Source: Ahniella affigens (GTDB taxonomy: Bacteria > Pseudomonadota > Gammaproteobacteria > Xanthomonadales > Ahniellaceae). Taken from it: a DNA stretch of 64,000 nucleotides. Positions 1 through 64,000 of this stretch are shown one piece after another. The position numbers and the translations under genes are program-made. Numbering within the stretch: position 1 is the first letter of the stretch; each line of letters opens with the position of its first letter. The stretch spans positions 1,674,001 to 1,738,000 of the forward strand of contig NZ_CP027860.1 in assembly GCF_003015185.1 (NCBI RefSeq), read 5' to 3'. The notes under the pieces were generated by a model. That model made no database searches, was not told where the DNA came from, and was given only the letters and a program-made list of their open reading frames with translations.

Positions 1-62
1 GCCTGGCCGAGCCTTATCGTGCTGCAGTGTTGGCGGCATGGGTCGAGGCGGAGTTGGCGTGA
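1..62 (+). CDS. 3' end of a CDS, probably dapA
   Basis: Only the last 19 codons are inside the window (frame starting at base 3), ending in TGA at 60-62. The visible tail reads LAEPYRAAVLAAWVEAELA. It fits the C-terminus of 4-hydroxy-tetrahydrodipicolinate synthase, which commonly precedes the bamC/nlpB lipoprotein gene in gammaproteobacteria, and such a lipoprotein gene follows here. The assignment rests mainly on that context because no catalytic motif is visible. Confidence 0.45.
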   Translation, partial: LAEPYRAAVLAAWVEAELA

Positions 63-170
63 GTCGGCGGTTTCGCCCGATCTGCCCCTGTCTTCCTTAA
101 CATTTGGCTTGCTAAGATCGCGGCTTTGATCGACGCGCCATCGTGGCGTGCCAGAAGGGAATCGTCCTAC

Positions 171-740
171 ATGCTCCGAATTCGTCACTGCCTGATCCTG
201 GCCCTGAGCCTTACCGCCATTTCTGGCTGCTCTTGGCTGAAAAATGAAGAGCGCCATCAGCGCTACCTGGAGACCGGTGCTGGTCGGGCTTTGGAGGTAC
301 CACCGGAACTCGATTCGCCAGCGCATCGCAACGATCTGGAAGTGCCGCCTGGCGATCTCAACCGGGAAGTGCTGAACACCCAGCCACCCGGTGGCATCGA
401 AGTGCTGGCTGGTAGCGTCGATGGCGGCGTCAAGATCGACCTGCCGCCGCCTGATGCGTTCGATGAGATCAAATCGGCGCTGCAGGCTGCCGAGGTCGGC
501 AAGATTCAGAGCGCCAACGCTGCCAAGCTGACCTTGCAGGTCGCGGTGATTACTCGCACCGAAAAGAAACGCTGGTTCCGCAAAGACAAGATTGAAGAAA
601 TCGAGACCGTACGTACGCTGCATGTGGACGCCAACGGTACCGGCAGTGTCGTGACCGTCAGCAATGAGTCGGGCTCTCTGACCGAAGATGATGCTGCGGC
701 CAAGCTGCTCGGCGTGGTGCGGGACCGCTTCGGCGGTTGA
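171..740 (+). CDS. short BamC-like outer-membrane lipoprotein
   Basis: A 189-residue precursor. The start at 171 is preferred over an in-frame ATG at 126 because it gives a compact lipoprotein signal peptide (MLRIRH, a hydrophobic stretch, then lipobox ISGC with the lipidated Cys at about residue 22) and has AGAAGGGA just upstream. The mature protein begins with the disordered, proline-rich segment (ALEVPPELDSP) typical of BamC/NlpB, which binds BamD in the outer-membrane protein assembly complex. At under 200 residues it is much shorter than E. coli BamC (about 344) and has room for only one folded C-terminal domain. It follows a probable dapA tail, the usual neighbour, and is followed by a strong terminator. 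It could also be an unrelated lipoprotein; the BamC call is moderate. Confidence 0.6.
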   Translation: MLRIRHCLILALSLTAISGCSWLKNEERHQRYLETGAGRALEVPPELDSPAHRNDLEVPPGDLNREVLNTQPPGGIEVLAGSVDGGVKIDLPPPDAFDEIKSALQAAEVGKIQSANAAKLTLQVAVITRTEKKRWFRKDKIEEIETVRTLHVDANGTGSVVTVSNESGSLTEDDAAAKLLGVVRDRFGG

Positions 741-765
741 GTCACGGCAATTCGGCTCGCAAACG

Positions 766-794
766 AAAGAGGCCGCTTCGCTGCGGCCTCTTTT
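766..794 (+). terminator. intrinsic terminator after the BamC-like gene
   Basis: A perfect 11-bp stem (766-776 with 783-793, AAAGAGGCCGC and its complement) closes a TTCGCT loop and runs into TTTT. It lies 25 bp after the lipoprotein gene and ends the dapA-bamC-like transcript. Confidence 0.88.
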
Positions 795-989
795 GCTATG
801 GAACGCTGAAGCAGTTCGGTGTCGATGCGGGCTATGAATGGGTCGACGTGAGCTCACCGCCGACGCGACTGGCTCAGCGTGGGTCTGAAAGTCCAGGATG
901 AATCCATGCAGCCCCATATTTATCGGGGCCAGTGCACAGTCGGCGCACTGCTGCCAAACCGCGACGCGTGCTCGGAAACCGCGGCGCGC

Positions 990-1313
990 TCAGCGCTCCA
1001 GCAATGGCAGCTTGTTCGGTTTGCCGTCCCAGTCCTTGGCGTCTGCCGGGGGCTCTTTGCGTTGCGTGATCACCGGCCATGCGCGCGACAGTTCGGCGTT
1101 GAGGGCGGTGAAGCCTTCTTGGCCAGCCGGCACATCGTCCTCCGGAAAAATGGCCTTCGCCGGGCATTCGGGTTCGCAGAGCGTGCAATCGATGCACTCA
1201 TCCGGGTCGATCACCAGGAAATTGGGACCTTCGTGGAAGCAGTCGACGGGACAGACTTCGACGCAGTCCATGTATTTGCACTTGATGCAATTCTCGGTGA
1301 CAACAAAGGTCAT
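990..1313 (-). CDS. fdxA: seven-iron ferredoxin FdxA
   Basis: A 107-residue ferredoxin carrying one [3Fe-4S] and one [4Fe-4S] cluster, a cytoplasmic low-potential electron carrier. The start (MTFVVTENC) is set by homology; the open frame extends upstream but into tRNA sequence. Cysteines fall at residues 9, 12, 17, 21, 25, 40, 43, 46 and 50. Compared with Azotobacter ferredoxin I, offset by one, C9/C17/C50 would bind the 3Fe cluster and C21/C40/C43/C46 the 4Fe cluster. A helical C-terminal extension from about residue 60, ending in KLPLLER, is typical of this 7Fe family. The gene lies 31 bp downstream of tRNA-Glu on the same strand and may be cotranscribed with it. Confidence 0.93.
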
Positions 1314-1344
1314 GGGCCGGATAACAGGCGATAGAGCGCGAAAA

Positions 1345-1420
1345 TGGTACTCCCAAGGGGACTCGAACCCCTGTTTTCGCCGTGAGAGGGCGACGTCCTG
1401 GGCCACTAGACGATGGGAGC
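1345..1420 (-). tRNA. tRNA-Glu (anticodon CUC)
   Basis: Read on the minus strand, the 76-nt cloverleaf starts GCTCCCA and ends TGGGAGT-A-CCA, with CCA encoded. The anticodon loop is CTCTCAC between the stem strands TCGCC and GGCGA, giving anticodon CUC. The T arm is AGGGG-TTCGAGT-CCCCT. The first acceptor pair is a G-U wobble. Overall it matches the bacterial tRNA-Glu pattern. Confidence 0.95.
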
Positions 1421-1433
1421 GTGGCAGTCCTCT

Positions 1434-1461
1434 AGTATAGCTCGCGCCTTTTTTCGCACAA
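1434..1461 (-). promoter_or_regulatory. sigma-70-like promoter of tRNA-Glu/fdxA
   Basis: On the minus strand TTGTGC (1461-1456) is followed after 16 bp by TATACT (1439-1434), about 14 bp before the 5' end of the tRNA. The -10 is good and the -35 mediocre. The position is right for a tRNA promoter, and it probably also serves fdxA. Confidence 0.55.
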
Positions 1462-1650
1462 GCAGTCATAATTGGCGCCGGGGCATCGGGCGGCGCGCCG
1501 TTCAGCAAGCAGGACTGCTGAATTGTTCTTCGGGCAATTTGTGCAACAGATTGATTCGAAGTATGTCATCCTCCCGTTACGAGGGTTCCTGGGGGCGTCG
1601 CGATTCATTGGCATCCAGCGCTTGGCTCTGAATGCGGTGACGACCTGAGA

Positions 1651-1974
1651 TCAGTAGTCAGCCGCTGGCTGATCATTGCTCTCAATACACAGTTGCGAAT
1701 CAGGGCGGTGCAGCGTGCCGCGGTTGATCGCTTCGGCGATGCGAATCTGGAATGCCTCGCTCGTGTCACGCCATTGGGCGTGGCCGGCCTCGCGTAGCGC
1801 TGCACGGCTTTGCGCGCGCAGGACCACCGGATGCAACGCCTGGGCGTGGCAATCGGCGAGTCCGGGCAATTTGTTGCAACAGTGGCTTGACCGAGGCCAA
1901 ACCGAGCGCCGAGTGCGTGCAGTTTGGTAGATTGCCAAGTCCAAAAGACTTTGAATCCATTCAAAGTCATTCAT
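1651..1974 (-). pseudogene. frame-disrupted small gene, function unknown
   Basis: Read on the minus strand, an AGGAG sits next to a short N-terminus (MNDFEWIQSLLDL), and the last 65 or so codons (from LPGLAD to DQPAADY) have strongly G/C-ended codons. Between them, at roughly 1845-1915, the G/C-at-third-position signal moves to another frame, reading about SALGLASVKPLLQQIAR, then returns to the first frame. This pattern fits two compensating indels in a former gene of about 107 codons, or two assembly errors. The helical, Q-rich middle part is vaguely phasin-like, but I do not recognise the family. The region lies between tRNA-Glu and pcnB; apart from the tRNA promoter, nothing else is supported in 1421-2057. 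Confidence 0.35.
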
Positions 1975-2057
1975 ACTCCTGCCAAGGCAGTGCAGGGCGC
2001 TTATGCTTCGGCATAGGACCATGGCAACTGCCAGTTGACCCGATTAGAAGCGCAACG

Positions 2058-3506
2058 ATGTTGAATCAATGGATCAAGCGCGTGTTCGGTGGCCGCAAGG
2101 CCAAGCCTGCCAAGGTCGAACCCGCGCCGATAGAAAATCTCGCCGACCGGCGTGCCCGGATTGCTGCCGGACTGCGCGTCATCGCGCGCGACCAGCACAG
2201 CATTTCCCGGAAGCAGATCAGTCAGAACGCACTTCGCGTGCTGTACAAACTCCGCGACGCAGGCTTTCATGCCTATCTCGTGGGTGGCGCCGTTCGCGAT
2301 CTCATGCTTGGGATCACGCCCAAGGACTTTGACGTTGCCACCGACGCCCACCCCGAGCAAGTCAAGCAACTGTTTCGAAACTGCCGGCTGATCGGTCGGC
2401 GCTTCCGACTCGCGCACGTGCATTTTGGCGATGAGATCATTGAGGTCGCCACGTTCCGCGGAAGCGCGGCAGACGAAGATGGGGGCGCGGAAGCGCGCGA
2501 AGTCGTCGATGGGCGAATTTTGCGCGATAACGTTTACGGCAGTATCGAAGAGGATGCCATTCGGCGCGACTTCACGGTGAACGCGCTGTACTACGCGATC
2601 GAGGACTTCTCGGTTCGTGACTACGTGGGCGCGGTAGCTGATATCGACGCCCGCTTGCTCCGTCTCATTGGTGACCCGACCGAACGGTATCGCGAAGATC
2701 CAGTGCGCATGTTGCGGGCGTGTCGGCTGGCCGCAAAACTGAATTTTACCGTCGAGGCCACTGCTGCGCGAGCCATGCACGACCAGGCCGCATTGATCTT
2801 GAACGCCGCGCCTGCGCGCTTGTTCGATGAGTGCTTGAAGCTCTTCATGAGCGGTCATGGGTTGCGGAGCTATCAGCAACTCACCGAGCACGGCATGTTC
2901 AACGTGCTGTTCCCGGAATTGGCCGAGCAAGTTGCCGCACATGCCGGCGCGCGCCAAATGGTCGAGGCGGCGCTCAATGCGACCGACCAGCGTGTGCTGG
3001 ATGGCCGCCCGGTCACGCCTGCGTATCTCTTTGCCGCGATGTTCTGGCCTTGGCTGGTCGAGGCCCGTAAACGGCTGCCGCCTGCCCAGGCCCCAGACGC
3101 CACGCGGATCGCTGGCGAGCGGGTCCTGGACAAGCAAGTGCGCCGCATTGCGTTGCCGAAGCGCTACAGTGTACCCATGGCCGAAATCTGGGCGCTGCAG
3201 GACCGCCTGGAAGCCAGTCGAAAGAAGCGCGCCGGCAAGCTCGCGTCACATCCAAAGTTCCGCGCTGCCTACGACTTTTTGTGCCTGCGCGCCGAATTCG
3301 AGCCCGGTCTCAAAGATCAAGTGCACTACTGGCAGCAGGTGTTCCAGCAACAGGACCAACGCGGTCAGGCAGACGGTTCTGACCCGGATGCGCCCGAAGC
3401 GGAGTCGCCGGAAGTGGAAGCCACTGAGGTGCCCGATGGCTCGCCAAAGAAAAAGCGCCGTCGGCGTCGGCGCAAACCGAAAACGGCTCCCTCTCCGGCG
3501 CCATGA
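2058..3506 (+). CDS. pcnB: poly(A) polymerase I
   Basis: A 482-residue enzyme that adds 3' poly(A) tails to RNA and promotes decay. The start MLNQWIKRVFGG is chosen because the open frame upstream overlaps non-coding sequence and the typical PcnB N-terminus begins here. The nucleotidyltransferase motif is clear: LVGGAVRDLMLG at about residues 74-85 followed by KDFDVAT with the two metal-binding aspartates (D90, D92). Next come the EEDAIRRDFTVNALYY and RYREDPVRMLRA motifs of the class II polymerase/CCA-adding family. The C-terminus is a strongly basic tail (KKKRRRRRRK), usual for PcnB as opposed to CCA-adding enzymes. It overlaps folK by 4 bp. Confidence 0.93.
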   Translation: MLNQWIKRVFGGRKAKPAKVEPAPIENLADRRARIAAGLRVIARDQHSISRKQISQNALRVLYKLRDAGFHAYLVGGAVRDLMLGITPKDFDVATDAHPEQVKQLFRNCRLIGRRFRLAHVHFGDEIIEVATFRGSAADEDGGAEAREVVDGRILRDNVYGSIEEDAIRRDFTVNALYYAIEDFSVRDYVGAVADIDARLLRLIGDPTERYREDPVRMLRACRLAAKLNFTVEATAARAMHDQAALILNAAPARLFDECLKLFMSGHGLRSYQQLTEHGMFNVLFPELAEQVAAHAGARQMVEAALNATDQRVLDGRPVTPAYLFAAMFWPWLVEARKRLPPAQAPDATRIAGERVLDKQVRRIALPKRYSVPMAEIWALQDRLEASRKKRAGKLASHPKFRAAYDFLCLRAEFEPGLKDQVHYWQQVFQQQDQRGQADGSDPDAPEAESPEVEATEVPDGSPKKKRRRRRRKPKTAPSPAP

Positions 3507-4006
3507 CGATCGTGCACGAGCCGATCGTGATCGCGCTCGGCAGCAACATGCAGGACCCGCCCGCACAAATCCGGGCGGCGTTCGAAAGGCTGCAACGCTT
3601 GCCTGACAGTCGGAATTGGCGTTTGTCCAGGGTGTTTCGGACACCGCCGTGGGGCATCCGCGAACAGGCTGAATTTGCCAATGCGGTGGCGTTGGCAGAT
3701 GTTTCGCTGGCCCCAGTCGCGTTGATGCAGGCGTTGCTCAAGATTGAAGCCGAGCTCGGTCGCGAGCGTCTTGGGCCGCGCAATGGTCCGCGGTCGATCG
3801 ACTTGGACTTGATCGGTTTTGGCCATCGCCAGTTTGAGGTTGAGGCGCTCGTCGTGCCGCATCCCCGGGCGCGGGAGCGGGCCTTTGTGCTGGGCCCGTG
3901 GCGCGATCTTGCGCCCGATGCCAGCTTCCCGGATGGAACGCCGATTGCGGGAGCCTGGGCGGCGCTTCCCGTTGCCGAACGAAACGCGATTCAACCCTGG
4001 AACTGA
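3503..4006 (+). CDS. folK: HPPK, 6-hydroxymethyl-dihydropterin pyrophosphokinase
   Basis: This 167-residue folate-pathway enzyme transfers pyrophosphate from ATP to 6-hydroxymethyl-7,8-dihydropterin. It starts with the family pattern IVIALGSNM (about residues 8-16), carries RTPPWG in the second pterin-binding loop, and has the signature GPRSIDLDLIGFG at about residues 95-107, whose aspartates bind Mg. Its ATG overlaps the pcnB stop (ATGA), so it is translationally coupled. The pcnB-folK-panBC order is common in gammaproteobacteria. Confidence 0.95.
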   Translation: MTIVHEPIVIALGSNMQDPPAQIRAAFERLQRLPDSRNWRLSRVFRTPPWGIREQAEFANAVALADVSLAPVALMQALLKIEAELGRERLGPRNGPRSIDLDLIGFGHRQFEVEALVVPHPRARERAFVLGPWRDLAPDASFPDGTPIAGAWAALPVAERNAIQPWN

Positions 4007-4147
4007 TGCAGCTGGCATCGTTTCGTGACGGTCCGTCGCGCGGCGCTCACATCAGCAATAGCGCGATGCCTGGAATCATGAGCGCCCGACGTGTGCAATC
4101 CGGGGCAAGCTGCTAGATTCGGCGCCCCTTTTGCGCTCAGGATATCC

Positions 4148-4969
4148 ATGTACGCCGAGCCCCGTGAGGTCCGCGCGACCCCGCTGACCGTGCCTGATCT
4201 GATGCGCATGCGCGTCGAGCGTCAGCCGATTGCCGCCCTGACCGCCTACGAGGCCAGCACCGCAGCCCTGATGGACCTTGCGGGTGTTGACGTCATCCTG
4301 ATTGGCGACTCGCTCGGGATGGTGGTGCAAGGGCACCGCAGCACCTTGCCGGTCACGGTCGAACACATTCTGTATCACGCCGAGGCCGTTGCGCGCGGCA
4401 GCCAGCGTGCCGTGCGCATTGCCGACATGCCGTTTGGCAGCTGCCCCGATCCGCAAACAGCCTATCGCAATGCGGCGAGGCTGATTGCCGAGGGCAACAC
4501 GGCCATGGTCAAGATCGAGGGCGCCGGGGTCATGTTGCCCGTGATCGAATACCTCGTTGCCCGCGATATCCCGGTATGTGGGCACGTGGGACTGACGCCG
4601 CAATCGGTGCTGAAGACGGGTGGCTACAAGCTGCAAGGTCGAACGGATGAAGCTGCCGAGCAGGTCTTGGCGAATGCCCGGGCGGTGCAGAATGCCGGCG
4701 CGGCGCTGATGGTGCTCGAATGTGTGCCAGCCGGGCTTGGCAAGCTGGTGACCGAGGCGCTGAGCGTGCCGGTGATCGGAATCGGCGCCGGCGTCGATTG
4801 CGACGGCCAGATTCTGGTGTTGCACGACATCTTGGGCATTGCCACCCGCCGTCGGCCCAAATTTGTGCGCAACTTTCTGGATGGGTCTGGATCGATTCAA
4901 GGCGCCATCCGGACCTATGTCGATGCCGTCCGGTCCCGTCAGTTTCCGGATTCTGAACATTCCTATTGA
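4148..4969 (+). CDS. panB: 3-methyl-2-oxobutanoate hydroxymethyltransferase
   Basis: First committed step of pantothenate synthesis: a hydroxymethyl group from methylenetetrahydrofolate is added to 2-oxoisovalerate. The protein has 273 residues from the preferred start at 4148, preceded by CAGGAT; an upstream in-frame ATG at 4091 would add a non-conserved N-terminus. The TIM-barrel signature GDSLGMVVQGH lies at residues 53-63 with the Mg-binding Asp, followed by DMPFGS, VKIEGA and GHVGLTPQS. It ends 11 bp before panC and forms an operon with it. panD is not in the window. Confidence 0.95.
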   Translation: MYAEPREVRATPLTVPDLMRMRVERQPIAALTAYEASTAALMDLAGVDVILIGDSLGMVVQGHRSTLPVTVEHILYHAEAVARGSQRAVRIADMPFGSCPDPQTAYRNAARLIAEGNTAMVKIEGAGVMLPVIEYLVARDIPVCGHVGLTPQSVLKTGGYKLQGRTDEAAEQVLANARAVQNAGAALMVLECVPAGLGKLVTEALSVPVIGIGAGVDCDGQILVLHDILGIATRRRPKFVRNFLDGSGSIQGAIRTYVDAVRSRQFPDSEHSY

Positions 4970-4980
4970 TCGAGGGCGAC

Positions 4981-5823
4981 ATGCTGACGGTTCATGAGCT
5001 TTCAGGCCTCAGACAATGGCGCGCCGATATGCGGTCTGCGGGCAAGCGTGTGGCATTCGTGCCCACCATGGGCAACTTGCATCGAGGCCATTTCTCGCTC
5101 GTCGAGCAGGCGCGTGAGTCGGCCGATGCAGTGGTGGCCAGCATTTTCGTCAATCCGACCCAGTTTGGCCCGAACGAAGACTTTGCGAGCTATCCCAGAA
5201 CGCTTTCAGAAGATCAAGCTGGCTTGGCGGCAGCGGGTTGTGATCTGGTGTTTGCGCCCGACGTCGCCACCATGTACCCCATCGGAGTCGAGCGGACGGT
5301 CCGCATGGAGGTGCCGGACGTATCGACCGGATTGTGCGGCGATATCCGTCCCGGCCATTTCGCTGGTGTCGCGACAGTCGTTGCCCGGCTCTTCAACATG
5401 GTGCAGCCCGAAACCGCTTGGTTTGGCCGAAAAGACTTTCAACAGGTGCTGGTGATCAGACGGATGGTCGAGGACTTGTCGTTTCCGATCGACCTTCGTG
5501 TTGGCGACACCGTCCGTGAGGCGAACGGCCTGGCGATGAGTTCCCGCAACGCCTACTTGACCAATGCCGAGCGCGAGCAGGCCGCCGAGATCTTTCGAAC
5601 TCTGACGGCAGTGACCGAGTCCGTGCGCGCCGGCCGTCGGCTGGGCCTGATCGAAACCGCCGCGGTGGATCGGCTTCAGGGCGCAGGGTTCCGGGTGGAC
5701 TACGTGTCGATTCGTCGCGCTGCCGATCTGTCGGTACCGACCGAGCCCAATGAACCGGGTCTCGTCGTGCTGGCTGCGGCCCGCCTTGGTAAGGCTCGCC
5801 TGATCGACAACCTGTTGATCTGA
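4981..5823 (+). CDS. panC: pantothenate synthetase
   Basis: Condenses pantoate and beta-alanine with ATP to make pantothenate. It has 280 residues, the usual length, from the start MLTVHELSG; GAGGGCGA lies just upstream, and an in-frame ATG at 4966 would overlap panB. The HIGH-type motif PTMGNLHRGH is at residues 28-37. Further motifs are VSIFVNPTQFGPNED, the GDIRPGHFAGV loop, FGRKDFQQ and MSSRNAYL (a KMSKS-like position). Confidence 0.96.
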   Translation: MLTVHELSGLRQWRADMRSAGKRVAFVPTMGNLHRGHFSLVEQARESADAVVASIFVNPTQFGPNEDFASYPRTLSEDQAGLAAAGCDLVFAPDVATMYPIGVERTVRMEVPDVSTGLCGDIRPGHFAGVATVVARLFNMVQPETAWFGRKDFQQVLVIRRMVEDLSFPIDLRVGDTVREANGLAMSSRNAYLTNAEREQAAEIFRTLTAVTESVRAGRRLGLIETAAVDRLQGAGFRVDYVSIRRAADLSVPTEPNEPGLVVLAAARLGKARLIDNLLI

Positions 5824-6175
5824 GACACGCCGCCGATCTGACGGGAGTCGCTCAGACCGGCGCGCAGGCGCTTTTGTTCACGCGTTCGGAAATGCATTCG
5901 GCCAAGAGCCCAAGCGTGGCTGCGGGCGAAGAGGTGCGCCGAATCAATGGCGCAAACCTCGCCTGAGCACCTGATTGATTGTGAACAAACTCACGATCAC
6001 GCAGAGCATTTGCCAACTCCCCGGTATGCGTGTGATGGCCAAGCTAATCGCAAGTAAGCCGCGCTCCAAGTTTCCGTACGCTCGCAAAGGACGGCGTCGA
6101 CTCGCGCTCTCTTCAAACACGCCGTAACCCATTGGTATTGATAACCAATTAATTGCGATTGGTGACGAGTTTGAC
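5824..6175. other. gene-free stretch after panC
   Basis: About 350 bp between panC and the repeat at 6176. Short frames exist but none shows a plausible start, codon bias or recognisable product. No terminator with a T-run is visible for panBC. Confidence 0.5.
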
Positions 6176-6263
6176 CGCAAGTAGCCCTCTCCCCAGCCCT
6201 CTCCCACTCGCGTGGGAGAGGGAGCGCCCCCTCTCCTACGTGAGTGGGAGAGGGCTACTTGCG
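6176..6263. repeat. MITE-like inverted-repeat element, copy A
   Basis: An 88-bp element with terminal inverted repeats, CGCAAGTAGCCCTCTCC at the left end and the matching GGGCTACTTGCG at the right end. Inside, two CTCTCCC...GGGAGAG palindromes can form strong hairpins. A second copy with the same ends and the same internal design is at 59192-59293. No transposase and no clear target-site duplication are seen, so it is a non-autonomous dispersed repeat. Confidence 0.8.
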
Positions 6264-6366
6264 ACGTAACGTTATGATAAAAAACGAACTTTCGGCATGT
6301 TAAGAGTTTGTTGTAAAAAAGCCGTTGCGCCAAAACAACAAAATGTCGCAGGTGGGCAACAGGGTG

Positions 6367-6395
6367 TTGCTTTTCCGCACATGCATTGGTACAGT
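6367..6395 (+). promoter_or_regulatory. sigma-70-like promoter of the small RNA candidate
   Basis: TTGCTT (6367-6372), a 17-bp spacer, then TACAGT (6390-6395). The start would be near 6402, just where the structured RNA begins. No gene starts downstream on this strand before the terminator at 6483. Confidence 0.5.
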
Positions 6396-6399
6396 TCAT

Positions 6400-6515
6400 C
6401 CCGCTGGTGGGTTCTTTGATCGCTGAATGGCGATCCCCACCTCAGCAGGGCGCATTGTTTAGGTAATCGTCACTCCGATTCGACCCTCCCAGGCCTTCTG
6501 TGGAGGGTTTTTTTT
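6400..6515 (+). ncRNA. candidate structured small RNA
   Basis: An RNA of about 110 nt is predicted from the promoter at 6367-6395 to the terminator at 6483-6515. Its 5' half folds into one long hairpin. GATCGC (6418-6423) pairs with GCGATC (6430-6435) and GGTGGG (6406-6411) with CCCACC (6436-6441), with TTCTTT bulged on one side. The helix can extend outward through CCCGCTG (6400-6406) and CAGC-A-GGG (6443-6450). About 30 unpaired nucleotides (GCATTGTTTAGGTAATCG and on) then precede the terminator hairpin. There is no open frame of note. I do not recognise the family. It lies between panC and murB and points toward murB, which is on the opposite strand. Confidence 0.55.
6483..6515 (+). terminator. 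intrinsic terminator with T8 tract
   Basis: ACCCTCC (6483-6489) pairs with GGAGGGT (6502-6508) around a 12-nt loop and is followed by eight T (6508-6515). The T-run is only on the plus strand, so it cannot be the murB terminator. The panC stop is 660 bp upstream, so the hairpin more likely ends a separate short transcript. Confidence 0.8.
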
Positions 6516-6596
6516 CGCCCGCACCACGCATTCAGCCAGACGCCGCTTGGCTACTCCAGGCGATCTAAGCGCCCCCACGCGGATTGCGCGGGGTGG

Positions 6597-7628
6597 TCAC
6601 GGCCAGCAGACGGGTTCCGGTTCGAGGTGCACGCCAAAGCGGTCTTTAACGGTGGCCTGGACCCGGGCCGCAAACCGACGCAGGTCGGCGCCGCTTGCCT
6701 GACCGAAGTTGACGAGCACCAATGCATGCCCAGGCGCGATGCCGGCATCGCCGTCGCGTGCGCCCTTCAGACTGGCGCGTTCAATCAACCAGCCAGCGCT
6801 CAACTTGGCGCCGCCGTTCGCGCTCGGCCAATAGACCAAGTCCGGTTCGCGTGACTTGAGGTCCGCCAACGTGTCGGCGTCCACCATGGGATTCTTGAAA
6901 TAGCTCCCGGCGTTGGGCAGGAGCGCCGGGTCGGGCAACTTTCGTTGGCGCAATCGGATGACGGCTTCGGCAACGTCCCGGGCCGTTGGCGTGATGACCC
7001 CCGTTGTTCGCAATTCGTCGGCAATGCCTTGATAGTGCGTGCGCAGTGCCGCGTGACGATGTAGTGCGAACTGTACGGCCACCACCACGAACCGATCGGG
7101 TTCGCGTTTGAACAGGCTGTCACGATAGGCGAAGGCACACGCAGCAGTTGGCAATGTGCGGAATTGATGGGTGTCGCGGTCATAGACCTCGACCGCAACA
7201 ATGCGCTCGCCGACTTCCAATCCGTACGCGCCGATGTTCTGAATCGGCGCCGCGCCAACGGTGCCCGGAATCAGCGCCAGGTTCTCCAGTCCTTGCCAGC
7301 CCCGTTCCAGGCTGGCCATCACCAACGCGTGCCAGTTCAGGCCCGCGCCGGCACGAACAATGGCGTGCTCCTGATTGGGGTCGGGCCAGTGCACGTCTTC
7401 GTTGCAGAGTTTGAGCACGGTACCGGGAACGTCGGCACTCAAAAGCAGATTGCTGCCCCCGCCGAGTACGCGGATCGGCCCGTGTGCCTGTCCCGATTGC
7501 GCTAACAGTTGCGGCAGGCAGGTGGGGTCGAAGACTTCAATCAATCGCTCGGCTTGCGCCGCCACGCGCAGCGTGTTGCGGCCCAGAAGCGATGCGTTCA
7601 GTGTGACGTGATAGCCTGTTTCGGCCAT
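6597..7628 (-). CDS. murB: UDP-N-acetylenolpyruvoylglucosamine reductase
   Basis: A 343-residue FAD enzyme that reduces UDP-GlcNAc-enolpyruvate with NADPH to UDP-MurNAc in peptidoglycan precursor synthesis. The FAD-binding part shows RVLGGGSNLLL and LIPGTVGAAPIQNIGAYG, and NAGSYFKNP carries the catalytic Ser. The length and the insert around YRDSLFK identify the type I (E. coli-like) form. It follows pyrD by 1 bp, so it is the last gene of a minus-strand operon. Confidence 0.96.
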   Translation of the reverse strand: MAETGYHVTLNASLLGRNTLRVAAQAERLIEVFDPTCLPQLLAQSGQAHGPIRVLGGGSNLLLSADVPGTVLKLCNEDVHWPDPNQEHAIVRAGAGLNWHALVMASLERGWQGLENLALIPGTVGAAPIQNIGAYGLEVGERIVAVEVYDRDTHQFRTLPTAACAFAYRDSLFKREPDRFVVVAVQFALHRHAALRTHYQGIADELRTTGVITPTARDVAEAVIRLRQRKLPDPALLPNAGSYFKNPMVDADTLADLKSREPDLVYWPSANGGAKLSAGWLIERASLKGARDGDAGIAPGHALVLVNFGQASGADLRRFAARVQATVKDRFGVHLEPEPVCWP

Positions 7629-7629
7629 G

Positions 7630-8661
7630 TCAGGCGGGTTGCGAGTTGCGGTGCTTCAGCGCTTCGACGCATTCGGCAATCAGCGCCGGGCCGCGATACA
7701 CCAAACCGGTGTAGCACTGCACGAGACTCGCGCCGGCATCGAGCTTGGCGCAAGCGTCCTGCCCACTGAGAATCCCGCCTACGCCGATCATCGGAATGCG
7801 GCCCCGGATCCGCGCATGCATCGCTTTGAGCGTATTGGTGCTTGGCGCGAACACCGGCCGGCCCGACAGCCCGCCTGCTTCGTCTGCGTGGCGATGGCCG
7901 CGCACGGCGTCGCGAGCGATGGTGGTGTTGGTCACGATCAGGCCGTCGATCTGCTCGGACAAAAACACGTCGGCCATGCCGTCGAGATCGGCTTCGGTCA
8001 GATCGGGCGCGATCTTGACGAGCACGGGCACGCGCTTGCCGTGCTTGCTGACATTCGCCTCACGTGCCTCGAGCAGACTGGCTACCAGACGACGCAGCGC
8101 ATCTTCGCTTTGCAAATCCCGAAGGCCCTGCGTGTTGGGCGATGAGATATTGACCGTGACGTAGTCGGCGCGCGCATAAACCTTATGGAGCCCGATCAAA
8201 TAGTCGTCGACCGCGCGCTCATTGGGGGTGTCTTTGTTCTTGCCGATATTGATGCCGAGCGGACCCTTGAAGCGCACGCACTCGAGATTCTTCAGCAGCG
8301 CGTCAACGCCTTCGTTGTTGAAGCCCAGGCGATTGATGACCGCCTCATGCTCAGGCAGCCGGAACATGCGCGGCTTCGGATTCCCGGGTTGGGCCTTGGG
8401 AGTTGTGGTGCCGACTTCGATAAAGCCAAAGCCCAATGCCGCCATCGCGTCGACATATTCGCCATTCTTGTCGAGCCCGGCGGCGAGCCCGACCGGATTG
8501 TTGAAGCGCAATCCGAACACGTCCACCGGCAGCGGCTTGGGGCGTGACGCCAATAGCGGATTGAGGCCGCTGCGATAAGCCGCGGCCATGGCTTTCAGCC
8601 CGACGTGATGGGCGGTCTCGGCATCCAGCGCAAACAAAAACGGACGGGCGAGACCGTACAT
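7630..8661 (-). CDS. pyrD: dihydroorotate dehydrogenase (quinone), class 2
   Basis: A 343-residue membrane-associated FMN enzyme that oxidises dihydroorotate to orotate with ubiquinone in pyrimidine synthesis. The N-terminal helical segment ([15 protein letters not shown]) is the membrane-association region of class 2 enzymes. [14 protein letters not shown] and [20 protein letters not shown] mark the FMN site, [10 protein letters not shown] holds the catalytic Ser, and LIVTNTT and GVGGI complete the barrel. It is tightly packed between the DUF4190 gene and murB. Confidence 0.96.
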
Positions 8662-8662
8662 G

Positions 8663-8950
8663 TCAGTGCGCGGCAGTGGTCAACGCAAAACCGAAAAACG
8701 CGATCGCGATGATCACGAAAATCACGCCGATGATCGACAAAATGATCTGGGCGTATCCAAGAATCAATCCGATGGTCGCCATCCCGTCACCGCCCAGTTG
8801 ACCGTTGGCGGCGCGGATTTCGCGACGGGCCAGATGCCCGCAGACAATGGCGATCAACGCGCAGATGAACGGGAGGACCAACCAGCCCAGAATGCCGGTG
8901 ACGAGGCTGATCACCGCCATGTTGCTGTTGGGAAGCGAGGGCTGGTTCAT
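8663..8950 (-). CDS. small DUF4190-type membrane protein
   Basis: A 95-residue protein starting at [11 protein letters not shown], 14 bp after the upstream aldehyde dehydrogenase gene. Two hydrophobic segments (about 10-35 and 58-90) flank a short conserved loop, [20 protein letters not shown], characteristic of DUF4190 inner-membrane proteins. The function of the family is unknown. The start is after a longer open frame because MNQPS matches the family N-terminus and the longer frame overlaps the upstream gene. Confidence 0.8.
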
Positions 8951-8964
8951 GATCGTTCCTCGAC

Positions 8965-10500
8965 TCAGAAGTCGAACTTGATGCCCTGGGCCAGCGGCAG
9001 CGCGTCCGAATAGTTGATGGTGTTGGTCTGGCGACGCATATAGGCCTGCCATGCGGTCGAGCCCGACTCACGGCCACCGCCGGTTTCCTTTTCGCCACCA
9101 AAAGCGCCGCCGATTTCGGCACCGCTCGTACCGATGTTGACGTTGGCGATGCCGCAGTCCGATCCGGCTGCAGTCAGGAACGCTTCGGCTGCCTTGACGT
9201 TCTGGGTGAAGATCGACGACGACAGCCCCTGCGGCACGCCGTTCTGCAGTGCGATCGCTTCGGGCAATGTCTTGAACGGCATCACGTACAGAATGGGCGC
9301 AAATGTCTCGTGCTGGACGATGTCATCGCTGTTCTTCAGGCCCGTGACGATCGTCGGCAACACAAAGTTGCCCGGGCGATCGACGCGCGTGCCGCCGCAT
9401 TCGATGGTGCCACCGAGTTCTTTGCAGCGCGCCACCGCCTTGAGGAACGCCGACACCGAGGCCTCGCTGTTCAGCGGGCCGAGCAGGGTGGCAGGATCGG
9501 TTGGATCACCGAGACGCTTTTCAACTTGCGTGTAGGCGCTCTTCAGCTTGGCCAGCACGTCGGCATAAATCGTGTCTTGAACGAACACGCGGCGCGTCGT
9601 GGTGCAGCGCTGGCCGGCGGTACCCACCGCGCCAAATACGATGGCCGGAATGGCCAGTTTCAGATCGGCGCTGTCGTCAACGATGATGGCGTTGTTGCCG
9701 CCGAGCTCAAGCAGGCTGCGGCCCATGCGTTGCGCGACGCGCTCGCCGACAATGCGGCCCACCTGGGTCGAACCAGTGAAGCTGATCAGCGGAATACGCG
9801 CGTCGTCGACAAACTTTTGCGCGATCTGCGTGCCGGCATCATTGAACAGGAAGAACAGATCCGGGAAGCCCGCCTTGCGCAGCGCTTCGTTGCAGATCTT
9901 CATCGACGCGATGGCCGTCAGCGGGGTCTTCGGGCTCGGCTTCCAGATCGAAATATCGCCGCAGATGGCAGCGATGAACGAGTTCCAGGCCCACACGGCA
10001 ACCGGGAAGTTGAAGGCGGAGATGATGCCGACCAGACCGAGCGGATGCCATTGCTCATACATGCGATGACCGGGGCGCTCGGAGTGCATGGTGTAGCCAT
10101 ACAGCATGCGGCTTTGGCCCACGGCGAAGTCGGCGATGTCGATCATTTCCTGCACTTCGCCATCGCCTTCGGCCTTGATCTTGCCCATTTCGAGCGCAAC
10201 CAGCGAGCCGAGTGCATCTTTGTGCTGACGCAGCGCATCGCCGCACAGGCGGATTGCTTCGCCGCGCTTCGGGGCCGGCGTGGTGCGCCAGATCTTGAAG
10301 GCCGCCTGGGCGCGCTCAATGATCGTGTCGTAGTCGGCAATCGAACTGGCATGCACACGGGCAATCACGTCGCCCGTGCTTGGGTTGATCGGCTCCAGTA
10401 CGCCAGCGTCCTGGGTCTTGGACCATTCGCCGTTGCCGAGATAGGTGCCGGAGTTGTCGGCGCTAAGACCGAGCGCGGCCAGGATCGATTGATGCGACAT
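8965..10500 (-). CDS. ALDH7-family aldehyde dehydrogenase (aminoadipate-semialdehyde type)
   Basis: A 511-residue NAD-dependent dehydrogenase. Catalytic Glu265 lies in LLELGGNN and the nucleophile Cys299 in [15 protein letters not shown] and FTGSTQVG form the coenzyme site. The LELGGNNA and GQRCTTTRR forms, together with the N-terminal [11 protein letters not shown], match the ALDH7 group (AmaB/Pcd, antiquitin), which oxidises alpha-aminoadipate semialdehyde in lysine catabolism. The substrate is an inference. It is followed closely by DUF4190, pyrD and murB; whether they are cotranscribed is not shown. Confidence 0.85.
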
Positions 10501-10663
10501 AAGAACCCTCTAAATTGAGTGGGCGGACAGCGCCCGAGACATTAGCCAAGTATTGTAGCGGTCCGGTTTTTGGCCGGGCAATGCCAAAACGCGGGCGCGG
10601 GGGCACCACTGCCGGTTGGATCAGGCTCGGTTCAGAGGCGACGTGGCGGCCAGGCCGCCAAAC

Positions 10664-11677
10664 TCAAGCGGCGGCGCTTTCGACGGTTTCGGTAATGCCG
10701 GCGTGGACGGTATTGCCGCTATCGATGACCTGCAGCGGGCGAATGCCGAGTTTGGCAAACAGTGCGCGGTCCGCGTCGGCTTCGGGATTGGCGGTTGTCA
10801 GCAGTTTCTCGCCGTAGAAAATCGAATTGGCGCCAGCCAGGAAGCATAACGACTGCAGTTCTTCGCTCATCGTTTCGCGACCCGCCGAGAGGCGCACCAT
10901 TGACTTCGGCATCATGATCCGGGCGACGGCGATCGTCCGCACGAATTCGAAGGCGTCGAGTTCGGCTTGTTCGGCGAGTGGTGTGCCGGCCACGCGCACG
11001 AGGCGATTGATCGGGACGCTGTCCGGATGCGCGGGCAGATTGGCCAGCGCCATTAGCAGGCCAGCGCGATCGGTCTGTGACTCGCCCATCCCGACAATGC
11101 CGCCGCAGCAAGTCTTCATGCCGACATCGCGGACGTGCGTGAGTGTATCGAGGCGATCCTGGTAGCAACGGGTCGAAATGATTTCGCCGTAGAACTCGGG
11201 CGACGTATCGAGGTTGTGATTGTAATAGTCGAGGCCGGCGTGCTTCAGCGCCGCGGCTTGGTCGCGACTCAGCATCCCGAGCGTCGCGCAGGTTTCGAGG
11301 CCCAATGCCTTCACTTCCCGCACCATGTCAGCCACGGGTGCGATGTCTTTGTCGCGCGGCGAGCGCCAGGCGGCGCCCATGCAGAATCGGCTGGCCCCAC
11401 TGGCCTTGGCTTCTTTGGCCTTGGCAATCACGGCGGCAAGCGGCATCAAACGCTCGGCCTTCAGGCCGGTGTCATAGCGCGCACTTTGCGGACAGTAGGC
11501 ACAATCCTCAGGACACGCGCCGGTCTTGATCGACAGCAGCGTCGAGACCTGCACTTCGTTGGCGTCAAAATGTTCGCGATGGACCGTCTGCGCCCGAAAA
11601 ATCAGATCGTTGAAGGGCAGGGCGAACAAGGCGAGAACCTCGTCGCGGGTCCAGTCATTGCGAAGCGGAGCGGGCAT
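10664..11677 (-). CDS. bioB: biotin synthase
   Basis: A 337-residue radical SAM enzyme that inserts sulfur into dethiobiotin. The radical SAM cluster motif CPEDCAYC has its cysteines at residues 55, 59 and 62. Other family motifs are [22 protein letters not shown], and [11 protein letters not shown] near the [2Fe-2S] site. It is transcribed away from the comF-like gene, a common arrangement in Xanthomonadales. No BirA-type operator was identified in the 121-bp divergent region. Confidence 0.97.
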
Positions 11678-11798
11678 GGTTGATCAGGTCCGGCGGGAAA
11701 AGTGGGAAGTCTGGAAGCCTCACGCGCGCCTGTCAAATCGGAGATTGGCGCACAACGGCTGTTTGAAGCGGACGCATGAATCTGCGAGGCTCCCCGGC

Positions 11799-12551
11799 AT
11801 GTCTGCGACTGCCCTTGCCAGGACCACCCTAAACGCCCTCCGCGTGCTGCCAAAACGGCTCTCCCGCTTGCTGCCAGCCGCCTGCCTATTGTGTGAGGCT
11901 GCCGTGCCGGGGGACCGGGCGCTGTGTGATGGCTGCACGGCCGATTTGCCGCGGCTGGGTCCGGCTTGCCCGATCTGCGCGTTACCAACGCCGAGCAGTC
12001 AGGTGTGCGGCCGGTGCCTGAAAAAGCCGCCAGAGTTCGACCAGTTGGTCGCCCCCTTGCGTTATGTCTGGCCGAACAGCCAGTTGGTCAGTCGCTTGAA
12101 GTTTCACGCGCAGTTGGCCGTGTTGCGCGCCGTTGCACCCTTGTTGGCCGAAGTGTCGGTAGACCCGGAATGGGCGGACACCAGCGCGTGCGTCATCGTG
12201 CCGGTGCCGCTGGCGCGAAAACGGCTTGCGCATCGTGGCTACAACCAGGCCCAATTGCTTGCCGAAGCCTGGCAGCGTGAGGCGGGCGGGCGTCTTCGGC
12301 ACGGGCTGACCCGTGTCCGCGAGACCGCCGCTCAGGTCGGGCAGTCGCGTTTGGCACGGATGCGCAACGTGCGCCATGCGTTTGTCGCGGATCCCGTGAT
12401 CGTCCGCGAACAGGACATTGTGCTGGTGGATGACGTGGTCACCACGGCGGCCACTGTGCGCGCCTGCACTCGCGCGCTCAGTCAAGCGGGTGCCAGGCGC
12501 GTTCGAGTGCTCGCACTCGCACGGGCTTTGGAACCAGGGGCTGACCGTTGA
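11799..12551 (+). CDS. comF: ComF-family phosphoribosyltransferase-like protein
   Basis: A 250-residue protein. The N-terminal part has the four-cysteine zinc pattern CLLCE...LCDGC and CPICA...CGRC. The C-terminal part has the phosphoribosyltransferase core: VPVPLARKRLAHRGYNQAQLLA and the PRPP-binding loop IVLVDDVVTT. ComF proteins are linked to DNA uptake and recombination. The start at 11799 is the first with a ComF-like N-terminus; the frame stays open farther upstream over bioB-proximal sequence. It overlaps the next gene by 4 bp (TTGA). Confidence 0.85.
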   Translation: MSATALARTTLNALRVLPKRLSRLLPAACLLCEAAVPGDRALCDGCTADLPRLGPACPICALPTPSSQVCGRCLKKPPEFDQLVAPLRYVWPNSQLVSRLKFHAQLAVLRAVAPLLAEVSVDPEWADTSACVIVPVPLARKRLAHRGYNQAQLLAEAWQREAGGRLRHGLTRVRETAAQVGQSRLARMRNVRHAFVADPVIVREQDIVLVDDVVTTAATVRACTRALSQAGARRVRVLALARALEPGADR

Positions 12552-12967
12552 GCGCCATGGATGCACTGCAGAAGCGCTGGCAACGCGTGCCATTTCGGGA
12601 GGTGCTGACCTATCTTCTGATTGGTGGCACGCAGTTTGTGCTCGACTGGGCGTTGTTCAGTCTGCTGCACTGGCTTGGGATGCCGGCGTCGCCAGCGAAT
12701 CTGCTCGGACGCGCTACCGCTGCCTTGCTTGGGTTTTACTTGAACGGTCGCTTCACTTTTGCCGAACCGGGCGGCCAGAAACTGGGTGGTGCCCGCTTCG
12801 GGCGGTTTGTGTTGGCCTGGATCCTGATGACGGTGCTGAGCACCGTGCTGGTTCAGGCCGTTGTCTGGCTGTGGCCGGGTCCGATGGTGTATCTCGCAAA
12901 GCCGGCAATCGAAATCCTGCTCGCTTTTCTGAATTTCTTTGTGCTGAAATGGTTCGTCTACCGATAA
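12548..12967 (+). CDS. GtrA-like membrane protein
   Basis: A 139-residue protein with four predicted membrane helices, the GtrA/DPMS1 family layout. Family features are REVLTYLLIGGTQFVLDW at about 16-33 and FYLNGRFTF at about 63-71. Family members are proposed to help move lipid-linked sugars for cell-surface glycosylation. The TTG at 12548 overlaps the comF stop and has AGGGG 7 bp upstream, so I prefer it to the ATG at 12557. Confidence 0.85.
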   Translation: MSAMDALQKRWQRVPFREVLTYLLIGGTQFVLDWALFSLLHWLGMPASPANLLGRATAALLGFYLNGRFTFAEPGGQKLGGARFGRFVLAWILMTVLSTVLVQAVVWLWPGPMVYLAKPAIEILLAFLNFFVLKWFVYR

Positions 12968-12977
12968 GGAACCCACC

Positions 12978-14498
12978 ATGAGCGATATCTACCTGGGCAA
13001 AGGCAATCAAGACGTCTTTCTGCGCGGCAAGTATGGCAACCGCCATGGCCTGATTGCGGGCGCAACCGGCACCGGCAAGTCGGTGTCGCTGATGGTGTTG
13101 GCCGAGGGATTCTCCCGACTTGGCGTGCCGGTGTTTCTGGCCGACGTGAAGGGCGATCTTGCCGGGCTGTCGCAAGCCGCCGTGCTCGGTGACAAGCTCA
13201 AGGCGCGCTTGGATCGACTCGGATTGACACAATGGACCCCTGCGGCGAATCCGGTGGTGTTCTGGGACATCTATGGCAAGAACGGGCACCCGATCCGAAC
13301 GACGATTTCCGAAATGGGACCGACGTTGTTGTCGCGCCTGCTGGAGTTGAACGACACGCAGGAGGGCGTGCTCAACGTAACCTTCCGTGTGGCCGACGAC
13401 GAGGGTCTGTTGCTGCTCGACATGCAGGATCTGCGCGCGATGCTGACCTTCATCTCGGAGAACGCGAAAGAAGTATCCGCCAAGTACGGTTTGGTGGCGC
13501 CGCAGTCGGTCGCAGCCATTCAACGTGCGCTGCTGCAACTGGAGAACGACGGTGGTGCGGCGTTCTTTGGTGAGCCGGCGCTGGATCTGAACGATTTCAT
13601 GCGACAGGACATGTCCGGTCGCGGCATTATCAATGTGTTGGCGGCTGAGCAACTCATTCTGAAGCCGCGGGTGTACTCGAGTTTCCTGCTATGGATGTTG
13701 TCCGAACTGTTCGAGAATCTGCCGGAAGTCGGTGATCTCGACAAACCAAAGCTCGTGTTCTTCTTCGATGAAGCGCATCTCCTGTTCAACGATGCCCCAG
13801 CGTCGCTGCTGCAGCGGATCGAACAGGTCGTGCGTCTGATCCGATCGAAAGGCGTCGGCGTCTACTTCATTTCGCAATTGCCAGACGATGTGCCGCCCGT
13901 GGTCCTTGGTCAGCTTGGCAATCGGGTGCAACATGCCTTGCGAGCGTTTACCCCACGTGATCAGAAAGCCGTCAAGACGGCTGCTGAGACGTTTCCGGCC
14001 AATCCATTGGTCAACGTCGTTGAAGCCATAACCAACCTGGGTGTTGGCGAGGCTTTGGTGACGACGTTGCAGGAAGGTGGCATTCCATTGCCGGTGGAAC
14101 AAACCTATATGGCACCGCCGACGGCCCGCATTGGCGCGATCACACCGGAGGAGCGGCAAGTCGTGCGTGGGCGTTCGCCGGTTGGCGGCAAGTACGACAC
14201 GGCGATCAATCGTGATTCGGCATTCGAAATGCTGCAGCAGGCGGCAGCGCAACAGGACGATGCACCGCAAACTGCTTCCGGCGGGTCTGCATCGCAGCCA
14301 GCACCCGCGAATCAAGGGCCAACCTGGGGCGATCGCCTGCGTGACTTTTTGTTCGGCACGTCGCGGCGCCAAGGCGCCTTGGAAGCGATGGCCAAATCGG
14401 CGATGCGCTCGGCCGGCACCAACATGACGAATCGGGTGATCCGTGGCGTGTTGGGCGGGGTGACCGGCAGCAGCCGTCGCAGCAGCAGCAAGCGCTGA
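12978..14498 (+). CDS. HerA/YjgR-like ATPase (DUF853)
   Basis: A 506-residue RecA-fold ATPase. Walker A is GATGTGKS at residues 28-35, and Walker B is [11 protein letters not shown] at about 255-265. [12 protein letters not shown] and [15 protein letters not shown] are typical of the YjgR (DUF853) branch of HerA-like proteins. The C-terminal 90 residues are low complexity (Q/A-rich, ending in SSRRSSSKR). The exact role of YjgR proteins is not established; a nucleic acid or protein translocase is likely. It has the Shine-Dalgarno-like AAGGAACC before the start. Confidence 0.85.
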
Positions 14499-14506
14499 GT
14501 CGGGCA

Positions 14507-15148
14507 ATGGGGCGTTGGCGACCGCCACAGGCGCGCAGTACGGCCATCATTACGGCCGATGGCCATCTGCGCTTGAAGCAGGAGCTCGATCATTTGTGGC
14601 GCACGGTCCGGCCAGAGGTGGTCAGAGCGCTCGCTGCCGCCGCAGCGGAAGGCGATCGATCCGAGAACGCGGAATACACATATCGCAAAAAGCAGCTTGG
14701 CGAGATTGATCGGCGCGTGCGCTATCTGAGCAAGCGCATTCCTGCTTTGCGAATCGCACCGCCGGCGCCGACCGACCAGACGGTCGTGTTTTTTGGCGCC
14801 ACGGTTGAACTCGAGGACGAGGCGGGCAAGCGATTGATCTACCGCGTGGTCGGCCCGGATGAAACGCATGCCAGCAAGGGTTGGATCAGCGTGGATTCGC
14901 CGATGGCCCGGGCCATGCTGAAAAAGCGGGTGGACGATGAGTTCCAAGCCCAGCTGCCGGGCGGTGAGATGAGCTTTGTGATCCTCGCGGTGCGTTACGA
15001 GGCGCGGGAGTCACAACTCGTGGATGCTGGCCTGATGCCGGATCTACTGGAAATCGATCTGCCGGACGCCGACGACGATCTAGATGATGCCGACTCCAGC
15101 GATACCGATCCTGGCGATACTGACGATGGCGGCGAATCCGGGCCCTGA
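14507..15148 (+). CDS. greB: transcription elongation factor GreB
   Basis: A 213-residue factor that enters the RNA polymerase secondary channel and stimulates cleavage of backtracked transcripts. The N-terminal coiled coil contains [27 protein letters not shown] (given here as [10 protein letters not shown] and the following 16 residues, about 46-71), with the acidic tip residues DRSENAEY. The C-terminal FKBP-like domain includes [15 protein letters not shown]. The [15 protein letters not shown] form distinguishes GreB from GreA. Odd feature: residues from about 183 form an acidic tail ([15 protein letters not shown]) not found in E. coli GreB. Confidence 0.9.
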
Positions 15149-15227
15149 ATCACACTCCCGGCCGCCCGCATGATGGCGCCGACTGGAATCGCATACACTC
15201 AAGCACTCGCCACTAAGGAGGACCCGC

Positions 15228-16163
15228 ATGGCCGCACGTTCCAAACCGACGCTCTGGGCAGCTGTTCAAGGCACCGATCGGGAATTGGCCCGGGTTCGGG
15301 TCGAACGTCTGCAAAAGCGTTTTCCGGAAGCATCGCGCGATGAACTGCATGCGCAGCTGACGCGCTATAAGTGCCTGCAGGTTGGTGGCGTTGCGGCGTT
15401 GTCCATTCTGACGAGCAAGTTGCCAGGCATTGGTCGCATTGCGCAGTCGGCGCTTGGTCCGTTCGCCGATCCGGCATTGGTGAGCACGTTGCAGGCCGAG
15501 TTGGTGGTCGAGACGTTCGTGCTGTATGACATCGATATGCCCGACGCTTTGTTGCGGGTCGCGGTGCTGACGATTGCCGCGAGCAATCTTGGTGCCGATG
15601 AGATTGCGCGCCGAAGTGCGCGAACGCTGGTTGATACGATTGCCGACAAGCTGGGCACGAAGCTCCTGAAGCGAGCGTGGCCCATCGCCGAAGTCGGCAC
15701 CTCGACCGCGAGCCACATTGCTGCCACGTATGCAATTGGCCAACGCGCGCAAGCGCTTTGCTTGATGCGCGAGACCAAAGTCAGCCAATGGCCCGGCTTG
15801 TTCATGGGGCTGAGCGCCATTGATCCCAAAGACCTCACCGACTGGGCGTCGAAGTCAGCGCGAACAGCGTTCGAGCAGGTGTCCGATACCGCGAAGGCGT
15901 GGACGAATCGCTTGTCAGCGTTGGTGCCGAGCTTTGAGTTGAGTCCGGCCAGCACGCTGTTGGGCGAAGACGAGGACACACCAAAGCGACCGAAGGCTGG
16001 TAAGCGCGCGGCGCCAAAGAAGCGGGCTGCGACGAAGGCAAGCATGACAACGCCTGCAGCACGTAAGCCGCGCGCACCAATTAAGCGTAGTGCGACCAAG
16101 TCAACGACGACGACCAAGCGTAAGCGCGCCACCCGCAAAACCCCCGACGCTAGCGACAACTAA
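15228..16163 (+). CDS. unknown protein with a histone H1-like basic tail
   Basis: A 311-residue protein behind a textbook ribosome site (AAGGAGGACCCGC-ATG). Residues 1-245 are mostly helical with hydrophobic stretches at about 50-80 and 105-125, the region around SKLPGIGRIAQSALGPFAD weakly recalling EcsC/DUF697-type domains. An acidic hinge (GEDED) leads to residues 251-311, composed almost only of K, R, A, T, S and P (KRAAPKKRAATKA, TKSTTTTKRKRATRK), like bacterial histone H1-like tails such as AlgP. A membrane- or nucleoid-linked role is conceivable. I do not recognise a named family. Confidence 0.8.
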   Translation: MAARSKPTLWAAVQGTDRELARVRVERLQKRFPEASRDELHAQLTRYKCLQVGGVAALSILTSKLPGIGRIAQSALGPFADPALVSTLQAELVVETFVLYDIDMPDALLRVAVLTIAASNLGADEIARRSARTLVDTIADKLGTKLLKRAWPIAEVGTSTASHIAATYAIGQRAQALCLMRETKVSQWPGLFMGLSAIDPKDLTDWASKSARTAFEQVSDTAKAWTNRLSALVPSFELSPASTLLGEDEDTPKRPKAGKRAAPKKRAATKASMTTPAARKPRAPIKRSATKSTTTTKRKRATRKTPDASDN

Positions 16164-16301
16164 AGCACTCCAATTTGGTAGCGCGAATTGCTTGCAATCG
16201 CATCAGCATTCCGTGCTGCGGCGTGTTCCGCAATCTCGACTCAACAATCTAAAAACCAGCTGAGATAGCCTAAGATGCGGCTCTGACTTCAGGAGCCGGA
16301 T

Positions 16302-16994
16302 ATGCGTCATAGCGAACGTCATCGAACCCATCGTAGTGGTTGGTTACGCGCTGCGGTGCTGGGTGCCAACGATGGGATTGTGTCGACGGCAAGCCTTTGC
16401 CTTGGCGTCGCCGCCGCCGGTACGCCGACTGCGGGCATTCTCGCCGCAGGCGTTGCTGGATTGGTTGCTGGCGCGATGTCGATGGCAGCGGGTGAGTATG
16501 TGTCGGTGAGTTCCCAGTCCGACACCGAGCAGGCTGATCTCGCACGCGAACGCGCCGAGCTCGCGGACTTCCCAGTTCAGGAGCATGCGGAGCTGACGGG
16601 CATTTATGTGCGACGCGGTTTGGATGAGACGCTCGCAAAGGAAGTGGCCACACAGCTGATGGCGCATGATGCTTTGGGTGCGCACGCGCGGGATGAGTTG
16701 GGCATTTCCGACGAGCTTGCGGCCAAGCCCGTGCAGGCGGCGTTGGCATCGGCCGCCACGTTTGCGGTTGGTGCGTCGTTGCCGCTGTTGATGGTGCTGG
16801 TCTTGCCGAAGGCCATGCTCATGTGGGGCTTGGCATTGAGCTCGCTCGTGTTTCTGGCTGGACTGGGCATGCTCGCTGCACGAACGGGCGGTTCACCAAT
16901 CTGGATTGCGACATTGCGCGTGACCTTCTGGGGCGCCCTCGCCATGGCTCTGACGGCTGGCGTGGGCAGCTTGTTTGGGGTGTCAGCCGCATGA
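16302..16994 (+). CDS. VIT1/CCC1-family metal transporter
   Basis: A 230-residue membrane protein of the vacuolar iron transporter family, which moves Fe2+ or Mn2+. AAVLGANDGIVSTASL in the first helix and AGAMSMAAGEYVSVSSQ after the second are the family signatures. A cytoplasmic helical loop (about 75-145, rich in E and D: DTEQADLARERAEL) is the metal-binding region. Three hydrophobic helices follow, for five in all. No iron-responsive operator was recognised upstream. A hairpin without a T-run follows at 16997-17018. Confidence 0.9.
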   Translation: MRHSERHRTHRSGWLRAAVLGANDGIVSTASLCLGVAAAGTPTAGILAAGVAGLVAGAMSMAAGEYVSVSSQSDTEQADLARERAELADFPVQEHAELTGIYVRRGLDETLAKEVATQLMAHDALGAHARDELGISDELAAKPVQAALASAATFAVGASLPLLMVLVLPKAMLMWGLALSSLVFLAGLGMLAARTGGSPIWIATLRVTFWGALAMALTAGVGSLFGVSAA

Positions 16995-17028
16995 CTTTGA
17001 ACCGTTGATCGCGGTTCAACCCAACGTG

Positions 17029-17066
17029 TGTCCGGTATCGGACAGCGATTGTTCGGGACCGGACAA
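17029..17066. promoter_or_regulatory. two phased palindromes, likely activator sites
   Basis: TGTCCG-GTAT-CGGACA (17029-17044) is a perfect inverted repeat. TGTTCG-GGAC-CGGACA (17050-17065) is the same design with one mismatch. Their centres are 21 bp apart, two helical turns, and about 107 and 128 bp upstream of the start predicted for the sigma-54 promoter at 17137. This is the usual layout of enhancer sites for an NtrC-type activator. Confidence 0.65.
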
Positions 17067-17136
17067 CATTCCAGCGAGGTAGTGATGCGGCGAAAGAAAA
17101 GCGGCCTAGATTCATAGCGATAGCTCGCCCGTAAGG

Positions 17137-17154
17137 TCGGCACGCTGCTTGCAA
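17137..17154 (+). promoter_or_regulatory. sigma-54 (-24/-12) promoter
   Basis: TCGGCACGCTGCTTGCAA matches the RpoN consensus TGGCACG-N4-TTGCA at all but one base, with GG (17139-17140) and GC (17151-17152) separated by exactly 10 bp. The start would be near 17164, some 36 bp before the permease start codon. Confidence 0.75.
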
Positions 17155-17199
17155 TGGATATCGACATTGTCTGGTTTTGAGTAAAGGGAGTTGCTCACG

Positions 17200-19626
17200 A
17201 TGCTTATTTCGCAAGATGTCCGTTCTGGTCTCAAACAACTCATTCGCCGTCCGTGGTCAAGCCTCTTTGCCATCGGTACGTTGGCGATCGCCATCGGTGC
17301 GATTACGGCATTGTTCGCTTTGGCGCACGCCATTCTGTATGCACCGATGGCTGGCATTGTCGAGCCCGAGCGCCAACTTGAAATCGGCCGCGTGCAACGA
17401 GATCGAGGTGGCGGCCTCGATTCGGTGTCGTATCCGCTCTATCAGGCATTGAACGAACCTTCGAAGCTCTGGACTGGGGTGTATGCCTGGAGCATGACGC
17501 CGGTCAATCTCGTCAGCAGCCAAGAGCCTAAACGCGCCTTTGGCTTTGTGGTCAGCGAGAACTATTTCGACGTGTTGGGCGCTCGTGCCGAGCGGGGACG
17601 GGTCTTGTCGGTCAGCGAGGATTCGGCTCGCGGCAAGAGCCCCCACGTGGTGATCAGCCACGGTGCGTGGCTGCGCGAGTTTGGCGGACGGGACGACATC
17701 ATCGGTCAATCCGTCACGTTGAACGGACAGCGTTTTCAGGTCGTGGGCGTGCTCGACCCGGCGTTCAAGAGCCAGATCTCGCTGTTTGCTCCCGATGTGT
17801 TCGTGCCGTTGTCGATGCAGGAAGCCATTCGGCCGATGATGGGCAACGCGCTGGATGAAGTGCGATCAAGCTGGCTGTTGCTGGGTGGCCGTCTGCAGCC
17901 CGGGGCCACGCTGGAGCAGGCCAATGAGGCGCTCGGTGCGCGTTTTGCGGCGTTCCGCGATCTGCATCCCGAGGCATACAACGAGCATGCCGACGTCCGC
18001 GCGGCGCCGCTGCGTGGCTTGCCCGCCGAAATCGCCGGTGCCGTGGGTACGTTCAGTGGCGTGCTGCAAGGCCTAGTTGGTCTCGTGTTGCTGATCGCGT
18101 GCGTCAACGTGGCCGGCATGATGTTGGCGCGCAATGAAGCGCGCCTAGGCGAGCTCACGGTGCGGAGCGCCTTGGGTGCGGGGCGGGCCAGATTGGTCCG
18201 TATGCTGGCGATCGAATCCAGCTTGCTCGCGCTGCTGGCCACGCTGGCTGGCGTCTTGCTCGCACATTTTCTGTTGGGGTTGGTAAGGCTCGATGTCTTG
18301 CCAACGCCTGTGCCGATTCAATTCTCAGTCAGCCTGAGTCAGACCCCGCTCTTGATGACCGCGGCAGTGGCATTGGCGGCGACGGTCGTGTTCGGTTTGT
18401 GGCCAGCGCTACGCGTCGTGCGGACGCGGCTCGGTGAGCAGTCACGGGCTTTCACGGGCAGCCGCAGTCGGCTGCGTGAGTGGTTGGTCATGGCGCAGGT
18501 CGCGATGACCGTCGTGTTGCTGGTCGCGTCGGCATTGTTCCTGCGTGCGCTCGAGCGGGCGCATTCAGTCGAGTTGGGGTTTCGTGTTGATCAGATCTAC
18601 ACGGCCGATCTCGACCTGGAACCGAGTGGCTACGACGTCGCCCGGCAACAACAGGTGGCGGCGAGCTTGGCCGACACGCTGCGCGCGAAGCCGGGCATCC
18701 AGCAAGTTGGCTATGGCCGGGTCATGCCCTTGGAAGGATCGAACATGGTGATCGGCGCCCTGGGTGACGAGCAACTGCCCGAAGCGGTTCGCTACGCTGC
18801 GACGAATGTCATTTCCGCGGACTATCTGAGCACCCTTGGAATCGCTGTGCAGGGCGAACAGTTTGACGCCCGCCATCGTGCGGATAGCGAGCCCGTCGCG
18901 ATCGTCAACGTCGTGCTAGCCAAAGCGCTGTTTCCAGATAGCTTAGCGATCGGTCAGTACGTGCCATTTGACGGTGTCGCGGCCGGCAAACTGCGCATCA
19001 TTGGCGTCGCTGCGATGAGCCGAAACAGCTCGTTTAGCGATCAGGACACGCCATTCCTGTATCTGCCGGCCACGCAGCATGAGCAGACACAATTCAACCT
19101 GTTTGTGCAGAGCGCTTTGCCGCTGCCTGAAGTCCAGCAATTGGTGCACGATGCGTTTATCGAAACCGACGCGAACTTGCCCCGGCCAGCGGTCCATGCA
19201 TTTCGCGACAAGGTTGCGCTGAGCCTCACGCCGCAACGCGTGGTCAGCGCCGTCGCTGGCGGGCTCGGTGCGATTGGATTGCTGCTTGCAACCGTCGGCA
19301 CCTACGGGCTGATCGCATGGTTCGTCGCGAGTCGTACCCGCGAAATCGGCGTTCGTTTGTCGATGGGTGCCACACCGTCCCGGATTGCTCGCGACGTGCT
19401 CGCGCGTGGCTTGCGGCTCGGCGGTGTTGGTTTGGGATTGGGCATGGTGCTCGCGATGCTGTTGAGTCAACTCGCGTCCGGACTGGTGTTCGGTCTGCAG
19501 ATTGGCGACGCCTTCGCGTTCCTCGGTGCAGGCGCCGTGCTGTCGGCGGCCGTGGTTCTGGCCAGCTGGATTCCGGCGCGCCGTGCTGCACTCGTGATGC
19601 CTGCTGAGGCGTTGCGTTCCGAGTAA
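17200..19626 (+). CDS. MacB/FtsX-type ABC transporter permease
   Basis: An 808-residue permease with two tandem modules. Each has a periplasmic MacB-PCD domain (about 45-250 and 470-640) and an FtsX core. ARLGELTVRSALGAGRARLVRMLAIES is the first FtsX core (about 316-342) and TREIGVRLSMGATPSRIARDVL the second (about 716-737). About eight membrane helices are expected. The ATG at 17200 is preferred to a TTG at 17191 because AGGGAG ends right before the TTG. Such proteins work in efflux or lipoprotein/peptide export with a separate ATPase, and no ATPase gene is next to it. It has its own sigma-54 promoter. Confidence 0.88.
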   Translation: MLISQDVRSGLKQLIRRPWSSLFAIGTLAIAIGAITALFALAHAILYAPMAGIVEPERQLEIGRVQRDRGGGLDSVSYPLYQALNEPSKLWTGVYAWSMTPVNLVSSQEPKRAFGFVVSENYFDVLGARAERGRVLSVSEDSARGKSPHVVISHGAWLREFGGRDDIIGQSVTLNGQRFQVVGVLDPAFKSQISLFAPDVFVPLSMQEAIRPMMGNALDEVRSSWLLLGGRLQPGATLEQANEALGARFAAFRDLHPEAYNEHADVRAAPLRGLPAEIAGAVGTFSGVLQGLVGLVLLIACVNVAGMMLARNEARLGELTVRSALGAGRARLVRMLAIESSLLALLATLAGVLLAHFLLGLVRLDVLPTPVPIQFSVSLSQTPLLMTAAVALAATVVFGLWPALRVVRTRLGEQSRAFTGSRSRLREWLVMAQVAMTVVLLVASALFLRALERAHSVELGFRVDQIYTADLDLEPSGYDVARQQQVAASLADTLRAKPGIQQVGYGRVMPLEGSNMVIGALGDEQLPEAVRYAATNVISADYLSTLGIAVQGEQFDARHRADSEPVAIVNVVLAKALFPDSLAIGQYVPFDGVAAGKLRIIGVAAMSRNSSFSDQDTPFLYLPATQHEQTQFNLFVQSALPLPEVQQLVHDAFIETDANLPRPAVHAFRDKVALSLTPQRVVSAVAGGLGAIGLLLATVGTYGLIAWFVASRTREIGVRLSMGATPSRIARDVLARGLRLGGVGLGLGMVLAMLLSQLASGLVFGLQIGDAFAFLGAGAVLSAAVVLASWIPARRAALVMPAEALRSE

Positions 19627-19643
19627 GGGACGTCGGCCGGGAT

Positions 19644-19665
19644 CGCGTATCCACGAGGATACGCG
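19644..19665. terminator. hairpin between convergent genes
   Basis: CGCGTATCC (19644-19652) pairs perfectly with GGATACGCG (19657-19665) around an ACGA loop, just after the permease gene. There is no T-run, so termination is plausible but not certain. Confidence 0.4.
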
Positions 19666-19695
19666 GTCACCGGGGTCAGCTTTAGGTAGGTGCCA

Positions 19696-20172
19696 TCAGT
19701 CCGAAGCCAGATCAGTCAGTGCCGATCCGTCGACGCGAAATACGGTCCATTCACTCATCGGCCTGGCGCCGAGCGCTTTGTAGAACTGGATTGCGGGTTC
19801 ATTCCAATCCAATACCGACCATTCAAAACGCGCGCAGCCCCGGGTCACGGCGAGGCGGGCGAGATACTTCAGGACCGCCCGGCCAATGCCATGTTTGCGG
19901 AATTCCGGTTTGACGAACAAGTCTTCGAGGTACAGACCGCGCTTGCAGACAAACGTCGAGAAGTTATGGAAGAACAATGCAAAGCCCGCCGTTTCGCCCG
20001 ACCACTCGGCAATCACGCATTCGGCCGCGGGGTGGCTGCCGAATAGCGCTTCGACCACGGCATCGTCGGTCGCGAAGCAGTGGTCGCGTAGTTTTTCGTA
20101 ATCGGCCAAAGCCTCGATCATGCTGCGGATCAAGCCGGCGTCGGCGCGGGTGGCAGGGCGAATATTGAGCAT
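19696..20172 (-). CDS. GNAT N-acetyltransferase (SSAT-like)
   Basis: A 158-residue acetyl-CoA-dependent acetyltransferase. The coenzyme A motif is KPEFRKHGIGRAVLKYLA at about residues 88-105. The N-terminus (IRPATRADAGLIRSMI), LYLEDLFV and the late WNEPAIQFYKALGA closely follow diamine/spermidine N1-acetyltransferase-like GNATs. The substrate cannot be read from the sequence. The gene starts 3 bp after the acyl-CoA dehydrogenase stop and is probably cotranscribed with it. Confidence 0.87.
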   Translation of the reverse strand: MLNIRPATRADAGLIRSMIEALADYEKLRDHCFATDDAVVEALFGSHPAAECVIAEWSGETAGFALFFHNFSTFVCKRGLYLEDLFVKPEFRKHGIGRAVLKYLARLAVTRGCARFEWSVLDWNEPAIQFYKALGARPMSEWTVFRVDGSALTDLASD

Positions 20173-20175
20173 GGC

Positions 20176-21948
20176 TTAACCGAACAAGGCCTCGTCCAAC
20201 TGCATCAGATTATCGGCGCCACTTTGCACCGCCGCCTTGTGTTGGGCGACCCGCGGCAGGATGCGATCGAAGTAGAAGCGCGTCGTCGCGAGCTTGCTCG
20301 TGTGGAAATCGCCACCCCGAACCTGGCTCTTGGCGACCGACTGGGCGAGCGCATAGGCCATGCTGATGTAGCCGGAATAGAACAAATAATCCGTCGCGGC
20401 GGCGCCGAGTTCGTCTGGATTCTTGGCGGCCTTGGCGCCGATGGACTGCGTCAATCCGACCCATTCCTGGGTGAGCGCGCCAAGCGTCGCGGCAAACGCA
20501 GCGGCATCGCCGGTCGCACTGGCACAGAATTCGCCGATCTCGGCCGCAAACAGCCGTAGACCGGCGCCTTGCAACTGCATGATCTTGCGACCGATCAAAT
20601 CCAACGCCTGAATACCAGTCGTGCCTTCGTAGATGGTGGTGATCCGCGCGTCACGGGCGAGTTGCTCCATGCCCCATTCCTGGATGTAGCCATGACCACC
20701 GAACACTTGCTGGGCGTGATAGCAGCACTCAACCGCGAGTTCGGTCATCATCGCCTTCACGATTGGGGTCAGGAAACCAAGCAGATCATCGGCGTTCTTG
20801 CGTTCTTGCTCGTTCTGACTGCGGTGCGCGATATCGACCTGGAGACAGGCGCGATACGTCAGAACGCGACCGGCCTCAATGAATGCCTTCTGTGTGAGCA
20901 GCATGCGCCGAATGTCCGGGTGCACGATCAGCGGATCGGCGGGTTTGTCCGGGCGCTTCGGGCCCGTCAGCGCGCGCATTTGCAGACGATCTTTCGCGTA
21001 TGCCAACGCGTTCTGATACGCGCGCTCCATCAGGCCAAGACCTTGCAGGCCCACGGCCAAACGGGCGGTGTTCATCATGATAAACATGCCGGCCAAGCCC
21101 TTGTTCGGCTCGCCGATCAAATAGCCCTCGGCGGCATCGAAATTCATGACGCAGGTCGCTGAGGCTTTGATGCCCATCTTGTGCTCGATCGACCCACAAT
21201 ACGCCGCGTTCCGCTCGCCTGTCTGGCCAGCTTGATTGACCTTGAACTTCGGCACGATGAACAGCGAAATGCCGCGCGTACCAGCCGGTGCATCGGGCAG
21301 GCGTGCGAGTACGAGATGCACGATGTTGTCCGTCAGATCGTGTTCGCCAGCCGTGATGAAGATCTTCGTGCCCGAGATCCGGTACGTGCCATCGCCAGCG
21401 GGCTCTGCCTTGGTCTTCAGGAGCCCAAGGTCGGAGCCGCAATGCGGTTCGGTCAGACACATGGTGCCGGTCCAGCGACCCTCGACAATCGGCTTCAGGA
21501 ATGTTTCTTTCTGCCAATCGGTGCCGATGGCCTTCAGCGATTCGGTAGCGCCGTGCGAGAGCAGGGGATACGTGCCCCAGCTCAGATTGGCCGAGTCGAT
21601 CATCTCCTTGATGACCGCACCGATGGCTTCGGGCAACTCCTGACCGCCCATGTCAGCCGGAGCGGTGAGGCCAGCCCAGCCGCCATCGACGAATTGCTGG
21701 TAGGCCTCTTTGAAGCCCTTTGGAGTCGTCACCTTGCCGGCTTCAAACTTGCACCCTTCCTGATCGCCCGTCTTGTTCAACGGCGCAAGCACTTGCTCAT
21801 TGAAGCGCGCGCCTTCGTCCAGGACTGCGTCGAGCAGGTCGCGGGTGTGGCCGTCGCCGCCATTGAGCGCGGTGAAAATGGACTCGGCGCCGAGCACATC
21901 GAACAGGGCAAAACGCATGTCGGTTAGCGGGGCGGTATAGCGACTCAT
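20176..21948 (-). CDS. acyl-CoA dehydrogenase (large, FadE/DmdC-like)
   Basis: A 590-residue FAD enzyme for the first oxidation step of an acyl-CoA. TMCLTEPHCGSDLG (about 162-175) and ISGTKIFITAGEHD form the FAD/substrate site. FGGHGYIQEWGMEQLARDARI and IYEGTTGIQALDL (about 425-465) include the catalytic base Glu of the C-terminal domain. The extra N- and C-terminal helical regions and the length near 600 match the group that contains DmdC (methylthiopropanoyl-CoA dehydrogenase) and many annotated FadE-like proteins. Substrate choice is open. Confidence 0.88.
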   Translation of the reverse strand: MSRYTAPLTDMRFALFDVLGAESIFTALNGGDGHTRDLLDAVLDEGARFNEQVLAPLNKTGDQEGCKFEAGKVTTPKGFKEAYQQFVDGGWAGLTAPADMGGQELPEAIGAVIKEMIDSANLSWGTYPLLSHGATESLKAIGTDWQKETFLKPIVEGRWTGTMCLTEPHCGSDLGLLKTKAEPAGDGTYRISGTKIFITAGEHDLTDNIVHLVLARLPDAPAGTRGISLFIVPKFKVNQAGQTGERNAAYCGSIEHKMGIKASATCVMNFDAAEGYLIGEPNKGLAGMFIMMNTARLAVGLQGLGLMERAYQNALAYAKDRLQMRALTGPKRPDKPADPLIVHPDIRRMLLTQKAFIEAGRVLTYRACLQVDIAHRSQNEQERKNADDLLGFLTPIVKAMMTELAVECCYHAQQVFGGHGYIQEWGMEQLARDARITTIYEGTTGIQALDLIGRKIMQLQGAGLRLFAAEIGEFCASATGDAAAFAATLGALTQEWVGLTQSIGAKAAKNPDELGAAATDYLFYSGYISMAYALAQSVAKSQVRGGDFHTSKLATTRFYFDRILPRVAQHKAAVQSGADNLMQLDEALFG

Positions 21949-22005
21949 TGTGGGCTCCGAACTGGAATTCTTGAAAAAGGAGTGGGGAAATCGGCGGGAC
22001 TGGAC

Positions 22006-22470
22006 TCAGCGATACTCGCCCGGCTTGCCCGGGACGGCGCTCAGGCGTGCTTCGAAACTGAGGTCATACAAACGGGACTTCGGGGCCAGGCTTTCGACTT
22101 GGCCGAACAGCGAATAGGCAACCATTTCGCCAGCTTCCAGACGCTTCAACGCATCGGTGGACAGGCTATTGCGGTTCACCTGCAGGTCGATGATTTCGGC
22201 GGTATGCGGGCTGACTTCGATCGTTGCGTTGCTACTGATCGAAAATGGCGCATTGGTGGCCAGTCGGAGCTTCAGATCGAAATTGCCGAAGGTCATCGTG
22301 ACATCGCTGTGGTTATGCACGCGCAGCGACAATGTTGCTGAATCCGCAGCCACAGCGAGGCTCTGTACTGAGACATCAGGTGGGTTGATACGCTTGACTT
22401 CCTTGCTGCCGCAGGCAGCCAAGGCAGCAAGCAAGGACAGCACGGCAACGCTTCGAATCAGACGGAACAT
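22006..22470 (-). CDS. LEA-type-2-like lipoprotein
   Basis: A 154-residue lipoprotein. The start at 22470 follows GGAG at 8 bp and yields a signal peptide with lipobox LAAC (Cys at about residue 20). The mature part holds one immunoglobulin-like LEA-2/WHy domain: VSVQSLAVAADSATLSLRVHNHSD, given as a beta-strand pattern at about 32-56, and later strands alternating hydrophobic residues. Periplasmic LEA-2 lipoproteins are common in gammaproteobacteria but lack a defined function. It is upstream of the acyl-CoA dehydrogenase gene with a gap of about 57 bp. Confidence 0.75.
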   Translation of the reverse strand: MFRLIRSVAVLSLLAALAACGSKEVKRINPPDVSVQSLAVAADSATLSLRVHNHSDVTMTFGNFDLKLRLATNAPFSISSNATIEVSPHTAEIIDLQVNRNSLSTDALKRLEAGEMVAYSLFGQVESLAPKSRLYDLSFEARLSAVPGKPGEYR

Positions 22471-22765
22471 AGGCAGCTCCACAGGCAAGACAACAGAGTG
22501 TACGGATTTCCCTGGAATGGGCAAACGAATGTTTGAATCCTGGCGTATGATGCGCGATTGCTTGGCAAAATTTTGTTCAAGAATCGGGGTTTGGCGTGAA
22601 GATTCATTCTCGGTCGCCAGTTTTCCGGTGGCTAGCGGGCCGCTCGGTACGCCAGTCATCCGCGCGCAGAACACTTGCGTCCTAACGAAATCTTAGTGAT
22701 CTTGAGCGCAATCTGCTCTGCGAGTGACGATGTCGTAACCACGATAACGAGATGGAGAACCATCC

Positions 22766-24046
22766 ATGCGATCCAAACAAGTGCTGCGCCTGTGCGCAGG
22801 GGCACTGATAATCAGTGTGAGTGTGGGCGCGGCGGATGCCTGGGCGGAGGACGAATATGCCAGCAATACGCACCCAACGTCTTCAACCCTAGACCTCACC
22901 GCGCTGGTGTTGCCAAGCGGTGAGCTGCTTTCGGCGCAAATAGTCAAGGATCCGCTGCAACCCAACCGCTGGGGGGTCTGGACCGCAACACTGGGCGATC
23001 AAGGCATCCGATCCAACATTACCCCGATTCGCGAGACCACGCTCTCGCCATTTGGCTTTACGAGTGTCGCCTATTTCAAGGGCCGAGTGGTCGTCGGCCA
23101 GCAGTGGCGGAGCCAGGATCCATTCTCAGGACCGGTCGTCTGCGAACGCTACCTGTTGCCAGCAGCCACCACCGTTTGGAGCGAAGGCGGATTCAGCGGT
23201 TGCGGAAACCTCGTCGCCACTCCAGATGGCGTGTTCAGTTCCAAAGGGGGCGCGTTGCGTGTCATGGATGCCGAGGGTCAGTTGCTGCCTGGCGCAACCA
23301 TGCCGCCACTAGAACCAGTGCCGTACGGATTCGTGTCCGTATACAAGTCCTTTCGTGGTCAAGCCGGACACTTTCTATCCGAACATTTCGGCGAGGCGCC
23401 GCCTGTCAGCTGGGCGGTCTCGCTGTTTGGGCCGGATGGAACGCTGGCAGCAGATGTCTCCGGCGAAGGATTGCCTCGGCCCCTCAAACTCATCCACGCT
23501 GATGGAACGCTCACCGTGGTCGAAGAGTTCACCACGCAACCCGGTATCCGGGTATTCAAGCGATTTGGCATTGGCGGTGCGCTCCTAAGTTCGCAGCGCT
23601 TCGATTTCGCGCTCGTCTCACAGATCTGCAGCGCGTATGGTGGCACGATCGCTCACGCAATTCGGCACCCCAGCCCAAGCATGCTCTATTGGTTGGGGGA
23701 TGACGGCAGTAGTCGGCTGTTCGCAGCGACCCCAATGACATTTACTTGTCACAACGGCGCGGTCTTCGCCATTCGGCGTGACGCTTCGGTGCGCCAGTTA
23801 GTGCGCTATCGGGAAGACGGTACCGAACAATGGGTTCGTGACCTGCCGCAGCATGAAGTCGAACACGAGTTAGGTACGATGCTTGCCGAGAACCGCGTCA
23901 TTGCGGTTTCAAGTTGGTTTGCCGAGCCGCCAGGTGGTGCGACGTACGTGCGCCGCGTTCAGCGCTTTAAACTGGATGGCAATCTACTCTCAGACCACGT
24001 GCTGCGCGCGCCAGAATTCCCAATTCAAGTCAGCTCGTTTGAGTAG
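22766..24046 (+). CDS. secreted protein of unknown function
   Basis: A 426-residue protein with a clear Sec signal peptide (MRSKQVLRLCAGALIISVSV, cut near ADAWA-ED at about residue 27). The mature part is mostly beta, with repeated segments ending in short motifs such as LFGPDGTLAAD, LIHADGTLTVVEEF, LYWLGDDGSSRLF and QLVRYREDGTEQWVRDL. The xxDGTxxW/V pattern suggests a beta-propeller. No family recognised, no catalytic motif seen. GAGATGGAG precedes the start. It is transcribed divergently from the LEA-type lipoprotein gene. Confidence 0.75.
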   Translation: MRSKQVLRLCAGALIISVSVGAADAWAEDEYASNTHPTSSTLDLTALVLPSGELLSAQIVKDPLQPNRWGVWTATLGDQGIRSNITPIRETTLSPFGFTSVAYFKGRVVVGQQWRSQDPFSGPVVCERYLLPAATTVWSEGGFSGCGNLVATPDGVFSSKGGALRVMDAEGQLLPGATMPPLEPVPYGFVSVYKSFRGQAGHFLSEHFGEAPPVSWAVSLFGPDGTLAADVSGEGLPRPLKLIHADGTLTVVEEFTTQPGIRVFKRFGIGGALLSSQRFDFALVSQICSAYGGTIAHAIRHPSPSMLYWLGDDGSSRLFAATPMTFTCHNGAVFAIRRDASVRQLVRYREDGTEQWVRDLPQHEVEHELGTMLAENRVIAVSSWFAEPPGGATYVRRVQRFKLDGNLLSDHVLRAPEFPIQVSSFE

Positions 24047-24110
24047 ACCGCTTCTGACCGCGGCGTGACGCTCCAGCCTCGGATAAGGCCGAAATTGGCG
24101 CGTCAGGCGG

Positions 24111-24488
24111 TCAACCAAGATCGCGTCTGACCAGCGGTTCGATCTCCGCCCATTCGGCATCCGTAAACAGCCTTGACCGCGTGTGGAACGCCTTGCCCGT
24201 ATTGCCTTCAAGCGAGAACGTGCCGCCGCTGCCCTCGATGACATCGAGGATGAGCTGGGTGTGTTTCCAGTATTCGTATTGCAGTTTGCCGATGTAGAAC
24301 GGCACGCCTCCGACGTCGCCGAGCTTGATGTCGTAGGGGCCGATCGTCAGATCGGTGGGTAGATAGCAATTGGCGGCGCTGTTGTCGCAGCAGCCGCCGG
24401 ATTGGTGAAACAAGATCTCGCCGTGCAGCGCCCGCATTTCGGCAATGAGGGCAAGGGCGCTATCGGTGGCGATCACACGCTCGACCAT
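24111..24488 (-). CDS. DUF779 protein paired with acetaldehyde dehydrogenase
   Basis: A 125-residue protein starting at MVERVIATD, preceded by AGGAG. It has the DUF779 core HQSGGCCDNSAANC (about 28-41), where the cysteines may bind metal, then LGDVGGVPFYI, KHTQLILDV and SLEGNTGKAFHTRSRLF. DUF779 genes are often found beside aldehyde dehydrogenases of the ExaC/AldB group, as here (gap of 78 bp). The function is unknown, and the strict pairing suggests a role in that enzyme's maturation or activity. Confidence 0.85.
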   Translation of the reverse strand: MVERVIATDSALALIAEMRALHGEILFHQSGGCCDNSAANCYLPTDLTIGPYDIKLGDVGGVPFYIGKLQYEYWKHTQLILDVIEGSGGTFSLEGNTGKAFHTRSRLFTDAEWAEIEPLVRRDLG

Positions 24489-24566
24489 GGTTGTCTCCTG
24501 ATGCGCTAGCGTTCTGCAAATGCGCCAGGACGGCACGCCGCCCTGACGCACTAGCTTGTCCAAACC

Positions 24567-26087
24567 TCAGAAAAAGCCGAGCTTATTCTCACTGTAGCTG
24601 ACCAGCAGGTTCTTTGTTTGCTGGTAATGATCGAGCATCTGCTTGTGCGTTTCGCGGCCGATACCGGATTCCTTGTAGCCACCAAATGCAGCATGCGCCG
24701 GGTAGGCGTGGTAGCAGTTTGTCCAGACACGGCCCGCCTTGATCGCGCGACCCATCCGGTAGGCCACATTGCCATTGCGACTCCAAACACCCGCGCCGAG
24801 GCCATACAGCGTGTCGTTCGCGATCGCGAGTGCCTCGGCTTCGGTCTTGAACGTGGTGACAGACAACACGGGGCCGAAGATCTCTTCTTGGAAAATGCGC
24901 ATTTTGTTGTGGCCCTTGAACACCGTGGGCTGGACATAGAAGCCACCAGCGAGGTCGCCTTCCAACGTGGCTGGACTGCCACCAATCAGCACTTCGGCGC
25001 CTTCCTGCTTGCCGAGTTCCAGGTACGAGCAGATCTTCGTCATCTGCTCCTTCGACGCCTGGGCACCGATCATCGTATCGGTATCGAGTGGGTTGCCTTG
25101 TTTGATCGCGCGAATGCGCTCCAGACAGCGCGCCATGAACCGATCGAAAATCGATTCTTGGATGATCGCGCGTGAAGGACAGGTGCAGACTTCGCCCTGG
25201 TTGAAGGCGAACAGCACCAGGCCTTCGATCGCTTTGTCGAAGTAGGCGTCATCCTGATCGGCGACGTCGGCAAAGAACACGTTGGGCGACTTGCCGCCGA
25301 GTTCGAGTGTGGCCGGGATCAGGTTGTTCGCAGCCGCTTGGGCAATGACGCGGCCGGTGCTCGTCGAGCCGGTAAACGCAATCTTCGCGATGCGCTTGCT
25401 GGTCGCCAACGGCATGCCGGCCTCGCGGCCATAGCCGTTGACGATGTTGAGTACGCCGGCGGGCAGCAAATCGGCGATGAGTTCAGCCAAGATCAGAATG
25501 CTGGTGGGGGTCGACTCGGCGGGCTTCAGCACGACGCAGTTGCCGGCGCCGAGTGCGGGCGCGAGTTTCCAAGCCGCCATCAGGATTGGGAAGTTCCACG
25601 GAATGATCTGACCAACGACGCCGAGCGGCTCATGAAAATGGTATGCGACCGTGTTGTCATCAAGGTCAGACAATGCCCCCTCTTGCGAACGCACGCAGCC
25701 GGCGAAGTAGCGGAAATGGTCGGCTGATAGCGGGATGTCGGCCGCCAGGGTTTCGCGAATCGGTTTGCCGTTGTCGATGGTCTCGGCGTAGGCGAGCAAC
25801 TCCAGGTTGGCCTCAATCCGATCGGCGATCTTCAACAGAATATTGGAGCGCTCGGTCGCGGAGGTCTTGCCCCAGGCGTCTGCCGCGGCATGCGCGGCGT
25901 CCAACGCGAGCTCAATGTCTTCGGCGGTCGACCGCGCCGCCTGCGTGTACACCTTGCCGTTGATCGGCGTGATCACATCGAAGTACTGGCCCTTGACCGG
26001 CGCGACCCATTGGCCGCCAATGAAGTTGTCGTAGCGGGGCTTGTATTGAATTTTGGCACCGGTTTGGCCGGGGGCGGCGTAAATCAT
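24567..26087 (-). CDS. acetaldehyde dehydrogenase, ExaC/AldB type
   Basis: A 506-residue NAD-dependent aldehyde dehydrogenase. The start at 26087 follows AAAGGAGCC. The catalytic Glu is in [13 protein letters not shown] (about 263-275) and the nucleophilic Cys in [15 protein letters not shown] (about 295-309). IIPWNFP and FTGSTSTGR form the coenzyme site. The EVCTCPSRA form and the DUF779 partner are typical of the acetaldehyde/acetoin-linked ExaC/AldB group. It has its own sigma-54 promoter and is divergent from an AcoR-type activator, so it is probably induced by an alcohol, acetoin or acetaldehyde. Confidence 0.9.
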
Positions 26088-26154
26088 GGTGGCTCCTTTG
26101 CGTGGAAGTGAGGACACACAAACCTGAGGTGGCCTGCGTGCGGTGGTAGCCGAT

Positions 26155-26170
26155 AGCAAGGCTGATGCCA
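26155..26170 (-). promoter_or_regulatory. sigma-54 promoter of the aldehyde dehydrogenase operon
   Basis: On the minus strand TGGCATCAGCCTTGCT (26170-26155) has GG and GC exactly 10 bp apart, with TTGCT at the -12 end. The start would be near 26144, leaving a 57-nt leader before the gene. An AcoR-type sigma-54 activator is encoded next door. Confidence 0.7.
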
Positions 26171-26287
26171 GCAATGATCTGGCTGCCACAGCGACATCGG
26201 AAACCCGCGTCACGATTGATGCTCGTTCCGAGCGGTATCTGGTAGGCGTCGAGTTTCCGGGGCCGCGATACTCGGTCGCAGCGGCCT

Positions 26288-26310
26288 AACTGTCACAAGA
26301 TGGAACAGTT
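26288..26310. promoter_or_regulatory. inverted repeat, likely enhancer site for the activator
   Basis: AACTGT (26288-26293) and ACAGTT (26305-26310) form a perfect inverted repeat with an 11-bp gap, about 155 bp upstream of the predicted start of the aldehyde dehydrogenase operon. The distance suits an upstream activator site. Confidence 0.45.
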
Positions 26311-26398
26311 GCATCACCGGTATTGTCTCAAATCAAATCAGCAGGCAACCATGCGCGTACACTCGGATGCCTGTTCTGGCTCCTTTTTGAGGTCGGTC

Positions 26399-28312
26399 AT
26401 GCGATCCATTGCGCTGTTGCCCGCACCACAAATCCGGCGCGCCCGCGCGCAGCTGATCGAGCATGGCCAAACGGCCTACGCTGGACTGGAGGCCTGTGTG
26501 TCGCGCTCATGGCAGCGCAGTCTCTCGGCGGGGTTGTCACCAACCGGTCGGATCAGTACGCCGGACAACCTCAACAGTCAGGCATTGCATCGGTTGCGGG
26601 CCACCCATCACGAGCTGATCCGCCATTCGCAGCCGGTGATGGAATACCTGGCGGAGCAAGTTCGGGCGTCACAGAGTATGGTTGTTCTGGCGGACCATCA
26701 GGGCGTGCTCATGCACACGTTGGGCGAGGCCAGCTTCTTGAGCCGGGCGGAACGCGTCGCATTGATGTGCGGTGCGTCGTGGAGTGAGGCTCAGCGCGGC
26801 ACCAATGCGATCGGTACAGCGCAGGCGGAATTGGTCGACGTTGAGATTCACGGTGGTGAGCATTTTTTGGAGCGGAACGGTTTCTTAACCTGCGCCGCGG
26901 CGCCGATTCTGTCGGCGTCTGGCGGCTTGATGGGCGTGCTCGATGTGTCGGGTGATTCGCGGACCCGACAACCACACACAATGGGTTTGGTGTCCACCGC
27001 GGCCCGCATGATCGAAAACAGCCTTGTGCAGGCGATGAGTCGGGAGTATCTGCTCCTCAGCCTGCATGCGCGACCTGAGGGAATCGGCACGATTGCGCAA
27101 GGCCTGTTGGTGTTTGCGGAGGATGGCCGCTTGGTTGGTGCCAACCGACGTGGCCTTGAAATGCTCCATCTGACCTTTCGCCACGTGGGCGTCACCAACT
27201 TCGAGCGACTGTTCGGCTTTGGCTGGACGACGTTGCTGGATCGTGAGCGACAATCCGGAGATCGGCCGTATCTGCTTCGCACTGCGGATCAGCAGGCGTT
27301 CTATGGCCAAGTGCGGAGCCGTCGTGCAGAGCGGCAGCATGTCGCGAGTGCGCCGCTCGTCAAGTCGTCACCGCGTCTGCTTGAGTTGGACACCGGTGAT
27401 CGGCAGTGGCGCGCGTGTGCCGACAAAGCGTTGAAGGTCTGCGACAAGGATATTCCGATCTTGCTGATGGGTGAGTCTGGCGTCGGCAAAGAGTTGTTTG
27501 CGAAAGCGTTGCATGACAGCGCTGCGCGTCACGACAAGCCGTTCGTTGCGATCAACTGTGCAGCCATTCCGGAACACTTGATTGAAGCGGAGTTGTTTGG
27601 CTATTGCGCTGGGGCGTTTACCGGTGCGGCCAAGAATGGCTCGCCCGGTCGGCTTCGCGAAGTCGCTGGTGGTACCTTGTTCCTTGACGAGATTGGCGAC
27701 ATGCCATACGCGTTGCAAACGCGTTTGTTGCGCGTGTTGCAGGAGCGCAACGTCACGCCACTCGGCAGCGGGCAAACGTATGACGTGCAGTTCTCATTGA
27801 TCGCCGCCACGCATCAGAACCTGAAGCAGGCGGTGGAGCAGGGGCGATTTCGAGCGGATTTGTACTACCGGCTGAACGGCCTGTGTTTGCGGCTGCCAGC
27901 GCTGCGTGAGCGCGATGATTTTTCGGCGTTGACTGCCAGGTTATTGCGCGAGCTTGGTCAGGGCGTACCCTTGGATATTGAACCGGCGCTGCTGGAACGG
28001 TTGGCCCAGTATGAGTGGCCAGGAAATCTGCGTCAGTACAGCCATGCGTTGCGGACGGCGATTGCGCTGATGGATTCGGACCAAGCGCAGATCGGTTGGG
28101 CGCACCTGCCTGATGATCTGGTCGAGGCGTTGCAGGCGCTTTCGCCCGAACCGGATGTTGGTGCTGCCAGCGCGCCGCAGAATTTGAAGGAGCTGTCCTT
28201 GCTGGCGATTCAGCAGGCGCTGGAGAATTGCCGCGGCAATGTGTCCGCCGCCGTGCGTCAGCTCGGGATCAGTCGGCAGACGCTGTATCGGCGATTGAAG
28301 CAGGGGAAGTAA
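26399..28312 (+). CDS. AcoR-type sigma-54-dependent activator
   Basis: A 637-residue regulator. The N-terminal region (about 60-310) holds a GAF-type sensor and a PAS-like segment. The AAA+ domain has Walker A GESGVGK at 358-364, the sigma-54 contact loop GAFTGA at 405-410 and Walker B LFLDEIGD at 427-434. The C-terminus is a Fis-type helix-turn-helix (NCRGNVSAAVRQLGISRQTLYRRL). AcoR/AcxR-type proteins activate acetoin or ketone catabolism genes. It is divergent from an ExaC/AldB dehydrogenase with a sigma-54 promoter, its obvious target. The ATG at 26399 has GAGGTC upstream; an in-frame ATG at 26351 is possible. Confidence 0.9.
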   Translation: MRSIALLPAPQIRRARAQLIEHGQTAYAGLEACVSRSWQRSLSAGLSPTGRISTPDNLNSQALHRLRATHHELIRHSQPVMEYLAEQVRASQSMVVLADHQGVLMHTLGEASFLSRAERVALMCGASWSEAQRGTNAIGTAQAELVDVEIHGGEHFLERNGFLTCAAAPILSASGGLMGVLDVSGDSRTRQPHTMGLVSTAARMIENSLVQAMSREYLLLSLHARPEGIGTIAQGLLVFAEDGRLVGANRRGLEMLHLTFRHVGVTNFERLFGFGWTTLLDRERQSGDRPYLLRTADQQAFYGQVRSRRAERQHVASAPLVKSSPRLLELDTGDRQWRACADKALKVCDKDIPILLMGESGVGKELFAKALHDSAARHDKPFVAINCAAIPEHLIEAELFGYCAGAFTGAAKNGSPGRLREVAGGTLFLDEIGDMPYALQTRLLRVLQERNVTPLGSGQTYDVQFSLIAATHQNLKQAVEQGRFRADLYYRLNGLCLRLPALRERDDFSALTARLLRELGQGVPLDIEPALLERLAQYEWPGNLRQYSHALRTAIALMDSDQAQIGWAHLPDDLVEALQALSPEPDVGAASAPQNLKELSLLAIQQALENCRGNVSAAVRQLGISRQTLYRRLKQGK

Positions 28313-28375
28313 TGGGCCGTGTAGGGAATCCAACAAGCATTAGGTGGCCTTGCCGCAAGAATGGTTCGGGTGTGG

Positions 28376-28625
28376 TTTTTGTGGGAGCGGCTTCAGCCGC
28401 GAACGGTGATGCCGCAAGATTGGTTTGGGCCTGAAGGCCCTCCCACAAAGGGGAATCAATCGCGCGGCAAGGATGCTTCGGGCCTTAAGGCCCGGCGGTT
28501 TTTGTGGGAGCGGCTTCAGCCGCGAACGGTGATGCCGCGAGATTGGTTCTGGCCTGAAGGCCCTCCCACAAAAGGCGGACGGTAATGCGACAAGATTGGT
28601 TCGGGCCTGAAGGCCCTCCTACAAG
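28376..28625. repeat. REP-like palindromic repeat array
   Basis: Two near-identical units (28381-28448 and 28504-28571) begin GTGGGAGCGGCTTCAGCCGC and end GGCCTGAAGGCCCTCCCACA, so each is an inverted pair with an inner hairpin at each end. Partial copies lie at about 28345-28375 and 28595-28625. The family resembles REP elements of Xanthomonadales and Pseudomonas. The array fills most of the 471-bp gap between the activator and the M13 peptidase; no gene was seen in it. A related fragment is at 40418-40475. Confidence 0.8.
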
Positions 28626-28725
28626 CAGTAGGTGGTCTTGCCTTGATGCGGCAAACAAGCGACACGGATTCGGTCCTGAGGGGCCTTCTGCCAGAGATCG
28701 GGACCGATCCGCTGAGCAGCCCAAG

Positions 28726-28755
28726 AAAAAGGCCCTCGGGATCACCGAGGGCCTT
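28726..28755 (-). terminator. intrinsic terminator of the M13 peptidase gene
   Basis: Read on the minus strand, an 11-bp stem (AAGGCCCTCGG with its complement, 28755-28745 and 28739-28729) has a 5-nt loop and is followed by TTTTT. It lies about 30 bp after the peptidase stop. Confidence 0.85.
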
Positions 28756-28783
28756 CATGCTGACTGCTGCGTGATTTAGTGGA

Positions 28784-30802
28784 TTACCAAATCCGCACGC
28801 GCTTCTCTTCGGACCGCACCATCGGGTCGCCGGCTTTGCAGCCAAACGCGCTCGCAAATGCGTCGATATTGGCGAACGGTCCCTGCACTCGGAACACGGC
28901 TGGCGAATGCGGGTCGGTGTTGAGCCGCAGTTTCAGGTCCTGATCGGTGTGCAAACGGCGCCAGCCTTGCGCCCACGCATGGAAGAAGCGCTGGTCTGGC
29001 GTCAGGCTGTCGATCTTTTCGTTCGATTGGCCTTCTGGCGTCATCTTGAACGCGTCATACGACACCAGCAGGCCACCGAGATCGGCGATGTTTTCGCCGA
29101 GGGTCAGCTCACCATTGACGTGTTTATCTTCAATGGCGACGAACTCATTGAACTGCTCGACCAGCTTCTTTGTACGGGCCTCAAAGGCCTTGCGGTCTTC
29201 GTCCGTCCACCACATGCGGAGATTGCCTTGGGCGTCGAACTGGCTGCCTTGGTCATCAAACCCGTGCATCAATTCGTGGCCAATGACGCCACCGATCGAG
29301 CCGTAGTTCACGGCGTCGTCGGCGTCAGCATTGAAGAACGGGGGCTGCAGAATGCCTGCCGGGAAGGCGATCTCGTTCTTCAGTGGGTTGTAGTAGGCAT
29401 TCACCTCGTGCGGCAGCATACCCCACTCGGTGCGATCGACCGGCTTGTTGATCAGACCATACTGGCGTTTGGCTTCGAACGTGCGCGCCGCCTGGATGTT
29501 GTTCCAGTAACTGTTGCGCGACACCGTGAGGCCTGAGTAATCACGCCACTTGTCCGGGTAGCCGATCTTCGGTGTAAACGTGGCGAATTTGGCGAGCGCT
29601 TGTTCCTTGGTCGCGTCACCCATCCAGTCAAGCTTCTGCAGCCGCGCCTTCAATGAGGTCTGCAGATTGTTGACGAGTTCGAGCATGCGCTTCTTCGAAG
29701 CAGCCGAAAAGCGCTTTTCAACGAATGCTTGCCCCAATGCCTCGCCAAGCGCGGTATCGACCTGATCGGCGACGCGCTTCCAGCGGGGACGGAGTTCCTT
29801 GGCACCACGAAGCGTTTTGCCATTGAAGTCAAAGCTGGCGTCGACAAAGTCCTTGCTCAGATAGTCGGCCGCATTGTGCACGAGGTTCCAGCGCAAGTAC
29901 GCCTTCCAAGTGCTGATCGGCGTGTCACCGAGCGCTTTGTCCATTTCGGCAAAGAACTTCGGATGCGAGAACGAGAACGTCGTGATGTCGTCGCGGCCGA
30001 TGGCTTTGAACAACGCCGCCCAGTTGTAATTCGGGGTCGCCTTGCTTGCGTCGGCAATCGTCGAGATGTTGTAAAAGTTCGCCGGGTTGCGCAGTTCGAT
30101 GTTCGTCAGCGACGCATTGGCGAGGCGTGTTTCCAACTGCATGATCTCGGCGGCGTCCAGGCGTGCCTGATCGGCAGGCGTGCCAGCGAGTTCCAACATC
30201 TTGGTCATGTGGTCGAAGTACTTGGCGCGCAGCGCCACCGAGTCGGCATCGGTCTTGGTGTAGTAGTCGCGATCTGGCAACGCCAGTCCGCCTTGCACGG
30301 CATAGGCAATATTCGTGGTGGAGTTCTTCAGGTCGGCTTCTTTGCCGAGACCAAACAGCACGCTGTTGCCGCGGCTCTGCCAGTCGTTGATCAGGGCCAC
30401 GACGCCCGCGCGGTCGGTCAGCGCGTCGATCTGCTTCAGCTCCGGATCAATCGGTGCGCGGCCAGCTTTCTCGATTGCCGCTTCATCCATTGCGGCCGCA
30501 TAGAAATCGCCGAGTTTCTGTTCGTTCGAACCAGGTTTGGCGTTCTGGTTGGCCGCCGCACTTTCCAGCACGCTCTTCAACGTTTCGAGATTGCGCTCAT
30601 TGATTTCGTTGAACACCCCCCAACTCGAATACTCGGCGGGAATGGTGGTGGTCTTCAGCCAGTTGCCGTTGGCATGCTGATAGAAGTCGGTACACGCCGG
30701 AACACTGGTGTCAAAATTCTTGGCGTCGAGCGCTGGAAACGCGAGCGCCGGGCCGGCGACCAACGCGCTGGTCAGCGCGAGCGACAGTAAACGAATACGC
30801 AT
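28784..30802 (-). CDS. M13-family zinc metallopeptidase (neprilysin/PepO-like)
   Basis: A 672-residue secreted peptidase. The start at 30802 gives a signal peptide (MRIRLLSLALTSALVAGPAL, cleaved near ALA-F). The N-terminal helical domain includes CTDFYQHANGNWL. Zinc ligands are in GGVIGHELMHGFDDQG (HExxH, about residue 520) and the Glu in ENIADLGG, the M13 signatures. The end CKAGDPMVRSEEKRVRIW matches the family C-terminus. Such enzymes cut peptides in the periplasm. It has its own terminator. Confidence 0.94.
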   Translation of the reverse strand: MRIRLLSLALTSALVAGPALAFPALDAKNFDTSVPACTDFYQHANGNWLKTTTIPAEYSSWGVFNEINERNLETLKSVLESAAANQNAKPGSNEQKLGDFYAAAMDEAAIEKAGRAPIDPELKQIDALTDRAGVVALINDWQSRGNSVLFGLGKEADLKNSTTNIAYAVQGGLALPDRDYYTKTDADSVALRAKYFDHMTKMLELAGTPADQARLDAAEIMQLETRLANASLTNIELRNPANFYNISTIADASKATPNYNWAALFKAIGRDDITTFSFSHPKFFAEMDKALGDTPISTWKAYLRWNLVHNAADYLSKDFVDASFDFNGKTLRGAKELRPRWKRVADQVDTALGEALGQAFVEKRFSAASKKRMLELVNNLQTSLKARLQKLDWMGDATKEQALAKFATFTPKIGYPDKWRDYSGLTVSRNSYWNNIQAARTFEAKRQYGLINKPVDRTEWGMLPHEVNAYYNPLKNEIAFPAGILQPPFFNADADDAVNYGSIGGVIGHELMHGFDDQGSQFDAQGNLRMWWTDEDRKAFEARTKKLVEQFNEFVAIEDKHVNGELTLGENIADLGGLLVSYDAFKMTPEGQSNEKIDSLTPDQRFFHAWAQGWRRLHTDQDLKLRLNTDPHSPAVFRVQGPFANIDAFASAFGCKAGDPMVRSEEKRVRIW

Positions 30803-30984
30803 GGGTCTGAATTCCTTGAGATTAGCCCCCAAACGCTAGCAAATCGCTGGCATTGGCCACAGTGCCTGAGGTCACGATCCAGCGCCGCTGCCATTCCAGC
30901 AGCGACGTTCCAGCACGACCATTCACCAATCCGAACGGCCGGATCTCGGTGCCATTGCCGAATCCTGGCACGAGTGGCCGCAGA

Positions 30985-34739
<3,755 letters not shown>

Positions 34740-34740
<1 letters not shown>

Positions 34741-35666
34741 CAGGACTTCCGGGCGAGCAAGGTAAGGACTTCAAAATGCGGAGGGCGGCGTTCGCGCGAA
34801 CTGATCTCGCAGTCCAGCACTTCCAATCCATGCTTGCGGCACAGACGGCGCAGCTCCTCGGGCTTGAAGCCAAGGTTCAAGTGGTCGTAGGTTTCGGCGG
34901 CCTGCTTGTGTTGATGGGCGTTCAACGTCATCGCGAGCAAGCGGCCGCCAGGGCGCAAGACGCGTGCGGCTTCGGCGATTACCTGATTCGGGTCGTCGCT
35001 GTAAGTCAGCGCGTGCATCAACAGAACCAGATCGAATCGGGCCAGTTCGAACGGCAGTGCATGCATGTCGCCAGCCTCGACCGTGACATGACGAACGCCC
35101 TTGAATCGTGCTCTGGCGACTTCGATCATGCGCTCATTGCTGTCCAGGCAGACGATGCTCCGCGCATGCGGCGCCAACAGTTCGCCGAGAACGCCATCGC
35201 CAGACGCGACGTCGAGCACATCACCGAGTTCAACCAGGTGCATGATGCCGCGGGCCAGCGCTTCCCACGTACGGCCTGGGGAATAGTGCCGCTCCATTGA
35301 GCCGGCGACGCTGTCGGCCCAGCCCTCTTCGCGGGCGCGTTTCTTGAGGACTTCCGGAAGTCGCTTCAGATCGTCGTCGAGGAGCGCGTCGTCCACAATC
35401 TGACGCGTTGTGGCCCAGAAACTAGCGCTGGCCTCATCGAGTTCGGCATTGAACCGGTAATAGGCGAGCACGCCAGCCCGTCGGTCACGAACCAGATCGA
35501 GCTCTTTCAGCTTGGCGAGGTGCGTGGAGACCCGCGGCTGAGCCAACTGGGTGATCTGCGAGAGTTCGGCAACGGTCAGTTCTTCCCGTTCCAGCAGGAC
35601 AAGAAGCCGCACCCGGGTGGCATCGGACAACGTCCGGAACAGGCTGGAGCAATAGCTGAGATCCAC
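34740..35666 (-). CDS. ArsR-type regulator fused to SAM methyltransferase
   Basis: A 308-residue two-domain protein. Residues 1-90 are an ArsR-family winged helix ([32 protein letters not shown], summarised as the recognition region at about 32-63). Residues 135-260 are a class I methyltransferase ([17 protein letters not shown], then [13 protein letters not shown] and [10 protein letters not shown]). It starts at a GTG with no visible Shine-Dalgarno. It overlaps metH by 1 bp, so it is likely a regulator of the methionine/SAM cycle. Related ArsR-type SahR regulators sense S-adenosylhomocysteine; that this protein does so by its methyltransferase domain is inference. Confidence 0.88.
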
Positions 35667-35843
35667 AAATATCGTTCTATCGCGATGAAAAGATCAAGCG
35701 ACAGTAGCGGGCCCGGCCTTGTGCAGTCAATCCAACGATCGTGAAGACGGGCAGTTCACCGCAAATGCGGGGCGCCCGAATACGAGAACGCCGGCCTGGC
35801 GGAGCCTGACCGGCGTCGTGGGCGGAGGGGGCAGATTGGCGCG

Positions 35844-38657
35844 TCAGTTCACGCGTGCCAACGCCGCTTCGGCTTCATTGCGCTCGAAGGTGCTCATTTC
35901 TGCGGTCACCGCCATGAACGCGGACCGGGTTTCTGGGTCCGAGGGCATCACGGGCGCGAGTTCGGTCAGCACTTCGCGGCGCTCGAAGTCGGAGCCCATG
36001 GCTCGAACCGCATCGAGCACTGTCTTGGTGCGCAATGCATCCATGTCACCTTGGTCGATCAGGCTCAGCAGCGCTTCGCGGCGCTCGAAGTCTGAGTCGA
36101 GACGGCTGATGGCCTGACCAAAGGCTTCGGTGACCGCCGCTGAGGCGGGCAGCAGCGGGGCAACCTGTTGCAACAGCGTGCGGGCTTCGAAGTCCGATTC
36201 AATCAGTTTCGTTGCCGCCAGTACGCGCAGAATCTGGGTCCCATCCTTGGGTTGAAGCTCCAGAAGGCTTTCGAGCGCGGTGCGGCGTTCGAAGTCGGAA
36301 GTCATCGACTCGATGACTGCAAACCAGGCTTCAGAACCGATAAGTCGAGCGCCCAAGTGATCGCTCGCATTTTCGAGCAAGGTGCGCTTTTCGAAATCCG
36401 ACGTGCGCTTGGCCGTCAACTGAAAGACATGCGCCAGTTCCGAATCGCCAAACGTGCTGTGGGCAAACAGCGCTTCGATGCTGCTTCGGAACTCGTAATC
36501 CGAACTGGTATCCGCGGCGACATCAACCACTTGGTTCAATGTTGCGCCACTCAGATTCGTGTTCTTGGCCAAGGCAACCAAATGCTCGCGCCGCCCATAA
36601 TCGCTATTGATGCTCTTGATTTGCGATATGGCGTTCGCGACACCGCCTTGCGTGAGCCAGCGCTTGACGCGCGGTTCGGCGTTAAAGCCCGACTCTTTGA
36701 CGACCGTTGGCAGCGTCTGGCCGAGCCACGTCGTGGCACGCGCGTCAAATGTCTGCTCATCGCCATCGACCCAGAAGCGACGCTGGATGGTGCCGTTGTT
36801 TTCGCGGAATTCCACTTCGCGCTCAACGCCATCGTGCTCATGCGTGATCGACAGGCGTGCGCCCTTGCTCATGCGAACAACGTCGCTTTCGGCGTCATTG
36901 AACTCGTACTCGCCCCTGCCGACAAGGCTTAGCGATTCGTTGTCATTGCTGAGCTCGATCGATTGCGAGGCGCCAAACCAGAGGGCGTCTGAATCGCTGA
37001 TCCGGATTGAGCTGTACCTGCTGTCGGCCGGGGGCGCCGGCGGCGCTGGCGGTGACGGTGGTGTCGGTGGTGCTGGTGGTGCCGGTGGTGCGGGTGGTGC
37101 AAAGCCAGTTGGCGGGCTCGGCGGTGATGGCGGACTTGGTGGTGATGGCGGACGTGGTGGTGCCGGCGGGGCTGGCGGTGCTCCGAACGCCCTGGCAGAG
37201 CGGCCTGGCGTGCCGGGAGACGGTGCAGGCGGTGCGATCGCATCCGTTGCAGCCAAAGGCGCCGTTGCCGCCATTGGCGCCAAGCGCGCCCGCTCTGGCG
37301 TCGGCTTGGGAGCTGGAGACGGAGTTGGCGCGGGCGCCGTCCTTGGGGTTGCGTTCGTCGGCTTGGGGGCCGGAATTGGCGCTGGGGCGCTGATTGGCAC
37401 TGCCTCAGCAACGGGCGTTGTCGCGTCATGGCTGCGCTGCGCTTCGGAGTGGCTCAGTGTCGGCATCAAGATGGCGGCACTCAGGATGAGGCCGACCGCC
37501 GTGCCGTGTTGCCAGCGTGTGTTGGGACGTTCCTTGTTCATGATCGTGCTCCCTTGCAGTAAGGATTGAACGCGCTTCAGCAGGCTGCCTTCATCAGACA
37601 GCATGGTGAGCGCGAGGCTTTGTTGGTGCTGTTGGTCAACTTGCTCGGCACATGCCAACAGCGCATGGGCGAGGGCTTTGCCATCACCGAGGCATTGCGC
37701 CGCCATCGTGTCGGCATGACGTTCCGCAAATGCTTCCAGTTCTAGACTCGCGTGCCGACTCCAAGGCGTCCACCACACCCGTGTGACGAGCAGCGTCGCC
37801 AGACGCCACATCGGATCACGTCGCTGCAGGTGCGCCAATTCGTGTGCGAGTACGGCCTGTCGTGTTCCCGGATCGCGCAGCGAGAGCACCCACGAGGGCA
37901 GGCGCAGCAAACGGATCGGAACGAGCGCTGGGCTCAGCCAATGCGGGTCCGCACGAAGCTCCGGCTCACGAACGCGCAAGCGACGCGCCAACACGGTCAA
38001 TTCGCGCTCGAGTTCTGGATGATTCGGGTCGGGCAGGCGGCGTGTGACGTGGTTGAGATGCCAGGCTTGGCGCGCCAGCCGGATGACCTGGAGCAGTACC
38101 CACGCGAGTGACCCGGCAGCAAGCAGGCGGAGCCACATGACCGACAATTCTGTCGGTGCGGTCGAGTCGCGGCGAATCGGGGAGGCGGTGGGTCGTGTCG
38201 ATCTCGGGGCGGCGCCGGGCAGCAAAGTCACGTTTCGAGCGGCGGCTGACTGGGCGCGACGGGCATCGCGTTGTGCCGCAAGCTGGGCCTCTTCAGCTAA
38301 CCGGCGCGCTTGCCAAGCGGGCAGCATGCCGCTTTGTGCATCCGACACCGTGCGAATGGACGCAGCGTGGTTCGGTGTCGGCCAAGTCGCGCTGACCGCC
38401 GGCACGTCCGCCGCCATGTCCCGATTCGATTCAGCAACCGACAGTCCCTCGATCGCAAAAGGCCGCCACGCGTTTGGCCAAAACAAAGCCAGCGTTGCAA
38501 TCAACACGGGCGCGAACAATGCGAACCGCCAGCGCCACTCCAGCGCATGACTACCCGGTTGCCCATGGCTGCCAAACCGATGCATGACGCCTTGGCAGAG
38601 CCAGGAGAGAATCCACACCGCGGCAAACCACCACACCAGATGCTGGAGTTCAGTCAT
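35844..38657 (-). CDS. BlaR1-like M56 membrane protease with 34-residue repeats
   Basis: A 937-residue protein. Membrane segments lie at about 8-25, 45-60, 170-190 and 385-400. The M56 zinc motif AHELAHLQRRD is at residues 271-281 (HExxH 272-276), with a Glu in the LEAFAERHAD segment (about 307-316) as likely third ligand. Residues 420-545 are a proline-rich linker made of PPAPP/PPSPP. Residues 545-660 form a beta-rich part. From 680 the sequence holds eight repeats with SD-(Y/F)-ExR cores at 685, 719, 753, 787, 821, 855, 889 and 922, spaced 34 residues apart (the last 33). There is no penicillin-binding sensor domain. It overlaps the BlaI gene by 8 bp. Confidence 0.88.
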   Translation of the reverse strand: MTELQHLVWWFAAVWILSWLCQGVMHRFGSHGQPGSHALEWRWRFALFAPVLIATLALFWPNAWRPFAIEGLSVAESNRDMAADVPAVSATWPTPNHAASIRTVSDAQSGMLPAWQARRLAEEAQLAAQRDARRAQSAAARNVTLLPGAAPRSTRPTASPIRRDSTAPTELSVMWLRLLAAGSLAWVLLQVIRLARQAWHLNHVTRRLPDPNHPELERELTVLARRLRVREPELRADPHWLSPALVPIRLLRLPSWVLSLRDPGTRQAVLAHELAHLQRRDPMWRLATLLVTRVWWTPWSRHASLELEAFAERHADTMAAQCLGDGKALAHALLACAEQVDQQHQQSLALTMLSDEGSLLKRVQSLLQGSTIMNKERPNTRWQHGTAVGLILSAAILMPTLSHSEAQRSHDATTPVAEAVPISAPAPIPAPKPTNATPRTAPAPTPSPAPKPTPERARLAPMAATAPLAATDAIAPPAPSPGTPGRSARAFGAPPAPPAPPRPPSPPSPPSPPSPPTGFAPPAPPAPPAPPTPPSPPAPPAPPADSRYSSIRISDSDALWFGASQSIELSNDNESLSLVGRGEYEFNDAESDVVRMSKGARLSITHEHDGVEREVEFRENNGTIQRRFWVDGDEQTFDARATTWLGQTLPTVVKESGFNAEPRVKRWLTQGGVANAISQIKSINSDYGRREHLVALAKNTNLSGATLNQVVDVAADTSSDYEFRSSIEALFAHSTFGDSELAHVFQLTAKRTSDFEKRTLLENASDHLGARLIGSEAWFAVIESMTSDFERRTALESLLELQPKDGTQILRVLAATKLIESDFEARTLLQQVAPLLPASAAVTEAFGQAISRLDSDFERREALLSLIDQGDMDALRTKTVLDAVRAMGSDFERREVLTELAPVMPSDPETRSAFMAVTAEMSTFERNEAEAALARVN

Positions 38658-39048
38658 GGCTCTGCTCCTGATCCTGCAACAGTTTTCGCACCGCGTTCAG
38701 ATCGGCGGCCTTGACCTCCTGCTCACTAACCAAGTGTGCAACGAGTGCATTCGCATCGCCGCCAAACAGGCGGTCGAGAAACTCGGACACCATCGAACGC
38801 TTGATGTCGGACTCGGCGACGGATGCGTGATAGATCAGATGTTTGCCGTCGCGGCGTGATCGGATCAGGCCCCGCTTTTCCAGGCGGTTCAACAAGGTGC
38901 CCACGGTGGTATGCGCCAAATCACGGCTTTCGGCCAATTCGGCCGCGACGTCGCTGGTGCTGGCTTCACCGCGCTTCCAGATGGCGCGCAGGATTTCCAG
39001 TTGCAGGCCGCTCAACGGGCTCAGGTCTTCGGTTTCGGCTTGGCTCAT
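38650..39048 (-). CDS. BlaI/MecI-family repressor
   Basis: A 132-residue winged-helix repressor. LQLEILRAIWKRGEASTSDV at about 15-34 and TTVGTLLNRLEKRGLIRSRR at about 47-66 are the DNA-binding core; YHASVAESDIKRSMVSEFLDRLFGG at about 74-98 leads into the dimer domain. BlaI proteins are cut or released by a BlaR1-type protease, whose gene follows with an 8-bp overlap. Two overlapping BlaI-type operators lie just upstream, so the pair is probably autoregulated. Confidence 0.92.
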   Translation of the reverse strand: MSQAETEDLSPLSGLQLEILRAIWKRGEASTSDVAAELAESRDLAHTTVGTLLNRLEKRGLIRSRRDGKHLIYHASVAESDIKRSMVSEFLDRLFGGDANALVAHLVSEQEVKAADLNAVRKLLQDQEQSHD

Positions 39049-39073
39049 GGGGCAAAGGGCCTCGGGTCTGATC

Positions 39074-39101
39074 TACGACAGGTGTCGTACGACATTTGTA
39101 G
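39074..39101. promoter_or_regulatory. overlapping BlaI/MecI-type operators
   Basis: TACGACA-GG-TGTCGTA (39074-39089) is a perfect 16-bp palindrome of the BlaI box type. TACGACA-TT-TGTAGGA (39088-39101 and next base) is a second, imperfect copy sharing two bases with it. Both fall about 26 to 53 bp upstream of the BlaI gene. Confidence 0.75.
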
Positions 39102-39229
39102 GAGATGTCCGATCAGAACGCAAGCGGGCCGGAAGTCATGGGGGCAGCGGGTCGATCTGGTCGCCTATCGAACTTGTACCGACCAGGAATAGACTACCTG
39201 TCCCGATCTGGAATCCTGGGAGTGGGTTA

Positions 39230-39661
39230 GTGGGCAAAGTCAGTTTTGTAGCAGCCATGTGCGTCATGGCTGGCTCAAGTTTGCTGCTTGGTGGGATGGC
39301 AGCCTATGAAAACCTTGAGTTCTGGTGGGATGGCCGGGCAGCCGTCATGGTTGGCAACGACCCTGATCTCGAGCGCGCCGCGAAAGTGCAACAGTTTGAT
39401 GCCATGCGCGCTGATGTGTCGTACCAAACCGATACCGGCACCATTCAAGTGGCAGACAAGTATTTGCCGTCCGAGTTGGTGCGACGACTGAGTCAGGGTG
39501 GGTCGATCCCGATTCGCTACCTGGAAAGCGATCCCGATACGATTGAGTATGCGGGCAATCGTCTGCCGAATCCTTGGATCTGGTTGATCGTAGGAGTTGT
39601 TGCATTGGTATTCGCTGTGATCGCGTGGCGAAAATTGCGGCAAGAGTTCCGGGGCGAATGA
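39230..39661 (+). CDS. DUF3592-like membrane protein
   Basis: A 143-residue protein with a membrane helix at each end (about 4-25 and 112-133) and an extracytoplasmic beta-rich segment between them (ADVSYQTDTGTIQVADKY, then SIPIRYLESDPDTIEY). This layout and the RYLESDPDTIEY motif are those of DUF3592 proteins, of unknown function. The GTG at 39230 has GGGAG 7 bp upstream; no in-frame ATG gives a complete first helix. It is divergent from the BlaI gene and so could share its operator region. Confidence 0.7.
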   Translation: MGKVSFVAAMCVMAGSSLLLGGMAAYENLEFWWDGRAAVMVGNDPDLERAAKVQQFDAMRADVSYQTDTGTIQVADKYLPSELVRRLSQGGSIPIRYLESDPDTIEYAGNRLPNPWIWLIVGVVALVFAVIAWRKLRQEFRGE

Positions 39662-39704
39662 TGCGGTCTACGCCCGGTGCTATCGAATATTCAGGGCCAA
39701 ACGC

Positions 39705-40394
39705 ATGAGCCGGTCAAAGATTGTCGTGTTTACCGGTGCAGGTGTTAGCGCCGAGAGTGGTCTTCGGACTTTTCGCGATATGGGCGGACTGTGGCGCGAG
39801 TATGCGCTTGAGGAGGTGGCGTCTCCGGAAGGCTGGCGTCGTCGACCTGATGTCGTGCTGTCCTTCTACAACGAACGGCGGCGTGCGGTGCTGGACGCCA
39901 AGCCCAATGCAGCGCATCTGGCCATTGCGGCGCTCGAAGCAAAATTCGATGTTCAGATCGTCACGCAGAACGTCGATGATCTGCACGAGCGCGCTGGATC
40001 AACTCAAATCCTGCATGTTCATGGCGAGATCCTGAAGGCGCGCAGCACCGTAAATCCGCGTTTGGTGTACCCGCTCAGCAAGCCAACAATCGATTTGGGC
40101 GATCATTGCGAGTTGGGCAGCCAACTGCGTCCGCATATCGTGTGGTTTGGTGAATCGGTTCAGCACTTAGATGTTGCTGCGGCGCTGTTTGCGGCAGCCG
40201 ACAAAGTGTTGGTGATCGGGACGTCTTTGTCGGTTTATCCGGCGGCGGGACTGGTGCACCATGCCGGTGACCATGCCGAGAAAGTGCTGGTTGCACCGGA
40301 AGTCGATACTTTGCCGCCAGGATATCGGTTTCGGTGTGGCACAGCCGTTAGCGTGGTGCCGGAGTTGGTTGCCGAGTGGTTTGCCAAAACGTGA
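39705..40394 (+). CDS. Sir2-family NAD-dependent deacylase, zinc-less
   Basis: A 229-residue sirtuin that removes acyl groups from lysine using NAD. VFTGAGVSAESGLRTFRD (about 8-25) is the NAD site, TQNVDDLHERAG (87-98) follows, and the catalytic His106 is in HVHGE. Tyr55 and Arg58 (YNER) match the class III YxxR pattern that selects succinyl/malonyl-lysine. Odd: the zinc-binding Cys pairs are absent; the region after His106 (ARSTVNPRLVYPLSKP) has none, and Cys135 is the only nearby Cys. Similar zinc-less forms exist in Bacteroidetes. It starts 43 bp after the DUF3592-like gene. Confidence 0.9.
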   Translation: MSRSKIVVFTGAGVSAESGLRTFRDMGGLWREYALEEVASPEGWRRRPDVVLSFYNERRRAVLDAKPNAAHLAIAALEAKFDVQIVTQNVDDLHERAGSTQILHVHGEILKARSTVNPRLVYPLSKPTIDLGDHCELGSQLRPHIVWFGESVQHLDVAAALFAAADKVLVIGTSLSVYPAAGLVHHAGDHAEKVLVAPEVDTLPPGYRFRCGTAVSVVPELVAEWFAKT

Positions 40395-40417
40395 ACTGTG
40401 GCAAGCGTGTTCGCTTC

Positions 40418-40475
40418 TTGTGGGATGGCCTTCAGGCCTGTTCGCTTTCTGTAGGAGCGCTTTCAGGCCCGAATC
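40418..40475. repeat. REP-like repeat fragment
   Basis: TTGTGGGATGGCCTTCAGGC and TGTAGGAGCGCTTTCAGGCC, in tandem, are diverged relatives of the units at 28381-28571. They lie just after the sirtuin gene in the leader region before leuA. Confidence 0.55.
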
Positions 40476-40664
40476 CAGCTTGCGGCGAGGTCGATTCGAG
40501 ACTGCAGCCGATCCCATCAGAAAACCGTGCTTTGTAGGGTGACCGTCAGTCCCGAAACGATCTTGCCGTACGCAAAATCGCCCGGTTCCGGGGACCCTAA
40601 CCCGTTGCAATCGTTATAAGACATGCCTTGACGTGACGCAGCGCAGCGTGAGAGTTTCGAACCC

Positions 40665-40793
40665 ATGACGCACCTCTCGCAACCGCTGACGGCCGCAACG
40701 ACGGCGATCCAACCGGATCGCGCGCGCCGTTCTGCGCGAATTATTGGCCTCCTTCTTAGCCTTCGCACATCGCGGGGTTGGATGGTGCTGTAA
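40665..40793 (+). CDS. leucine operon leader peptide
   Basis: A 42-residue leader peptide from ATG 40665 to TAA 40793. Its C-terminal half contains IIGLLLSL followed by WMVL, a run of two Ile, five Leu and one Val codons in 17 residues, which marks it as a branched-chain amino acid sensor. It lies upstream of an attenuator (terminator at 40818-40850). The first half (MTHLSQPLTAATTA) has no regulatory role visible. GTGAGAG is 11 bp upstream. Confidence 0.75.
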   Translation: MTHLSQPLTAATTAIQPDRARRSARIIGLLLSLRTSRGWMVL

Positions 40794-40850
40794 GCGACAA
40801 ACGCGCACCGGATCACCAAAACCCCGCACCGGCAACGATGCGGGGTTTTT
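40772..40850 (+). terminator. leu attenuator with antiterminator option
   Basis: The terminator stem pairs AAAACCCCGCA (40818-40828) with TGCGGGGTTTT (40839-40849), followed by T. The rival stem pairs GCGGGGTT (40772-40779, inside the last codons of the leader peptide) with AACCCCGC (40820-40827). A ribosome stalled at the Ile/Leu codons would leave 40772 free, allow the rival stem and let transcription reach leuA. A ribosome that finishes the leader covers 40772 and lets the terminator form. Confidence 0.75.
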
Positions 40851-40870
40851 CTTTTGGAGCAATCGATGAC

Positions 40871-42424
40871 ATGACTGACCGACTGATCATTTTCGACACC
40901 ACCTTGCGCGACGGCGAACAGAGCCCGGGCTGCAGCCTCAATCGAATGCAGAAGCTCCGTATGGCCGAAACCCTGGTGCAACTCGGGGTGGATGTCATCG
41001 AGGCGGGCTACCCGAATGCCTCGCAGGACGATTTCGATGCCGTCCACGCGATTGCGCAACTTGCCCAGGGCGTGACTGTCTGCGGTCTGGCGCGCTGCAA
41101 CGAGGCCGATATCGAAGCCACCGCCGCTGCGATCTTGCCTGCGGCATCGAGCCGCATTCATGTTTTTATCGCAGCGAGTCCCATTCACCGCGAGATGAAG
41201 CTGAAGATGAGTCGAGCGGAAGTCGTTGAGCGCGCCGTCAAGGGCGTCCGCCAGGCACGAGCGCGCTGCGCCGATGTGGAATTCAGCGCCGAAGACGCCA
41301 CACGTGCCGAACCCGACTTTCTGGTCGAACTGTTTTCGGCGGCGATCGCAGCCGGTGCGCGGACCATCAATGTGCCCGACACCGTGGGCTTTACGACGCC
41401 GAGCGAGTATCGGGAGTTGATTCGTTTGCTCCGCCGTGAGGTGCGCGGCATCGAGCATGCGGTGATCAGCACGCATTGCCATAACGACTTGGGTCTGGCG
41501 GTGGCAAACAGTCTCGCCGGTGTTGAGGCGGGTGCCCGCCAGATTGAGTGCACGCTGGGCGGTATCGGCGAGCGCGCAGGCAACGCGGCGATGGAGGAAA
41601 TCGTCATGGCGGTGCGGACCCGGGCGGACCAGTTCGGCGTTCACACCCGCATCGTCACGCCAAAGATCTACGGTGCGGCGCGCACGCTCAGCTCCCTGAT
41701 CGCCCAGCCCATTGCGCGCAATAAGCCGATTGTGGGGCAGAATGCGTTTGCCCATGAGTCGGGCATTCATCAGCACGGCATGATTGCCGATCGCAGTACG
41801 TACGAGATCATGAAGCCGGAAGACATCGGCGTACCGGGCTCGCAACTGATTCTCGGCAAGCACAGTGGTCGAGCCGCCGTGAAAGACCGCTTGAGTCAGC
41901 TGGGTTACGATGTGCATGAAGCGGAAGTTGAGCCGCTGATGGTGCGTTACAAACATCTGGCCGATCGCAAGAAAGAAGTCTTTGATGCCGATCTGGAGGC
42001 GTTGTATCTGGGTGTGGATCCGAATGACACCCAGCCTTGGACATTGCACAGCCTGCATGTGAGCACCGCCGTCGGCAACAGCGCCGAACCGACTGCCAGC
42101 ATCAGCCTGCGCAGCGCCGACAATCACGTGGTGCGCGAAGCTGCAGTCGGTGATGGCCCGATCGATGCGATTGCTCGTGCGACCGCCCGTGCGACGCAAC
42201 TGAGCTTCAAACTGATCGACTACAGTGTACAGAGCGTGACTCAGGGCGGCGATGCCCAGGGACGCGCGAATGTGCGCGTGCAGTTCGAAGGGCGCGAGTA
42301 TCGTGGGCAATCGGTGAGCACCGATGTCATTGAGGCCTCGGCGCGCGCGCTGGTCGATGCGATCAATCGCGTCGTATCGGTGACTGCGGCGCGGCAACGA
42401 AATCTGAAAGCAACAGGAACCTGA
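40871..42424 (+). CDS. leuA: 2-isopropylmalate synthase
   Basis: A 517-residue enzyme that condenses 2-oxoisovalerate with acetyl-CoA, the first step of leucine synthesis. The start [20 protein letters not shown] includes the DTTLRDGEQ motif (about residues 9-17); GGAGC lies 11 bp upstream. HCHNDLG (about 203-209) gives metal-binding histidines, and the C-terminal regulatory domain (about 390-510) binds leucine for feedback control. It is also controlled by the attenuator upstream. It is separated from leuC by 4 bp. Confidence 0.96.
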
Positions 42425-42428
42425 TCGC

Positions 42429-43838
42429 ATGTCCGGAACGACCTTGTTTGACAAGATCTGGAACGCACACTTGGTTGAAGCGCCGGTAGATGGCCGGCCG
42501 GGTGTGCTCTACATTGATCTGCATCTGATTCATGAAGTGACCTCGCCCCAGGCGTTCAGCGTGTTGCGCGCCAATGGCTTACCCGTGCGCCAGCCGGCGC
42601 GAACCGTCGCCACGCTTGATCACTCGACGCCCACCTTGCCAGCCGATGCCAGCGGCAAGCCGCCGTATCTCGATGCCGCCACCGAAGCGCAGGTGCAGCA
42701 ACTCCGGGAGAACTGTCGGGAGTTTGGTGTCGCGATTCATGACTACGATTCGCCAGCACGTGGCATCGTGCATGTGATGGCGCCTGAGCTTGGCCGGACG
42801 CAGCCCGGCATGACCATCGTCTGCGGTGATTCGCACACGAGCACGCATGGCGCGTTTGGGGCGTTGGCGTTCGGCATCGGCACGACTGAAGTTGGCCACG
42901 TTCTGGCGACGCAGTGCTTGTTGCAGCAAAAACCGAAGACCATGGCCATCGACGTGACCGGGACGCTACCGGCAGACGTCAGCGCCAAGGACCTGATCTT
43001 GCACATCATCGGACACATGGGCGTCGCGGGCGGCACGGGCCACGTGGTGGAGTACCGGGGGCCGGCCATTCGCGCGTTGACGATGGAAGAGCGCATGACG
43101 GTCTGCAACATGTCGATCGAGATGGGGGCGCGCGCCGGTTTGATCGCGCCCGATCAGGTCACGTTTGACTGGCTGAAAGGTCGTCCCGAAGTGCCGTCTG
43201 GTGCCGATTGGGATCGTGCTACCACTGCCTGGTCGGCATTGCAGACCGATCCTGATGCGCGTTTCGACAAGGTCGTGACCATAGATGCCGCGGCGGTGAC
43301 GCCGAGCGTGACGTGGGGCACCGACCCGGGCAAAGTCGTGGCGTTGGGAGATCGCTTGCCAGAGGCGAAAGATGCGGCCACGCGCAAGGCGATGGATTAC
43401 ATGCAGGTGCAAGCCGGGCAAAGCATGCTCGGCGTGCCCGTGGACGTGGTCTTTGTCGGCAGCTGCACGAACTCACGCTTATCTGACTTGCAAGCGGCTG
43501 CGGCCGTGCTCAGCGGTCGACGCGTTGCCGAGCGCGTGCGCATGCTGGTGGTTCCAGGTTCGGAGCAGATCAAGCGCGACGCCGAGGCCGCTGGTCTGCA
43601 CGAGGTCTTTCGCGCTGCCGGTGCGGAATGGCGCGAGCCGGGCTGTTCGATGTGCATCGGCATGAACGGCGACATCGCGAAGCCAGGGCAACTCGTGGTC
43701 AGCACGAGCAATCGCAATTTCGAGGGTCGGCAAGGCAAAGGGGTCCGCACCGTTTTGGCCAGTCCGGCCACTGCGGCGGCGTCGGCGGTAGCGGGTGCGA
43801 TCGTGGATCCGCGCGCATTTCAGGGAGCGGCAGCATGA
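42429..43838 (+). CDS. leuC: isopropylmalate dehydratase, large subunit
   Basis: The 469-residue aconitase-type large subunit, which with LeuD isomerises 2-isopropylmalate. VGSCTNSR (about 345-352) and the CSMC motif (about 408-411) hold the [4Fe-4S] cluster cysteines; [19 protein letters not shown] is the conserved substrate loop (about 133-151). Its ATG follows leuA by 4 bp and its stop overlaps leuD (ATGA). Confidence 0.97.
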
Positions 43839-44410
43839 AGGCGATTCGATCCATCTCCGCACCCGTGCATGTGCTGGACATCACCAATATCGATACCGAT
43901 CAGATCATTCCCGCCCGTTTTCTGACGACGACGGCGCGTGAAGGTCTGGGTAAATTTGCTTTCAACGATTGGCGCTACCAGGTGGACGGCAGCCCGAATC
44001 CAGACTTCTTTCTGAATCGGCTGCCCGCAGATCAATCCCTGATTCTCTTGGCAGCAGACAACTTCGGTTGTGGCTCGTCGCGCGAGCACGCACCCTGGGC
44101 GTTGCTCGACGCGGGCATTCGCGCCGTCATCAGTACCCGAATCGCCGACATTTTCCGCAACAACTCGTTGAAGAACGGCCTGCTGTCGATAGTCGTGACA
44201 CCGGAGCAATGGCAGGCCCTGCATGCCCGTGCGGCGGCACCGCTGACGATTGATTTGCAAGCCGAAGAGATTCGCGCTGGCGACTTGACGGTGCCGTTCA
44301 AGATCGATGGCTTTGCGCGTGCTTGTCTGCTCGATGGCGTCGATGAGCTGGGCTATTTGTTGCAACGTGCCGAACTGATCTCGGCCTTTGAAACCCGGAG
44401 GGCCGCGTGA
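43835..44410 (+). CDS. leuD: isopropylmalate dehydratase, small subunit
   Basis: The 191-residue swivelling-domain partner of Leu[16 protein letters not shown] (about 16-30) and [14 protein letters not shown] (about 82-95) are the family signatures. The start at 43835 overlaps the leuC stop by 4 bp, and the stop overlaps leuB (GTGA), so all three genes are translationally coupled. Confidence 0.97.
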
Positions 44411-45477
44411 GCCGTCAGATTGTCGTGTTGGGAGGCGACGGTATCGGCCCGGAGGTGACCGCGGCCGCCGTCACGGTGCTGCGCTCGGTTGATCGCCGCT
44501 TTCATCTGGATCTACAGTTTGCGGAGCATGCATTTGGTGGTGCTGCGATCGACGCCCACCAGGAACCACTTCCAGCCACCACGCTGGCAGCCTGCCAGCA
44601 GGCGGACGCGATCTTGCTCGGCGCGGTGGGCGGCCCGAAATGGGCGAACGTGCCAGTTGCGATTCGACCCGAGGCCGGGTTGCTCGCTTTGCGCCAGGCG
44701 CTCGGCTTGTATGCGAATGTGCGGCCACTCAAGGTGCATGAGGCGCTGCTCGATGCGTCACCGTTGAAGCGCGAGCGGATCGAAGGCACTGATCTGGTCG
44801 TGGTGCGTGAGTTGACGGGTGGGATTTATTTCGGACGCAAGGCGCGCGAAGGCGGCGCTGCTATTGACGAATGCCGCTATACGGTCGCCGAGATCGAGCG
44901 GGTGACCCGGCAGGCCGCGCGCCTCGCGCGCACTCGGCGCAGTCGGTTGTGCTCGGTCGACAAAGCGAACGTGCTGGAGACGTCGCGGCTCTGGCGTGAG
45001 ACGGTCACGCGAATCATGGCGGCGGAATTCCCTGACGTGGCCATTGAACATCTGCTGGTCGATGCGATGGCGATGTATCTGGTCAGTCGACCGCGCGACT
45101 TCGATGTGATCGTCACCGAGAACCTGTTTGGCGATGTGCTGACCGACGAAGCGGCGGCCATTGCCGGCTCGCTTGGCGTCATGCCGTCGAGTTCTTCCGG
45201 CGATCATGGCCCGGCACTCTACGAGCCCATCCATGGCTCGGCACCCGACATTGCGGGGCAGGGTGTCGCGAATCCGATGGGCACGATTCTGAGCGCGGCG
45301 ATGATGCTCCGGCACAGCTTTGCACAGGAGGAAGCAGCAGATGCCATTGAGGGAGCGGTCGCCAAGGCCATTGCCGAGGGATTCTTGACGCGCGATTTGG
45401 GTGGGCGCTGCAGTACAGCGGAAGTGACTGCGAAGGTCGTCAGCTTGCTTGAAGCCCACGTGAAGGCGGCGGCCTGA
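44407..45477 (+). CDS. leuB: 3-isopropylmalate dehydrogenase
   Basis: A 356-residue NAD enzyme that oxidises and decarboxylates 3-isopropylmalate. GGDGIGPEV (about 9-17), RELTGGIYFG (about 138-147), DKANVLETSRLWRE and the motif GSAPDIAGQGVANPMGT (about 279-295) are typical. It begins with GTG overlapping leuD and ends the leu operon; a hairpin with TTT follows at 45502. Confidence 0.97.
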   Translation: MSRQIVVLGGDGIGPEVTAAAVTVLRSVDRRFHLDLQFAEHAFGGAAIDAHQEPLPATTLAACQQADAILLGAVGGPKWANVPVAIRPEAGLLALRQALGLYANVRPLKVHEALLDASPLKRERIEGTDLVVVRELTGGIYFGRKAREGGAAIDECRYTVAEIERVTRQAARLARTRRSRLCSVDKANVLETSRLWRETVTRIMAAEFPDVAIEHLLVDAMAMYLVSRPRDFDVIVTENLFGDVLTDEAAAIAGSLGVMPSSSSGDHGPALYEPIHGSAPDIAGQGVANPMGTILSAAMMLRHSFAQEEAADAIEGAVAKAIAEGFLTRDLGGRCSTAEVTAKVVSLLEAHVKAAA

Positions 45478-45501
45478 ATGCAGTAGGGTCATGATCCCGC
45501 C

Positions 45502-45540
45502 GGCCCGGCAGACCGCCAAAAGGCAGGTTGCCGGGCCTTT
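45502..45540 (+). terminator. hairpin between leuB and trpG
   Basis: GGCCCGGCA (45502-45510) pairs with TGCCGGGCC (45529-45537) around an 18-nt loop, then TTT. It probably ends or attenuates the leu transcript before trpG, 77 bp on. The short T-run makes it a moderate terminator. Confidence 0.55.
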
Positions 45541-45613
45541 ATGCCCAAACCGATCTTGACAAGCTCCCTCCGGGCGGCGAGCCTGAGCAGCTTTCCAGGC
45601 TTGGTCCGGCACT

Positions 45614-46195
45614 ATGCTCTTGATGATCGACAACTACGACAGCTTCACTTACAACCTCGTGCAGTATCTGGGGGAATTGGGTGAGGACGTGCGCGTGTAT
45701 CGCAATGATGCACTCACCGTGGCCGAAGTCGCGGCGCTGAATCCAGACCGCATTGTCATCTCGCCCGGGCCTTGCACACCCAACGAGGCCGGCATTTCGC
45801 TCACCCTCATCGAGCAACTTGGCACTCGGTTTCCGATTCTCGGCGTGTGCCTCGGGCACCAGAGCATTGGCCAGGCGTTTGGCGGCAAGGTCATCCGCGC
45901 GAAGCAGATCATGCACGGCAAGACATCGATGATTCACCATCGCGGGCAAGGCGTATTCACCAGTCTCCCGCAGCCGTTCGAAGCCACGCGCTATCACTCG
46001 CTGGTGGTCGAGCACGCCTCGCTGCCAGCGTGTTTGGAAGTGACGGCCTGGACGGAGCATGCGGACGGCAGCTTTGACGAGATCATGGGGCTACGCCATC
46101 GCGAGTTGCCGATTCAGGGCGTGCAGTTTCATCCGGAGTCGATTCTGACGCGATCCGGCTTGCAGTTGCTCGACAATTTTGTGCGGGGGCGCTAA
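45614..46195 (+). CDS. trpG: anthranilate/aminodeoxychorismate synthase glutaminase
   Basis: A 193-residue class I glutamine amidotransferase supplying ammonia to anthranilate synthase and perhaps also to aminodeoxychorismate synthase. [15 protein letters not shown] (about 5-19), [12 protein letters not shown], the nucleophile Cys in [16 protein letters not shown] (about 76-91) and the QFHPES dyad (about 172-177) are all there. The trpG stop and trpD start overlap (TAATG). The trpE partner is not nearby. Confidence 0.95.
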
Positions 46196-47232
46196 TGCCC
46201 ATTACTGCCCAAGAAGCGCTGCAGCGGACAATCGAACACCGCGAGATCTTCCATGACGAGATGGTTGATCTGATGCGTCAGATCATGCGCGGCGAGGTGT
46301 CGCCCGTCATGGTTTCGGCGATCCTCACGGGTCTCCGGGTGAAGAAGGAAACGATTGGCGAGATCGCCGGCGCGGCGCAAGTCATGCGCGAGTTCGCCGC
46401 GAAGGTCGAATTGCCGGATCGACACAACCTGGTCGATATCGTCGGCACCGGCGGTGACGGCGCGCACACGTTCAATATCTCGACTGCCAGCATGTTTGTG
46501 GCGGCAGCAGCCGGTGCCCGGGTGGCGAAGCACGGCAATCGCTCGGTCAGTTCGAAATCGGGTGCCGCTGATGTGCTGGAGGCGCTTGGTGCGGTCATCG
46601 AACTGCAGCCCGAACAGGTTGCGGCCGTGATGACGGAGACCGGCGCTGGATTCATGTTTGCGCCAATTCATCATCCAGCGATGCGCAACGTCGGGCCCGT
46701 GCGCAAAGAACTTGGCGTGCGGACGATCTTCAACATTCTCGGGCCGCTGACCAACCCTGCGGGCGCGCCGAACATTCTGATGGGCGTCTTTCATCCGGAT
46801 CTAGTTGGCATTCAAGTCCGCGTGCTGCAGCGCCTCGGTGCCGAACGCGCGCTCGTCGTTTACGGCCGCGATGGTATGGACGAGATCACGCTCGGCGGCA
46901 GCACGCTCGTGGGCGAACTCAATCAGGGCGAAATCCGCGAGTATGAAATTCACCCGGAAGACTTTGGGATTGCAATGAGTTCGAGTCGCAAGCTGAAGGT
47001 CCTAAACCCCAAAGAGTCGATGCAGATGCTGCAATCAGCGTTGGCCGGCGAGCCGGGGCCGGCGCGCGAGATCGTCGCCCTGAATGCCGGCGCGGCGCTC
47101 TATGCCGCGCAGCGTGTCGGTTCGATTCAGGAAGGCATCGCCGCCGCGCGCTCGGCCATGAGCAGTGGTGCAGCCAGTCGCAAATTACAAGACTACATCA
47201 CCGTCAGTCGGCGCCAGGGAGGCAAGTCGTGA
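46195..47232 (+). CDS. trpD: anthranilate phosphoribosyltransferase
   Basis: A 345-residue enzyme that joins anthranilate to PRPP. The PRPP loop is [14 protein letters not shown] (about 83-96); [21 protein letters not shown] (about 111-131, summarised) and [11 protein letters not shown] are the other hallmarks. The N-terminal small helical domain (residues 1-70) is standard. It overlaps trpG by 1 bp and trpC by 4 bp. Confidence 0.96.
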
Positions 47233-48017
47233 GCGATATTCTGGAACGCATTCTGGCGCGCAAGCGTGAGGAAGTGGCCGCCCGTTCTGCCGTTGTGGCA
47301 ATGGCTGACGTTCAAGCGCGGGCGATGGACCAATTGCCGACGCGTGGATTTGCGCAGGCCATCGCGACGCGCGTGGCCGCGCGGCAGCCAGCCGTTATTG
47401 CGGAGGTCAAGAAGGCGTCGCCTAGCAAAGGCGTCATGCGCGAGCGCTTCGTGCCCGCCGAGATTGCTCAGCAATACGAAGCCGGTGGTGCGGCCTGTTT
47501 GTCCGTGCTCACTGACGTCGACTTTTTTCAGGGCAGCGATGCTTATCTCCAACAAGCTCGGGCGGCATGCCAGCTACCGGTCTTGCGGAAGGATTTCACG
47601 ATCGATGCTTATCAAATCTACGAAGCTCGTGCGCTCGGTGCAGACTGCATTCTGCTGATCGTGGCCGCACTACCGGATTCCCGGCTACAAGAATTCGCGG
47701 AGCTTGCGCAGCGCCTTGGCATGGACGCCTTGATCGAGGCGCATGATGCCGATGAGTTCGCCCGAGCGCTAACCACGTCGGCGACACTGATGGGCGTCAA
47801 CAACCGCAATCTGCGGACGTTCGAGACGCGCTTGTCGACCAGCCTGGATCTCGTCACGGCATGTCCCAAGGACCGGATCTTTGTCGCCGAGAGTGGGATT
47901 CATACCCGCGCCGACGTCGCCACGCTGCAGGCGGCCGATATCCACGCGTTCTTGATTGGCGAAGCCTTTATGCGCGAGCCGGATCCCGGTCGTGCGCTGC
48001 AAACGTTGTTTGCCTGA
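47229..48017 (+). CDS. trpC: indole-3-glycerol-phosphate synthase
   Basis: A 262-residue TIM-barrel enzyme acting on carboxyphenylamino-deoxyribulose phosphate. Family marks are [12 protein letters not shown] near the start, [14 protein letters not shown] (about 54-67), [23 protein letters not shown] and [11 protein letters not shown]. It is the monofunctional form with no trpF fusion. It starts with GTG and overlaps trpD (GTGA). Confidence 0.96.
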
Positions 48018-48102
48018 GGCGCGAACGGCAAGCGTGGCGTCGTAAGTTCGAATGGGCGTCACGCATCAAAACCATGAGTCATTGCCCATTTCGAGAGGTC
48101 CT

Positions 48103-48507
48103 GTGTTGAAGCGTGTCGTTGTCCTCGCCGCGATTGCGGTGCTTGGAATGTTGATCATGCGGCTGGTGAACGGACCAGAGCGCATCACTGCCGAGATGGT
48201 GGTTGCCAAGGCGCATGGCAGCATGACCTTTCCCGTCGATCTTGGGGATGACATGTTCATCGACCGCATCGAGTCCGAGGGGAACGCCGTCGTGTCGACG
48301 GTCAGCATGCGGAGCATCGAGATCGGCCAAGACCGAGAGATGTTCGCCGACGCGCTTCGCAAGGCGTCGATCTCGGACAGCTGCCGCGAAATGCAGTCAA
48401 TGAAAGACGCCTTCGCGCGCTCTGGGCTGACGTTGGTCAAGCAATACATGGACAAGAACGGCGACCTGATCGTGCGGGTCAGCATTGGCGCAGCCGATTG
48501 CCCCTAG
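48103..48507 (+). CDS. small membrane-anchored protein of unknown function
   Basis: A 134-residue protein starting at GTG 48103 with GAGAGGTC upstream. It has an N-terminal hydrophobic segment (VVVLAAIAVLGMLIM, about residues 4-18) acting as signal anchor. The mature part has an even mix of strands and helices and two cysteines (in SDSCREMQ and the penultimate residue CP). I recognise no family. It follows trpC but reads separately. Confidence 0.6.
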   Translation: MLKRVVVLAAIAVLGMLIMRLVNGPERITAEMVVAKAHGSMTFPVDLGDDMFIDRIESEGNAVVSTVSMRSIEIGQDREMFADALRKASISDSCREMQSMKDAFARSGLTLVKQYMDKNGDLIVRVSIGAADCP

Positions 48508-48544
48508 TGCATCGCGCGGGGCGGGGACCGATATTCCGAGTGGT

Positions 48545-48571
48545 GCGAGCCCGGACGTCATCCGGACTCGC
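48545..48571. terminator. hairpin between convergent genes
   Basis: GCGAG-C-CCGGA pairs with TCCGG-A-CTCGC around CGTCA with one unpaired base on each side. It lies between the small anchored-protein gene and cioB, which converge. No T-run is present. Confidence 0.35.
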
Positions 48572-48583
48572 AGTCAGCAACAC

Positions 48584-49609
48584 TCAATAGTGCAGCAACC
48601 CGGTCTTGCCCTTGAACACGCGGAACGTGTACCAGCTGTAGGCCACTATGACGGGCAGTACGAACAGCGTGCCGTACAGAATCACTTTGAGCGACTCGGG
48701 CGCGCTCGCGGCTTGCCACAGGTCGATCTGGTCGATGACGAGAAACGGAAACACGCTGTACGCGAGTCCGTAGAACGCTAGCATGAAAATGCCGACGCTC
48801 GCTGCGAACGGTACCCAATCGCCGTAGGCGTTCTGTTTGCCCAGGCGCTCGGGCAAACGGCGCAGGCTGCGGTCGGTAATGAAAAATACCAGCAGTGTGG
48901 TCAGCGGAATGGGCATCAGCAGAAATAGATAGGGCAGGCTGAACCACTTCTCGGCGATACGGCTGCTAACCCAAGGCGTCGCCAAGGAAATCAGCAGCAC
49001 GCCGAGCGCGACCCCAATCAGCGCGCGTCGTGACCAGACCACCGCCCTGAGCTGCAGGGCGCCTTCGCATTTCAGAATGAGCCAGGTGCCACCAAGCAGC
49101 ATGTAGCCGGATGGCAGGCACAGCGCGATCAACGCGGCAAAACCGTACGCTGTGGCGCTTTGTTCAAAGCCCAGCACATATCGGCCGAGCATGTAGCCCT
49201 GTGCCATTGCGGCGATCAACGAGCCCAGCGCGAATAGCCGGTTCCAGCGTGGACGCTCCGGCTCGGGTGCCTTGCTGCGAAAATCAAACGACACGCCGCG
49301 CAGAATCAATCCGACCAGCATGATTGCGACAGGCAGGTACAGCGCGCCTAGAATCACCCCGTGCGCCAACGGAAACGCGACCAGCAGCACGCCGACTCCC
49401 AGCACTAACCACGTTTCGTTGGCATCCCAGAACGGACCAATTGCGCTGACCATCAAGTCCTTGTCGCCGTCGTCGGCTAATGGCAGCAAGATGCCGATAC
49501 CCAGATCGAAGCCATCGAGAATGACGTAGGCGAGAATTGCCAAACCCATCACGGCGGCGAAGATCACGGGTAGCCAGTCGTTGAATGATTGCAATGCGTG
49601 CCCGCTCAT
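48584..49609 (-). CDS. cioB: cytochrome bd-type quinol oxidase subunit II
   Basis: A 341-residue integral membrane subunit of a terminal oxidase. It has about eight helices, beginning in the typical VMGLAILAYVILDGFDLGIG (about 19-38). Residues 61-66 (WDANET) are the conserved subunit II loop. The start at 49609 overlaps the upstream subunit I stop (ATGA). With the short-loop subunit I, it forms a cyanide-insensitive (Cio-type) oxidase. Confidence 0.92.
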   Translation of the reverse strand: MSGHALQSFNDWLPVIFAAVMGLAILAYVILDGFDLGIGILLPLADDGDKDLMVSAIGPFWDANETWLVLGVGVLLVAFPLAHGVILGALYLPVAIMLVGLILRGVSFDFRSKAPEPERPRWNRLFALGSLIAAMAQGYMLGRYVLGFEQSATAYGFAALIALCLPSGYMLLGGTWLILKCEGALQLRAVVWSRRALIGVALGVLLISLATPWVSSRIAEKWFSLPYLFLLMPIPLTTLLVFFITDRSLRRLPERLGKQNAYGDWVPFAASVGIFMLAFYGLAYSVFPFLVIDQIDLWQAASAPESLKVILYGTLFVLPVIVAYSWYTFRVFKGKTGLLHY

Positions 49610-50973
49610 GAGGTCGCTCCGGTTGGCATGGCCACGGTAGTCTGCTTGCGCGCCAAATGGCGGATCACGCCGATATACGCGATCAGCAGGAACATATAGA
49701 CGGCCAGGTAGATCAGTAGCGTACTGAGCACCATCGGCGTGGGGATCGTGGCGCGTGCGTCTTCGGTCCGCAGAATGCCCGTGACCAGCCAGGGCTGGCG
49801 GCCGATCTCGGTCACGTACCAACCTGCCAACGTCGCGATCCAGCCGGAGAAACTCATCCAAGCGAGCACGCGCAGGAGTTTGGGGTACTGATCGAGGCGC
49901 GCCGGATCCAGTCGTCGCCAAGGCTTCCAGCGCCAGAACGCATAAAGGCCCGTGAGCAACATCAGCACGCCCATTCCGACCATGATGCGGAACGCAAAGA
50001 ACACGGGCGCGACGGGCGGATGGGTGTCCGGAAAGTCGTTCAGGCCTTTAATTTCGCCCTGCCAGTCATGCGTCAGATAGAAGCTCGCGAGATTCGGAAT
50101 CGCGACTTCGTAGTGATTGCTGCGTGTCTTGGCATCGGGCCATGCCAACAGCACCGCATCCGCGCCATTCGTCGTCTCCCAGATGCCTTCCATGGCGGCC
50201 AGCTTGGCGGGCTGGTGACGCAGCGTGTTCAGACCATGCAGGTCGCCCAGCAGCATTTGGGTCGGTACCAGCAACACCGCCATCCAGGCGCCGAGACGAA
50301 GCATCACCTGGACATCGGTGCCGCGCTGCTGCTGCAGCCATCGATACGCACTGATGCCCAGAATCAGAAAGGCTGACGTAATGCCGCTCGCGACCAGCAT
50401 GTGCAGCATCCGGTACGGAAAGCTCGGGTTGAAGATCACGGCTGACCAGCTCACGACATGGGCGACAAGTTGGCCGGTCGCATCGGGACGCATTTCGTGA
50501 CCTGTCGGTGTCTGCATCCAGGAGTTGAGGGCCAAAATCCAGAACGCGGACAAGCTGGTGCCGATCGCGACCAGTGCGGTGGCAACGGTGTGGATGCGAT
50601 GGCCGACCCGGGAGAGGCCGAACAGCATGATGCCGAGGAAGCTCGCTTCCAGGAAGAACGCGGTCAGGACTTCATACGCAAGCAATGGGCCCGCGACATT
50701 ACCGACCTTGAGCATAAATCCAGGCCAGTTCGTGCCGAACTGAAAGCTCATGGTGATGCCGCTGACGACGCCTAATGCGAAGCTCAGGGCGAATACTTTG
50801 ACCCAGAACCGATACGCATCCATCCAGTGCTCGGACCCGGTTCGATGGAAGCGCCACTTCAGGAACAGCAGCACCCAGGCGAGCGAGATGGTGATCGTCG
50901 GAAACAGAATATGAAAGCTGATGTTGGCGGCAAATTGCAGTCGGTGCAGCAGGGTGGGGTCGATGTCGCTCAT
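49606..50973 (-). CDS. cioA: cytochrome bd-type quinol oxidase subunit I (Cio type)
   Basis: A 455-residue haem-bearing subunit. LLHRLQFAANISFHILFPT holds the His for the high-spin haem near residue 21, GRQPW (in VTEIGRQPWLVTG) is the Q-loop end, and SGIT(M)SFQFGTNWPGF is the conserved helix 2-3 region. The Q loop is short, as in CioA rather than E. coli CydA. The start at 50973 overlaps the regulator gene (ATGA). Confidence 0.93.
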   Translation of the reverse strand: MSDIDPTLLHRLQFAANISFHILFPTITISLAWVLLFLKWRFHRTGSEHWMDAYRFWVKVFALSFALGVVSGITMSFQFGTNWPGFMLKVGNVAGPLLAYEVLTAFFLEASFLGIMLFGLSRVGHRIHTVATALVAIGTSLSAFWILALNSWMQTPTGHEMRPDATGQLVAHVVSWSAVIFNPSFPYRMLHMLVASGITSAFLILGISAYRWLQQQRGTDVQVMLRLGAWMAVLLVPTQMLLGDLHGLNTLRHQPAKLAAMEGIWETTNGADAVLLAWPDAKTRSNHYEVAIPNLASFYLTHDWQGEIKGLNDFPDTHPPVAPVFFAFRIMVGMGVLMLLTGLYAFWRWKPWRRLDPARLDQYPKLLRVLAWMSFSGWIATLAGWYVTEIGRQPWLVTGILRTEDARATIPTPMVLSTLLIYLAVYMFLLIAYIGVIRHLARKQTTVAMPTGATS

Positions 50974-51542
50974 TTGGCGTCCTCCTTTGACTTGCGGCCG
51001 ATCGGCTCTGTGAGCTTGTCTTTCATCAGCAGGAGCTTTTGCGCGGCCGCGCCCATCTTCATCAGCTGCCTGAGTGTGCGCTCGTCGAGTTGCTGCAGAT
51101 CGTTGAACCAACTCGTCGACAACTCAATCAGCTCGTACATCGCCCGCATCCTGCCTTGGGCATGACGATCAGGTTCGTTGTCGGGATGGTGCAGCAGGGC
51201 GTCTCTGAGCATGCTGAGTGTGGGGTCGACCTCGCGTTTGCGGCGTTCGTCGGCCAGGGTTCGGAAGATGGTCCACACATCTTCTGGCGCGGCGAAATAC
51301 TCGCGGCGATCGCCCGGCAGATGCAGCAGCCGAACGAGGCGCCACGACTCCAACTCTTTCATGCCCATGCTGACATTGGAGCGCGAGAAGCCCAGTGACT
51401 CGGCAATTTCATCGGCATTCAGCGGTCGGGCACTGACGTAGAGCAGCGCGTAAATCTGGCCGACCGTGCGATTGATGCCCCAGCGCGAGCCCATTTCGCC
51501 AAAGTGGAGCACAAAGGATTGAACCAAGGGGGTAAGGTTCAT
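50970..51542 (-). CDS. GbsR/MarR-family regulator of cioAB
   Basis: A 190-residue winged-helix regulator. NADEIAESLGFSRSNVSMGMKELESWRLV (about 43-71, summarised as the HTH) and LHLPGDRREYFAA (about 73-85) are GbsR-type features. It precedes cioAB with a 4-bp overlap, so all three are one operon. Its start is next to two inverted repeats that may be its own operator. No redox or ligand motif is visible. Confidence 0.85.
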   Translation of the reverse strand: MNLTPLVQSFVLHFGEMGSRWGINRTVGQIYALLYVSARPLNADEIAESLGFSRSNVSMGMKELESWRLVRLLHLPGDRREYFAAPEDVWTIFRTLADERRKREVDPTLSMLRDALLHHPDNEPDRHAQGRMRAMYELIELSTSWFNDLQQLDERTLRQLMKMGAAAQKLLLMKDKLTEPIGRKSKEDAK

Positions 51543-51546
51543 GCGT

Positions 51547-51575
51547 TTTGACTTCCATCAAAGTGTTGATATCAA
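51547..51575. promoter_or_regulatory. adjacent inverted repeats before the gbsR-cioAB operon
   Basis: TTTGAC-TTCC-ATCAAA (51547-51562) is a 6-4-6 repeat with one mismatch. It also reads as a near-match (9 of 10) to an Anr/FNR box (TTGAC-N4-ATCAA). TTGATATCAA (51566-51575) is a perfect 10-bp palindrome. They lie 5 to 33 bp upstream of the regulator start codon. Confidence 0.5.
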
Positions 51576-51647
51576 GAACGTTCAAGAATTACTGAAAAGT
51601 CTAACCGAGAGTCGGTGTTTGATCTGTGAATGATCGTGGTTTGCATC

Positions 51648-51676
51648 TTGCCAATGTACTAACGCGCTAGTACATT
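51648..51676 (+). promoter_or_regulatory. his operon promoter with 24-bp operator palindrome
   Basis: TTGCCA (51648-51653), a 17-bp spacer and TACATT (51671-51676) form a good sigma-70 promoter. AATGTACTA-ACGCGC-TAGTACATT (51653-51676) is a perfect 9-6-9 palindrome covering the whole spacer and the -10. It is the natural operator for the TrpR-like protein encoded just downstream. Confidence 0.75.
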
Positions 51677-51711
51677 AGCGCCCTGTCCAAGCAGCCCCGA
51701 ACGCCGCACCC

Positions 51712-52044
51712 ATGAAAAAGCGCTTTGTCACCGTCGATGAGTCCCGCGAATGGGGTCGTGGCGAGCTGCTGCGTGCGCTGCGTGCGATGCAGACCAACGC
51801 CGAGCTCGAAGCCCTGCTGACCGACCTCTGCACGCCCGCCGAGCTCGAGGCCATGGTCGATCGGTTCCGAGTGTTGCCGCATTTGCTTCGGCAAGAGCCC
51901 TACCGCGAAATCCACGATCAGACGGCCGTCAGTGTCACCACGATCGGCAGGGTGGCGCGCACGTTGCAGTTCGGCACAGGGGGCTATCGGCTCGCCCTGC
52001 AGCGTCTCGAGTCCAACGAATCCCAAGACAAGGTCTCACCATGA
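51712..52044 (+). CDS. TrpR/YerC-family regulator heading the his operon
   Basis: A 110-residue TrpR-like helical DNA-binding protein. CTPAELEAMVDRFRVLPHLL (about 43-62) and REIHDQTAVSVTTIGRVARTL (about 70-90, TrpR-type HTH) match YerC/HisR proteins. It overlaps hisG by 4 bp and has a perfect palindrome in its promoter, so it likely represses the operon with histidine as co-repressor (inference). RegPrecise-type analyses name such proteins HisR in some groups; I have not verified it here. Confidence 0.85.
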   Translation: MKKRFVTVDESREWGRGELLRALRAMQTNAELEALLTDLCTPAELEAMVDRFRVLPHLLRQEPYREIHDQTAVSVTTIGRVARTLQFGTGGYRLALQRLESNESQDKVSP

Positions 52045-52940
52045 AAACCCGCGATCGCCTACGCATCGCTGTGCAGAAATCCGGCCGCCTGGCCGATGCG
52101 TCTCAACAATTGCTCGCACAATGCGGGTTTCGCTTCCGGCAAAGTCGGGACAAGCTGTTCTGTTTCGGAGAGACGCATGCAGTTGACTTGCTGCTCGTTC
52201 GCGACGACGACATTCCGGGGCTGATCGCTGAAGGTACTTGTGATCTCGGATTCGTTGGTCGAAACGTGTTGGCCGAACAGCGTCTGGCCCAGGTCGCCGA
52301 AGCTGGCAGCAGTGCTCTGTGCGAAGTCCGTGCCTTGGGCTTTGGTGGCTGCCGATTGGCGATCGCGGTGCCGCAGGAAGAACCCTGGGTCGGTCCGGAG
52401 CAACTGCAAGGACGGAAGATCGCGACGAGCTATCCGGCGTTGCTCGCGAACTATCTCCGCGAAAATAGGGTGCAGGCCGACATCGTCGTGTTGTCCGGCT
52501 CCGTCGAAATCGCGCCGAAGCTTGGCAAGGCCGAAGTCATCTGCGACTTGGTCAGCTCGGGGGCTACATTGGCCGCGAACCAGCTGAAAGAGACGGCGGT
52601 GATCCTGAAGAGTGAAGCCGTGCTGGCTGCGGCCGATCTCGACTTTGTCGACGAACGCGCGCCCGTGTTGGACTTGCTGCTGCGCCGCTTAGACGGCGTC
52701 ATGGCGGTGCGCGAAACCAAGCTGCTGTTGATGCAGCTCGCTCGTGCCGACTTGTCTGAGGTCAAACTGGCGTTGCCCAAGGATGCGATGGCCAGTGTGC
52801 TGTCATCCGATGAGGATCGCGACGAACTGTGCCTGCAAGCCGTCGTCCGCTCGGCACTCGACTGGGCAGAACTGGAGCGGCTGAAAGGTGCGGGCGCGCG
52901 GAATCTGATGGTGCTGCCGGTGGAGCGGATGCTCGCATGA
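52041..52940 (+). CDS. hisG: ATP phosphoribosyltransferase, long form
   Basis: The 299-residue first enzyme of histidine synthesis, feedback-inhibited through its C-terminal domain (about residues 225-299). [12 protein letters not shown] at the start, [37 protein letters not shown] (about 155-178, PRPP loop) and ILKSEAVL follow the family. The length shows it is the long form, which needs no HisZ. It overlaps the regulator and hisD by 4 bp. Confidence 0.97.
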
Positions 52941-54241
52941 GTACGTTGCCGATTCGCGAATGGGCCAGTCTGGACGAGGACGCGCGCGACCTGCTGCTGA
53001 GCCGACCGCAGCCGCGCGATCGCGCGGCACGGCGTGCCGAAGTGGTGCGCTTGATCGATCAGGTCCGCATCGATGGCGACCATACACTGCGCCTGCTGAC
53101 GCGGCGCTTTGACGGCGTCGAACTGCAGCGCTTAACGGTGACGGATGCCGAGTTCGATGAGGCCGTGGCGGCGATTCCAGACGATCTCGCCGCGGCGATC
53201 CGCGAAGCGATCGGGCGCGTGCGGCAGTTCCATGCCGAGACCGCGCCGAAGCCGCAAGTCGTGCAGACGGCGCCCGGCGTGAGGTGCGAGCGTGTGTATC
53301 GCGGGTTGGACACCGTCGGCCTCTATGTGCCAGCGGGCTCTGCGCCTTTGCCGTCGACCGCGATCATGCTCGGCGTGCCAGCGGCGCTCGCTGGTGTCGG
53401 AAGGGTGGTGCTGTGCTCGCCGCCTAACAAAGCCGGGCGCGTCGATCCGACCGTGCTGTTTGTGGCGCGCGAGCTCGGGATTCATCTCGTCTGCAAACTC
53501 GGCGGCGTGCAAGCGATCGCGGCGATGGCCTACGGTACCGAATCGGTGCCGAAATGCGCCAAGATCTTTGGGCCCGGCAACAGCTATGTCACCGAGGCGA
53601 AGATGGTGGTCGCCGCCGACCTCGAAGGCGCGGCAATCGATATGCCCGCCGGGCCGTCCGAGGTGCTCGTGGTCGCCGACCGCGGTGCGAACCCCGCGTT
53701 TGTCGCGGCCGACCTGTTGTCACAGGCCGAACATGGCCCGGATTCACAGGTGATGCTGCTGTCACCGTGCCCGGACTTGCTCAAGGCGGTGTGCGTCGAA
53801 GTCGACAAGCAAGTCGCGACGCTGTCGCGTTCTGACGTGGCCACCCAGGCATTGCAGAACAGCCGTGCGGTTCTGGTGGATTCGCTGGCGGAAGCGGTGG
53901 CGCTGAGCAATCGCTATGCACCGGAGCATTTGATTCTTGCCGTGCGCGATCCACAGGCATTGATGCCATTGGTGCGGCACGCAGGTTCGGTGTTTCTCGG
54001 CGACTACGCGCCGGAGTCGGTCGGCGACTATTGCTCTGGCACCAATCACGTGTTGCCAACGGCCGGCATGGCGCGGGCGTATAGCGGGGTATCCGTGCTG
54101 AGCTTTCAGACGGCAATTACGGTGCAACAACTGACGCGCGAGGGTCTGGCAGCGATCGGGCCGTGTGCGATTCGTTTGGCCGAGGCCGAAGGCTTGCAGG
54201 CGCACGCGAACGCGGTGCGGGTCCGCATGGAGGCGCTATGA
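52937..54241 (+). CDS. hisD: histidinol dehydrogenase
   Basis: A 434-residue zinc enzyme for the last two steps of histidine synthesis. [17 protein letters not shown] (about 123-139), [13 protein letters not shown] (about 209-221), [12 protein letters not shown] (about 233-244) and the C-terminal [10 protein letters not shown] complete the family pattern; zinc ligands include the QAEHGPDSQ region. The ATG at 52937 overlaps hisG. Confidence 0.97.
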
Positions 54242-55341
54242 GTATTCTGAATCTTGCCCGTCCCGATATTCTGGCGATGACCGGGTACAGTTCGGCCCGG
54301 ATGGAAGCCGCCGGTGGTCGGATCTTCCTGAACGCTAATGAAGCTCCGACGTCACCCATCGATGGTGAACCGTGCAATCGCTACCCAGAGCCCCAACCAG
54401 ACGCACTGCGCGCTGCGGTGGCGCAGTATCTCGGCGTGACGCCGCCGCAGTGTTTGGTCGGACGCGGCAGCGATGAGGCCATCGATTTGCTGACCCGTGC
54501 ATTCTGCCGGGCGGGCGAGGATGCGGTGTTGATCAGCCCCCCAACGTTTGGGATGTACGCGGTGTGTGCACGCATCCAGAACGCGCGTGTGCTGGAGGTG
54601 CCAGCGTCGGCAACGGCGGCGTTCGCGTATCCGCTGGATGATGCATTGGCCGCGTTGGCAAGCGATCAAGCGGGGCAGATCAAGCTCGTCTATTTGTGTT
54701 CGCCGAACAACCCAACCGGACAAGTCGTGCCGACGCCGGTGCTCGATGCCATGCTCGCGGCGACTCGCGGACGCGCCGTGCTGGTGGTGGACGAGGCCTA
54801 TCAGGAATTTGCCGACACGCCGAGCGCGCTGACCCGGTTGCCCGAGGCCGAACATTTGGTCGTGCTGCGCACGCTTAGCAAAGCGCATGGTTTGGCAGGC
54901 GAACGATTGGGGATTGCAATTGCCGCACCCGAAATCATCGCACTCCTGCAGAAAATCATGGCGCCCTATCCGCTGCCACAGAGTTCGGTCGCGCGCGGCT
55001 TGTCGGTACTTGCGCCCGCTGCACTGACACGTACTGCCGAACGCATTGCCATGATGAATGCAGAACGCGAACGATTACGGGCACGCTTGGCGGACAGCCC
55101 GTTGCTGACGGCCGTGCTCCCGTCAGACGCCAATTTCTTGGCGGTGCGTTGTCTGGATGCCGCAGCGTTGTATCAGGACCTGCTCAGCCAGGGGATCGTG
55201 CTGCGCTCGCTGCAAAAGTACCCGGGTCTTGGCGACGCGCTTCGAATCAGTATCGGCACACCGGCCGAAAACGACGCGCTGCTGGCAGCGCTCGGATGTG
55301 ATCTGGCAACGTCACCATTGGTACGCACGGAGGCCGCCTGA
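54238..55341 (+). CDS. hisC: histidinol-phosphate aminotransferase
   Basis: A 367-residue PLP enzyme transferring an amino group to imidazole acetol phosphate. [10 protein letters not shown] (about 31-40), [11 protein letters not shown] (about 157-167), VVDEAYQEF and [15 protein letters not shown] with the PLP-binding Lys (about 221) are the hallmarks. It overlaps hisD by 4 bp. Confidence 0.97.
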
Positions 55342-55342
55342 C

Positions 55343-56407
55343 ATGGCGAGGAAAATCGCATTTCTGGATCGCGATGGCACCTTGATCGAAGAGCCCGCGG
55401 ATTTTCAGATCGACGCGCTGAGCAAGTTCAGACTGGTGCCGGAAGTGATTCCATCGCTGCGTGCGTTGCGGGACGCCGGATACGAATTTGTCATGGTGAG
55501 CAATCAGGATGGTCTCGGCACGGAGTCGTTTCCGACCGACACGTTTGAGCCGCCACAACAGCTGCTGCTCGAAATTCTGACCAGCCAAGGCATTCAGTTT
55601 TCGGCGATTCACATCGATCCGCATTTCGAACACCAGAACTCGCCGAATCGTAAACCGGGAATCGGCATGTTGTTGCCGTACCTTCGTGGTGGCGTGATGG
55701 ATTTCGATCGGAGTGTCGTCATTGGCGATCGCGCCACCGATCTGGAACTCGCGCGCAATCTGGGCGTTCGCGGTTTTCGGCTTGGCCCGGATTTCATGAG
55801 TTGGCCGGAGATTGTTGACGCACTGACCGCGGGCCCCAGGCGCGCGACGCTCGAGCGCAACACCGCCGAGACGCGCATTCGCGTCACGGTGGACCTGGAT
55901 CGGGTTGCGAAGCCAGAGATTGCCACTGGGCTGCCGTTCTTTGATCACATGCTGGAACAAATCGGCAAGCATGGCGGGTTCGCACTGACGTTGATCTGCG
56001 CGGGCGATACGCACGTGGACGAGCACCACACGGTCGAGGACTCGGCGCTTGCGCTGGGGCAGGCGCTCCGGCAGGCTTTGGGCGACAAGCGCGGAATTCA
56101 GCGCTACGCGTTCACGCTGCCGATGGACGAGTCGCTCGCGCAGGCGGCACTCGACTTGTCTGGCCGACCGTACTTCGTGTTCGATGGCGCATTTACGCGC
56201 GAGCAGGTGGGGGATTTGCCGACCGAATTGGTGCCGCACTTTTTCCGCTCGTTCTGCGAAACCCTGGGCGCGAATTTGCACCTCAGTGTCCGCGGCGACA
56301 ACAACCACCATATGGTCGAGGCGTGCTTCAAGGTGCTGGCCCGATGCCTGCGTGACGCTGTACGCCGTGAAGGCAGTGACTTGCCGAGCACCAAGGGCAG
56401 CTTATGA
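55343..56407 (+). CDS. hisB: bifunctional HisB, zinc-less phosphatase domain
   Basis: A 354-residue fusion. Residues 1-165 are a HAD-type histidinol-phosphatase ([12 protein letters not shown] at 7-18, [20 protein letters not shown]). Residues 170-354 are imidazoleglycerol-phosphate dehydratase ([15 protein letters not shown] at about 202-216, [38 protein letters not shown]). Odd: the zinc-binding Cys loop of the E. coli phosphatase domain is replaced by [15 protein letters not shown]. Zinc-less forms are known in some Xanthomonads. It starts 1 bp after hisC. Confidence 0.95.
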
Positions 56408-57006
56408 CGATCGATGTGGTGCTGCTCGAAAGTGGTGGCTCGAATATTCAGTCGGTCAAGGCAGCGTTTGCGCGCTTGGGGGTCGAGGCCTGTATGACCG
56501 CCGACCCAGAGCGAATCCGGCGTGCGACGCATGTCGTGCTGCCGGGGGTGGGAGCGGCGGCCGCGGCGATGGCCACGCTCAAGAGCAATGGTCTGATCGA
56601 CCTGATCCCGACGCTGACCCAGCCCTTGCTCGGCGTCTGCGTGGGCATGCAATTGCTGTTCGAACATTCCGAAGAGGGTGACACGCGTTGTCTTGGATTG
56701 TTGCCGGGCGTTGTGCGTCGCTTTGATCGCGTTGCGGGTCTACGGATTCCGCACATGGGCTGGAACCAGTTGACCATTGCCGCGCCACACCCGCTCCTGG
56801 CCGGCATCAGCATGGGCAGCTATGCTTACTTCGTGCATAGTTATCATGCGGCACCGGGGCCGAGCACACTGGCGACCTGTGACTACGGCGGCGCGTTTGC
56901 TGCAGTCGTGGGGGCGGGCAACATTTTCGGCGCGCAGCTGCATCCAGAGCGCTCGGCGCTCGTTGGGTCGCGGTTGCTGCAGAACTTTTTGAGCATCAGG
57001 ACATGA
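56404..57006 (+). CDS. hisH: imidazole glycerol phosphate synthase, glutaminase
   Basis: The 200-residue amidotransferase subunit that supplies ammonia to HisF. The nucleophile Cys is in [13 protein letters not shown] (about 75-87), the His/Glu pair in [10 protein letters not shown] (about 179-188), and [12 protein letters not shown] precedes them. It overlaps hisB and hisA by 4 bp each. Confidence 0.96.
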
Positions 57007-57731
57007 TTCGGATTCCGGCAATTGACCTTCGACACCAGCGCGTCGTGCGGCTCAGACAAGGCGACTACGCGCAGCAGACTGTTTTCACCGATGAGCCCCA
57101 AGCGTGGGTGGACCGGTTTGGGCGTGATGGTGCCAAGCACTTGCATCTGGTGGATCTGGATGCGGCCAGAGATGGGCACTCGACGCAGCGTGAGCTGATT
57201 CGCGACCTCGTTTATCGCTTTCCGGGGCATGTGCAAGTCGGTGGCGGCATTCGCAGCGAGGCGGACATCGAACTGCTGCTCGCGATCGGTGCCAGTCGCA
57301 TTGTGATTGGCAGTCTGGCAATCAAGGACCCGGAGCGCGTGTCGCGCTGGGGCGAGCGCTACGGCTTCGATCGGATCGTGATTGCGCTCGATACCCGTCG
57401 CGATGAGCAGAATGTCTGGCGATTGCCGGTGCATGGCTGGACTGAGGATTCTGGCTTCCGGCTGAGCGAGCGGTTTGCCGATTTGCTGGGCGCGGGTTTT
57501 CGCGATTTTCTGTGTACCGACATTGATCGCGACGGCATGATGGCCGGTCCGAATGTCGCGCTCTATCAGACGTTGAGCCGCGTCGAGACGCGGGCGCGTT
57601 TGATTGCGTCTGGCGGCATCAGTTCGCTGGATGATCTGCGCGCACTGAAGACCTCGGGCGTCGTCGGCTGCGTTATTGGCCGCGCGTTGCTGGAAGGCAA
57701 ATTCAGCTTGCAGGATGCACTCGAATGTTAA
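57003..57731 (+). CDS. hisA: ProFAR isomerase
   Basis: A 242-residue TIM barrel acting on N'-formimino-5-aminoimidazole carboxamide ribotide. [18 protein letters not shown] at the N-terminus contains the first catalytic Asp (about 8), [24 protein letters not shown] the phosphate site, and [16 protein letters not shown] the second Asp. The stop overlaps hisF by 7 bp. Confidence 0.96.
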
Positions 57732-58492
57732 GCCGACGCATTATTCCGTGCCTGGATGTGCGCGATGGCCAGGTGGTCAAAGGCGTGCGTTTCAGGGATC
57801 ACGTTGTGATGGGTGACATCGAAGGACTCGCTCAGCGCTATCGTGATGAAGGCGCCGATGAATTGGTGTTTTACGACATCAGCGCGAGCCCCGAGGGCCG
57901 CAGCGCGGACCCGGAATGGGTCAAGCGCGTGTCGGACCGCCTGGATATTCCGTTCTGCGTCGCCGGCGGCATTCGGTCCGTAGCAGATGCGCGGCGCCTG
58001 TTGTATGCCGGCGCCGACAAGATTTCGATCAATACGCCCGCCTTGTTGCGACCAAGGTTGATATCAGAACTCGCCGATGCGTTTGGTGTGCAGTGCGTGG
58101 TGGTGGGGATCGACAGTCAGTGGCGCGATGGTGCTTGGCGCGTGTACCGGTACACGGGTGATCCCGATCGTACTGAATGCGCGCCGGAGCAGACGTTGGA
58201 GTGGGTCGAGCAAGTGCAGGCACTCGGTGCTGGCGAGATCGTCCTGAACTGCATGGCCCATGACGGGGTGCGCAGCGGTTACGACATTGCGCAATTGCAA
58301 GCGGTACGGAGCCGCTGCAGTGTGCCGTTGGTGGCATCAGGTGGGGCGGGCGACGCCACGCACTTCGACCAAGTGTTTCGCGAGGCCGACGTCGATGCCG
58401 CACTCGCTGCGAGCGTCTTTCATAGTGGCGCCGTGCCTATTCCCGATTTGAAACGACACCTTGAAGCGCAAGGACACGCGATCCGCATATGA
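57725..58492 (+). CDS. hisF: imidazole glycerol phosphate synthase, cyclase
   Basis: A 255-residue barrel that closes the imidazole ring with ammonia from His[20 protein letters not shown] (about 5-23) has the first catalytic Asp; [41 protein letters not shown] and [14 protein letters not shown] (with the second Asp) follow the family. In most HisF the latter reads LTSMDRDGT; CMAHDGV is a mild departure that keeps the Asp. It overlaps hisA by 7 bp and hisIE by 4 bp. Confidence 0.95.
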
Positions 58493-59100
58493 GCACGATC
58501 CTCCCCGAACTCGACTGGGCCAAAGGCGACGGGCTCCTGCCCGCCATCGTGCAGGATGCCGATACCGGCATCGTCTTGATGCAGGGCTACGTCAATGCTG
58601 AGGCGCTCGCCAAGACCCTGGAGTCGGGTCAGGTCACGTTCTTCAGCCGCAGCAAGCAGCGGCTGTGGACGAAGGGCGAAACGTCCGGGCATGTGTTGTC
58701 GCTCGTGTCGCTGCATACCGATTGCGATCAGGACAGCGTGTTGATCTTGGCGCGCCCGAATGGGCCAACGTGCCACCGCGGCTGCCGCTCCTGCTTTGAC
58801 CCGGCACTGGATCCGACGATTGCGGAGTTCGCCGCATTGGATCAACTTATCGCAGAACGTGTCCGCGATCGTCCCGAGGGCAGTTACACGACGAAGTTGC
58901 TCGACGCCGGTGTCCGCCGCATCGCCCAGAAAGTCGGTGAGGAAGGTGTCGAAACGGCACTGGCCGGCGTGGCCCAGGACGCCGACGCGCTGATCAGCGA
59001 AGCCGCCGACCTGGTGTATCACCTGACTGTGTTGTTACAGGCGCGCGAGCGGAGTTTGCTCGATGTTGCGCTGGAATTGCGGCAGCGGCGGTTGAAGTAG
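58489..59100 (+). CDS. hisI: phosphoribosyl-AMP cyclohydrolase / ATP pyrophosphohydrolase
   Basis: A 203-residue HisIE fusion. The cyclohydrolase (1-110) has [33 protein letters not shown] and the zinc part HTDCDQDS...[11 protein letters not shown]. The pyrophosphohydrolase (115-203) has [21 protein letters not shown] and [12 protein letters not shown]. It is the last gene of the operon, followed by a weak terminator and a repeat. Confidence 0.96.
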
Positions 59101-59120
59101 GCGTTTTGGACGCTTTTTTT
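59101..59120 (+). terminator. weak terminator after the his operon
   Basis: A short 4-bp stem (GCGT 59101-59104 with ACGC 59110-59113) directly after the hisI stop is followed by seven T. The T-run is good but the stem short. The repeat at 59192 may help. Confidence 0.35.
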
Positions 59121-59191
59121 GGCGTGCTGGCTCGCGCGTCGGGCAGACTCCGTTGGCCAAGAGGCCTGATGCTTTCGCAGCGTTGTTTTGT

Positions 59192-59293
59192 CGCAAGTAG
59201 CCCCCTCCCTGGCCCTCCCCCGCGATCGCGGGGGAGGGAATGATCTCCCTCTCCCACGCGAGTGGGAGAGGGCTGGGGAGAGGGCTACTTGCG
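59192..59293. repeat. MITE-like inverted-repeat element, copy B
   Basis: A 102-bp element with the same ends as copy A at 6176 (CGCAAGTAGCC at left, GGCTACTTGCG at right) and two inner palindromes (CCTCCCCCGCGATCGCGGGG and CCCTCTCCCACGCGAGTGGG, each continued). It takes up much of the 331-bp gap between hisI and the S9 peptidase, where no gene was seen. Confidence 0.8.
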
Positions 59294-59431
59294 ATCAGAT
59301 CCATGTCGGCGCACGAAAGGAAATGCCCGGCCAGAACGAGCCGTTGCTCGGTATTTCCTAGGACCAGAGCCACTTTCGCAGCAGGCCCCCCAACCGATAC
59401 GATGCGCGTTCTCATTCTGGGAGGGTTCCTC

Positions 59432-61474
59432 ATGAAGGCAATTTGGTTTGCGGCAGGGCTATTGGCTCTGACGTCGGCAGTTCAGGCCGCGCCGCGCGGC
59501 TTTACCGTGGACGATCTGGTGCGGCTGGATCGCACGGCGGATCCGCAGTTGTCGCCGGACGGCAAATGGCTGGCGTTTCAGCTGCGCGAAACGGATTACG
59601 ACAACAACAAAGGCCAACAAAGCCTGTGGCTGGTACCGTCTGACGGTTCCAAGCCGGCGCGTCGCGTGACTGCCAAAGGCCAGACGTCGGTGACCCCGCG
59701 TTGGTCGAACGATGGCTCCAGCCTCTACTTTCTGTCGACCCGCTCTGGCAGCCAGCAAGTTTGGAAGCTGCCGTTGAATGGTGGCGAGGCCCAGCAGGTT
59801 ACGGCTTACGATCTCGATGTCTCCACATTCCTGTTGTCGCCCGACAACCAGAGCCTCGCGCTCAGTTTCGAGCACTTCCTGGATTGCGCCGACCTGGCTT
59901 GCACCAAAGGCCGCGTTGACGCCGAGGCAGGCCGCAAGAGCACCGGCCAGACGTTCGACAAGCTGTTCATTCGCCACTGGGATACGTGGAAAGACGGTCG
60001 CCGTGCGCAGTTGTTCCTGGCCAAGATTGGTCAAGACGGGCAAGCCGTGTCGACGCTGACTTGGGTCAGCAAGGGCATCGATGGCGATGTACCGTCGAAG
60101 CCGTTTGGCGATGCCGGTGAGTTCGCGTTCAGCCCGGATGGCAAGCAGATCGTGTTCGCGGCACGTATTGCGGGCAAGTCCGAACCATGGTCGACGAACC
60201 TCGACCTGTTCATCGCGCCCGTCGACGGCAGTGCAGCGCCGAAGAATCTGACCGACGCGAACGACGCATTCGACAATTATCCGAGTTTCTCGCCTGATGG
60301 CAAAACGCTTTACTACACGGCGATGAAGCGGCCGACGTTTGAGGCGGATCGCCTGTGGATCACGGCGCTCGATCTTGGTACCGGCAGCAAGCGCGAAATC
60401 GCTCAGGATTGGGATCGCTCGTCTGGTCCGCTGACCGTGTCCGAAGATGGCAAGACGCTGTACACAACGGCCGACGATTGGGGCCAGCACCCGATGTTTG
60501 CGATCGACGTGAAGTCCGGCAAGGTCAGCAAGGTCATTGCCGAAGGCCATGTCGATTCGTACACCATCGCCGGCAAGACGATGGTCGCGAATGTGCACAC
60601 ACTGACGGGTCCGGCGCAGCTCTATCGCGTCGACAAGAAAGGACTGACGGCGCTGACGAACTTTAATTCCGACAAGCTGGCCGACGTCAAAATGGGCGAG
60701 CCAACGTTCTACACGTTCAAAGGCTGGAACGACGAGACGGTGCAGGGTTATGTGGTGAAGCCTTGGAATTACGAGCCGGGCAAGAAATACCCGGTGGCAT
60801 TCTTGATTCACGGTGGCCCGCAGGGTGCGTTCGGCAACGACTGGCACTATCGCTGGAATGCGCAGACCTATGCTGGCATGGGCTTCGCGGTCATCGCGAT
60901 CAACTTCCATGGTTCAACTGGCTATGGCCAGGCGTTCACGGATGCAATTTCGGGCGACTGGGGCGGCAAGCCGCTCGAGGACTTGAAGAAGGGCAAGGCC
61001 GCTGCCGTCGCGCAGTTCGATTGGCTGAACGGCGATCAAGCTTGCGCGCTGGGTGGATCGTACGGCGGCTACATGGTGAACTGGATTGCCGGCAACTGGA
61101 ACGATGGCTTCAAATGCCTCGTCAGCCACGCCAGTATTTTCGATGGCCGCTTCATGGGTTACTCCACGGAAGAACTCTGGTTCGACGAGTGGGAGCATGG
61201 CGGGACGCCTTATGACGTGCCGGAGAAGTACGAGCACCACAACCCGGTCAATCATGTGAAAAACTTCAAGCTGCCGACGTTGGTCATCCATGGCGCCTTG
61301 GACTACCGTGTGCCGGTCGAGCAGGGCATCTCGTTGTTCACGGCGCTGCAGCGTCAGGGCATTGAGTCCAAATTCCTGTACTTCCCGGACGAAAATCATT
61401 GGATCTTGAAGCCGCAGAACTCAGTGCAGTGGCATAACGAGGTCAACGCTTGGTTGAAAGCGCACGCGCAGTAA
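59432..61474 (+). CDS. S9-family (prolyl oligopeptidase-type) secreted peptidase
   Basis: A 680-residue peptidase with a signal peptide (MKAIWFAAGLLALTSAVQA). The start at 59432 follows GGGAGGG. The middle part (about 40-430) is a beta-propeller with LSPDGKWLAFQ and FSPDGKTLYY repeats. The C-terminal alpha/beta-hydrolase has the nucleophile Ser543 in GGSYGGYM, Asp624 in GALDYRVP and His656 in DENHW; IHGGPQGAFGNDWHYRW forms the oxyanion site. It is a dipeptidyl- or acylaminoacyl-peptidase; which one is not clear. Confidence 0.92.
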   Translation: MKAIWFAAGLLALTSAVQAAPRGFTVDDLVRLDRTADPQLSPDGKWLAFQLRETDYDNNKGQQSLWLVPSDGSKPARRVTAKGQTSVTPRWSNDGSSLYFLSTRSGSQQVWKLPLNGGEAQQVTAYDLDVSTFLLSPDNQSLALSFEHFLDCADLACTKGRVDAEAGRKSTGQTFDKLFIRHWDTWKDGRRAQLFLAKIGQDGQAVSTLTWVSKGIDGDVPSKPFGDAGEFAFSPDGKQIVFAARIAGKSEPWSTNLDLFIAPVDGSAAPKNLTDANDAFDNYPSFSPDGKTLYYTAMKRPTFEADRLWITALDLGTGSKREIAQDWDRSSGPLTVSEDGKTLYTTADDWGQHPMFAIDVKSGKVSKVIAEGHVDSYTIAGKTMVANVHTLTGPAQLYRVDKKGLTALTNFNSDKLADVKMGEPTFYTFKGWNDETVQGYVVKPWNYEPGKKYPVAFLIHGGPQGAFGNDWHYRWNAQTYAGMGFAVIAINFHGSTGYGQAFTDAISGDWGGKPLEDLKKGKAAAVAQFDWLNGDQACALGGSYGGYMVNWIAGNWNDGFKCLVSHASIFDGRFMGYSTEELWFDEWEHGGTPYDVPEKYEHHNPVNHVKNFKLPTLVIHGALDYRVPVEQGISLFTALQRQGIESKFLYFPDENHWILKPQNSVQWHNEVNAWLKAHAQ

Positions 61475-61490
61475 CCGCGTTGCGAGACGT

Positions 61491-61520
61491 GTTGAGCCCG
61501 GGCGGGTGCCCGCGCTCAAC
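61491..61520. terminator. hairpin between convergent genes
   Basis: GTTGAGC pairs with GCTCAAC, with an inner GGGC/GCCC stem, in the gap after the S9 peptidase gene. It lacks a T-run, so it is at best a weak bidirectional terminator. Confidence 0.4.
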
Positions 61521-61589
61521 ACGATGCAAGCCATTTTCTTGGACTCTGTGCGGATCTGAACCTCCAGGATGGACTACTTCAGACCAGCG

Positions 61590-62030
61590 CTACGCACTCG
61601 GAAATAACTTTCCGAACGTGAATGCGGTTGCTGTTGGACCGTGCGCACGCAAGTGATTCAGGCGTTCTAGGCCTTCCGCCAGGGTTGGCGGATGGCCACT
61701 CGGTTGCCACCACAGTGCCGTGTGCGCCTGATCGAGCTTTTCGAACCACTGCGCGCGAGCTTGAATCAGGCCGATGTGCGGCGTTTTGTAGACGAAATGG
61801 CGTAGTGATTCCAACGTTTCCCAAACGCTCATGTTGACGATCAGTCGTGGGTTGTCCTCGATTTGGATTGTGTTGGCGTCGCCGTAGTCCTTGAGTCGCC
61901 AGACAAAGCCGGGCGATGCTTCCGCACGCTCATTGGTCTCCGCCAGTTGACTGACAAATCCCGCCAACGCAGGTGAATTCAGGTCGTCCTTGGCCAAGGC
62001 CACATTGATTTGTGCAAGTTGGAACGGCAT
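61590..62030 (-). CDS. DUF3291 protein
   Basis: A 146-residue protein starting at MPFQLAQINVAL. PGFVWRLKDYGDANTIQIEDNPRLIVNMSVWE (about 40-71, summarised as the core) and LRHFVYKTPHIGLIQAR are typical of DUF3291, a ferredoxin-like (dimeric alpha-beta barrel) family of unknown function. The frame opens 54 bp farther upstream but without conserved residues. Confidence 0.82.
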   Translation of the reverse strand: MPFQLAQINVALAKDDLNSPALAGFVSQLAETNERAEASPGFVWRLKDYGDANTIQIEDNPRLIVNMSVWETLESLRHFVYKTPHIGLIQARAQWFEKLDQAHTALWWQPSGHPPTLAEGLERLNHLRAHGPTATAFTFGKLFPSA

Positions 62031-62234
62031 GGGAGGGGTCCTCGTTCGGAATGCTTTGAATTGGGACGGTTTGCAGAAGCTCAAGGCCTGGCCACAGCCG
62101 CGGCAAGCCCTCGCGACTTGGCAACGGTATTCCGCAGAGCGTGGGTCCGATCGCAGGCACAGGCCGACTCTGGGTGAGCCTGCTACCCTCGACGCCCGAC
62201 CGAAGCCCCCCGAACCGGAACGTCATCGCCAATC

Positions 62235-62948
62235 ATGCTGCGCGCTTTGAAATCCAGAATCGCTGATCACCTGCGCCGACGCTGGGGCGTTCCCGAGATG
62301 GGCGACAGTCTCCGACGTCTGCAGCAAGCCGGTTTTCGGCCTGATCATGTGCTTGATATTGGAGCCTACCAGGGCGATTTCGCTGCGCTTGTCGGTGCGG
62401 TGTGGCCCGCTGCCGCGATCAGTTGCTTCGAGCCTCAGCCTGGCCGCGCGGAAGCGATTCAGGCGCGATTTGGCAGTCAATCCAACATTCGCGCGTACCC
62501 GCTCGTGCTGGGTCCCAAATCGGGGGACACAGTCGAACTCAGCCTGCGCGAAACAGCATCCAGCGTCTTGGCGGAGCGCGAACAAGCGGCCGAGGCAACG
62601 GTGCAACTCGTCACGCGCTCACTGGACGACTGGCAGACTGACACTCAGGCTCCGCCCGCACAGTTGCTGAAATTAGACGTACAGGGCTACGAGTTGGCGA
62701 TCCTGCAAGGCGGCCAGCGTCTGCTGAGCGCCGCCGAAGTGTTGATTCTGGAAGTGAATCTGCTCGATATCCACGTTGGCGTACCGTTGCTTGACGAAGT
62801 GATCGCTTGGCTGCGCTCGCGCGATTTTGTCGCATTCGATGTCGCCGGCTTGACACGGCGCCCATTGGACCGGGCGCTTTGGCAAGTCGATCTGGTGTTC
62901 GTGCGGCTCGATTCAAACCTTCGTCGGGATAAGCGCTGGCAGGCGTGA
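62235..62948 (+). CDS. FkbM-family methyltransferase
   Basis: A 237-residue SAM-dependent methyltransferase. The SAM site is HVLDIGAYQGDFAAL (about 38-52), then ISCFEPQPGRAE. LLKLDVQGYELAILQGG (about 144-160) is the FkbM signature. FkbM proteins O-methylate sugars or polyketides; the target here is unknown and no glycan cluster is nearby. Confidence 0.88.
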   Translation: MLRALKSRIADHLRRRWGVPEMGDSLRRLQQAGFRPDHVLDIGAYQGDFAALVGAVWPAAAISCFEPQPGRAEAIQARFGSQSNIRAYPLVLGPKSGDTVELSLRETASSVLAEREQAAEATVQLVTRSLDDWQTDTQAPPAQLLKLDVQGYELAILQGGQRLLSAAEVLILEVNLLDIHVGVPLLDEVIAWLRSRDFVAFDVAGLTRRPLDRALWQVDLVFVRLDSNLRRDKRWQA

Positions 62949-62985
62949 TCGTAGTGCGCGCCTGCCAGAGTAGTGCCGTGCCGCG

Positions 62986-64000
62986 TCAGCCCAGGAAGCC
63001 CAAATGCGGCTGACCCGTGCCACTTGGCGTGCGATCGGTGAAGCGCGTGGCGTTCGGGAAAATCAAATCGCGCCCGGCAGCGCCATCGGGCAGCCCGTAC
63101 CAGCGCGCGAGCGTCCAAGCGTATTGATCGACTGACGTGGTCGGAATGATCTGACCCCAACCGGCGTCATCGGGATTGTTGTCACTTGCGGCAAGGCTTG
63201 GGAACAAGCCATAGAAGCGACCGCCGCGGACGGGGCCGCCGCCTCCGCCGCTGAGAGCGCCGCCGCCGAGCACAAAGTGATGCCCACCCCAGCCGTGGTC
63301 CGTGCCATCGCCGTTGTTCGACAAAGTACGACCGAATTCGCTCGCTGTAAACGTCACGACGTTGTTTTGCACGCCCATCGCACCTGTGGCCTGGTAGAAC
63401 GCGCTCAGGTACTTCGAGATGGACGCCAGCAACGTGGGATGGTCGGTCAACTGGTTATCGTGGTTGTCGAATCCGCCGATGCCAACAAAGAAGATCTGGC
63501 GCGTCATTTGCAGCACGCTCCGCGCGGCGATGACCCGTGCAACCATTTTCAACTGACGGCCCAAGTAATCCGGCGAGCCGGCGCCATCGTCCGGGCCGAA
63601 CAAGGTGTTGAATGTGGTGTTGTATTGCGTGACGGCAGCAGAACTCAGTGCCGTTTGCATCTGCGTATAGTTGCTGACGGTGCGATTGAAGCCATCCCGG
63701 TAGGCGCGTTCGAGGGGATGATCGAGTGGTCCGTTGAGCAACTGATTGAAGGCATTACGACGATTGATCGGTTCCTGCCAGGATGTGTCGATCGCGCCAA
63801 TGGTGTCCACGCCCCAAGGACTCAAGAAGTAGGGCACCACTTGGTTGCCGGCCTGATAGACGTTTTCGCCATCGGTCGAGATGGTCATGGCGAGATTCTG
63901 GTTCTGATTCTGCGCGCTGAACTCATCAGCGAGCAGTCCGCCCCAGCCTTGGCGATCGATGGTGTTGGCAGTGGGGCTCAGCCAAAACGTGCTCTGGTCT
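62986..64000 (-). CDS. DUF1501 protein, 5' part outside the window
   Basis: The reading frame is open from the right edge (visible N-terminal part WLSPTANTIDRQGWGGLLAD) to the stop at 62986; the start is beyond 64000. An internal ATG at 63888 is not the start, because the frame upstream encodes the family motif RQGWGG. TASEFGRTLSNNGDGTDHGWGGHHFVLGG (summarised, about 90 residues before the end) is the DUF1501 C-terminal core, where His and Asp resemble sulfatase/alkaline-phosphatase metal ligands. In other genomes it is usually next to a DUF1800 gene, which may lie beyond the edge. Confidence 0.85.
   Translation of the reverse strand, partial: DQSTFWLSPTANTIDRQGWGGLLADEFSAQNQNQNLAMTISTDGENVYQAGNQVVPYFLSPWGVDTIGAIDTSWQEPINRRNAFNQLLNGPLDHPLERAYRDGFNRTVSNYTQMQTALSSAAVTQYNTTFNTLFGPDDGAGSPDYLGRQLKMVARVIAARSVLQMTRQIFFVGIGGFDNHDNQLTDHPTLLASISKYLSAFYQATGAMGVQNNVVTFTASEFGRTLSNNGDGTDHGWGGHHFVLGGGALSGGGGGPVRGGRFYGLFPSLAASDNNPDDAGWGQIIPTTSVDQYAWTLARWYGLPDGAAGRDLIFPNATRFTDRTPSGTGQPHLGFLG

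What the first reader, a model, noticed from the sequence alone, without database searches (positions are those of the whole stretch)
35844..39048. BlaI-M56 pair with strictly periodic 34-residue repeats instead of a beta-lactam sensor
Seen: the 937-residue BlaR1-like protease has no penicillin-binding domain. After HExxH (272-276) come about 125 residues of PPAPP/PPSPP linker and then eight SD-(Y/F)-ExR repeats at residues 685, 719, 753, 787, 821, 855, 889 and 922, that is, 34 residues apart. Known: in BlaR1/MecR1 the sensor is a penicillin-binding domain and the repressor gene is adjacent, as here. Inference: the repeats form an alpha-solenoid that senses or binds an envelope target, passing a signal through the protease to BlaI. 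That would be a BlaR-like signalling system with a different stimulus.
Basis: partly seen in the sequence, partly recalled or inferred. Interest (0 to 1): 0.75.

Follow-up and report, generated by a model that had tools for sequence, protein, structure and literature searches.

The report
BlaR1-like protease with helical-repeat sensor
A bacterial switch of the kind that usually detects penicillin carries, in place of the penicillin detector, an unclassified two-part outer domain ending in eight near-identical helical repeats, so it probably reports on something else outside the cell membrane.

Summary
blaI overlaps its start. Pfam finds no penicillin-binding domain, and no family consistently in the beta-plus-solenoid region. 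That region occurs in 23 of 200 genomes sampled from the order and 36 of 200 from the phylum of a Gemmatimonadota member; blaI is directly upstream in 49 of 51 distinct loci examined (the other two run off their contigs). Tandem BlaI-type palindromes precede blaI; in 9 of 10 chosen genomes the exact palindrome occurs once, at that promoter, so the loop looks mainly autoregulatory. In 7 of 13 Gemmatimonadota loci another palindrome (TGCTA-N6-TAGCA) takes its place; there it also precedes a neighbouring gene for a leader-bearing, protease-free copy of the domain (3 of 4 such genes). Most likely this is BlaR1-logic envelope signalling with a new sensor class, ligand unknown. A BlaI/BlaR1 pair with another stimulus is already known (PetR/PetP, copper): new variant of a known kind.

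The parts
35844..38657 (-). M56 (BlaR1-type) membrane protease with beta plus alpha-solenoid C-terminus, 937 aa
   Evidence: hydrophobic segments 7-25, 45-63, 171-189, 384-402
37830..37844 (-). HELAH zinc motif, residues 272-276
   Evidence: HExxH, D nine residues on, and ExxxD in 53 of 53 collected family proteases
37710..37724 (-). ERHAD, residues 312-316: ExxxD gluzincin motif
   Evidence: compare BlaR1 H201ExxH / E242xxxD (PMC9834060 passages)
37029..37451 (-). Pro-rich linker, residues 403-543
   Evidence: 38% Pro
36753..37025 (-). beta domain, residues 545-635 (antiparallel strands by prediction; two helices follow)
   Evidence: AlphaFold with a 21-row alignment, mean pLDDT 90.7; no Foldseek match at E<=1e-3
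35847..36605 (-). alpha-solenoid, residues 685-937: eight units with S-D-(Y/F)-E-x-R-like motif (predicted helices start at about residue 639)
38650..39048 (-). blaI-family repressor, 132 aa
   Evidence: PF03965 E 4.3e-31
39074..39089 (.). operator 1, TACGACAGGTGTCGTA (palindrome)
   Evidence: the only exact TACNACANNTGTNGTA in the 6.1-Mb genome
39088..39103 (.). operator 2, degenerate, 14 bp from operator 1

Best explanation
This is a BlaR1-logic envelope signalling unit with an unclassified sensor. Shown from sequence: the protease has intact zinc motifs, four hydrophobic segments and a large C-terminal region (Pro-rich spacer, beta domain, eight-repeat alpha-solenoid, the last two by structure prediction); blaI lies directly upstream; tandem BlaI-type palindromes sit about 25-55 bp before blaI, and the exact palindrome nowhere else in the genome. 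Inferred: the C-terminal region is periplasmic; it engages a periplasmic or outer-membrane protein or peptide; binding activates the cytoplasmic protease, which cleaves BlaI and derepresses blaI-M56 (positive feedback). In the Proteobacteria the induced product would be chiefly the receptor-protease and any cis-linked gene. In some Gemmatimonadota the same loop appears also to drive a leader-bearing, protease-free copy of the sensor domain from its own operator. That resembles BlaR1, whose sensor is a tethered relative of a beta-lactamase (recalled).
For: Catalytic motifs in 53 of 53 collected proteases. blaI directly upstream in 49 of 51 distinct loci, the other two (L007, L020) running off the contig. 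Four hydrophobic segments, repeats after the fourth; five standalone relatives begin with hydrophobic leaders, judged by eye. Solenoid pLDDT mostly above 90; beta domain 90.7. The repeat chain beats all 200 shuffles in 47 of 58 proteins. Palindromes before blaI in 18 of 20 named loci. Exact site once per genome in 9 of 10 chosen genomes, 0 control matches; the coordinates are those of the blaI promoters. Gemmatimonadota TGCTA-N6-TAGCA: 18 sites in 8 chosen genomes: 10 at blaI genes of this protease type, 3 at other blaI genes, 2 before standalone solenoid genes, 1 at a DUF5916 gene, 2 unassigned; a third standalone gene (L110) also has one.
Against: No experiment; ligand, sidedness and BlaI cleavage unobserved. 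The solenoid could be a scaffold. L026 and L027 show no repeat chain although profile and blaI are present; nine further proteins, among them the proteases of L107, L108, L109, L115 and L117, do not beat their shuffles. In one relative (L005) hydropathy gives five segments, not four. Weaker or half sites could widen the regulon unseen; at one mismatch four stray sites appear in 10 genomes, against 53 control matches. No consensus sigma-70 promoter at 39030-39260. One of four standalone genes (L108) lacks the palindrome, and so do 6 of 13 Gemmatimonadota blaI promoters. The reversed control matched 79 times against 18, so only position, not number, supports those sites.
Confidence: 0.6

Rival explanations
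1. The solenoid and Pro-rich spacer are a structural tether or scaffold (peptidoglycan-spanning, or docking other envelope proteins), and the signal is read elsewhere, for example by the 63-170 loop or the membrane part.
For: Long Pro-rich spacer; the distance from HExxH to the beta domain varies, for example about 134 residues in L005 and about 273 in the window; two profile-matching relatives lack detectable repeats; another M56 of the same genome (L002) has no recognised C-terminal domain.
Against: Beta domain and repeats are conserved together across two phyla, and protease-free copies lie behind the same palindrome, which suggests a specific binding role.
Confidence: 0.17
2. A metal sensor like PetP: the acidic beta domain (net -10) and helical region (net -13) bind cations, and the regulon is a metal response.
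For: Acidic domains; in several Gemmatimonadota the motif has His at its third place in most units; the BlaI-family copper repressor CopY_TcrY is the best NCBIfam hit of this BlaI (E 1.1e-22, but 80.7 bits against a cut-off of 121.95); PetR/PetP responds to copper (PMC7896320 passages).
Against: The window's repeats hold no Cys and only 4 His in 253 residues; SDxE also reads as a helix N-cap (inference); the one repeated neighbour that was identified is DUF6491, other shared neighbours were not annotated.
Confidence: 0.1
3. A divergent peptidoglycan or beta-lactam sensor whose relation to penicillin-binding proteins is beyond sequence detection.
For: Adjacent blaI and M56 are those of the beta-lactam systems.
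Against: Predicted folds are antiparallel beta plus two-helix repeats; no transpeptidase or beta-lactamase domain by Pfam.
Confidence: 0.04
4. BlaI only sets the protease level, and the protease's main substrates are other proteins (a quality-control protease with a solenoid adaptor).
For: The exact palindrome is confined to the blaI-M56 promoter in 9 of 10 genomes, nearly so at one mismatch.
Against: In Gemmatimonadota the palindrome reaches further genes.
Confidence: 0.09

Closest known systems
BlaR1/BlaI and MecR1/MecI (Staphylococcus, Bacillus licheniformis)
   Same: M56 gluzincin with HExxH and ExxxD, membrane segments before a C-terminal extracytoplasmic region (PMC9834060 passages), adjacent blaI, palindromic operator with a TACA-NN-TGTA-like core (operator likeness recalled)
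   Different: no penicillin-binding sensor found; beta plus alpha-solenoid instead; exact palindrome found only at its own promoter
PetR/PetP of Synechocystis (commentary PMC7896320, passages)
   Same: BlaI/BlaR1 pair not devoted to beta-lactams
   Different: controls petE/petJ in response to copper; its C-terminal architecture was not compared here
M56-TonB_C protein of the same genome (L001)
   Same: M56 beside a blaI-family gene
   Different: C-terminal TonB_C domain
HEAT-type alpha-solenoids (VPS35, PP2A scaffold, artificial alphaRep)
   Same: two-helix repeats; VIA Z 14.6 (rmsd 4.4, 256 aligned) to VPS35; the 50 listed rows reach down to Z 10.9
   Different: no consistent Pfam repeat match; own SD(Y/F/H)E signature; bacterial, probably periplasmic

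Membership tests
Peptidase M56 (BlaR1 peptidase) | profile match and gluzincin HExxH...ExxxD | tested here: met
   PF05569 E 1.7e-6, 27.9 bits, below the 31-bit cut-off; 31.1 bits with neighbouring stretches, over it; motifs in 53 of 53 collected proteases
BlaR1/MecR1 beta-lactam receptor | C-terminal penicillin-binding sensor domain | tested here: not met
   no such domain by Pfam or NCBIfam; predicted fold differs
BlaR1/MecR1 beta-lactam receptor | adjacent BlaI-family repressor | tested here: met
   PF03965 E 4.3e-31; 49 of 51 distinct loci
BlaR1/MecR1 beta-lactam receptor | BlaI cleavage after signal | not testable with these tools
   needs biochemistry
BlaR1/MecR1 beta-lactam receptor | four transmembrane helices, C-terminus outside | tested here: inconclusive
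   four hydrophobic segments in the window protein, five in L005; sidedness inferred only
BlaI family | Penicillinase_R domain | tested here: met
BlaI family | binding to a TACANNTGTA-type operator | not testable with these tools
   palindromes with an ACANNTGT core stand before blaI; binding itself untested
HEAT-repeat proteins | HEAT-type two-helix solenoid | tested here: inconclusive
   VIA Z up to 14.6, where helical models reach about 13-14 by common arrangement; no HEAT family among the 25 of 36 Pfam families listed for 37 members; one member weakly matches a HAT repeat model (E 9.7e-5)
PetP copper-responsive protease | copper response, petE/petJ targets | not tested
   no expression data

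The most novel reading that the evidence does not exclude
A BlaR1-type circuit in which sensor and effector are the same binding module: the membrane protease carries a tethered beta-solenoid, and its BlaI releases a gene for a secreted copy of that module, which binds the same target (soak-up, chaperoning or removal), so the circuit measures and answers one ligand with one fold, as BlaR1 does with its beta-lactamase-like sensor (recalled). In lineages like the window's, the tethered form alone is both.
Probability: 0.3. Interest if true: 0.72.

Novelty: new variant of a known kind. Interest (0 to 1): 0.55.

Why it matters
BlaR1 biology as I know it is mostly beta-lactam sensing (recalled). 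Here is a conserved, unnamed sensor class with a sharp signature (SD[YFH]E every 34 residues), a candidate operator, and in one phylum a predicted output gene. That makes the stimulus testable, and points to a group of envelope receptors that the domain libraries searched here do not name.

Tried and rejected
Known sensor class: Pfam, NCBIfam and PDB sequence searches gave nothing consistent for residues 545-937. In the Pfam scans of members no family matched more than 3 of 37 (25 of 36 families listed) or 2 of 36 for the beta domain (all 9 listed; T2SSJ 1.4e-4 the best). Beta-domain fold: best VIA match Z 5.9 to p32, inside the range the tool calls common, so no fold family is claimed.

Recent duplication of repeats: Tandem Repeats Finder listed no array over the solenoid of the window gene; its rows lie in the Pro-rich codons and one at 38396-38421. 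Within-protein uniformity of the motif's third residue is left as either a ladder of stacked side chains or older homogenisation; relatedness was not controlled.

DUF6491 as output gene: it lies next to the protease in 8 of 16 distinct genomes looked at (18 handles, two pairs identical), but the window genome has its three copies far away, so it is not part of the core system. Plasmids: no match.

Literature: seven searches, their lists capped at 8 to 25 rows, showed no title or abstract start on an M56 protease with such repeats; I saw listings only, apart from passages of PMC9834060 and PMC7896320. The original PetR/PetP paper was not read. Subscription papers are not in that library.

The single-sequence scan of genome contigs found none; the profile scan found 20 loci.
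Full report
CHECK OF THE OBSERVATION. Steps are 34 six times, then 33; the first (SDYGRR) and last (STFERN) units are degenerate. Lag-34 identity in residues 651-937 is 0.224; 2000 shuffles never exceeded 0.149 at any lag from 10 to 79. blaI (38650-39048) overlaps the protease ORF by 8 bp and matches Penicillinase_R (E 4.3e-31). The protease matches M56 weakly (E 1.7e-6, 27.9 bits, cut-off 31) and no penicillin-binding domain; searched in the whole genome with its neighbouring stretches it reaches 31.1 bits.

ANATOMY. Hydropathy gives four segments, 7-25, 45-63, 171-189 and 384-402; the relative L005 shows a fifth, inside the protease part, where BlaR1 has a re-entrant loop (PMC9834060 passages). 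The zinc domain lies between segments 3 and 4; it carries HExxH, a D nine residues on, and ExxxD, as BlaR1 does (H201ExxH, D210, E242xxxD). All 53 collected family proteases keep these. After segment 4 come a Pro-rich spacer 403-543 (38% Pro), an acidic beta domain 545-635 (net -10) and an acidic helical region 636-937 (net -13). AlphaFold on 545-937 from the single sequence (mean 78.7) gave block means mostly above 90 for a regular two-helix solenoid. The beta domain with a 21-row alignment gave mean 90.7. VIA-align matched the solenoid to VPS35 (Z 14.6, rmsd 4.4, 256 aligned) and other HEAT-type proteins; for helical repeats such Z can be common arrangement. The beta domain had no clear match.

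RELATIVES. In the window's family 4 of 10 genomes, window included, carry the C-terminal region; in the order 23 of 200 sampled, window included; in a sample of the phylum 6 of 398, three of them in the window's order including the window itself (where only the best four candidates per genome were scored); in the phylum of a Gemmatimonadota member 36 of 200 at E<=1e-6, that member included and several matching only the beta part. The genome-contig scan gave 20 loci, among them Tahibacter, Dokdonella, Rhodanobacteraceae and Lysobacteraceae records, one Gemmatimonadota and one Pelomonas; some are the same genomes as. I opened 12 of the 36 Gemmatimonadota genomes by larger regions, plus L049. I collected 53 proteases; L014=L041 and L019=L044, so 51 are distinct. 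Left out were G049, whose pieces are fragments, and L110, whose protease-side frame is cut by the contig start and shows no M56 match. blaI is directly upstream in 49 of the 51; L007 and L020 run off their contigs. A chain of motif units at 33-35 spacing beats all 200 shuffles in 47 of 58 proteins (53 proteases, two of them duplicates, plus 5 standalone). The eleven that do not are L026, L027 (no chain at all), L028, L045, the proteases of L107, L108, L109, L115 and L117, and two standalone proteins (L107, L108). The longest chain is 11. In Pfam no listed family matched more than 3 of 37 members (25 of 36 families shown).

REPEAT SIGNATURE. Over 326 units (chosen by the motif, so its own letters are no evidence) the independent positions are I at -2 (73%), L at +8 (79%) and R or A at +5 (51 and 23%). 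S-D-x-E reads as a helix N-cap (inference). The third motif residue tends to be uniform within a protein (Y, F or H; L114 alternates): pair identity 0.675 against 0.346 after shuffling, 0 of 2000 shuffles reaching it, in 43 proteins with four or more motifs of 49 given; 9 of the 58 were not given.

OPERATOR AND REGULON. Upstream of blaI lie TACGACAGGTGTCGTA (39074-39089) and a degenerate copy 14 bp on. 18 of 20 named loci have a like palindrome there; the other two are a contig cut (L036) and the Gemmatimonadota locus (L049). Exact TACNACANNTGTNGTA occurs once in each of 9 of 10 genomes that I chose, always at the blaI promoter, with 0 matches of the reversed control; G207 has none. With one mismatch 4 stray sites appear over 10 genomes (a different choice), against 53 control matches. 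So in this lineage the detectable target is the operon itself.

GEMMATIMONADOTA. 7 of 13 blaI promoters there carry TGCTA-N6-TAGCA (L049, L107, L109, L116, L118, L119, L120); L108, L114, L115, L117, L121 and L122 do not. In 8 chosen genomes there are 18 sites: 10 at blaI genes of this protease type; 3 at other blaI genes (one where the contig ends right after blaI, L138; two at one blaI with no such protease found in the 11 kb, L139); 2 just before standalone beta-solenoid genes (G679, G758); 1 at the start of a DUF5916 gene in G679 (Pfam); 2 unassigned in G597. A further standalone gene, L110, has the palindrome just before its start; L108 does not. The reversed control matched 79 times, so position rather than number is the evidence. 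The four standalone frames (374-444 aa) follow the protease-side gene and begin with hydrophobic leaders, by eye. L117 has a shorter, beta-only frame there.

READING. The parts fit a BlaR1-type relay with a new sensor (confidence 0.6). Shown: motifs, conservation, gene order, palindrome placement, and by prediction the folds. Inferred: periplasmic side, ligand binding, BlaI binding and cleavage, induction. My best guess for the ligand is a periplasmic or outer-membrane protein or peptide, because two-helix solenoids often bind those (general knowledge); this guess is weak. A protease-free copy of the sensor behind the same palindrome suggests that sensor and effector share one binding module.

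COMPARISON. It works like BlaR1/BlaI but is not a beta-lactam receptor by the sensor criterion. PetR/PetP is the known precedent for a BlaI/BlaR1 pair with another stimulus (commentary PMC7896320, passages). The same genome has two more BlaI-M56 pairs, one ending in TonB_C, so one relay serves different C-terminal modules.

Noticed in passing
L001 and L002 (window genome, 3.11 Mb and 1.44 Mb): Two further M56 proteases, each with a blaI-family gene; L001 ends in TonB_C, L002 in no recognised domain.
   Followed up: partly
L032, L037, L039, L041, L043, L044, L048, L050, downstream of the protease: A DUF6491 gene follows the protease in 8 of 16 distinct genomes looked at; the window genome has three copies elsewhere.
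   Followed up: partly
L109:7819-7834: A TGCTA-N6-TAGCA palindrome overlaps the probable start of a DUF5916/CBM9-like gene.
   Followed up: partly
L111:5756-7096: A standalone beta-solenoid protein with an N-terminal hydrophobic stretch and no M56 match in the 13 kb, in a distant same-phylum genome.
   Followed up: no
L114:4945-7845: The eleven-unit chain tends to alternate H with F or Y at the motif's third residue, suggesting a 68-residue super-repeat.
   Followed up: no
L107, L108, L109: Where a standalone copy is present, the protease's own repeats no longer beat shuffles while the profile still matches, as if roles had split.
   Followed up: no
window 36607-37569(+): A 320-aa Gly-rich antisense ORF, probably a by-product of the Pro-rich codons rather than a gene.
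   Followed up: no
window 39230-39661(+): A small divergent membrane-protein ORF shares the intergenic region with blaI; its presumed start lies about 125 bp beyond the palindromes.
   Followed up: no
window 30985-35666(-): Downstream of the protease lie an ArsR-HTH plus methyltransferase gene and a long ORF that looks like metH (by eye).
   Followed up: no
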